DNA of 26,283 bases from a virus, in IMG/VR virus record IMGVR_UViG_3300022200_007276, positions 1 through 26,283 of that record; one strand, written 5' to 3'. The position numbers were made by a program, and so were the translations under genes. Positions 1 through 26,283 of this stretch are shown here, one piece after another (within the stretch, counting starts at the first letter, position 1; each line of letters opens with the position of its first letter). The notes beneath the pieces are model-generated. The model did no database searches and was not told where the DNA came from. It was given only the letters and a program-made list of their open reading frames with translations.

Positions 1-112
1 CGTCAATAGGCACGCCACCCTCGTCAGCAATAATGAGGTTAGGCCAAGACTGCTCTACCTCGGCAGACACAGCAAATGACAGGAGTAACAAGCAGGTAAA
101 AATTAGCCTCAT
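1..112 (-). CDS. Secreted protein, N-terminal part only
   Basis: The gene starts at an ATG at 110-112 and runs off the left edge, so only about 37 residues are visible. The N-terminus is a clear Sec signal peptide: MRL, a hydrophobic run of about 12 residues, and a likely cleavage site after AVSA near residue 17. No lipobox cysteine is seen, so it is probably periplasmic rather than a lipoprotein. Its ATG overlaps the TGA of the upstream hydrolase (ATGA), so it is translationally coupled to the lysis genes. Position suggests an envelope or lysis role such as a spanin-like accessory, but nothing in the visible sequence proves that. Confidence 0.6.
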   Translation of the reverse strand, partial: MRLIFTCLLLLSFAVSAEVEQSWPNLIIADEGGVPID

Positions 113-744
113 AACTGGGCGGCCCTCTCGAAAGCATCTTTCGTGATAAGGCTCATCCAGTAACCCGCAACCCGCTGATCAAATATACCGCTATGGCCAC
201 CAGCTCTACGGGGGTGGTGAGCGTCCAGCGTGTTAATGTTGTCCACATTTTTATCGCTTCCCACATATCCTGTTGCTCCCATTTGGCCCCAATTTCGTTC
301 CGCTACCCACTTAGAGGAAAACAGTCCAGTAATCCAGGTTAAAAATTTTCCTAGCTTCACCACCCTATCTTCTGGATTCCAGTAAACAGCGACATGCTTG
401 GCATCTGGTGCTGGGTTCATGGCTGAAGGTAAAGCGGGCTGAATACACACCGCGATATCGGGACTAGTTTGATAAAGGTCGTAGCACAGCCGCATAACGG
501 TATTGCCGTTAGAATGGGCAGTCACAATGACGGTGTGGCCCCTCTCTTGAAAATAGTGAATCAGTGTTGATAGCCTGTGTGCTGTGTCAGCGTTCATCTC
601 TCTGGCTTCGCGCACATTATCGGCGTGATAAACCAGAACACGAGAGTCTATGCCTGCATTCTTAAAGGCTTGGTCTATCTGGCCGGAACTGTTTCTGTAA
701 TCTTCAACGTTATATCCATGGAGGTGAATAGCAGCTATTGACAT
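109..744 (-). CDS. Alpha/beta-hydrolase fold protein in the lysis block
   Basis: A 211-residue protein that looks like a serine esterase or lipase. An oxyanion-type HGYN motif lies at residues 9-12 and a nucleophile elbow AHSNG at 76-80, with Ser78 the likely nucleophile. A late His (GGHSG, His184) is a candidate catalytic base, and the acid could be one of the Asp residues in the PEDRV segment. No signal peptide is seen. It follows the endolysin by three bases and its stop overlaps the next gene, so it belongs to the lysis operon. Hydrolases beside endolysins are known in mycobacteriophages (LysB), but here a Gram-negative host is likely, so the substrate is unknown. It may act on lipids or on a small ester as a host-fitness gene. 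Confidence 0.7.
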   Translation of the reverse strand: MSIAAIHLHGYNVEDYRNSSGQIDQAFKNAGIDSRVLVYHADNVREAREMNADTAHRLSTLIHYFQERGHTVIVTAHSNGNTVMRLCYDLYQTSPDIAVCIQPALPSAMNPAPDAKHVAVYWNPEDRVVKLGKFLTWITGLFSSKWVAERNWGQMGATGYVGSDKNVDNINTLDAHHPRRAGGHSGIFDQRVAGYWMSLITKDAFERAAQL

Positions 745-747
745 TCA

Positions 748-1161
748 TCAACCTCCACTCAACTCAAAATGAACCAAGTCATCAAACTTGTTATCACTTA
801 CTTTGTTGCTCATATTCCAATCACCGCCCCACCTGATCTGGTGGGATATTCGTCCTTGCGCTTTAAGTGCTGACGCTATCCCCAAAACGTAACCTGCAAA
901 CAACGTGAATCGTTCTCGGTCATTCCAATCTATTGGGTAAGGGGCAACATCAGCCGCCATAGAAGGCTCTGAGTTGTGTCTAGAATCTGGCCACCGTGTT
1001 TGTGTGTTGTTTTCTAGGTAAGCGGCCATTTGTTCTCTTTGTCCACGATGCCCACAAATCACAGAGCAATCAAAATGCTTTACTACCTCTTCGAACAAAA
1101 CAATTAAATCTGTGTGGCAGGTGTCGAGCCTGTCTTGTGATGCTTGACTAAAACTAGCCAT
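748..1161 (-). CDS. Endolysin, M15-type peptidase (VanY/T5-lysin-like)
   Basis: A 137-residue protein of the size of single-domain M15 endolysins, which cut the peptide crosslinks of peptidoglycan. The zinc site is visible: a variant of SxHxxGxAxD as SRHNSEPSMAAD (residues 60-71, His62 and Asp71), and the C-terminal ligand in DLVHFEL (His131), preceded by WGGDW. The motif PYPIDW follows the first zinc motif, as in phage L-Ala-D-Glu or D-Ala-D-Ala peptidases. There is no signal peptide, so it needs the holin to cross the membrane. It overlaps the upstream holin gene by 8 bases. Exact bond specificity cannot be read from sequence. Confidence 0.9.
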   Translation of the reverse strand: MASFSQASQDRLDTCHTDLIVLFEEVVKHFDCSVICGHRGQREQMAAYLENNTQTRWPDSRHNSEPSMAADVAPYPIDWNDRERFTLFAGYVLGIASALKAQGRISHQIRWGGDWNMSNKVSDNKFDDLVHFELSGG

Positions 1162-1399
1162 TTCTCATTCTGCGATCGTGCAATAGCTGTTCTCGCTTGT
1201 CGCGTTTCTTTTGGTAGTGGAGTTGAACAAACAACCCAAACACACCAACAGCAATACCAACCAAAACACCTAAACTGGCTATTGCGTCATAATTCTCAGC
1301 TAACTTCGCCGTGACACCAGAACCAAGGGCTAGACCACCGCCAAGCTGGGCTGTTTTATGCCCAACGGCTATGACTGTCTGTTCGTGGCCTACATCCAT
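1154..1399 (-). CDS. Holin
   Basis: An 81-residue protein directly upstream of and overlapping the endolysin. It has a polar N-terminus, a short glycine-rich hydrophobic stretch (about 18-33), a strong membrane helix (about 41-63) and a highly basic tail rich in K and R. That topology, size and position fit small phage holins of the HP1/holin-3 type, which form membrane holes at a set time to release the endolysin. It is the first gene after the terminator at 1428-1452, so its expression probably depends on late antitermination. Confidence 0.8.
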   Translation of the reverse strand: MDVGHEQTVIAVGHKTAQLGGGLALGSGVTAKLAENYDAIASLGVLVGIAVGVFGLFVQLHYQKKRDKREQLLHDRRMRNG

Positions 1400-1427
1400 G
1401 CTTTATCCTTAGTTTTTTTACAGGCAC

Positions 1428-1452
1428 AAAAAAACCAGCACTAGGCTGGTTT
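1428..1452 (-). terminator. Intrinsic terminator ahead of the holin (tR'-like)
   Basis: On the minus strand a stem CCAGC / GCTGG with a 5-base loop is followed by seven T. It sits about 30 bases upstream of the holin start and downstream of the Q-like gene and the candidate late promoter. That is the position of lambda tR', which is read through only when Q has modified the polymerase. Confidence 0.75.
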
Positions 1453-1470
1453 ATCTCTGTGCTCGGAACT

Positions 1471-1491
1471 CGACACTAGGAAATAGTGTCG
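1471..1491. other. Perfect 8-bp hairpin in the late leader
   Basis: CGACACTA and TAGTGTCG form a perfect 8-bp stem around a GGAAA loop. It lies between the candidate late promoter -35 box and the terminator. It has no T-run of its own, so it is more likely a pause, qut-like or protein-binding element than a terminator. Confidence 0.5.
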
Positions 1492-1514
1492 CATAGTGGG
1501 GGGGGGACTGTCAA
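1483..1514 (-). promoter_or_regulatory. Candidate late promoter with a C9 tract in the spacer
   Basis: On the minus strand a perfect TTGACA (1509-1514) is followed by a run of nine C and then ACTATG (1492-1497, 11-base gap) or CACTAT (1483-1488, 20-base gap). Neither spacing is ideal, which lowers confidence. The site is just downstream of the Q-like gene and upstream of the terminator and holin, where lambda pR' would be. The interval 1400-1693 holds no credible gene, only this element, the hairpin, the terminator and unassigned sequence. Confidence 0.4.
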
Positions 1515-1693
1515 TACATACAGCATGTGTTTTTAAACAGTAGCGCAAACAGTCACATCTGGCCCAATAAGCGGCGCTTAGTTATTAACACGCCACTATA
1601 GCTCTATTGCCTTCGACCGTTGTACACGCTTGAATGCCGTAATTGCCGATATGCTCGCTCTACAATTTCTCTTGCTCGCCCCTGTGCTGGTCG

Positions 1694-2251
1694 TTATGCC
1701 GCATCTTTTAACCTTCTCATCCAATCATACAGCGGCTGCTCTGCACTGTTCATCCATACAGTGAGATTGTCGCGTAGAAAATTCCACTTCTCATTATGGT
1801 CTTTTCTAAACGTATCTGCGGAGCACCCGAGCACCAATCCTAGCTGCTCTTTCGTGTAACGGCTGCCCTCGCGTGTCTGTACTTGGTTGTTCCAACGGCA
1901 ATCCTGAATAGCATGGCGCATCAATGTCTCGGTGTTAACCTTCCACACCTGCTTTCTGGGTTGCGCCTTCACAGTAGCACTTAGATAGCAGTACAGGTTT
2001 TGCTCAATCAAGAGATCAAGGCGCTTGTCTAACTCTACCCTCTCAGACCAAAGATAATTACCAATATCTTGATACAAGCGAGGAAGGCCGTTAATTACAG
2101 TCCCGATGCCCTTTTCATAACGAGGCAATATTCTGCCTCCTGACGTTTGAACTCTAACCATCCCCTTTTCTGGCGATGAACACCTTGACCACTCCCACCA
2201 TATCTGTCTGCCACTGCGCAGGGGTATATCAAATGCGGAATATGTGGACAT
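1694..2251 (-). CDS. Probable late antiterminator, Q-like
   Basis: A protein of about 185 residues when started at the second Met (MSTYSAFDIP), which I prefer because the first in-frame ATG adds only four residues. It is basic and rich in W and R. The C-terminal third (SRYTKEQLGLVLGCSADTF) looks like a helix-turn-helix in which a TKEQLG..LG turn precedes a recognition helix. I do not see the zinc cysteines of lambda Q. The functional guess rests mainly on position: the last gene of the replication arm, followed by a TTGACA promoter, a terminator and the lysis genes. It also resembles unassigned lambdoid families such as DUF1133. Another DNA-binding regulator is possible. Confidence 0.5.
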   Translation of the reverse strand: MSTYSAFDIPLRSGRQIWWEWSRCSSPEKGMVRVQTSGGRILPRYEKGIGTVINGLPRLYQDIGNYLWSERVELDKRLDLLIEQNLYCYLSATVKAQPRKQVWKVNTETLMRHAIQDCRWNNQVQTREGSRYTKEQLGLVLGCSADTFRKDHNEKWNFLRDNLTVWMNSAEQPLYDWMRRLKDAA

Positions 2252-2271
2252 ATAGGTTCCCATTAAAAGGT

Positions 2272-2421
2272 TTAAACTTGCTTCTCGGCTTGACTGTTTA
2301 CGCTTTCTTCTCTCTCCGCCCTGCTAATAAAATCGGCAAACGTCCGCTTTTTCTTACTGAAGATTTTGTCCCAGTTATCGCCGTACTTCTTTTCATCTGT
2401 TGGCCTTCTACTGTCGTTCAT
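2272..2421 (-). CDS. Small basic phage protein (49 aa)
   Basis: ATG at 2419-2421 is preceded by GGTGA six bases upstream and lies inside the end of the DUF6378 gene, overlapping it by 14 bases. The 49-residue product is highly charged, with an internal segment KKYGDNWDKIFSKKK followed by FADFISRAER and no cysteines. Many phages carry a similar short KK-NWD-IF-KKK protein next to nin-region genes. Function is unknown. Confidence 0.6.
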   Translation of the reverse strand: MNDSRRPTDEKKYGDNWDKIFSKKKRTFADFISRAEREESVNSQAEKQV

Positions 2422-2701
2422 TGTCTTCACCTTTTAGTCTGTTTGTGACTAGCCTCGCGTACCCCTCAATGTCTCGCCAAGAGTCCAAATGATCCGGGTC
2501 GCCATTTAATAATCTGCCAATTTTCGACGCGAACATCTCCATTGATTCTTTCTGGTCGGGCCAGAGGTCTTTCCAGTTTGGAGAATCAAACATGATCTGT
2601 TTTATCGACTGCATGATGAATGCGCCATCAATAAAGCTGCCGTAGTCTTCCCCCCTTTGGGCCAGAATTTCCTCTACCCCAACTAAACTTTCTTGATCCA
2701 T
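2408..2701 (-). CDS. DUF6378-type phage protein
   Basis: Start chosen at MDQESLVG (ATG 2699-2701) because AAGGAG lies six bases upstream; an earlier in-frame ATG at 2749 has no such site. The product is 97 residues. Features typical of this phage family are visible: ILAQRGEDYGSF near the N-terminus, then PNWKDLWPDQKESMEMFASKI and GRLLNGDPDHLDSWRDIEGYA. The family is widespread in siphophages and has no proven activity; all-helical folds related to nucleotide-handling enzymes have been proposed. It is co-transcribed with NinG. Confidence 0.75.
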   Translation of the reverse strand: MDQESLVGVEEILAQRGEDYGSFIDGAFIMQSIKQIMFDSPNWKDLWPDQKESMEMFASKIGRLLNGDPDHLDSWRDIEGYARLVTNRLKGEDNERQ

Positions 2702-2711
2702 AGTTATCTCC

Positions 2712-2798
2712 TTATCTGGAAAATAATTTCCGAATGAATATTCGCTCATGCCGCCCCGGCTTAACCTGCATGTCTGGAATCATTAAATGTTTCCTCAT
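2712..2798 (-). pseudogene. Remnant of a phage metallophosphoesterase start
   Basis: A 28-codon ORF whose ATG overlaps the NinG stop (ATGA). It begins MRKHLMIPDMQVKPG, which matches the usual opening of phage calcineurin-like phosphoesterases (a beta strand, then IPD.QVKPG). After residue 15 the sequence turns into an unrelated basic tail and stops. The complete enzyme would be roughly 250-350 residues with GD and GNH metal motifs, none of which follow. I infer a deletion that left only the first beta strand. Its TAA is directly followed by the AAGGAG ribosome site of the DUF6378 gene, so the short reading frame may persist as a leader that keeps coupling. Confidence 0.55.
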
Positions 2799-3214
2799 AC
2801 AACCCTCTTCTCGTGGTGCTTGATTAAGGCTGAAAACTCAGCGTCTATTTCCTCAACTTCAGCCCAAGTAAACTTTTTTGGCTCGCCCTTCGTTCTCAGC
2901 ATTTCATCAACAAAATCACGGCCGTACATATCAATCATGTAAGCTGTGTAGACTGCTTCAGCGTTTCCATACTTCATTCCAAAGCCATTACATCCGGGGC
3001 ATTGAGTGTGTACGTTTTCCTCTACCAGCTTCCAACGCTTTGATCCACGAGATATGAAGTGGCCACCCTGCATGTCTTTCCAGTGCGCCCATTTAGAACA
3101 GGTTACACACTGAACCAAACCATTCTCATTAGCGGCTTTAAGCCTGACCAGTTTCTGTAGTTTGGTGGCGGCTGCATCTACTGCTTGGGCTATAGTTTTT
3201 TTCTTCTTAGCCAT
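2795..3214 (-). CDS. ninG: NinG/Rap-like recombination protein
   Basis: Starting at MAKKKKTIAQ (ATG 3212-3214, sharing one base with the upstream TAA) gives 139 residues. A basic N-terminal helix is followed by a zinc-binding core: CVTC (Cys36, Cys39), the block QGGHFISRG (about 49-57), and CPGC (Cys72, Cys75). This is the NinG family (lambda Rap), a Holliday-junction or branched-DNA endonuclease that aids phage recombination. The following YMIDMYGRDFVDEM segment is also family-typical. Here it is separated from the annealing protein and SSB, which are on the opposite arm. Confidence 0.9.
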   Translation of the reverse strand: MAKKKKTIAQAVDAAATKLQKLVRLKAANENGLVQCVTCSKWAHWKDMQGGHFISRGSKRWKLVEENVHTQCPGCNGFGMKYGNAEAVYTAYMIDMYGRDFVDEMLRTKGEPKKFTWAEVEEIDAEFSALIKHHEKRVV

Positions 3215-3402
3215 TAAAAATCCAGCTCTATACGACAAGTCGCAGCACAGCCATCACCTCCACCGCCAATGCCCCCTTGCTCCTGAACGGACAAGGCCGC
3301 GCCAGAAACACCAACACCTGTCTCGGAAAAGAACTGGGCCAGTATTCCTGTTATCTCAAACTCGACCATTTTCTTTTTCACTGCCAACTCTTCAATTGTC
3401 AT
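3214..3402 (-). CDS. Small phage protein upstream of NinG (62 aa)
   Basis: ATG at 3402 is preceded by GAGAGGCG at a good distance, and the TAA shares its last base with the NinG start. The protein has a helical N-terminus (MTIEELAVKKKMVEFEITGI) and then a segment with the pattern FFSETGVGVSGAALSV, resembling small phage proteins in which a TG..V..V strand precedes a polar tail. The tail here is glycine-rich with two cysteines (GCAATC). Tight coupling to NinG suggests a partner or regulator. Function unknown. Confidence 0.65.
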   Translation of the reverse strand: MTIEELAVKKKMVEFEITGILAQFFSETGVGVSGAALSVQEQGGIGGGGDGCAATCRIELDF

Positions 3403-3425
3403 TGATAATCGCCTCTCTCATATCA

Positions 3426-3488
3426 TTAATTATTCCGGCGTTGTTGGCTGTGATGATCTACCCTTTCAAGTTTTTTTAGCTTTGTCAT
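3426..3488 (-). CDS. Possible 20-aa peptide
   Basis: A very short ORF (MTKLKKLERVDHHSQQRRNN) fills the gap between DUF1367 and the next gene. Its ATG follows the upstream TAG by one base. It is extremely basic with two adjacent His. It could be a real micro-ORF or just a coupling leader; nothing beyond position supports it. Confidence 0.25.
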   Translation of the reverse strand: MTKLKKLERVDHHSQQRRNN

Positions 3489-3489
3489 C

Positions 3490-3903
3490 CTAAAACCCCA
3501 CAACCATATCTAACTGTTCTTTGGTTATCCCTTGGCCGTACCTGTCTATAAACGCCTGAATGACGCGGCCAAACAATTCCCGAAACTCGCCTTCACCCAA
3601 CTGGCCCCATTCGATTGATTTAGCAATGAACATCTTCTCTCCTGTCTTGGGTGATATAACTTCGTTAAAATGGCCAGCACACATTTCTAGAAATTTGCGC
3701 CATACCTCTGGATCATCGAACCCTTCTTGCATATCAAACGTAAGGTTAACGAAGGCGAAAAAGCGTCGATGGTTGCCAGCGTTCCTGCCTTGGGTGTAAT
3801 CAATCAACCCTTCCCCCCTATCGCCAATCTGAGCCAAAACCTTGACTGCATTCTGGCAAGCAGGGACAAGAGTGTTGCCTTCACGCCTGAAGATGGCCCT
3901 CAA
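3490..3903 (-). CDS. DUF1367 family phage protein
   Basis: A 137-residue protein starting at TTG (3901-3903), directly after the TGA of the upstream membrane ORF. The family pattern is visible: an N-terminal strand RAIFRREGNTLVPA, then NHRRFFAFVNLTFD, a helix-rich middle with EVWRKFLEMCAGHFNEVI, a basic MFIAKSIEWGQL segment, and a C-terminal helix FRELFGRVIQAFIDRYG. DUF1367 is common in nin regions of lambdoid phages, often near NinB/NinG, which suggests a recombination-related role. No activity is established. Confidence 0.8.
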   Translation of the reverse strand: MRAIFRREGNTLVPACQNAVKVLAQIGDRGEGLIDYTQGRNAGNHRRFFAFVNLTFDMQEGFDDPEVWRKFLEMCAGHFNEVISPKTGEKMFIAKSIEWGQLGEGEFRELFGRVIQAFIDRYGQGITKEQLDMVVGF

Positions 3904-4047
3904 TCACATATCCCTTTTCGTCAGCTCAACGAAAATCATCACTAGGCCCGCTGCGGCATAAACGGTGGTGGTCGCAGTGTCCCCCAGCACTAAATGAAAT
4001 GTCGCCAGCACTATACAAACAAAAAACGCCAAACTACTTAGCTTCAT
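3904..4047 (-). CDS. Small two-helix membrane protein (47 aa)
   Basis: ATG at 4045-4047 overlaps the 3' end of the upstream gene by 14 bases and the TGA is followed immediately by the DUF1367 start. The product has a hydrophobic N-terminal helix (about 4-22), a short polar link with GDTATT, a second hydrophobic segment (about 28-41), and a charged end ELTKRDM. It is likely an inner-membrane micro-protein. Function unknown; superinfection or host-takeover roles are typical for such proteins but are not shown here. Confidence 0.6.
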   Translation of the reverse strand: MKLSSLAFFVCIVLATFHLVLGDTATTTVYAAAGLVMIFVELTKRDM

Positions 4048-4261
4048 ATCCCCACCCCTTCTGCGCCTTGATTATCTTGACGACCTTCATGTCGATCTGA
4101 ATGGCTGCGTCTTTCGGCATGTTCATTATCTGAGCGGCAAAAGGCTTCCAAGCCACCAGCCCATAATGCGAACGGGTCGAAGGTAGTTTTAGGAACTCCA
4201 CCCTCATTCCCTCGGTCATTCGCCTGAGATCCCCCGGTGATTTCTTGCTGGGCTGTTCCAC
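4034..4261 (-). CDS. Conserved-looking phage protein, GTG start (75 aa)
   Basis: Of two overlapping frames here I prefer this one. Its product has a normal composition, with a basic N-terminal part (KKSPGDLRRMTEGMRVEFL) and a strand-rich C-terminus (AAIQIDMKVVKIIKAQKGW). The competing frame (4044-4265) is rich in G, H and R like a shadow frame. The GTG start lies immediately after the upstream TGA. Function unknown. It sits in the row of small coupled genes downstream of the helicase. Confidence 0.55.
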   Translation of the reverse strand: MEQPSKKSPGDLRRMTEGMRVEFLKLPSTRSHYGLVAWKPFAAQIMNMPKDAAIQIDMKVVKIIKAQKGWGYEAK

Positions 4262-4543
4262 TCATGCCGCCAACAGCTTTTTAATCAAAAGAGTATCTAG
4301 CGTTCTGTTTTGCACCTTCTCCCAATGACTTTGACCGTTGACGATACCAAGCACTCTCTCGTATATCTTTCCCGGATATTTAGCAGCACAGGCAGCAGTG
4401 ATAGCGTCCTTAACCGTTTCCAGCCTTGCCGCCGGAAAGCACTGCCTGCACCGGCTGTAGTTCAGTCTCAGTGGGTGGGCATCAAACTCAACCAGTGGTT
4501 TTTCTTCGTCACACTCAATGCAGGTTTTTAGGTGTTCACTCAT
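4262..4543 (-). CDS. Zinc-ribbon phage protein (93 aa)
   Basis: AGGAGCT precedes the ATG. A four-cysteine motif opens the protein: CIEC (residues 8-11) and CRQC (about 32-35) with a 20-residue link, fitting a small zinc ribbon. The remainder is helical and basic (TVKDAITAACAAKYPGKIYERV). It is probably a nucleic-acid-binding accessory; many phages have similar proteins beside replication genes. It follows the helicase gene with an 11-base gap in the same operon. Confidence 0.65.
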   Translation of the reverse strand: MSEHLKTCIECDEEKPLVEFDAHPLRLNYSRCRQCFPAARLETVKDAITAACAAKYPGKIYERVLGIVNGQSHWEKVQNRTLDTLLIKKLLAA

Positions 4544-4554
4544 GCGAATAGCTC

Positions 4555-5910
4555 CTAGTAGGAAAGGCGTTTGGCTTTCTGTGGCTGTTCAGACGCAGCG
4601 GCGGCAGAGTCTTGGTCTGTCTCTCGCACCGTCCCGTCAATCAAATCGAAATAGACCGTCCCTGTTTTTCCGTGTCGGTTTAGTCGAACAATGGCTTCTG
4701 TCAGACTGTCGTTAGGGGTAACGGCATAAGCGCCCTCTCGATACAAGCCTATCCATAAATCGCAGTCTTGCTCGATCTGTCCTGTGTCTCTTGAATCTGA
4801 TGGCTGTGGCCGTTTGCATGCTCTGGTTTCAAGCTGGCGATTTAACTGGGTCAGCATCAAAACAACGCAGTCTAATTCTTTGGCTAGGTTCTTGAGGGCT
4901 TTAGTGATCTGCCCATAACCAATATCGTTTCGCTCTGCTCCACTGGCTTCCATTAGGGTTAGGTAATCAACCGCAACCAGCCCAACCTTGTGTTTTCTGT
5001 TGAGCTTTCTGGCCTCTTTCAAGACATGAGCAATTCTTATTCCTGGCGTGTCGTCGATGTGAAGCTGTGATTCGTTAAAACTACCAGCGGCCTTGCAAAC
5101 GGACTGCCAGTCGTCAGCATCCCTTGCAGCGCGATAAAATATCTCTGGGTTTACATGGGATTGATTAACCATCATCCGTTCATAAATCTGAGCCTCTGGC
5201 ATTTCCAAGCTAAACACCGCGACCGCCTCTTTCCGGTCTAAGGCGTAGTGCAAAGCAATGTGTGTGAGCATGGCCGTCTTACCCATCTTTGGACGCGCAC
5301 CAACGACAACCAATGAACCCGCCGGCACACGCTTGGGATATAACATCCGGTCAAGTGCATCAATGCCCAGCGTAAAGCCCCGTGTCTTGCCTTCTAGCCT
5401 GTTCTCGACCTCAGACAACCAATCCCTTCCCACATCTTTCGCGTGTCTTAAACCCTGTGTTTTGTTGCGTATGGCGCGATCTTGAATGGCTGACAGTTGC
5501 GACTCAGCCAGCCCTAGCCGTTGGTAAATATCGCCGTTCGATCTATCGGTGATTGTGGCAATAGCGTTGTTCAATGTTGATACCGCATATCGTTCAACCG
5601 CGTCACACCTAACCAGCTCGGCATAGCTCACGATGTTGGCAGAGCTAGGCACATTGCTAGAAACCTCTGCTAGATAATCCATGCTGTTTGCGCGATAACG
5701 CTTATCTTGTTTACTCTCAGCATCAACGGTAAACATATCCGCGCTGCCGTTTCTTTCAGCAATGCGACCAATGGCCTCGAAAGCAATGCCAAGGTCAACA
5801 TCAGAGAATGACGAAGGGGTCAACATGCCGATCACCTTCTGAGCAGAATCGCCAGAGAGATCGCCCAAGAGCATCAACCCACCAATCACATTTTGTTCAG
5901 CCGCGCTCAT
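4555..5910 (-). CDS. dnaB: Replicative DNA helicase, DnaB-like
   Basis: A 451-residue DnaB-family helicase. The N-terminal helical domain (1-120) is followed by a linker and a RecA-like motor. Walker A is GARPKMGKT (204-212), Walker B is LVAVDYL with Asp315, and the later LTQLNR and DSRDTGQIEQDCD segments carry the arginine-finger region and motif 4. It would unwind the phage origin after loading by the initiator encoded just upstream. AAGG lies five bases before the ATG, and the gene overlaps the upstream replication gene by 14 bases. No intein is seen. The initiator-helicase pair replaces the lambda O/P pair. Confidence 0.93.
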   Translation of the reverse strand: MSAAEQNVIGGLMLLGDLSGDSAQKVIGMLTPSSFSDVDLGIAFEAIGRIAERNGSADMFTVDAESKQDKRYRANSMDYLAEVSSNVPSSANIVSYAELVRCDAVERYAVSTLNNAIATITDRSNGDIYQRLGLAESQLSAIQDRAIRNKTQGLRHAKDVGRDWLSEVENRLEGKTRGFTLGIDALDRMLYPKRVPAGSLVVVGARPKMGKTAMLTHIALHYALDRKEAVAVFSLEMPEAQIYERMMVNQSHVNPEIFYRAARDADDWQSVCKAAGSFNESQLHIDDTPGIRIAHVLKEARKLNRKHKVGLVAVDYLTLMEASGAERNDIGYGQITKALKNLAKELDCVVLMLTQLNRQLETRACKRPQPSDSRDTGQIEQDCDLWIGLYREGAYAVTPNDSLTEAIVRLNRHGKTGTVYFDLIDGTVRETDQDSAAAASEQPQKAKRLSY

Positions 5911-6631
5911 AGTTACCTTCCAACACTTTGATAAAATTACTTTCGGTAATCAGCCATTCAAAATTGGCTTGGAATTTATTTTCAGTTCTACCCATTAAAA
6001 AATCTGACTGTGAAACCTTCTCGAAATAATCCCGCCACCATCCAACCTCTTGGGCAGCCTTAGAACCAAGCCATCGAGACTTAAGATATTTTTTTCGTTT
6101 ATCAGAAAGGATTTTTACTTCTGGCAAGTTAGGTAATATTTCGTGATACACATCGACAATGTCCTGATAGGGACATGACGGAGCCGAAGGCGTAGTGTGT
6201 TTATTCTTATCTAGTCTAGTCTTATCTTGCATGACTGAGTCATGACTAACACATGACGGGATCATGACTTCAGCATGATTGTTTCTGATTTTATCAATTA
6301 ACTGTCGCATTTTTGGATTGCTTGTCATCGACTTATCAAGACGTTTAGCCATCTTCATGCAAGTCACAACCCCTTGATTCATCTCGAATAATTCAAGTTT
6401 AACCATATATGACATCATTTCTTGAACCCGCTCGTAGTGGATGCCGGTGTCATGTGAAATGATTTCTGAGTCGTGTTCTAAATCGAAGTTAATATTGCTT
6501 TCATCAATACCATCACAAATTAATTCAAGGCAATACCAATACAGGCCGTAACCTTCCATGCCATATTTAATTCTTAGCTTTTTAAGTTTTGCATCAGCGT
6601 TGGCGTTTGCATCGTGTTTGTACCACTTCAC
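5897..6631 (-). CDS. Phage replication initiator, Lin1244/DUF4373-like N-terminus
   Basis: A 244-residue protein beginning at GTG (6629-6631) in a GTGA overlap with the upstream ORF. The first 100 residues (MKWYKHDANANADAKLKKL, then YGMEGYGLYWYCLELI and a MMSYMVKLELFE segment) are the winged-helix domain found in phage and plasmid replication proteins of the Lin1244/DUF4373 type. The middle is a poorly conserved linker in which the iteron array is encoded. The C-terminal part (KRKKYLKSRWLG, then WWRDYFEKVSQSDFLMGR) resembles the C-terminal domain of O-like initiators that contacts the helicase or its loader. By context it binds the iterons and recruits the DnaB-like helicase. Confidence 0.8.
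   Translation of the reverse strand: MKWYKHDANANADAKLKKLRIKYGMEGYGLYWYCLELICDGIDESNINFDLEHDSEIISHDTGIHYERVQEMMSYMVKLELFEMNQGVVTCMKMAKRLDKSMTSNPKMRQLIDKIRNNHAEVMIPSCVSHDSVMQDKTRLDKNKHTTPSAPSCPYQDIVDVYHEILPNLPEVKILSDKRKKYLKSRWLGSKAAQEVGWWRDYFEKVSQSDFLMGRTENKFQANFEWLITESNFIKVLEGNYERG
6230..6284. repeat. Five 11-bp iterons, probable replication origin
   Basis: Five direct copies of CATGACTNNNN lie end to end at an exact 11-base period, beginning at 6230, 6241, 6252, 6263 and 6274. The third copy has CATGACG and the fifth CATGATT. They lie inside the initiator gene, as the lambda O iterons lie in O. An AT-rich stretch follows on the left (6190-6228), where unwinding could occur. Identification as an origin is inference. 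Confidence 0.75.
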
Positions 6632-6738
6632 AATTTAAGCCTCGCTAGGAGTTCTTTGATAGCTGCCTGATACACTTCATAGGGAAGATTAAGACGAACC
6701 AGACGGGCCTTTTCTCTCTCGTATTCTGACCAGCTCAT
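6628..6738 (-). CDS. Small helical protein (36 aa) coupled to the initiator
   Basis: ATG 6736-6738 overlaps the stop of the preceding micro-ORF (ATGA), and its TGA overlaps the initiator GTG start (GTGA). The product MSWSEYEREKARLVRLNLPY continues with a helix VYQAAIKELLARLKL. Double coupling supports a real gene although no strong ribosome site is present. Its length and helix suggest a small partner of the initiator, but the function is unknown. Confidence 0.55.
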   Translation of the reverse strand: MSWSEYEREKARLVRLNLPYEVYQAAIKELLARLKL

Positions 6739-6833
6739 AGCGCGATCAACACCAGCAACAATGACCCAACCAACACACCAATACAGATTCTTTTAATGCT
6801 CATATACCAACCGTTTAGTTCGCTATGTCTCAT
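6735..6833 (-). CDS. Single-pass membrane micro-protein (32 aa)
   Basis: AGGTGA precedes the ATG by four to five bases. The product has a polar start (MRHSELNGWYMSIKR) and a strong membrane helix (about 16-32) that runs to the end. It is the first ORF after the terminator at 6844-6869 and is coupled to the next ORF. An internal ATG at 6801-6803 could give a 22-residue form. Function unknown. Confidence 0.5.
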   Translation of the reverse strand: MRHSELNGWYMSIKRICIGVLVGSLLLVLIAL

Positions 6834-6843
6834 AATTTCACCT

Positions 6844-6869
6844 AAAAAAAGACCGCCCGAAGGCGGTTA
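6844..6869 (-). terminator. Intrinsic terminator inside the leftward operon
   Basis: On the minus strand ACCGCC / GGCGGT forms a 6-bp stem with a TTCG tetraloop, followed by seven T. It separates the regulator gene 6879-7286 from the replication genes, like lambda tR1. Replication genes must be reached by read-through or by a promoter I did not find. Confidence 0.85.
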
Positions 6870-6878
6870 AGGGAGTGG

Positions 6879-7286
6879 TTATCCTACTTGCGCTAATAGC
6901 TGAGCGCGTTCTAGTTCAATCTCTTTTAATCGTTGGTCAACGGACTTCTGACAAACCAGCAACCCCTTCGAGTAAAGCTCGGCCCACTGGTCAATAGCTG
7001 TGTTACCGCATATTTTTTGCAGCTTTATTTGTCTGGTGCGGCTCATGTATTTGGGCCGGTCGTTGTTGTCTGCGTTTAACATGCAGTTCAACTCACCAGT
7101 GCTAATAATCTTTTTCTCGCCAACGCTAAGAAGCTCAGCAACTACCCGCTGTGTTCTGTGTACTCTTGCGTAACGGATGCAATACCTGAAAGCCGCTTGT
7201 TCTGTGGGCAGGTGTGCTATTTCCTCATAAGGCATTTCACGCACTTCACTAGAAATACACCCCATTAATGGCAATGATGTCTGCAT
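6879..7286 (-). CDS. Putative DNA-binding regulator (135 aa)
   Basis: I do not recognise a named family. The central part reads like a helix-turn-helix: FRYCIRYARVHRTQRVVAEL, then LLSVGEKKIISTGELN, followed by RPKYMSRTRQIKLQKICGN, a pattern resembling a phage regulator that recognises DNA with the RVVAELLSVGEKKI unit. The C-terminus is a charged helix (VDQRLKEIELERAQLL) that could dimerise. It is placed downstream of cro and before the terminator, where lambda has cII. Three phased decamers lie directly upstream of its start and could be its own operator. Confidence 0.5.
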   Translation of the reverse strand: MQTSLPLMGCISSEVREMPYEEIAHLPTEQAAFRYCIRYARVHRTQRVVAELLSVGEKKIISTGELNCMLNADNNDRPKYMSRTRQIKLQKICGNTAIDQWAELYSKGLLVCQKSVDQRLKEIELERAQLLAQVG

Positions 7287-7290
7287 GTGT

Positions 7291-7320
7291 TTGCCCTCGT
7301 TTGCTAACGTTTGCTTACGC
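7291..7320. repeat. Three phased 10-bp repeats upstream of the regulator
   Basis: TTGCCCTCGT, TTGCTAACGT and TTGCTTACGC follow each other with an exact 10-base period, one helical turn, immediately upstream of the ATG at 7286 on the minus strand. In minus-strand reading they are AGCAAACG-like units. Such phasing suits cooperative binding on one DNA face. The role (operator, nut-like site or other) is not known. Confidence 0.55.
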
Positions 7321-7355
7321 TTTACTACTTAAATAAAAACCCCTTACGGGACTAA

Positions 7356-7382
7356 AGTTTTTTAACAACTGGACAGATAGAT
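7356..7382 (+). repeat. 27-bp inverted repeat, left copy
   Basis: Left arm of an inverted pair around the plus-strand gene 7430-7837. It matches the reverse complement of 7837-7863 at 25 of 27 positions, with core AGTTTTTTAACAA and end AGATAGAT. The two differences are both C/T. A minus-strand CCCGTAAGGGG plus T-run (about 7333-7351) just outside may be a weak terminator. Confidence 0.8.
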
Positions 7383-7429
7383 AATGGTTGGTAACACTTA
7401 CTCTCCACATAGATATAAGGAGATACATC

Positions 7430-7837
7430 GTGACTAAACAGATTGAAGTCTGCGGCATGACTGATTTTGTATTTGAGGCAACCGACAACCCTAAAGTGAA
7501 AGTAATGATGGTTGCTGACACGAAAAAAAACATTTCGGGAAGCCTTGTTAATCCAGAGGCACTAGGACTGATCCTTGAACAGGCCTTAACACTCGCCGCG
7601 CAGTGGTCACAAGACCCGAATTTAGCGATTCATGAGCTAACGGGGCCAAGCCGACACCTTCCGGTAAGTCATGTCTCAGTTTCCATGGTCCCCGATAATC
7701 GAGAAGTGCTTTTAAACTTATTTGTTGGTCAAGTTCAGATGTCATATCTAATCTCCATTGACGCACTAATGAGCGGGCTTCAACCCCTACTTTCTACTCT
7801 CGACTGGAGCGGAGTTCATGAGATAAAACCCAATTAA
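7430..7837 (+). CDS. Counter-oriented accessory gene (136 aa), moron-like
   Basis: GTG start chosen because AAGGAGA lies seven bases upstream; earlier in-frame codons have no such site. The product (MTKQIEVCGMTDFVFEATDN...) has no motif I recognise. It has no signal peptide or membrane segment and looks like a mixed alpha/beta soluble protein with an alternating-strand C-terminal half (VSHVSVSMVPDNREVLLNLF). It reads opposite to all surrounding genes and lies between inverted repeats that start near its promoter region and at its stop codon. This is the layout of a moron: a separately expressed cargo gene, often useful to the lysogen. Function unknown. Confidence 0.75.
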   Translation: MTKQIEVCGMTDFVFEATDNPKVKVMMVADTKKNISGSLVNPEALGLILEQALTLAAQWSQDPNLAIHELTGPSRHLPVSHVSVSMVPDNREVLLNLFVGQVQMSYLISIDALMSGLQPLLSTLDWSGVHEIKPN

Positions 7838-7863
7838 TCTATCTATCCAATTGTTAAAAAACT
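7837..7863 (-). repeat. 27-bp inverted repeat, right copy
   Basis: Right arm of the inverted pair (see 7356-7382). It begins on the last base of the TAA stop of the enclosed gene. The bases outside the two arms do not show a convincing target-site duplication. Confidence 0.8.
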
Positions 7864-7924
7864 CTGGTTATTTGAAGTACCAGAAAACTTTTGAAAACTC
7901 TTTAGATACTTGTCTAGTGCAATT

Positions 7925-7953
7925 CCATTTGGGAGAGGATGGCAACCAAATGG
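7925..7953. other. 8-bp inverted repeat downstream of cro
   Basis: CCATTTGG and CCAAATGG form a perfect 8-bp stem with a 13-base loop, 23 bases past the cro stop on the minus strand. There is no T-run. A nut-like RNA hairpin or a protein-binding site is possible; I see no clear boxA beside it. Confidence 0.4.
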
Positions 7954-7975
7954 CTAAACAGGTGGCTAAAAGGCT

Positions 7976-8161
7976 CTAAGCGGCAGTCCTCCTGCCACGT
8001 TTAATTTCGTAAAAAGAAGGCCCGCTAGCCTCTATTACGAAGAAGATTTCTCTCTTTGCTTTGATCATTAAGGAAACCGCGCCCTGGGTTACACCCATGA
8101 CTTCAGCGGCTTCAGTTTGTGACCGCTCTTCGCAGAACTGCTTAAGTGTTATTTCTCTCAT
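7976..8161 (-). CDS. cro: Cro-like repressor
   Basis: A 61-residue protein closely patterned on lambda Cro: EITLKQFCEERSQTEAAEVM, then GVTQGAVSLMIKAKREIFFVI, then a strand with SFYEIK and a basic tail. The helix-turn-helix spans about residues 13-33 (QTEAAEVMGVTQGAVSLMIK). It is the first gene of the leftward operon, read from the promoter at 8169-8197. It should bind the 15-bp operators in the switch region and turn down early transcription. Confidence 0.9.
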   Translation of the reverse strand: MREITLKQFCEERSQTEAAEVMGVTQGAVSLMIKAKREIFFVIEASGPSFYEIKRGRRTAA

Positions 8162-8168
8162 GTGACCT

Positions 8169-8197
8169 ATATTAGTTTAACTAATTAAGGTCGTCAA
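8169..8197 (-). promoter_or_regulatory. Leftward early promoter (PR-like)
   Basis: On the minus strand TTGACG (8192-8197) and TAATAT (8169-8174) are separated by exactly 17 bases. The promoter drives cro and the replication arm. Operator 1 (8171-8185) overlaps the -10 box, and operator 2 begins inside the -35 box. Confidence 0.85.
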
Positions 8198-8235
8198 TAG
8201 TTTTGCTAATTGAATAGTATATTAGGTTGGCTAAT
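8171..8235. promoter_or_regulatory. Three switch operators at 25-bp spacing
   Basis: Three 15-bp near-palindromes share the half-site ATTAG: ATTAGTTTAACTAAT (8171-8185, perfect around its centre), AATAGTTTTGCTAAT (8196-8210) and ATTAGGTTGGCTAAT (8221-8235). Their centres are 8178, 8203 and 8228, exactly 25 bp apart, as in lambda-type tripartite operators. They lie between the divergent cro and cI-like genes. Confidence 0.85.
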
Positions 8236-8236
8236 A

Positions 8237-8476
8237 ATGAGAGACATGACGACAACTAAGCGTGGCACGACCACAGAAGAGAAAAAACGCGAAGGGGCTT
8301 TTATTAAGCGCCACTACCTCGCGGCCAAAAAGTCCGATCCCGGTCTATCGCAAGAGAGCCTTGGTGGAGAAATGGGCGTAACGCAGACCTTGGATTGCCT
8401 GGTTAATTCTCCAGCGCCCTCTATGCAACAAATCAGCCTCCTCCCCCACACATGGGAAAGAAACCGCCAGCACTAA
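8237..8476 (+). pseudogene. Truncated CI-like repressor
   Basis: The first half is the DNA-binding domain of a lambda-CI-type repressor: EEKKREGAFIKRHYLAAKKS, then PGLSQESLGGEMGVTQ, with LSQESLGGEMGVTQ as the start of the helix-turn-helix. Right after GVTQ the expected recognition-helix pattern is lost (TLDCLVNSPAPS...), and the frame ends at 79 residues. A full CI would be 200-240 residues with an S24 autocleavage/dimerisation domain; none follows in any frame before the next gene. A start at ATG 8246 is also possible. I infer a broken repressor, though a short functional variant cannot be excluded. Confidence 0.65.
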
Positions 8477-8559
8477 CAACAAATATTTCCTTATCATCCA
8501 TCGACCCTCTTTGCCTATCAGTGCAGCTTCAACTCTACCACCAACCCATTAAAATAATT

Positions 8560-8599
8560 ATTAGTAAAACTATTGACTAATATAATTAGCTAAACTAAT
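8560..8599. promoter_or_regulatory. Two operators over the rightward promoter (OL-like)
   Basis: ATTAGTAAAACTATT (8560-8574) and ATTAGCTAAACTAAT (8585-8599) match the switch operators and again have centres 25 bp apart (8567 and 8592). No third copy is seen 25 bp further left. The stretch 8477-8559 before them shows no gene. Confidence 0.8.
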
Positions 8600-8601
8600 A
8601 T
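8573..8601 (+). promoter_or_regulatory. Rightward early promoter (PL-like)
   Basis: TTGACT (8573-8578) and TAATAT (8596-8601) with a 17-base spacer. The layout mirrors the leftward promoter: same -10 box, an operator of the same sequence type over the spacer and -10, and the same spacing. It should drive the whole plus-strand block from 8634 to about 15345. Confidence 0.85.
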
Positions 8602-8633
8602 TACCCCATACCAGCCTAAACGGAGATGGGGAA

Positions 8634-9026
8634 ATGAGATTAAAAGAGCTACCACATACTGACCAAGAAGTAGCTTATCCAATCATCGAGAAGATACACA
8701 GCTATCACGGTTCTTATGATTTGTTGAACTTCGCCAAAATGGATGACAAGCAAACAGACAACTATATAGAAGTCTGGTTTGCCAACATGCCAGCCCACCT
8801 ACTCGAAGATGTTTACCACAACGCCATGCTTGATAACACGATGGCTAAAGACACCATTATGCAGCTTTACACGTCCCCTAAGGATAAGGCAGAGACAGAG
8901 AAAGAGTTGCTTAGAAACGCATTTAGACGGCCTCACAACAACCCACAAGACCAGCAGTCATGGGCGCAAAGAATTGAGGAATGCGTAAATCATTTGTTAG
9001 CAGATACATGGAGCGATGTCGGATGA
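8634..9026 (+). CDS. First gene of the rightward early operon (130 aa), unknown
   Basis: ATG 8634 follows GGAGATGGGG at a good distance, about 30 bases after the promoter -10 box. The 130-residue product is acidic to neutral and mostly helical (EKIHSYHGSYDLLNFAKM, then a segment MPAHLLEDVYHNAML), with no cysteine-rich or membrane part. The position would suit an antiterminator (lambda N) or a host-takeover protein, but it lacks the arginine-rich N-terminus of N. I do not recognise the family. It overlaps the next gene in an ATGA junction. Confidence 0.75.
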   Translation: MRLKELPHTDQEVAYPIIEKIHSYHGSYDLLNFAKMDDKQTDNYIEVWFANMPAHLLEDVYHNAMLDNTMAKDTIMQLYTSPKDKAETEKELLRNAFRRPHNNPQDQQSWAQRIEECVNHLLADTWSDVG

Positions 9027-9235
9027 AATACAAAAAAAGCATAGAGGCAATGTTTAAAGCGGGCCGCGTGAGAGCGACGGCAGTAACACCCGACCATGTA
9101 AGAAATGCGGAAAGATATATCAATCTGGCGGTAGCACGCTGCGAAGAAGAACGGCCACCCTATTACCTAGCGCAAGCCGCCTACAACGACGGTTTGAAAG
9201 GGTTAAGGCATCCTAGCCATAACGGTGTAGCGTGA
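9023..9235 (+). CDS. Small basic phage protein (70 aa)
   Basis: I start it at ATG 9023, which overlaps the upstream TGA (ATGA); ATG 9008 would add five residues. The product MKYKKSIEAMFKAGRVRATA continues with PDHVRNAERYINLAVARCEEERPP-type helices and ends in a GLKGL...NGVA tail. Basic and helical, it may bind nucleic acid. Function unknown. It ends in a TGATG junction with the next gene. Confidence 0.6.
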   Translation: MKYKKSIEAMFKAGRVRATAVTPDHVRNAERYINLAVARCEEERPPYYLAQAAYNDGLKGLRHPSHNGVA

Positions 9236-9492
9236 TGAAAATAGATGAAAAGTATTCAGTTAGCACCGACAAGTATAACTGGATTATCACAGAGACTTAC
9301 TTAGGAAAAGACAAAGACGGTAATGATAAAAGTCATACCAGAGACCATTTCTTCCCTCGGTTGAGCTGGTGCGTTAACTGGCTGATTAACAATAACTGTA
9401 AGCAAGCAGAAACGCTTGAAGAAATAAAAGCGGAGCTGCAAAAGGCCGAAGAAATTTGCCTAGATGTTTTGCACAAGGTTCCAAAGTTTTAA
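9235..9492 (+). CDS. DUF5405-like phage protein (85 aa)
   Basis: Start at ATG 9235, sharing a base with the upstream TGA. The pattern MKIDEKYSVSTDKYNWIITE, then GKDKDGNDKS and a helix LSWCVNWLINN..., ending in a ...LEEIKAELQKAEEI coiled segment, resembles small early phage proteins of the DUF5405 type: two beta strands followed by helices. These occur widely in early operons of siphophages and P2-like phages, with no known activity. Confidence 0.6.
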   Translation: MKIDEKYSVSTDKYNWIITETYLGKDKDGNDKSHTRDHFFPRLSWCVNWLINNNCKQAETLEEIKAELQKAEEICLDVLHKVPKF

Positions 9493-9524
9493 CAAAGGCA
9501 CAAGTGAGCCTATAGGAGAGAACA

Positions 9525-10226
9525 ATGGCTAATCTAGATTTATGGGAAAAGGTTTGCAAAACCGACCCGGATTATACAAAGCACGTTGCCCAGCGTGGCG
9601 GGTATACCTCCATTGCCCCCCAATACCAAATCAAAGAAGCGACAGAGCACCTTGGCCCCTACGGATCTGGATGGGGGTTCGAATCATGTGATCTTGATTT
9701 TAGCCAGCTAGAAGCTACCGGCCTCGTGGTTGTTAGAGCTGTATTCTTCTATGTGTTAGGCGAGCGTCACACCTTCCCTATTAACAACTCATGGCCAGTA
9801 AAGCTTGGCTCTGGGGACAAGGCTAGGGTTGACCCAGAATTTGCCAAGAAAGCTGAAACAAACACGATGAGCAAGGCTCTTTCTAAGCTTGGCTTTAGTG
9901 CTGATGTTTTTCTTGGTGAATTTGATAACCCTGATTATGTCGAGGTTGTGCAGAATCAATACGCGCTAGAAAAAGCAGAGAACAAACTAGAAGAAAAAGC
10001 CAAGCAGGAAGCCCAGTACAAAGAATGGGTTGATAAGTCTGTTAACACAATAAGCACAGCTATCAGCCTTGGCGAACTAAAGGGTATTTACCAGTCGTTG
10101 ATTAGGAAGGCTGGAATAACTAAAGATATTGTGGCGGTTAAAGTTTTCACTGACGCAAAAGACGCAAGAAAACTAGAGCTGGAGGCTGGAAATGACGCAT
10201 CTGTATCAGATAACAGAGCAGCATAG
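9525..10226 (+). CDS. Single-strand annealing recombinase, Rad52/Sak3-like
   Basis: A 233-residue protein preceded by a GGAGAG ribosome site. The first 145 residues have the hallmarks of phage annealing proteins of the Rad52/Sak3 group: YTSIAPQYQIKEATEHLGPY, GWGFE, a beta-sheet core (LVVVRAVFFYV), and the KKAETNTMSKALSKLGFSAD helix with VFLGEFDNPDY after it. The C-terminal 80 residues are a charged helical tail (KLEEKAKQEAQYKEW). It would pair single strands for phage recombination, helped by the SSB two genes downstream. No exonuclease partner is visible in this operon. Confidence 0.8.
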   Translation: MANLDLWEKVCKTDPDYTKHVAQRGGYTSIAPQYQIKEATEHLGPYGSGWGFESCDLDFSQLEATGLVVVRAVFFYVLGERHTFPINNSWPVKLGSGDKARVDPEFAKKAETNTMSKALSKLGFSADVFLGEFDNPDYVEVVQNQYALEKAENKLEEKAKQEAQYKEWVDKSVNTISTAISLGELKGIYQSLIRKAGITKDIVAVKVFTDAKDARKLELEAGNDASVSDNRAA

Positions 10227-10686
10227 AGAGCTTCAAGTACTGGCCGACTCTGAAGAAATTACAGCCGAGGCAATTGCGGATACTTTCGAGGCGCTTGAGG
10301 GCGAATTCAAAGAGAAGGCTTTGTCAGTGGTTCATGTGATCGAAAACATGCAGTCAGATGTTGATTCCGTAGACCGCGAGATTCAACGCCTAACCAAGAG
10401 AAAAACAGCCCTAGCTAATAGGCGAGATTCTATCCGCGAGTACCTTAGAGGCAATATGGAGGCATCTGGGATAATAAAGATCGAGTGTCCACTGTTTGCC
10501 ATTACTTTGGCCAAAGGAAGGGACGTTGTTTTCATTGAAGACGAGGATCTTATTCCTGATGAACTGGTAGAAGTCTCCGTTATTAGCAAGCCAGACAAGC
10601 GCGAAATATTAAAGCGGTTAAAGGCTGGCACTGATGTACCTGGCGCAAGAATAGAAAAATCAAAAACTAGCTTGAGAATTAAATAA
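10192..10686 (+). CDS. Gp157-family phage protein
   Basis: A 164-residue protein with ATG inside the end of the annealing gene (35-bp overlap) and GGAGG seven bases upstream. It has the typical layout of the siphovirus Gp157 family: an N-terminal helix, a long coiled coil (about 25-85) with MQSDVDSVDREIQRLTKRK, then a strand-rich C-terminus with DEDLIPDELVE and a terminal ...KTSLRIK. Gp157 proteins sit beside annealing proteins and SSB in many phages. A role in recombination or host interference has been suggested, but no biochemical activity is established. Confidence 0.85.
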   Translation: MTHLYQITEQHRELQVLADSEEITAEAIADTFEALEGEFKEKALSVVHVIENMQSDVDSVDREIQRLTKRKTALANRRDSIREYLRGNMEASGIIKIECPLFAITLAKGRDVVFIEDEDLIPDELVEVSVISKPDKREILKRLKAGTDVPGARIEKSKTSLRIK

Positions 10687-10695
10687 GGAGCACAC

Positions 10696-11142
10696 ATGGC
10701 ACGCGGAATTAACAAAGTCATTCTAGTAGGAAACCTCGGCAATGACCCAGAGAAAAAAGCTATGCCAAGCGGTAACGCTGTTACCAATATAACCATAGCA
10801 ACATCTGAGTCATGGAAGGATAAGCAGACCGGACAACAGCAGGAACGTACCGAATGGCACAGAGTAGTTTTCTTTAACCGTCTGGCAGAAATAGCGGGCG
10901 AGTATTTAAAGAAAGGCTCCAAGGTTTATATCGAAGGTTCGCTTAGAACAAGAAAGTGGCAAGACCAAAGCGGCGCTGATAGATACACCACTGAGGTTGT
11001 AGCCAGTGAGATGCAGATGTTGGATTCGCGTGGAGATGCTGGCTCTGGGGCGGGGAGTTCCCCGCCGAACGTGAATGGTGACGGCGACCACCAACCAGCA
11101 GAGTCGCCAGCTAATTTCGACGACTCTGAGATTCCGTTTTGA
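10696..11142 (+). CDS. ssb: Single-stranded DNA-binding protein
   Basis: A 148-residue SSB. The OB-fold opens with [17 protein letters not shown] and continues with [10 protein letters not shown] and [17 protein letters not shown], all diagnostic. The linker is glycine- and proline-rich (about 112-135) and the end is the acidic tip DDSEIPF, which binds partner proteins such as recombinases and primase. AAGGAG lies seven bases before the ATG. It protects single strands during phage replication and recombination. Confidence 0.95.
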
Positions 11143-11573
11143 GGCAGGTAGGGGAAATAATCAAGCCGTTAATTAATATCCCTGAAAGCCTTGGTGAATG
11201 CTGGGACTGGCAGGGAAAAGTTAACAAGGCGACAGGGTATGGGCATAAGCAGTTAGGAGGAAAAACACTCCTTGCTCATAGATGGGTTTACTCCATCTTT
11301 GTTGGCCACATCCCACAGGAAATGGTTATAGATCATTTGTGCGGAAACAGAGTTTGCGTCAACCCAAAACATCTTGATGTGGTTAGTCAGCAAACAAACT
11401 GTCGGCGCGGAGAAGGAGCCAAATTAACGGTAACCCAAGCCAAAGAAATAAAACAAAAGCTTCAGTCTATTAAGTGGGGCCAGAGGGGAAAGCTAGCAGA
11501 AGAGTATGGAGTATCTCCTGGCCTTATAAGTGACATCAAATACGGCAGAGCTTGGTCTGACGTTACATTCTGA
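11139..11573 (+). CDS. HNH endonuclease with C-terminal HTH
   Basis: A 144-residue protein. No ATG or GTG lies near the beginning, and TTG 11139 overlaps the SSB stop, so the start is uncertain. The HNH_3-type core is clear: [11 protein letters not shown] (His47), [17 protein letters not shown] (Asp65-His66, Asn75, His78), with CWDW upstream. The C-terminus ([14 protein letters not shown], then [18 protein letters not shown]) is a helix-turn-helix typical of homing-type phage HNH proteins. It is likely a free-standing homing endonuclease inserted after ssb. Its target is unknown. Confidence 0.85.
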
Positions 11574-11582
11574 GGCATGGAT

Positions 11583-11774
11583 ATGAAACCATTACTAATA
11601 CTAACCGCCCTACTCCTAACAGCCTGTAGTGATTTTGATGCAGATATACAAGAGCTAAAGGATAGGGGGAAGCAAGAGATAGTTAACGAGTGTCAGGACA
11701 ATGGCTATTTTAAGTATGGAATACTGACATTTGGCTGCCACCAGATGTTCGTGGTGGGGGAGTTAAATAAATGA
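11583..11774 (+). CDS. Small lipoprotein (63 aa)
   Basis: I choose ATG 11583 because GAGG lies seven bases upstream; an in-frame ATG two codons earlier is less well placed. A signal sequence MKPLLILTALLLTAC ends with the lipobox LTAC (Cys15). The mature part is short and charged with two further Cys (NECQDNGYFKYG, then TFGCHQM), which could form a disulfide. An outer-membrane or periplasmic lipoprotein expressed early fits superinfection exclusion proteins such as Llp or Cor, but there is no sequence proof. It overlaps the next gene by four bases (ATGA). Confidence 0.75.
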   Translation: MKPLLILTALLLTACSDFDADIQELKDRGKQEIVNECQDNGYFKYGILTFGCHQMFVVGELNK

Positions 11775-12007
11775 ACAGAAATTTACACGTAGCAACAAGC
11801 CCGCTCACCGGAACTATTTTTGTAGGAACAGTTTTGAAAGACGGTCGAACATGGGGAGCGAACAAACAGGATGTGACGATTGAAGCGCTGGTTGCTGTTG
11901 CGGAACATGCAGTTCATTTTGGTGAGAAGACGGGTAAGGCAATTGAGATACGAAGGCCCGATGGTACTCTGGAATACACGATAAAGGTTAGCCAGGAGAG
12001 CGCATAA
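11771..12007 (+). CDS. Small phage protein (78 aa), DUF7446-like, first before the attC-like array
   Basis: The product begins MNRNLHVATSPLTGTIFVGT and continues with LKDGRTWGANKQDVTIEALV, a pattern I associate with a widespread small phage family (DUF7446-type). It has beta strands, then a helix AVAEHAVHFGEK, then IEIRRPDGTLEYTIKV. Its TAA stop is embedded in the outer arm of the first attC-like site, as in integron cassettes where the ORF ends at the attC. It is therefore either the last ordinary early gene or the first cassette. Function unknown. Confidence 0.7.
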   Translation: MNRNLHVATSPLTGTIFVGTVLKDGRTWGANKQDVTIEALVAVAEHAVHFGEKTGKAIEIRRPDGTLEYTIKVSQESA

Positions 12008-12061
12008 CCCTGAGCACACGGGCGGAGCGTAGCGGAGTCCGCGTGCTGTGAATTGTTATGC
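12002..12061 (+). other. attC-like site 1 (60 bp)
   Basis: Outer arms GCATAAC (12002-12008) and GTTATGC (12055-12061) are perfect reverse complements. Inside, GAGCACACGGGCGGA pairs imperfectly with TCCGCGTGCTGTG around a short loop, leaving unpaired bases as in real attC sites. The size equals that of many integron attC sites. The right arm supplies an ATG (12058). Confidence 0.75.
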
Positions 12062-12072
12062 CGGAGACAGAC

Positions 12073-12276
12073 ATGATAGACAAATGCATACACCCAGATT
12101 GTGAGTGTCTGGATTATTGCGAAGCAGTAGACCCGCACTCGAAAACCCCGACAGTTGATTGGGTGGAAAGAAAATCGTTGGCCGAAGAAAATCTGCGCAC
12201 ATGCTCCCCTGATGACCGCAAACATTGGAGAGCGTGCCTGGCCGAAGCCAATGACCATATTGGAATTAGCAGGTAG
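12073..12276 (+). CDS. Cassette ORF, Cys-rich small protein (67 aa)
   Basis: GGAG lies about six bases before ATG 12073; an in-frame ATG at 12058 within the attC-like arm is the alternative. The N-terminus has four clustered Cys with His (MIDKCIHPDCECLDYCEAVD), a possible small zinc site, followed by a helical W/R-rich part with one more Cys. No known family. It sits alone behind attC-like site 1. The 84 bases after its stop (12277-12360) hold no gene and show only weak inverted repeats. Confidence 0.6.
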   Translation: MIDKCIHPDCECLDYCEAVDPHSKTPTVDWVERKSLAEENLRTCSPDDRKHWRACLAEANDHIGISR

Positions 12277-12360
12277 TGTTGGCCGATGACCCCAGCACCG
12301 CACAGCGGGCGCGTTGCCTACAGCCACGGCAGAGCGGATTCTGCGCCGGAGACGTAACCG

Positions 12361-12438
12361 GCATAACCCTGAGCTAACCGGAGAACGGAAATGAGTGAAA
12401 CGAATTGTAGTGAGTCCGTGTTGAGCGACTTGTTAGCT
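12361..12438 (+). other. attC-like site 2 (78 bp), overlaps an ORF start
   Basis: Outer arms GCATAAC (12361-12367) and GTTAGCT (12432-12438). Inner arms GAGCTAACCGGA and TCCGTGTTGAGC pair with small bulges. Its first 14 bases are identical to site 1, and GTAGTGAGTCC near its right arm recurs in site 8. The ORF 12391-12720 reads through its right half. Confidence 0.65.
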
Positions 12439-12720
12439 GTGATTGAGCCACAGCCGCCAAAGGGTATTAGATATATATTGGGCGGAGAAACCTGGCTGCC
12501 GAAAGAGAAGCAAAGCCCGGTTAGACTGCATTGTGAGGAGTGGGGAAACCTTGGGCCCATGGAGCTTGACCCAGAAATAAAGCAAAACAAGGCCGGGTTT
12601 AGAGTGAGATCATCAGACTTTTTGGCCCCAGAAGGTGCTCATGGCTACACGCAAGTTGATGGCATTTATTATTGGACAAAATCTAGCTGCTATGAGCTGT
12701 ACAAAGCAGAAAACAGCTAA
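12391..12720 (+). CDS. Cassette ORF of unknown function (109 aa)
   Basis: ATG 12391 with GGAG ten bases upstream lies inside attC-like site 2, so the first 16 residues (MSETNCSESVLSDLLA) are encoded by the site. A GTG at 12439 right after the site is an alternative start. The rest (PKGIRYILGGETWLPKEKQS..., then FRVRSSDFLAPEGAHGYTQV and IYYWTKSSCYELY) looks like a globular beta-rich domain rich in aromatic residues. I do not recognise a family. Between its stop and the next ORF is a hairpin TTACC/GGTAA (about 12740-12758) in place of a clear attC. Confidence 0.65.
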   Translation: MSETNCSESVLSDLLAVIEPQPPKGIRYILGGETWLPKEKQSPVRLHCEEWGNLGPMELDPEIKQNKAGFRVRSSDFLAPEGAHGYTQVDGIYYWTKSSCYELYKAENS

Positions 12721-12773
12721 CACTGCGATTCAGAGGTAATTTACCTTTCTAACGGTAATGAGGAATTGAAACC

Positions 12774-13013
12774 ATGACAAACGTGAACGAACAAACTGAA
12801 CCAGCAGAAGGCGAAAAAGTTAGTGTGCCTGATCTGTTTCGTGTGCGGTGGTGGGTACAGGACACAATGGAGAGCGGGCACTGGGAGGTGTCTGGTTTGG
12901 TTGGACTAAAAACGGCGCAGCAATATTGTCGATGCGGGCACTATGAACAAGCTGGGATTGTGCTTGATGAGGAGGGCTGGCCACCCTATGAAGGGGATTG
13001 GTGGGCACACTAA
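12774..13013 (+). CDS. Cassette ORF, Trp-rich small protein (79 aa)
   Basis: GAGGAA precedes ATG 12774. The product is acidic at the start (NEQTEPAEGEKVSVP) and then very rich in Trp and Cys (FRVRWWVQDTMESGHWE, CRCGHYEQAG, WPPYEGDWWAH). It resembles small orphan proteins of phages and cassettes but matches no family I know. It is the only ORF between the unclear separator at 12721-12773 and attC-like site 4, and its stop lies in the outer arm of that site. Confidence 0.65.
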   Translation: MTNVNEQTEPAEGEKVSVPDLFRVRWWVQDTMESGHWEVSGLVGLKTAQQYCRCGHYEQAGIVLDEEGWPPYEGDWWAH

Positions 13014-13067
13014 CCGCTACCTAATTTGCGTAGCGAAGCGGAGTCAAAATTGAGGAAACTGTTATGA
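13008..13067 (+). other. attC-like site 4 (60 bp)
   Basis: Outer arms CACTAAC (13008-13014) and GTTATGA (13061-13067). The inner arms CTACCTAATTTG and CAAAATTGAGGAAAC pair well with bulges around GCGTAGCGAAGCGGAGT, a central motif shared with other sites. GAGGAA in the right inner arm is at ribosome-site distance from the ATG in the right outer arm. Confidence 0.75.
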
Positions 13068-13264
13068 CGGATGCAGAACTGATAGCGCGGCAGGCAAAAG
13101 AAATTGCCGAATTGAAACTGCTGACAATTGAGTTGCAGGGCAGGATAGACAGGGCGCTCGGGCAAATTTATTGTATTGGTGGCCCACTTAATGACAACGC
13201 AAGGCGGTACAACAAGGAGCAGCTTGCGGAATGGTTTCGGGTTAAAGAACGGCTTGAGTCATAA
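13064..13264 (+). CDS. Cassette ORF, coiled-coil phage protein (66 aa)
   Basis: The start ATG is the ATG of the GTTATGA arm of attC-like site 4, with GAGGAA seven bases upstream, also inside the site. The first half is a heptad-like helix (LIARQAKEIAELKLLTIELQ) common in small phage proteins; the second half is basic (DNARRYNKEQLAEWFRV). The stop TAA falls in the next attC-like site. Function unknown; oligomerisation is likely. Confidence 0.7.
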   Translation: MTDAELIARQAKEIAELKLLTIELQGRIDRALGQIYCIGGPLNDNARRYNKEQLAEWFRVKERLES

Positions 13265-13331
13265 CGACCAGCATAACCGGAACGAATGGAGCGCAGCGGA
13301 ATGAGTGTCCGCGTTAATGCGCTTGTTATAT
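13259..13331 (+). other. attC-like site 5 (73 bp)
   Basis: Outer arms TCATAAC (13259-13265) and GTTATAT (13325-13331). Inner arms CAGCATAACCGGA and TCCGCGTTAATGCGC pair over most of their length, and GAATGGAGCGCAGCGGAATGAG forms the tip. This is one of the clearest sites. Confidence 0.75.
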
Positions 13332-13345
13332 TTTTGAGGTGATTT

Positions 13346-13540
13346 ATGGCAAAACTGAAAAGGATCTGGATTGAACGAGACTTGGCCGATATTGGTTGTA
13401 AAGAGGCTATCCACATTGCTTGGGATAATGATCGACACCAAAGAATCGAATTAGAAGGGGATACACCGAAGGACATGATTAAAGCGCTGGACTTTGCTGT
13501 AAGGCTGCTTAAATCAGAATTTAAAGGCAATGAAATATAA
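13346..13540 (+). CDS. Cassette ORF of unknown function (64 aa)
   Basis: GAGGTG sits five bases before ATG 13346, just past attC-like site 5. The product starts basic (MAKLKRIWIERDLADIGC), has a strand KEAIHIAWDNDRHQRIEL and a helix DMIKALDFAVRLLKS. It looks like a compact beta-beta-alpha fold. No family recognised. The TAA lies in the degenerate site 6. Confidence 0.65.
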   Translation: MAKLKRIWIERDLADIGCKEAIHIAWDNDRHQRIELEGDTPKDMIKALDFAVRLLKSEFKGNEI

Positions 13541-13588
13541 CACGTTATTAACCGAACTTAGCGGAGTTTTATAAATAATGAATTATAT
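13535..13588 (+). other. Degenerate attC-like site 6 (54 bp)
   Basis: Left arm ATATAAC (13535-13541) pairs with ATTATAT (13582-13588), where the G expected in GTT is A. The inner arms CGTTATTAACCGAACT and AGTTTTATAAATAATG pair well around TAGCGG. The fold is kept but the conserved cleavage triplet is lost, so this site may be inactive. Confidence 0.6.
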
Positions 13589-13619
13589 ATGCAAAACCAA
13601 TTTAAATAGGAAAACCACT

Positions 13620-13835
13620 ATGAACTACGGCGGAACACTCGAAGAAAACAAAGAATGCGCGCTTGAAGACATTGCACTGCAAGTTGACCGAATTGACAAC
13701 TTACTGGCAAGTATGTCTATGCCGATTGATAACTCAATTCATGTTGAAGCTCTAAAAGAGGCATTACCGGAGATGAAAGGTCCGCTAATACAGGCTTACT
13801 TTGAGCTGGGCGGTGTGGATGTGTGGGGCATATAA
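13620..13835 (+). CDS. Cassette ORF (71 aa), partly duplicated downstream
   Basis: I use ATG 13620 (AGGAAAA eight bases upstream) rather than ATG 13578, which lies in the degenerate attC-like site. The product is acidic and helical: GTLEENKECALEDIALQVDR, then a turn SMSMPIDNSIHVEAL and a helix LPEMKGPLIQAYFEL. Seventy bases of it (13684-13753) recur exactly at 15020-15089. No known family. A small regulator or a binding partner is conceivable. Its TAA falls in site 7. Confidence 0.7.
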   Translation: MNYGGTLEENKECALEDIALQVDRIDNLLASMSMPIDNSIHVEALKEALPEMKGPLIQAYFELGGVDVWGI

Positions 13836-13916
13836 CGAATTAGCTCAGTGGAGCCGCCACTGAGTGACTATTGAAAACCGGACGTTCTCGGCTTCCACTG
13901 AAGCGACTGGTTATAC
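13830..13916 (+). other. attC-like site 7 (87 bp)
   Basis: Outer arms ATATAAC (13830-13836) and GTTATAC (13910-13916). The inner arms AGCTCAGTGGAGCCG and CGGCTTCCACTGAAGCG pair over 14 bases with bulges. The long central part (about 32 bases) makes a large variable tip as in long attC sites. Confidence 0.75.
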
Positions 13917-13931
13917 ATTTTGAGGTGAGTT

Positions 13932-14225
13932 ATGGAAACAAAAGAAATATTGAAACTGAAGATTGAAAGTAGCGATTTTGACAAAGACCTTACAATAGCA
14001 GGATATTTCAAACTACTACTAACAGAACTCTGGAAAGAAGGGGAATGTTTCAGCGGAAAGCGACCATTTGGCAATAGCGGGTGGGAGTACGACGTTTACA
14101 GGCCGCTGATAAAAGCAGGGGTTATTAGCGGTGAGCTAGATGAATATGACTGCGTAGAAGATTGCGACAGGAAAGAGGCAGACGGCAAAGTCTTGGAATT
14201 GATTGAAGCCGCCTTGGCTGTATAA
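13932..14225 (+). CDS. Cassette ORF, conserved-looking phage protein (97 aa)
   Basis: GAGGTGAG precedes ATG 13932. The C-terminal half contains ECFSGKRPFGNSGWEYDVY followed by RPLIKAGVISGEL, a motif I know from small early proteins in unrelated siphophages and myophages. The N-terminal part is helical (TIAGYFKLLLTELWKEG). So this cassette carries a phage-type gene rather than a typical integron gene. Function unknown. Its TAA is in site 8. Confidence 0.75.
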   Translation: METKEILKLKIESSDFDKDLTIAGYFKLLLTELWKEGECFSGKRPFGNSGWEYDVYRPLIKAGVISGELDEYDCVEDCDRKEADGKVLELIEAALAV

Positions 14226-14288
14226 CCCTAAGCTCACTGCGCGAACGAAGCGCCAGCGTAGTGAGTCCAGTGCAGCGTGTTGTTATGG
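14220..14288 (+). other. attC-like site 8 (69 bp)
   Basis: Outer arms GTATAAC (14220-14226) and GTTATGG (14282-14288). The first bases (TATAACCCTAAGC) resemble sites 1 and 2, and GTAGTGAGTCC recurs from site 2. Inner pairing is AAGCTCACTG with CAGTGCAGCGT, with a GCGCGAACGAAGCG segment forming a side stem. Confidence 0.65.
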
Positions 14289-14297
14289 CTTTTTACT

Positions 14298-14609
14298 ATG
14301 AGACGACTAATTTATTTTGATGAAAGGGAGATGCTGCTTTGTGAATGGGCGCGCGAATATAGAATGAAGCGGCAAACGTTAGCGCGGAGATTAAACTCTG
14401 GCTGGAATATTGAAACCGCATTGACACATCCCGTCCGCGACCCAATAAACATGGATGCAGAAACCGCCAGAATCATTGGCGAGGAATACTACAATTCAGT
14501 GCCTTGTAGAAAATGCGGATGCAAAATCAGGAACACTAAAAAAGGCTATTGCCCAGTTTGCAAAAGAAGCAAAGCAAAAGAGGATTACCGTAATGCAAAA
14601 ACTGCTTGA
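14298..14609 (+). CDS. Cassette ORF, zinc-ribbon protein related to phage HNH accessory domains (103 aa)
   Basis: ATG 14298 is preferred over an upstream GTG inside the attC-like site; no clear ribosome site is visible. Residues about 20-45 read WAREYRMKRQTLARRLNSGW then NIETALTHPVR, the DNA-binding unit often attached to phage HNH and AP2 proteins. The C-terminus has a four-Cys zinc ribbon (CRKCGCKI, then GYCPVCKRS). No HNH catalytic block is present, so it is probably a DNA-binding protein rather than a nuclease. Its last 17 bases overlap the next ORF. Confidence 0.65.
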   Translation: MRRLIYFDEREMLLCEWAREYRMKRQTLARRLNSGWNIETALTHPVRDPINMDAETARIIGEEYYNSVPCRKCGCKIRNTKKGYCPVCKRSKAKEDYRNAKTA

Positions 14610-14742
14610 TTATTTTTCACCACACCGACGAATTGCAAGGAAACTGCGATGGCTGCAACACTATGCAGGAAAGCATTATTACACTATTGCAACTGGCAAA
14701 TTTGGAAAGATGGCGCAGGACTTTGAAAGGTTTGAGCCATAA
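14593..14742 (+). CDS. Small basic ORF overlapping the zinc-ribbon gene (49 aa)
   Basis: ATG 14593 lies within the last codons of the zinc-ribbon ORF in another frame. The product MQKLLDYFSPHRRIARKLRW continues with LQHYAGKHYYTIATGKFGKM and is strongly basic and aromatic. It ends with TAA in the outer arm of site 9, which argues for a real second ORF in the same cassette. Similar short KLRWLQHYAGKHYYTIATGKF-type peptides occur in phages. Function unknown. Confidence 0.6.
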   Translation: MQKLLDYFSPHRRIARKLRWLQHYAGKHYYTIATGKFGKMAQDFERFEP

Positions 14743-14784
14743 CCCTGCGAACACGGGTTTATCCCGTGCTTTGCGTTGTTAGTG
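14737..14784 (+). other. attC-like site 9 (48 bp)
   Basis: Outer arms CCATAAC (14737-14743) and GTTAGTG (14778-14784). Inner arms GCGAACACGGG and CCCGTGCTTTGCG pair almost fully around TTTAT. It is the shortest and cleanest hairpin in the array. In the plus RNA it has no T-run, so it is not a terminator. Confidence 0.75.
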
Positions 14785-14810
14785 TGTAACCAACTACGAA
14801 GGAGAGAGAA

Positions 14811-15023
14811 ATGCTTGAAGATTTGATTAAGTGGCTAGAGCAACAAAACCCTGAGTTAACCGTGCCTCACGGGTTCGGGGAACCTGACAGCTATCGTGGA
14901 TATTATGATGAAATTGCATTCGCGCCAAAAGAAAACGTGACCTTTGGAGAAATGCTAGAACATGCGAAGAGTGCCCTAGGTGCAACCTTCACCGGCTACA
15001 AAGGTGGCGAACACACCATTTGA
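14811..15023 (+). CDS. Phage protein with truncated C-terminus (70 aa)
   Basis: GGAGAG lies five bases before ATG 14811. Residues 21-65 (FGEPDSYRGYYDEIAFAPKE, then a helix LEHAKSALGATFTGYKGGEH) form a motif found in many phages, usually followed by a further 20-40 residues. Here the frame ends right after GGEHTI, exactly where the 70-base copy of the upstream cassette begins. I infer that recombination replaced its 3' end. Whether the short form works is unknown. Confidence 0.65.
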   Translation: MLEDLIKWLEQQNPELTVPHGFGEPDSYRGYYDEIAFAPKENVTFGEMLEHAKSALGATFTGYKGGEHTI

Positions 15024-15156
15024 CCGAATTGACAACTTACTGGCAAGTATGTCTATGCCGATTGATAACTCAATTCATGTTGAAGCTCTGAAAGGGTCTT
15101 TGCCAGAAATGAAAAGTAAGCGGAATAAGCATTGCGGTTCTACCCACTACCTTTAA
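15020..15156 (+). pseudogene. Partial second copy of cassette gene 13620-13835
   Basis: The first 70 bases equal 13684-13753 exactly. The next 27 are a diverged homologue (LKGSLPEMK versus LKEALPEMK), and then the sequence becomes unrelated (SKRNKHCGSTHYL) and stops. The 5' end of the gene, with its start and ribosome site, is missing. An internal ATG (MSMPIDNS...) could still give a 35-residue peptide. It joins directly onto the truncated gene at 14811-15023. Confidence 0.75.
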
Positions 15157-15175
15157 CCCTTAACCCAGAGATAAC
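15152..15175 (+). repeat. 24-bp direct repeat, copy 1, attC half-site-like
   Basis: Identical to 15341-15364. The part CTTAACCCAGAGATAACCGG (15159-15178) matches the left arm of attC-like site 2 (12361-12380) at 17 of 20 bases, but no GTTA right arm follows. Confidence 0.8.
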
Positions 15176-15180
15176 CGGTC

Positions 15181-15345
15181 ATGGATTTATATTATAGGTT
15201 CTGGTGCCACTACGACGCTAAGCAGGGATGGGCCAAGGTGTACTGGTGTAGCAATAAAGTTTGGTACCAAGAAGATGGTGGTTGCCTGTCTCTATCAAGG
15301 CTGGTGCCACGCGATATACGCCTAGCAACCATGCTTGAGTTTTAA
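15181..15345 (+). CDS. Small aromatic ORF between direct repeats (54 aa)
   Basis: ATG 15181 follows AGAGATAACCGGTC; the ribosome site is weak. The product MDLYYRFWCHYDAKQGWAKV continues with YWCSNKVWYQEDGG and LSRLVPRDIRLATML. Rich in W, Y and C, it resembles short phage proteins with strand-forming YWC patterns. It is flanked by the two 24-bp repeats, so it looks like one more cassette unit, the last before the convergent tail operon. Its TAA is inside the second repeat. Confidence 0.55.
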   Translation: MDLYYRFWCHYDAKQGWAKVYWCSNKVWYQEDGGCLSLSRLVPRDIRLATMLEF

Positions 15346-15364
15346 CCCTTAACCCAGAGATAAC
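15341..15364 (+). repeat. 24-bp direct repeat, copy 2
   Basis: Exact copy of 15152-15175. It overlaps the stop codon of the preceding ORF and touches the stop codon (CTA complement, 15364-15366) of the convergent tail gene. No terminator is seen between the converging operons. Confidence 0.8.
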
Positions 15365-15738
15365 TAAGGAGCCGCAACAATATCAGTCCCATCATAATAA
15401 TAACGACCTACTGTCGAGGCTAAAATTGCTACGCCGGTTTGCCCTGTTATTTTAAGGGTGAGCGTTTGGGCTGTTGAGTTCTTGATGATTCGCTCTGGGC
15501 CTTTAGTGGGAAAGATAACGTCACGCCCCGTGGTTAATGCTACGGTTGAATCTGTAATCGCGAGCACTTTGTGGAACCCTTGATCGGCCGTTAGCGTTAG
15601 GTCTGCATCTGAGGTGAAGTCTACCGTGATCCGGCCTGAAGATGCTTTCTCTAATGTATCGAAATACTCATTGGCCAGCACATAATTAGCCAGCCCATTT
15701 GCCAGTAGTGTCATCCCTAAAAAGGTACTTGTGCTCAT
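15364..15738 (-). CDS. Small tail-end protein (124 aa)
   Basis: Start chosen at MSTSTFLGMTLL (ATG 15736-15738), which overlaps the TGA of the big tail protein (ATGA); a longer frame to 15825 lies inside that gene. The protein is beta-rich with an N-terminal helix (LLANGLANYVLANEYF) and strands such as GRITVDFTSDADLTLTADQ, IIKNSTAQTLTLKITGQTG and RYYYDGTDIVAAP. This looks like a small tail-fibre or host-contact module at the end of the tail operon. No named family recognised. Confidence 0.65.
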   Translation of the reverse strand: MSTSTFLGMTLLANGLANYVLANEYFDTLEKASSGRITVDFTSDADLTLTADQGFHKVLAITDSTVALTTGRDVIFPTKGPERIIKNSTAQTLTLKITGQTGVAILASTVGRYYYDGTDIVAAP

Positions 15739-18700
15739 AGTGTTATCTCTGCTACATATCCACGCCCTACAATGGCGGACATCTGGTAGACGCGGAGGGT
15801 TAAGGTGGTCTGGTTGCTTCCCCAATCAGTGACTTGATTGGCAGATGTGTACTGAACTGCTGGCGTGGTCGACGTTAGCGTCCTGACGACAGTCGCCCCA
15901 TTCATAATGTCAATTTCATAGCTCTCTGAATCCTCACCAATGGGCGCCTCTACGCCATTTGTCCACCAGCTACTTGATAAGCGTGATCTTCTTAACCACG
16001 TTAAATCCCAGTTATCAGAGCCATCAATAGACCCGTCAAGCTGAACAGGAGAAAGAGGCTTTTTATTCACGCCTAAATAGGTGAAAGCTGTCTCTTGTAC
16101 GGAGTCAATATTCTTGCCAGACGTTAATCCTTTATAGAGCCTCTCTGCCCCGATGTCAGAGATGTTGGCCGCAATAAAGGCGGCATCTGCGTCGCTGAGA
16201 AACACAAACACATCACCATCAACGTGGGTGCCGGTATATTGCTCTGTGCCTTTAGCCCCCCGCACAAATGTATCAAGGGTATACGATCCATCTGCATTTA
16301 ATGTGGCGTTGGCAAACTGGATTAATTCCATGCGGCCAGGAACACCATAGGCGGCCCAATTCATACCCGTTAACATTTGCTCTTGGGTGATCGAGGATAT
16401 GAGCATATCACTACTGTAAAAATCTACAGTTAATGTGTTGACTCGATCAATCACAGCGCCATCGTTAACAGGTAAAGAACCCCTACAAATACCCGCCGTG
16501 ACCGGGCCTCTAAAGCTCTGGACAGACTTCCACGTCTGACCACTATCGACGGATCGCGTAATTGACCCGCCCGGCCAGCTTGAAGTCTTACCGCTTAACG
16601 CTCCGGCAAAACCGGGCTTGTCGTCTTCATCCCTAATTAAAGGAATATCCAATAAATGCATAATGGACGCGCCCGCATATTTCACGACGGTATCACCGAG
16701 AACACCTTGACCGCCTACCGCGTTTTGAACATGAATAGCGGCATCATTCACCACACCCTGGCATTGCACACGGCCATCGGCTAAATGATTTACTTCCGTC
16801 AATTTTATTTCATAAGTAGCTTCAGGCGCGGGAATGGTAATAACGTCAGCAGACTCTAGTGCTTGGTATGTTTGAGGCAAGGTAAAGGTATTAAACCGTT
16901 GTCGCTCTGTCCATTTGCGATCAATCTCATGGTTAGCCAGTTGCGCTGCTTCGTCCACAGTAAAAACAATGGCGAGGTCATAAGATTCAATACTCACCGC
17001 TTGCGAGGCTAATCGCTCAATAGACGGCTGAACGTTCTTATTGTAATTGCGATCAGCATCGAGAAAGCCAATATCAACCCGTTTGGGTAGCTGCTTTGCC
17101 ATCTCAAATGTTGTTGATAATGCAGGGCTTGGGGCAGAACCAGCCGGTCTACAATCCAAGTCTTCGTAATCAATGGTCATCACGGAAGACTGACCACGAG
17201 CCACACATCTTAATTGATACCCTGAGTCTACAACGTCAAAGTGATAACCCGCCATCAAGGTCTCTATCGCTGTGCGAATAGGCTTAAGGCCCGCTGTTTT
17301 AAAGCCTCTCACCGTGTCAGTCAGCAACGTAACGTCAATATCTGACGGCTCAATTAAAGAGGAGGCCTCCATTCTTTCTCTGACGACTGCGGCGAGGGAT
17401 TGGCCGCCGCCATTAGGGGTCGGGAGTCGCCAGCTTTGTACATTTCCTGATAAGGTTGATCCCGCGATATACCGAAACCGCGTAAGAAGATTTCCCCGAA
17501 TACTAAAATTAAGACTGGCGTAAGCGCCTGAAAAATCGCCAATAGGGACAACTACAGGGTCGGCCTGATAACCCTCTTCAAATAAAATGGGGTGATAATG
17601 GTCGTTAGGTGCCGCCACCGTTCTGGTTTGCACCCATAACAGCCCAGTAGAGTCATCAAACATAACCCGCGAGGCGTTACCAAAGATGTCAGTGCCGAAA
17701 GAGACCGCCATGCTACTTAACAAATTAAGGTCGCTATCGTATTTCTTAACTAGGGTTTCACTGACGGCATAGATATTACCAGAATCATCGACGGCAATAA
17801 GAGCAATGTCTGATCCATAAACCACGCTGTTCAATCCGACATAGATTTTCCAGGGGGAAACAAGGTCGAAATAATAATAGGTTCCATCCTTTAGGTAATA
17901 TCGGCCAAAACTACTAAAGCAATTAAAGGTAATGCCGCCACGGAGAAGGTCAATTTGCGCTGTTGTGAGAGGGCGAGCGTCTGGCGGGAACCCCTCTACA
18001 TCAGCCCACCCCTCGGCAGCTCTTGGCACAAAAGCACCGGGGCCATCGTTTTCTGATGAGAGAAGAAAAGGCTGGGTCTCTAGCCCCATAGCATACGACC
18101 AGCCGTCTACTGGGTCGGTGGTATGTTCTACTGCATAAACATACGCCGTACCATTACTTAAGTGTGGCGCATTAATGTAAATGGCAGCGCCTGGGCGGTC
18201 TCTTTCTTCTTCATGCAAAAGCACAGGATCGGCGCTGCCATCACCAACAATTAATTCAGCCTTGACCTCCATGCCAGGGATACTATTGCCGTAATCCTTC
18301 AACGGCATGTCGTACACGAATAAGACTGTGTAACCACGCCAGGCTGAAGCTCTGCCAGCCCCCCTGTCTGCTTCGTAACGGGGGTCAACTGGCTGATCAT
18401 CCATTCCCGGGTACAGTCGCACCGTCCCACCAGTGGGGTTAGTGTTCAGGCTGGCTTTTAATAAGCCGGTGTCGGCCTGAAGCGAGAGCGTAGGAAATAT
18501 TTCACCCGAGGCAGCAGCCGTTGCCAAATCTTCGGTTAAGCTGTTTGACACTAAATTAGGCCCAAACCATAGCCTACCTATGCCATCGACGGGGTGGTCA
18601 GCCAGGATAATAGCCCCTGTCCAGAATGCTTCGTCGTTCTTCGTTGTGCCAGCATCGCCGCCTTTACCGCCCTCATTATCGGTTTTAACAGGGACAATTT

Positions 18701-18977
18701 TTCTTTCCCCCCCCTCAACCCAAACGACACTCCCGACCGCAGGAAACTTGCCATTACCGCGATTAATGGGGGCTCCATACTCCGACGTTTGAGCTGAGGC
18801 ATCGTCGATTTTTAAACCCTGTAAATCGGGGCCGGGAGGTGGATCCAAAAAACCACCGATAGCGGCTCCGTATGCGGCGCCTTGTAGTGTAGCGAAAAGG
18901 TTTGCACCAGCAGGGCCACCATAAACAGCGGCAACGACACCACCAACAGCAGCGCCTATTCCTTGACCTACACTCAT
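15735..18977 (-). CDS. Tail tip/hub protein with Phage-tail_3-type domain (1080 aa)
   Basis: A very long gene after the NlpC/P60 gene, with an ATGA overlap. The N-terminus is glycine-rich and hydrophobic (MSVGQGIGAAVGGVVAAVYG) and is followed by DLQGLKIDDASAQTSEYGAP and then GKFPAVGSVVWVEGG, typical for gpJ-like central tail proteins of the GTA/JannaschGp28 type. The middle holds a beta-rich WD-like stretch (DSGNIYAVSETLVKKYDSDLNLLSS). Later the segment ERQRFNTFTLPQTYQALESA, with EIDRKWTERQR, is the hub domain that threads the tail. The C-terminus is fibronectin-like. It probably forms the tip that contacts the receptor. Confidence 0.8.
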   Translation of the reverse strand: MSVGQGIGAAVGGVVAAVYGGPAGANLFATLQGAAYGAAIGGFLDPPPGPDLQGLKIDDASAQTSEYGAPINRGNGKFPAVGSVVWVEGGERKIVPVKTDNEGGKGGDAGTTKNDEAFWTGAIILADHPVDGIGRLWFGPNLVSNSLTEDLATAAASGEIFPTLSLQADTGLLKASLNTNPTGGTVRLYPGMDDQPVDPRYEADRGAGRASAWRGYTVLFVYDMPLKDYGNSIPGMEVKAELIVGDGSADPVLLHEEERDRPGAAIYINAPHLSNGTAYVYAVEHTTDPVDGWSYAMGLETQPFLLSSENDGPGAFVPRAAEGWADVEGFPPDARPLTTAQIDLLRGGITFNCFSSFGRYYLKDGTYYYFDLVSPWKIYVGLNSVVYGSDIALIAVDDSGNIYAVSETLVKKYDSDLNLLSSMAVSFGTDIFGNASRVMFDDSTGLLWVQTRTVAAPNDHYHPILFEEGYQADPVVVPIGDFSGAYASLNFSIRGNLLTRFRYIAGSTLSGNVQSWRLPTPNGGGQSLAAVVRERMEASSLIEPSDIDVTLLTDTVRGFKTAGLKPIRTAIETLMAGYHFDVVDSGYQLRCVARGQSSVMTIDYEDLDCRPAGSAPSPALSTTFEMAKQLPKRVDIGFLDADRNYNKNVQPSIERLASQAVSIESYDLAIVFTVDEAAQLANHEIDRKWTERQRFNTFTLPQTYQALESADVITIPAPEATYEIKLTEVNHLADGRVQCQGVVNDAAIHVQNAVGGQGVLGDTVVKYAGASIMHLLDIPLIRDEDDKPGFAGALSGKTSSWPGGSITRSVDSGQTWKSVQSFRGPVTAGICRGSLPVNDGAVIDRVNTLTVDFYSSDMLISSITQEQMLTGMNWAAYGVPGRMELIQFANATLNADGSYTLDTFVRGAKGTEQYTGTHVDGDVFVFLSDADAAFIAANISDIGAERLYKGLTSGKNIDSVQETAFTYLGVNKKPLSPVQLDGSIDGSDNWDLTWLRRSRLSSSWWTNGVEAPIGEDSESYEIDIMNGATVVRTLTSTTPAVQYTSANQVTDWGSNQTTLTLRVYQMSAIVGRGYVAEITL

Positions 18978-19381
18978 GGCACAATCCTATAGACGTGTTT
19001 AAGTTGGGGAAGCCAGGGCTTGAATGATTGCTCGGTGACACAGCCTGTGTCTGAATAGGCGTGAATCACGTTCTCTCCCGTATAGATGCCGATATGTCTG
19101 GGAGCCGTGGTGATACGGAATAACACAACGTCACCCGCTGATAATTCGGGCAGGGGGATTTCTTCAAGATGGGGCTGTTCAGATAAGCCTTTTTCTAGTA
19201 GCCCTTGATAGGGTCGTTTGGGGTAGCCTTTCTGATCTTTATAGGGCAGGTTTAATCCTTTCAAGACGTGAACCAGTACGCCCGCACAATCCAGCGCCAA
19301 ACGACAAACCCTGCCTTGGTGGAGAAAAGGCGTACCCATACATTCGCGGGCAAGCGCAATAACGGCATCAGCTTGTGCCAT
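18974..19381 (-). CDS. Tail peptidoglycan hydrolase, NlpC/P60
   Basis: Start at MAQADAVIALAREC (ATG 19379-19381, with GAGGAGT eight bases upstream); the longer frame is an artefact inside DUF2163. The 135-residue protein has the catalytic Cys in LDCAG (Cys32), His in PRHIGIY (His96) and a further His in VIHAYSD (His107), and it contains SAGDVVLFR before them. This is the tail-tip NlpC/P60 endopeptidase, the lambda gpK equivalent, that locally opens the cell wall during DNA injection. It overlaps DUF2163 by 14 bases. Confidence 0.9.
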   Translation of the reverse strand: MAQADAVIALARECMGTPFLHQGRVCRLALDCAGVLVHVLKGLNLPYKDQKGYPKRPYQGLLEKGLSEQPHLEEIPLPELSAGDVVLFRITTAPRHIGIYTGENVIHAYSDTGCVTEQSFKPWLPQLKHVYRIVP

Positions 19382-20258
19382 GTTTGGAATACTCCTCGCG
19401 GGTGATAACGTCAGGCATGGCGTTACAATTGATGTTGTTATTAAACTTGGTGTAGCAGTCGCCGTCTCGAAGGTGGTCACAGCCCAGATGAGCTTCATAT
19501 TCGTCACCGATTTCGATGGTGTAATAGGCCGCTAGATGGGTGGTGATGGTTCCGTCCGCTAAGGAAGATTTGATTTCTGTAGAACGCAGTCCGGCATTTG
19601 CCCCGGTTTTCCACTTCACCGAGCCGTAGTTGAAATAACCTTCGGCTTCGGCACGTGAAGAGTCTTGCCACACTTTTTGGGAGGTGACGCTGGTAACGGC
19701 TCCTGTGACAATATAATCACCGATAACGGGGCCATCGGGGGCCGCTCTAGGCCCAGAGCAGCGAGAGCGGTCTGACGCAATAACATCACCATCTAAGGTT
19801 TCATCAAAAAGGACATAGGTACATTTCGCGCACACCTCAGAGCCGACGGTTTGATTGAGAGCGTCCTTCAAACTCATATGCTCTAATTTATAAACCTCAT
19901 CTTGGATTTCACCCGCACCTAAAATGACCTTTCTTAAAGGTTCTTCATCCTTAACCGGGGCAGCAGCCCATGAAGTTTTAAAGGCATAACCCTTGGCGTT
20001 ATCCAAGAGACCGGAAATTAGCTGATTTCTCGTGATACCTGTGGCATCAAAGAAGCCTTGAGAATCGAATACAGAGGGCGTTAGGTCGGCAGTCCCAGAA
20101 AGGTCGGAAGGTTTATAAAAGGGGTCGGCAACATAGACATCGCCATTGGACATAACAACATCATGGGGATACCAGGCAAAGCGATAGATTTCACCCGTTA
20201 CCGCTTCTATTCGAGCGCAGTAAAGTGGCGTTTCTGGATCAGCAACGGAGCTTTTCAT
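19368..20258 (-). CDS. DUF2163 tail protein, lambda gpL-like position
   Basis: I start at ATG 20256-20258 (MKSSVADPET) rather than the TTG two codons earlier; no strong ribosome site is visible because a terminator ends only seven bases before. The N-terminal part (CARIEAVTGEIYRFAWYP) and middle are beta-rich. CAKCTYVLFDE and the C-terminal C-H-L-R-D-G-D-C...FNNNINC block are Cys motifs expected in the BR0599/DUF2163 family, which may bind an iron-sulfur cluster or zinc as gpL does. It is part of the tail hub, next to Dit and NlpC/P60. Confidence 0.85.
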   Translation of the reverse strand: MKSSVADPETPLYCARIEAVTGEIYRFAWYPHDVVMSNGDVYVADPFYKPSDLSGTADLTPSVFDSQGFFDATGITRNQLISGLLDNAKGYAFKTSWAAAPVKDEEPLRKVILGAGEIQDEVYKLEHMSLKDALNQTVGSEVCAKCTYVLFDETLDGDVIASDRSRCSGPRAAPDGPVIGDYIVTGAVTSVTSQKVWQDSSRAEAEGYFNYGSVKWKTGANAGLRSTEIKSSLADGTITTHLAAYYTIEIGDEYEAHLGCDHLRDGDCYTKFNNNINCNAMPDVITREEYSKHGTS

Positions 20259-20264
20259 AGGCAA

Positions 20265-20287
20265 TAAAAAACCCGCCGTAGCGGGCC
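20265..20287 (-). terminator. Intrinsic terminator between Dit and DUF2163 genes
   Basis: On the minus strand CCCGC / GCGGG with a TACG loop is followed by six T. It divides the late tail operon just before the start codon of DUF2163, so the last four tail genes need read-through, fitting a Q-type antiterminated late operon. Confidence 0.8.
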
Positions 20288-20303
20288 TTAGTTATGAGGG
20301 GGA

Positions 20304-21203
20304 TTAAACGTCGAGCAGTTCAGCAATAGAGATGGAAGCCGCGAGGACTTTGTAGTTTGAAAGCGAGACGTTGTTAAGGTCGGTTTCAAACTCGCAAGGA
20401 ATGTCGTAATAACACCCCGCCGTAACGACTTCGCCCGATTGAGGCGCGGTATTTGTCACGCCACCAGACGTGTAGGCAGTAAACAGAGTGCTGTCTATAT
20501 CAACAGTGACCGTAGTGGCATCAGCAGACAGCACAGCAGCCCTTAGACCATTAATCTCTGTCATGCCTGCAACGGTAGAGATATGGATAGAGTCGCCTGC
20601 TACGCGACCGTGTGCGGCTCCTAGTGTGATAACCGCTTGAGAGGCTTGAGTGATGCCTGTAATCGTGTTTTCGCTATCAGCCGCAAACGTGACAAGGCCG
20701 GTTGTTATATCGACCGTCCATCGCGTTACGTCTGGGTCTGGGTCGGTGCTGACCTCGATAATCTGGCTGGGGTTGCCAAAGTCATCGCGTATGCCTACTA
20801 GCACCGTATCGGCTACAGGTTTTAACACTCTGCGCCTAGTCGAAGTAGAAACATCCTCATCACCAAACCATCGAGTGATTTGATAGATTAGGCCTGAAGT
20901 ATTAACGGCTTTTTGGTCGTTATAAGTTGGCACATCTTTATAATTATTGGTGGAATAGTCTTTAGGGTGCCGCGCCCTAAACCCGCCAAACATGCCGCCG
21001 ACTCGGTTAAAGAAGTCAATCAAGGACAGAATAATGACATCTTCTACATCGAGCAGATTGATATCTATTCTCGCCGTGGGATAGGGGTTCATTAATTTCT
21101 TATACTTCTTTCCCCCCCTGACTTCCGACGCGTCTACGTCATAACCGCCGGAGAACGTAGAGCCGTATAACAGTTTTTCCGTGAGCCGTTCTTCTAAAAA
21201 CAT
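20304..21203 (-). CDS. Distal tail protein (DUF2460, Dit-like) with FCCH-type insert
   Basis: A 299-residue protein. The first 110 residues (FLEERLTEKLLYGSTFSGGY..., then RIDINLLDVEDVIILSLIDF, and GGMFGGFRARHPKDYST) match the DUF2460/GTA distal-tail family. At about 178-250 lies an inserted module with ITGITQASQAVITLGAAHG, SIHISTVAGMTEINGL and DIDSTLFTAYTSGG, the pattern of the E1_FCCH-like domain common in phage structural proteins. The ending (GCYYDIPCEFETDLN) returns to the family. It connects tail tube and tip. It starts in a TGATG junction with the tape-measure gene. Confidence 0.8.
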   Translation of the reverse strand: MFLEERLTEKLLYGSTFSGGYDVDASEVRGGKKYKKLMNPYPTARIDINLLDVEDVIILSLIDFFNRVGGMFGGFRARHPKDYSTNNYKDVPTYNDQKAVNTSGLIYQITRWFGDEDVSTSTRRRVLKPVADTVLVGIRDDFGNPSQIIEVSTDPDPDVTRWTVDITTGLVTFAADSENTITGITQASQAVITLGAAHGRVAGDSIHISTVAGMTEINGLRAAVLSADATTVTVDIDSTLFTAYTSGGVTNTAPQSGEVVTAGCYYDIPCEFETDLNNVSLSNYKVLAASISIAELLDV

Positions 21204-23266
21204 CAGGTATACCTCGCCGCGCCGCCAATTCTTCGTGATATATCGCGACCCATTTGCCCCGCTGCCCTGTTGTCGGTGTTTCTGTCACCTGTGCCAGTGT
21301 AGTTGATGTAAATGGCGTTGCTTGTACCGCCTAAAGACTGGCCTTTGGTGTGGTCAACCACGGTTTCATTTGGGTGAACCATCGACAGGAACCCGCCGCG
21401 ACCATCTAGTCCGCCAGTTCTTGATCCAGCTCCGGTATAACCGCCGCCTTCAAAGCTAAACAGTCCGTCGAACAGCTTGCCGAGGTTCCCGCCTTTGTTG
21501 TCTTTGCCACCAAACCCGATCAGATGAAGGAAGTCGGCCGCCGCTGCCTGCGCTGCCATATTGACAAGAAGCTCTCCGAACGAATTGAGAACATCGTCAA
21601 AGCCGCCCTTAAAAATAGATACGAAGCCATCTGCAACTACGTTTTGCATCCCTTCAGCTAAGGCTTCGCCAATCTTGTCTATCTCTTTCGCTGCCTCTTT
21701 AATTTCTTCAAGGTCTTTAGCAATACGGTCTTTTGTTCTGCTTAATGTTTCTGGCGAGATCAGCCCTTTATCAGCCAGCTCTGTTGCTCTGGTTAACTCT
21801 ATATTGAGCTTTTCTATCTCAGTGGTTGCGCCTTCGATAAACCTGTTTGCGTCCGCAATATCTGTAAGCCACTGCTCATTAGCGCCCGTTGCATCATCAA
21901 GTCGTTTCTTATAAATCGACATGACGTTGTTAAATTCGGACTGTGAGATTTTCTTGGCATCAAGCAGGGCTAAGGCTTGTGCCTCACTATCGAGATACGT
22001 TTTTAAGGCTGGCTGCGCTGCGGTAATGGCCGAACGAATGGCCGCTGCTTGTTTTTCTTGATCTTTGGCAAGCTGTTCTGCTAGCTTCGCAGCTTCAGCA
22101 AGTTTGATGGCTTCCGCTGGGTCTGTTTTGATGATGGCTGAAGGCGTAACCTGTGGCTTAAACTTAGAACCTCGTGGGTCTTCTACCGCGAACTTCTCAC
22201 CACGAGCAAAGAAGTCTCGCTGCTTTTTAAGCTCGTCAATTTGCTTGGCCAGCCCACCCTTGTCGCCTCCACCTGGAAGGCTTAAGACCCTTTCTAGCCT
22301 TTCAATTTTCGCCGTAAGCTCTGCAACATCCGCAACCGCGTCATTCCCAAAGATTGCCTCAAAAGCTAAGGAGGCCTCTTTCCCCACACCACTAATAATG
22401 GACCCAGCCTTAATAGCCCACTGGGTCATCTGGACGGTGCCGGAGATTAAGGCGGACGTAATATTGTTTATGGATTCAATGGTTTTTGGGTCTTGTAGCG
22501 ACTTGGTTAAGTCTTCAACAGCGTCTTTAGCATCATCCAGCCCCTCAGTAGACTCAAAAAGATCATCAAAGGCATTACTCAAGCCCTCTAAAGCACCGCC
22601 GAAAGCATCCCTTGCCGCCCTAGCAGAGCCACCAAACTGGGCTTCCAGTTCGCCCAAAATAATGTTCTGGGCCTCCATCAATTGACCAGATTCAGCCAAC
22701 AGCTTAATGGTGTCTTTTTGCGATTTGTTAAACTGGATGCCAGATCGAGACAGCGCGGAAAGGTTCGCTACTGGATCATTCAGGGCTTTGCCCAGTTGTA
22801 ATACAGATGATTTTAAATCTATACCAAACCGGGTCGACAGGTCAGCCGCCAGCAGCAGAGTTTTATCAAATTGCTCACCAACGATGCCAGTAAATGACAA
22901 AAGTTGTGCTTGCGCTGTGATAAATTGCTCATCTCCAAAAATGGTAATCTTTTGAAGATCACTGGCTTTGTTGGTCAACTCATCAAGCGACTTGCCAACC
23001 ACTCCACCTGTAGACGCAAGGCCCGCCTCCAACTGCGAAACGGCTTGTTCTTGCACCTTGGTCGCGCTGATAATCTTTTTGATGGTCGCGCCAACAACAA
23101 AGCCAGCACCAAGCGCCGCAATAGATTTAGCGGCTTTCCTTGCGGACTTCTCCATTCCATCTGTACTGCGCTTGACTGTCCTACTTGCAAATACCATATC
23201 TCGCTTTAACGAGGCAACATCCGCAGATAGTTCGATCACCAAGGATTCGACGGTTTTTTTAGCCAT
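21203..23266 (-). CDS. Tail tape-measure protein
   Basis: A 687-residue protein in the gpH position. The start (KTVESLVIELSADVASLKRD, then VKRSTDGMEKSARKAAKSI) is typical of tape measures, followed by long helices and a central low-complexity coiled region rich in A, E and K. The C-terminus (FEGGGYTGAGSRTGGLDGRG, then FLSMVHPNETVVDHTKGQ) is the conserved tail-tip segment found in many lambda-like tape measures. Length would imply a tail of about 100 nm if the usual 1.5 angstrom per residue holds. ATG overlaps the end of the frameshifted chaperone. Confidence 0.9.
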   Translation of the reverse strand: MAKKTVESLVIELSADVASLKRDMVFASRTVKRSTDGMEKSARKAAKSIAALGAGFVVGATIKKIISATKVQEQAVSQLEAGLASTGGVVGKSLDELTNKASDLQKITIFGDEQFITAQAQLLSFTGIVGEQFDKTLLLAADLSTRFGIDLKSSVLQLGKALNDPVANLSALSRSGIQFNKSQKDTIKLLAESGQLMEAQNIILGELEAQFGGSARAARDAFGGALEGLSNAFDDLFESTEGLDDAKDAVEDLTKSLQDPKTIESINNITSALISGTVQMTQWAIKAGSIISGVGKEASLAFEAIFGNDAVADVAELTAKIERLERVLSLPGGGDKGGLAKQIDELKKQRDFFARGEKFAVEDPRGSKFKPQVTPSAIIKTDPAEAIKLAEAAKLAEQLAKDQEKQAAAIRSAITAAQPALKTYLDSEAQALALLDAKKISQSEFNNVMSIYKKRLDDATGANEQWLTDIADANRFIEGATTEIEKLNIELTRATELADKGLISPETLSRTKDRIAKDLEEIKEAAKEIDKIGEALAEGMQNVVADGFVSIFKGGFDDVLNSFGELLVNMAAQAAAADFLHLIGFGGKDNKGGNLGKLFDGLFSFEGGGYTGAGSRTGGLDGRGGFLSMVHPNETVVDHTKGQSLGGTSNAIYINYTGTGDRNTDNRAAGQMGRDISRRIGGAARYT

Positions 23267-23743
23267 TGAGTTTTTCCAAAAAACCTTTAGGAGAGTTTTC
23301 GTAGTGGTCTAGCGTTTGCTTGAAGTGTGAATCCCACGGACAGCGGGAATACTCAGCCTTGTAAAGCTCGTATTCAGAACAGTCCATTTCCATGATTTCT
23401 GAGATTGACTTACGAAGCGTTCGAGACAAAAGCAAAGCGAACTGAAGGTCGGGGCTGGACCTTACTTTTTTTCAGCTTTTTTCCCTGAGAAATCATTGAA
23501 GTCTTTGCATTCACGAAACAACATCAACGCGTCTTCAAAGTGATCTCCACCGAATTCGTCCCACTCGTCAAACGTCTTAAGGGGTTTACCTTCGGCATCA
23601 ACAACACAGAGGCGTAGCATCTCCATAATTGCCATCTTGTCGTCTTTGTTGGCGGCTTCCATCAGCGAAAACCGCTGGCTCATCCTTAAGCCAGCAATAA
23701 TCACATCACCCAAAACAGCCGATTCCACAACTGTGGTTCGCAT
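23259..23743 (-). CDS. Tail assembly chaperone GT fusion by -1 frameshift
   Basis: The upstream frame (23462-23743) continues after a -1 shift at A AAA AAG (23465-23471) into a second frame. The added residues, about 68, read VRSSPDLQFALLLSRTLRKS, then a MEMDCSEYELYKAEYSRCPW stretch and a LDHYENSPKGFLEKLNG end; the stop at 23259-23261 overlaps the tape-measure start. This is the lambda gpG/gpGT strategy, where a few percent of chaperones carry the T extension needed to recruit the tail tube protein. The T part is expressed only by frameshift since it has no start with a ribosome site. Confidence 0.85.
23462..23743 (-). CDS. Tail assembly chaperone G
   Basis: A 93-residue protein after the tail tube gene, preceded by AAGGAATAACC and an ATG. 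The sequence is helical: MSQRFSLMEAANKDDKMAIM, then LRLCVVDAEGKPLKTFDEWD, and FEDALMLFRECKDFNDF. Proteins of this type (Phage_TAC families) coat the tape measure before tube assembly. The end KKAEKK lies on the slippery site that makes the longer GT product. Confidence 0.8.
   Translation of the reverse strand: MRTTVVESAVLGDVIIAGLRMSQRFSLMEAANKDDKMAIMEMLRLCVVDAEGKPLKTFDEWDEFGGDHFEDALMLFRECKDFNDFSGKKAEKK
23465..23471 (-). promoter_or_regulatory. Slippery heptamer A AAA AAG for -1 frameshift
   Basis: The heptamer is in the correct phase (GAA AAA AAG TAA), so the zero-frame stop follows directly. The -1 frame continues open to the tape-measure start. This is the most efficient type of slippery sequence in Escherichia-like hosts. 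Confidence 0.85.
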
Positions 23744-23752
23744 GGTTATTCC

Positions 23753-24388
23753 TTATGAGCTATAGGTGGTGATGCTGCTCTCAGCGGTCAAAGTCATAGG
23801 CGTTGTTACCAAGCCTTGAGCTGAACCAGCAGGAGTCATCGGTAGCGACACATAGCCGTTAAACAGCATGATTTCACCGGTTGAAAAGGTGAACCTGATC
23901 GCACGTTTAGAAATAGCTTTAGAGGCTGCCGCTAGAGCAATCAACGCCGTATCGGTAGAGTCATACTGCGAGGTAAAGGCGAAGGACACTGCGCTAGTGA
24001 CTGTAGGAACCTGCTTTCTCACGTTGTCATGGATCGTAGTGGTATCTTCAAATTCAGGCTCACCGCCAGACGCAGACACATCAGAGATGGTCGTAACAGA
24101 TGAGCCAAAAGTAATAACCTGAAACGATCCAGACGAGAAGGTTGAGTAGAGCGTGGTGTCTTCGCCCTCTAGATTAAAGGTTGTACCTGCCGCGCCACTA
24201 ACACGAAGAACACGCCCATCTAACTGGTGCATGCCGTCGATTGTCAGCAACACATAGTCGCCATCACTAGGGAGGGTTCCTGATGTCGCTGCGACACCAG
24301 GGCTGGCTTTAGTGATACCTGTGATTGCTTGTGCCGCGCCCAGACCACTTTGAGCGGCCACGGCAACATTTGACCAAAAAATAGCCAT
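23753..24388 (-). CDS. Major tail tube protein with FCCH-like insert
   Basis: A 211-residue protein in the gpV position. Residues about 18-95 carry a module with AITGITKASPGVAATSG, DYVLLTIDGMHQLDGRVLRV and DTTLYSTFSSGSFQVIT, the same E1_FCCH-like pattern seen in the Dit protein. The rest (PEFEDTTTIHDNVRKQVPT, then VSFAFTSQYDSTDTALIAL and FTFSTGEIMLFNGYVSLP) is the tube fold common to lambda gpV and related tubes. It polymerises around the tape measure. It is followed by the chaperone gene and preceded by gpU. Confidence 0.8.
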   Translation of the reverse strand: MAIFWSNVAVAAQSGLGAAQAITGITKASPGVAATSGTLPSDGDYVLLTIDGMHQLDGRVLRVSGAAGTTFNLEGEDTTLYSTFSSGSFQVITFGSSVTTISDVSASGGEPEFEDTTTIHDNVRKQVPTVTSAVSFAFTSQYDSTDTALIALAAASKAISKRAIRFTFSTGEIMLFNGYVSLPMTPAGSAQGLVTTPMTLTAESSITTYSS

Positions 24389-24426
24389 AGTTATAGTCCT
24401 GTTTGGGGATAGTTAAGGTGGAAAAA

Positions 24427-24822
24427 TTACGCGGAAAACGTAACTCGGTAGGAATAAGAAACAGAAGAAAACTGCCTGCTTTCGTCTATCCCGTATTCGA
24501 AACTTTCTGGGAGTATTTGCGCCCCCTCGGTAAAACCTTCTTCTAACAACTTGCTGTTAAAATTAGCCATCAGTGCGGCATGCGCGGCATCAACCACAAG
24601 ATCAAGCGCACCATCTTCTGCGTCTTTGTTAAATTCCAAGACGAGAACCACCTCTGTAAGCTGGGTTTGAAATCCTTTGCTGATGTCACCATCTGACAAA
24701 TAAATTGACATGTATTCGTCTAAGCCAGAGACATCTATGTTCCTAGAGGTAAAGAGGTCGCCGGTATACGATATAGCCACGGCCGCTTTTGCTGCGTCTC
24801 GTATCTGTTGTCGTTGGCTCAT
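24427..24822 (-). CDS. Tail terminator, gpU-like
   Basis: A 131-residue protein, the same length as lambda gpU. The N-terminal helix SQRQQIRDAAKAAVA is followed by YTGDLFTSRNIDVSGLDEYM, TQLTEVVLVLEFNKDAEDGA and an LVVDAAHAALMANFNSKLL helix, with a final strand FSSVSYSYRVTFSA, all in the family order. The hexameric ring caps the tail tube at the head end and sets its length. ATG overlaps the gpZ stop. Confidence 0.85.
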   Translation of the reverse strand: MSQRQQIRDAAKAAVAISYTGDLFTSRNIDVSGLDEYMSIYLSDGDISKGFQTQLTEVVLVLEFNKDAEDGALDLVVDAAHAALMANFNSKLLEEGFTEGAQILPESFEYGIDESRQFSSVSYSYRVTFSA

Positions 24823-25379
24823 TTTTTTGGAAGCCTTTTGTTAAGCCTAAAGGTCAGCTCTCGCTTAACTTCTGGCAGGAAATCTTTCTGATAAATTCTT
24901 CGAGTAACAACGGGCGCTATCCGATCAACAGCGTCATCAATTGGGATCGTTACTTTTTCAATTGGGTTTCTAAGGCGGCCTTCTCGCCTAAACACTTGCG
25001 TTGCGCCCAAAGCTCTCTGGATGAATGCGCCCTGAAACTGGCGACCCCTAACAGTAACCCCTCTGCGGTTGGTTCCTGTCCCCATTTTGTTGGCAATTGT
25101 CGTCCTGCTTAATAAGCTGACCACCGAGATATCATCCCGATAAATCGTCAACTTAGATTTTTGTTTGGTTATCGTTGATCCTTTAACAAAAATCTTTTTA
25201 TTTATCACCTTGTTGGGCAGATTTTCAGACTTAGCCACACCGCGAACAATCCTTGTTTTTACCTTTCTCGCTATCTTGGTGAGTGCTGAAGAGGTAGACG
25301 CGGCGACATCTTTGGCAGCAATCGCAACCAGCTTCTTGGATAGCTTGGCTACCTGTACTTCCATCTTTCTATCGCGCAT
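24819..25379 (-). CDS. Minor tail protein Z-like
   Basis: I start at MRDRKMEVQVAKL (ATG 25377-25379), where GGAGG lies 12 bases upstream; a longer frame to 25442 reads inside the gene before it. The 186-residue protein is very basic, with VTVRGRQFQGAFIQRAL, QVFRREGRLRNPIEKVTI and a C-terminal RIYQKDFLPEVKRELTFRLN. This is the gpZ family (Prophage minor tail protein Z) at the tail-head connector. It overlaps the upstream FII-like gene by 11 bases. Confidence 0.85.
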   Translation of the reverse strand: MRDRKMEVQVAKLSKKLVAIAAKDVAASTSSALTKIARKVKTRIVRGVAKSENLPNKVINKKIFVKGSTITKQKSKLTIYRDDISVVSLLSRTTIANKMGTGTNRRGVTVRGRQFQGAFIQRALGATQVFRREGRLRNPIEKVTIPIDDAVDRIAPVVTRRIYQKDFLPEVKRELTFRLNKRLPKK

Positions 25380-25674
25380 ACCACGAAACAACCTCCGTAT
25401 CAGCAAGCAACAAATGGGTAAGATGGAGCGTGGTTGAGCCAATCGTCACAGAGTCGTTTTTAGTGAGGGCGATAGTTGCCCCATCAACAACTAACTGATC
25501 TTGTCTAAACGTCAGGACATCGCGGCGCTCTGTGGACATTCCGTTGTCCACAATGGCCTCAACATTTCGATCAAGGATGATATCTACGGCGCTTATATCT
25601 TCGCCTGATGAGCGGATAATGGTCCCCTCTTCTGCGAAGTCACCAAAAAAATCATCCATGTTTTCCCGAAACAT
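25369..25674 (-). CDS. Head-tail joining protein, FII-like
   Basis: A 101-residue protein in the gpFII slot. It has the acidic N-terminus (ENMDDFFGDFAEEGTIIRSS), the central strand block (AVDIILDRNVEAIVDNGM), and TFRQDQLVVDGATIALTKND, typical of neck proteins that seal the portal and bind the tail. Its start overlaps the stop of the upstream ORF by one base. Confidence 0.75.
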   Translation of the reverse strand: MFRENMDDFFGDFAEEGTIIRSSGEDISAVDIILDRNVEAIVDNGMSTERRDVLTFRQDQLVVDGATIALTKNDSVTIGSTTLHLTHLLLADTEVVSWYAR

Positions 25675-25856
25675 TAACGAACCTCTACATCGTCAACTTT
25701 ACGATTAGCGGGCGACCTTTTAGCCTTCTTCTCTTCAAAGTCTTTGGTCGCTTTGCCACAACCGATTAACAGCCATCCTCGGCTGGTATCGACCACCTGA
25801 TCTTTCTCGCAGGGTTTGCCGTCGACGTAGCAATCTTTCAATAATTTAACTTTCAT
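25674..25856 (-). CDS. Small DUF7210-like head-tail region protein (60 aa)
   Basis: The product starts VKLLKDCYVDGKPCEKDQVV and continues with DTSRGWLLIGCGKATKDF, an SH3-like two-sheet pattern seen in small phage proteins near head-tail connectors. The basic tail contains KKAKRSPANRK. It lies three bases after the previous stop, in the structural gene order. Function not established. Confidence 0.6.
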   Translation of the reverse strand: MKVKLLKDCYVDGKPCEKDQVVDTSRGWLLIGCGKATKDFEEKKAKRSPANRKVDDVEVR

Positions 25857-25859
25857 GGC

Positions 25860-26255
25860 TTACACCGCTTGCGAAGCGTTGCGGCCAGACTTAAGACAGC
25901 CAAGGCCAACGACCGACATATCAAAAGTGGGGCTGGTTCCTGTAATAGTGCCAGCTACCTTAAGGAATCCGCGCATCTCGTCAGCTTGCAAAGTAATCAT
26001 CTGTGTAGAGTCAGCCGCGCCCGTAACTTCTGCAAAAACAGCGCCTGTTATGTCGGCGTAGGTTCCGCCAGAAGCCGTTGCGTCTTGAAGCTTTACGTTA
26101 AGCGTTGGAGTGGTTCCACCGCCTGCACTTGTGGCTAGAATGATGTGGAAAGGGCCGCTGTAATTAGTGAGGTCAATATCAGCAGTATTAAAGGTGGCCG
26201 TTTGTCTTGCCGGGGCTTCCAGCTCAACCACGTTTGCCTGAATTAATTTGGACAT
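25860..26255 (-). CDS. Structural beta-rich protein, possibly decoration or head fibre (131 aa)
   Basis: AGGGAAAA precedes the ATG at 26253-26255. The sequence is low in charged residues and rich in T, G and A, with strands such as TATFNTADIDLTNYSGPFHI, LQDATASGGTYADITGAVFA and AGTITGTSPTFDMSVVGLG. This composition is usual for phage decoration proteins or tail/neck components. Position right after a terminator and before the FII-like gene suggests a capsid-surface protein, but I cannot name the family. Confidence 0.65.
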   Translation of the reverse strand: MSKLIQANVVELEAPARQTATFNTADIDLTNYSGPFHIILATSAGGGTTPTLNVKLQDATASGGTYADITGAVFAEVTGAADSTQMITLQADEMRGFLKVAGTITGTSPTFDMSVVGLGCLKSGRNASQAV

Positions 26256-26259
26256 AATT

Positions 26260-26283
26260 TTTCCCTATAAAAAAAGGGAGCCG
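26260..26283 (-). terminator. Partial terminator at the right edge
   Basis: On the minus strand CGGCTCCC followed by seven T enters the window. It is the 3' half of an intrinsic terminator whose other stem arm is outside, probably after the major capsid gene. Confidence 0.5.

Follow-up and report, generated by a model that had tools for sequence, protein, structure and literature searches.

Gene content of the array

The 26,283-nucleotide stretch of viral DNA analysed here (the window) carries seven attC-like sites, all on the minus strand, separated by small plus-strand cassette ORFs. As the initial annotation had described, the sites measure 48 to 87 bp, with a left arm ending in TAAC and a right arm starting with GTTA, and between most of them lies a single small same-strand ORF, for which the TAA of the TAAC box serves as stop. 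The last ORF before the array (11771-12007; DUF7446/phrog_1578) has its TAA stop inside site 1 (12002-12061; R'' = GCATAAC, R' = GTTATGC), and the ATG of the first cassette ORF (12058-12276) overlaps the GTTATG of the same site. Site 2 (12361-12438) contains the called start (MSETNCSESVLSDLLA...) of the ORF at 12391-12720; read on the plus strand, it provides a GGAG and the ATG at 12391, in a frame open into this ORF. There follow an ORF at 12774-13013, site 3 (13008-13067), and an ORF at 13064-13264 whose ATG overlaps the GTTATG of site 3. Site 4 (13259-13331) precedes ORFs at 13346-13540 and 13578-13835, the latter containing 98 bp that are repeated at 15020-15117 (92%). Site 5 (13830-13916), the longest at 87 bp, is followed by an ORF at 13932-14225, and site 6 (14220-14288) by a two-ORF cassette in which the ORF at 14298-14609 overlaps a second one (14455-14742). 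Site 7 (14737-14784), the shortest at 48 bp, coincides with one terminator-like stem and lies before a further plus-strand ORF (14811-15023; phrog_12889). The cassette ORFs at 12058-12276, 12774-13013 and 13346-13540 matched no family, and that at 13064-13264 no convincing one. The ORF at 13932-14225 falls in a phage family (phrog_15618, E 1e-18), and the one at 14298-14609 has a weak match to an HNH-endonuclease family (phrog_3377, E 3e-7). Sequence inspection also revealed a truncated plus-strand half-site (TAACACGTTATTAACCG...GGAG, 13537-13586) before the next ORF, 90% identical to positions 10901-10950 of L013, where another ORF lies downstream. A second plus-strand stretch resembling a half-site (TAACCCTTAACCCAGAGATAACCGGTCATG, 15152-15184; repeat family D2), recognised by inspection only, precedes the ORF at 15181.

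Adjacent to the array are phage genes for recombination, which encode exonuclease-like (9525) and Gam-like (10192) proteins and a putative single-strand-binding protein named from its homologues (10696-11142, plus strand). The array is situated 0.9 kb downstream of this ssb-like gene, near which other phages also have arrays. Tail, DnaB-like helicase and Gam-like genes occur on the same contig as the attC cluster, as expected of a phage CALIN, and the arrangement matches that class in having at least two attC sites (seven) and no intI. The TIGR02249 profile found no IntI in the window record, in agreement with the initial annotation, so the locus lacks the intI gene that, beside attI and an array, makes a complete integron. 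The other 50 array-bearing virus records contained no IntI above the family cut-off either. The PL-like promoter to which transcription of the cluster had been attributed found no support in a consensus scan, which gave 10 sites against 11.9 expected.

Identity of the attC sites

By sequence and predicted structure, the seven sites are members of the attC family: they combine R''/L'' and L'/R' arms, the integron consensus and bulged pairing, as seen with two covariance models and in their covariation. The first model (R1) was built from 26 IntI-linked attC sites of bacterial chromosomes and one plasmid, with the phages of the present work excluded. Searched with filters off over the whole window, it returned the seven sites as its top seven matches, at exactly the coordinates given above. 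The strongest was site 4 (47.3 bits, E 1.5e-8), followed by sites 2 (37.1), 1 (34.1 on the minus strand versus 11.2 on the plus strand) and 5 (27.2); sites 6, 7 and 3 reached just 16.0, 15.0 and 14.0 bits with this independent model, and the next match 11.5. The second model (R2) was derived from viral sites, including four of the seven in the window, sites 3, 6 and 7 being outside its training set. It gave 51.4 bits for site 2, 51.2 for site 4, 46.5 for site 1, 35.2 for site 5, 32.8 for site 6, 24.5 for site 3 and 22.5 for site 7, with the next match at 12.9, and it also scored the class 1 aadA2 attC (L087) at 54 bits. On its R2 score, the initial description of site 6 as degenerate is rejected.

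A simple structure finder detected seven candidates in 11901-14900, whereas 200 dinucleotide shuffles averaged 0.6 candidates and had 4 at most. Two-sided compensatory cells numbered 254 in the model-fitted alignment, versus 92 +/- 14 in shuffles and at most 67 in slid controls. For the covariance models, alignment A3 took the place of an earlier one (A2), in which MAFFT had displaced the right spacer of some sites by a single column. Folding of single strands was dropped as evidence because the strand preference was weak (the plus strand had the lower energy at five of the seven sites) and the z-scores were modest. Rfam yielded no family at the gathering threshold, and the window showed no DNA similarity to phage or plasmid records, its array matching none of 50,697 phage or 72,556 plasmid entries. 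The sites had been likened to the homogeneous family of one chromosomal integron, a comparison that fails since they differ in length and sequence and have near-identical copies in other phages, as with site 2, whose counterpart at L188:1020-1097 (88% identity) lies between unrelated sequences.

Polarity of sites and genes

All seven window sites are antiparallel to the cassette ORFs, an aspect overlooked in the initial annotation, whereas in bacterial-type arrays attC sites are oriented as their cassette ORFs. With sites inverted in this way, the locus does not have the layout of a promoter-read bacterial cassette array. Of the cluster first described as integrase-less and transcribed from a phage promoter, the attC array stands; its bacterial-style layout does not, and its promoter is unsupported by the consensus scan.

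The same polarity prevails in IMG/VR, where 300 of 315 gene-site adjacencies are antiparallel (300:15) and, counted by contig, 73 of 77 virus fragments are antiparallel and 4 parallel. Bacterial genomes retrieved with the same DNA pattern and model show the opposite (50 parallel versus 5 antiparallel), as do IntI-linked arrays (82 versus 12) and the integrons captured by prophages (Vibrio and Shewanella phages; 19 versus 1). These counts rest on a codon-model gene caller, checked against its calls in the window; it replaced a noisy longest-ORF count (58 antiparallel to 24 parallel in viral loci). Viral contigs as a rule have antiparallel sites, the reverse of bacterial arrays, and our literature search found no report of inverted attC polarity as a viral class. 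The presence of this polarity in the window phage and in nearly all virus fragments (73 of 77) suggests a swappable cassette store of the viruses' own design.

Some viral sites also carry translation signals. A Shine-Dalgarno motif and an ATG in frame into the next ORF are present in 35 of 209 viral sites (~17%), against 3 of 209 in the reverse direction, 0 of 60 bacterial sites, and 7-16 in a grafted control. The TAA of the R box is the upstream stop codon at 101 of 145 viral sites and 16 of 41 bacterial ones.

Differences at site boundaries

ORF blocks that change over precisely at the R boxes (TAAC, GTTA) set related phages apart, in line with the boundary differences among relatives that the initial annotation had anticipated. 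The contigs L018 and L021 are distinguished by ~0.9 kb, and their common 150-bp block, 100% identical, begins exactly at TAAC (switch TAA^C). L225 and L377 share a methyltransferase block in which homology sets in at GTTA, continues across a non-coding leader and ends at TAAC, the attC sites differing on both sides. In neither pair are attC bodies shared at the TAAC switches. Overall, blocks end at TAAC at nine sites and start at GTTA at five. These differences argue against static phage repeats and, with their junctions at R boxes, are consistent with recombination by an integron integrase; none of the outcomes initially held to contradict the reading (no covariance matches, no boundary differences, static repeats only) occurred. 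The extra region of L026 relative to L025 contains no attC, and this pair was rejected as an example of gain or loss. Two near-identical contigs (L001 and L002) have the same array, unchanged over their reach, and a search for isolated phages with the same arrays matched single genes only.

The shared blocks did not include any ORF travelling with its own attC; sharing of the attC alone was found at 17 sites, and ORF-only blocks are shared as well. With one IntI cut at each site, units of ORF plus attC would be expected; their absence is compatible with additional events, with both strands being used or with recombination by a different route. The attC sites downstream of homologous ORFs have identities of 0.50-0.68 versus a null median of 0.57, in a small sample of a fast-diverging element that leaves out one pair resembling a single phage.

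Proposed mobilization and alternative explanations

Since no IntI exceeded the cut-off in the 51 virus records, the preferred, although unproven, mobiliser is an IntI supplied in trans by the host. We consider it probable, with some reserve in view of the missing ORF-plus-attC units, the lack of DNA matches to the array and the low scores of three sites with R1, that the window holds an integrase-less array of genuine viral-type attC sites, each inverted relative to the genes, on which such a host enzyme acts. The integron integrase of the infected host would fold and cut the sites in trans. With the sites inverted, the cut G^TTA would land at TAA^C, beside the upstream gene's stop codon, and a cassette would consist of an attC followed by an ORF, the attC serving as 5' leader and the ORF closing with a stop of its own at the next cut. 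Approximately one-sixth of the sites would supply a ribosome-binding site and an in-frame start codon. The recombining attC bottom strand would be the sense strand of the genes and, if these are co-directional with the replication fork, the lagging-strand template, a configuration reported to raise attC recombination (PMC11023631, PMC8946536). The phage's own transcription would take the place of the integron promoter.

The sites might instead be attC-derived linkers at which the exonuclease-like, Gam-like and SSB proteins carry out homologous or annealing recombination, producing IntI-free gene mosaicism at conserved boundaries. We regard this as unlikely, even though the corresponding genes (9525, 10192 and 10696) adjoin the array, junctions fall at both R boxes, ORF-only and attC-only blocks predominate, and all 51 records lack an IntI above the cut-off. 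Within an array, sequences of 48-87 bp with diverse centres, as in the window, are too divergent to make good homology arms; a single polarity (300:15), integron-specific bulged pairing and strong covariation would all be needless; and the TAAC switches of L018/L021 and L225/L377 occurred without common attC bodies. That the array is an ordinary CALIN, a now static remnant of a bacterial integron array acquired by the phage, seems improbable to us. Phage CALINs have been published (Qi et al. 2023, PMC9892861) and the array is unchanged between L001 and L002, but captured integrons stay parallel (19:1, and TJE1 by inspection), the gene content fits phage families (phrog_15618, 12889 and 1578), and L018/L021 show insertion or loss at a site boundary. 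We give very little credence to attC look-alikes that serve expression as terminators, translation-coupling hairpins or start-codon leaders. The in-frame leaders (35 of 209), the excess of R-box stops in viral sites and the stem at site 7 would suit such elements, but the bacterial model ranks the window sites first, the viral-site model detects class 1 cassette sites, and most sites lack the leader frame. An expression role may nonetheless coexist with recombination.

It is possible, and we propose this reading tentatively, that viruses maintain a cassette pool of their own, separated by polarity from that of bacteria. With sites running against the genes, each cassette would be complete for translation, made up of an attC leader bearing the start signal, an ORF and a stop codon at the cut. 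Exchange in phage DNA would be fast, since recombination would act on the sense strand, and a viral cassette captured by a host integron would be silent, lying antisense to the promoter. Among the cargo are counter-defence genes, namely DNA methyltransferases, a Thoeris-inhibitor family and a Mom-like protein. In integron theory, integrase cutting of one strand makes cassette genes face away from the promoter; the viral class has the opposite polarity, which would represent a second arrangement kept by selection across many phages. Cassette birth becomes testable here, attC blocks and ORF blocks moving separately, as does the use of host integrases by phages to swap accessory and counter-defence genes. 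Annotation pipelines that presume parallel cassettes may misread viral arrays.

Comparison with known systems

Lambdoid phages exchange genes at mosaic linkers, short conserved boundaries within their operons, and in this respect resemble the window array, although such linkers are not known to be attC-family hairpins of fixed polarity. Clusters of attC sites without intI are already known from phages, and in one study IntI1 brought about recombination with attI1 for five of the six phage attC sites assayed (Qi et al. 2023, PMC9892861); what is new here, as far as our search found, is inverted polarity as a viral class. Those clusters share with the window the absence of intI and the small ORFs between sites. 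In the same study, the cassettes of TJE1 and PH101 were typical in direction and the attC directions of P12002L divergent; TJE1, the one published array recovered by our model, has its sites on the gene strand, whereas the present class is systematically antiparallel over many contigs. The captured integrons of temperate phages (Va_90-11-286_p16, M16-3) likewise place attC arrays in phage records but carry intI and are parallel (19:1). Sedentary chromosomal integrons resemble the viral arrays in attC sequence and structure, in their small, mostly uncharacterised ORFs and in stops often placed at the R box; they differ in possessing IntI and attI and in being parallel (82:12 and 50:5), whereas the viral arrays are antiparallel and without IntI.

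Identity and setting of the sites

The seven candidate sites between small ORFs (starting at 12002, 12361, 13008, 13259, 13830, 14220, and 14737), to which the initial annotation had ascribed the layout of integron attC sites, are exactly the seven top matches of R1, a covariance model run over the entire window with filters off (47.3, 37.1, 34.1, 27.2, 16.0, 15.0, and 14.0 bits; the eighth-ranked match reached 11.5 bits). R1 was trained on 26 attCs adjacent to integron integrase (IntI) genes, 25 from bacterial genomes, found by IntI profile search, and one from a class 1 integron on a plasmid (L090), all curated by structure and consensus (alignment A3) and none from phage loci. R2, a model built from 132 viral matches, with four of the seven window sites in its training set, scored the seven at 22.5 bits or more against a background of 12.9 bits, a wider gap than that of R1, and gave 54 bits to a class 1 aadA2 site absent from its training; the E-values of such home-built models are rough. 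A separate pairing finder detected seven candidates in the array region, compared with a mean of 0.6 in shuffles. Standard pairs filled 85% of the paired cells across the 132 viral sites, and two-sided changes occupied 254 cells versus 92 ± 14 in shuffles, dropping to 21-67 when the partner was slid by one to three columns, although the model-fitted alignment itself accounts for part of this last margin.

The 26,283-base IMG/VR virus record carries tail, DnaB-like helicase, exonuclease-like, and Gam-like genes and, at 10696-11142, a gene identified as ssb by its homologues. Two fetched contigs (L001 and L002) match the window near-perfectly across their fetched extent; the first 25 kb had no match among 50,697 phage records, and the array DNA had none in phage or plasmid records. 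Shortly ahead of the array lies a small ORF (11577-11774) that, by eye, is lipoprotein-like and homologous to one lying similarly close before the array (L013:9057-9275) in an otherwise different phage. CsrA-like genes adjoin or sit within phage attC arrays (L021:7740-7919 and L013:about 8850-9042).

Inverted polarity of viral arrays

All seven R1 matches are on the minus strand and all cassette genes on the plus strand. Bacterial arrays read ORF-TAACAA...GCGTTA-ORF and the window reads ORF-TAACCC...TTGTTA-ORF, the reverse complement; site 1 scored 34.1 bits on the minus strand and 11.2 on the plus strand. This polarity call is independent of any single motif, since site 1, once reverse-complemented (GCATAACAATTCACAGCACGCGGAC...), aligns with an IntI-linked Advenella site (GCATAACAATTTGCTGCACGCGGA..., L097) and its central CGCTACGCTCC is the bacterial top-strand form too.

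The same orientation prevails across viruses when all virus and control sets are scored with one simple, home-made gene caller. Attending solely to an ssb gene resembling that of the window, we fetched 80 virus loci, about 20 of which had attC matches, with 42 of 42 gene-site adjacencies antiparallel; among virus loci retrieved with TAACAANNNNNTCAANNCGGAC, a strand-neutral pattern favouring one attC subtype, 129 of 140 adjacencies were antiparallel. Pooling both sets under the more sensitive model gave 300 of 315. By contrast, parallel adjacencies dominated in IntI-linked bacterial arrays (82 versus 12 antiparallel), the captured integrons of one Vibrio and one Shewanella phage (19 versus 1), class 1 plasmid cassettes (7 versus 0), and 30 gammaproteobacterial-genome loci fetched by TAACAANNNNNTCAANNCGGAC and scored with the viral-site model (50 versus 5). 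Counted by contig, 73 viral contigs were antiparallel versus 4 parallel, with 3 undecided, and the same-pattern gammaproteobacterial loci were 17 parallel versus 0 (Fisher p about 3e-15, for phylogenetically non-independent contigs). In L037 and L049, with sites and genes on both strands, every site is antiparallel to its own genes. Each of these phages has arrays in two opposed gene clusters (L037:2506-4872 and 9665; L049:3873-4512 and 9652). The four parallel virus contigs (L248, L252, L215, and L176) may be integrons captured from bacteria or mistakes of the gene caller. Searches of open-access journal full texts turned up no account in which antiparallel sites are the norm for viruses.

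Consequences for expression and cargo

In gene direction, the TAA of the R box (the TAAC or GTTA end of the site) is the stop of the upstream gene in 101 of 145 viral cases versus 16 of 41 bacterial ones. Some viral sites, a minority, may act as start modules, because 35 of 209 hold, in gene direction, a Shine-Dalgarno-like motif and an ATG whose frame stays open for 25 codons or more past the site (window MSETNCSESVLSDLLA..., L188 MSEANCSESELSALLC..., L025 MSEAKSAESELSALLC...), compared with 3 in the opposite direction, 0 of 60 bacterial sites, and 7-16 in a grafted control; the majority do not. Half-sites resembling the left half of an attC, with TAAC and a Shine-Dalgarno-like motif right before an ATG, occur at L018:8430 and at window 13537 and 15152, providing a stop codon and a ribosome-binding site.

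The window cassette ORFs mostly lack an assigned family, apart from matches to DUF7446, phrog_15618, and phrog_12889 and a weak one to HNH. A Pfam search of 143 cassette-type ORFs from other arrays identified four N6/N4 and one C5 DNA methylases, a Tad3 Thoeris inhibitor, a NinX, and a dUTPase (L181:4350); a Mom-like match (L233:6811) fell below cut-off. Judged by these domains, cargo seems to tilt towards counter-defence, although the majority has no assigned family. A 98-bp piece of cassette ORF 13578 (13684-13781) recurs 3' of the array at 15020-15117 with 92% identity, inside a short open frame at 14980, and is probably a broken copy.

Boundaries and mobility

Related phages, whose comparison had been proposed initially, do differ exactly at a site boundary. 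L018 and L021 are 93% identical over ssb and 96% over a 1.9-kb upstream stretch; the L018 ssb stop codon lies in TTTTTAA|CCCGGAGGTAACGAGCGATG, L021 has about 0.9 kb extra after ssb, holding an attC at 8063-8131 along with a CsrA-like ORF and others, and their common 150 bases, 100% identical, begin precisely at TAA|C. A DNA methyltransferase gene forms an attC-bounded block in three contigs (L225:4494, L377:3968, and L378:157); between L225 and L377, homology runs from upstream TTGTTATG, via a non-coding leader, to TAAC, and the attC bodies differ on both sides. Since a related gene occurs without attC (L373:4001), phage genes may switch into and out of cassette form. A related methyltransferase stretch is present twice in both L384 and L373, which suggests tandem paralogues. 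Taking all arrays together, TAAC marks the end of homologous blocks at 9 sites and GTTA their start at 5, and the attC alone is shared at 17 (at most 97% identity, flanks unrelated), as in L049:9652/L037:9665 and L233:7272/L210:12102.

The reported absence of IntI holds for the window record, which has no TIGR02249 match at the curated cut-off, nor do 50 other array-bearing virus records, many of them fragments; sub-cut-off matches resemble ordinary phage tyrosine recombinases. We therefore infer that a host IntI acting in trans would move viral sites. IntI1 recombined five of six phage attCs tested (PMC9892861). Recombination involves only the attC bottom strand, and lagging-strand-template placement raises its rate (PMC11023631; PMC8946536); in inverted sites, this strand is the sense strand of the genes, and in these phages it may be the lagging-strand template.

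Comparison with known systems

Whereas the textbook cassette is a unit of ORF and attC, none was seen travelling as such across all viral arrays compared, and it is this difference that most needs explaining. Qi et al. 2023 reported 17 CALINs (attC clusters without IntI) in phages, describing TJE1 and PH101 cassettes as typical in direction and noting divergent attC directions in P12002L (PMC9892861). Over the searched three quarters of the PH101 genome, the model had no match. In TJE1, our model places the sites on the strand of the genes, in agreement with Qi et al. 2023, so that this published phage CALIN has sites parallel to its genes, whereas those of the window are antiparallel.
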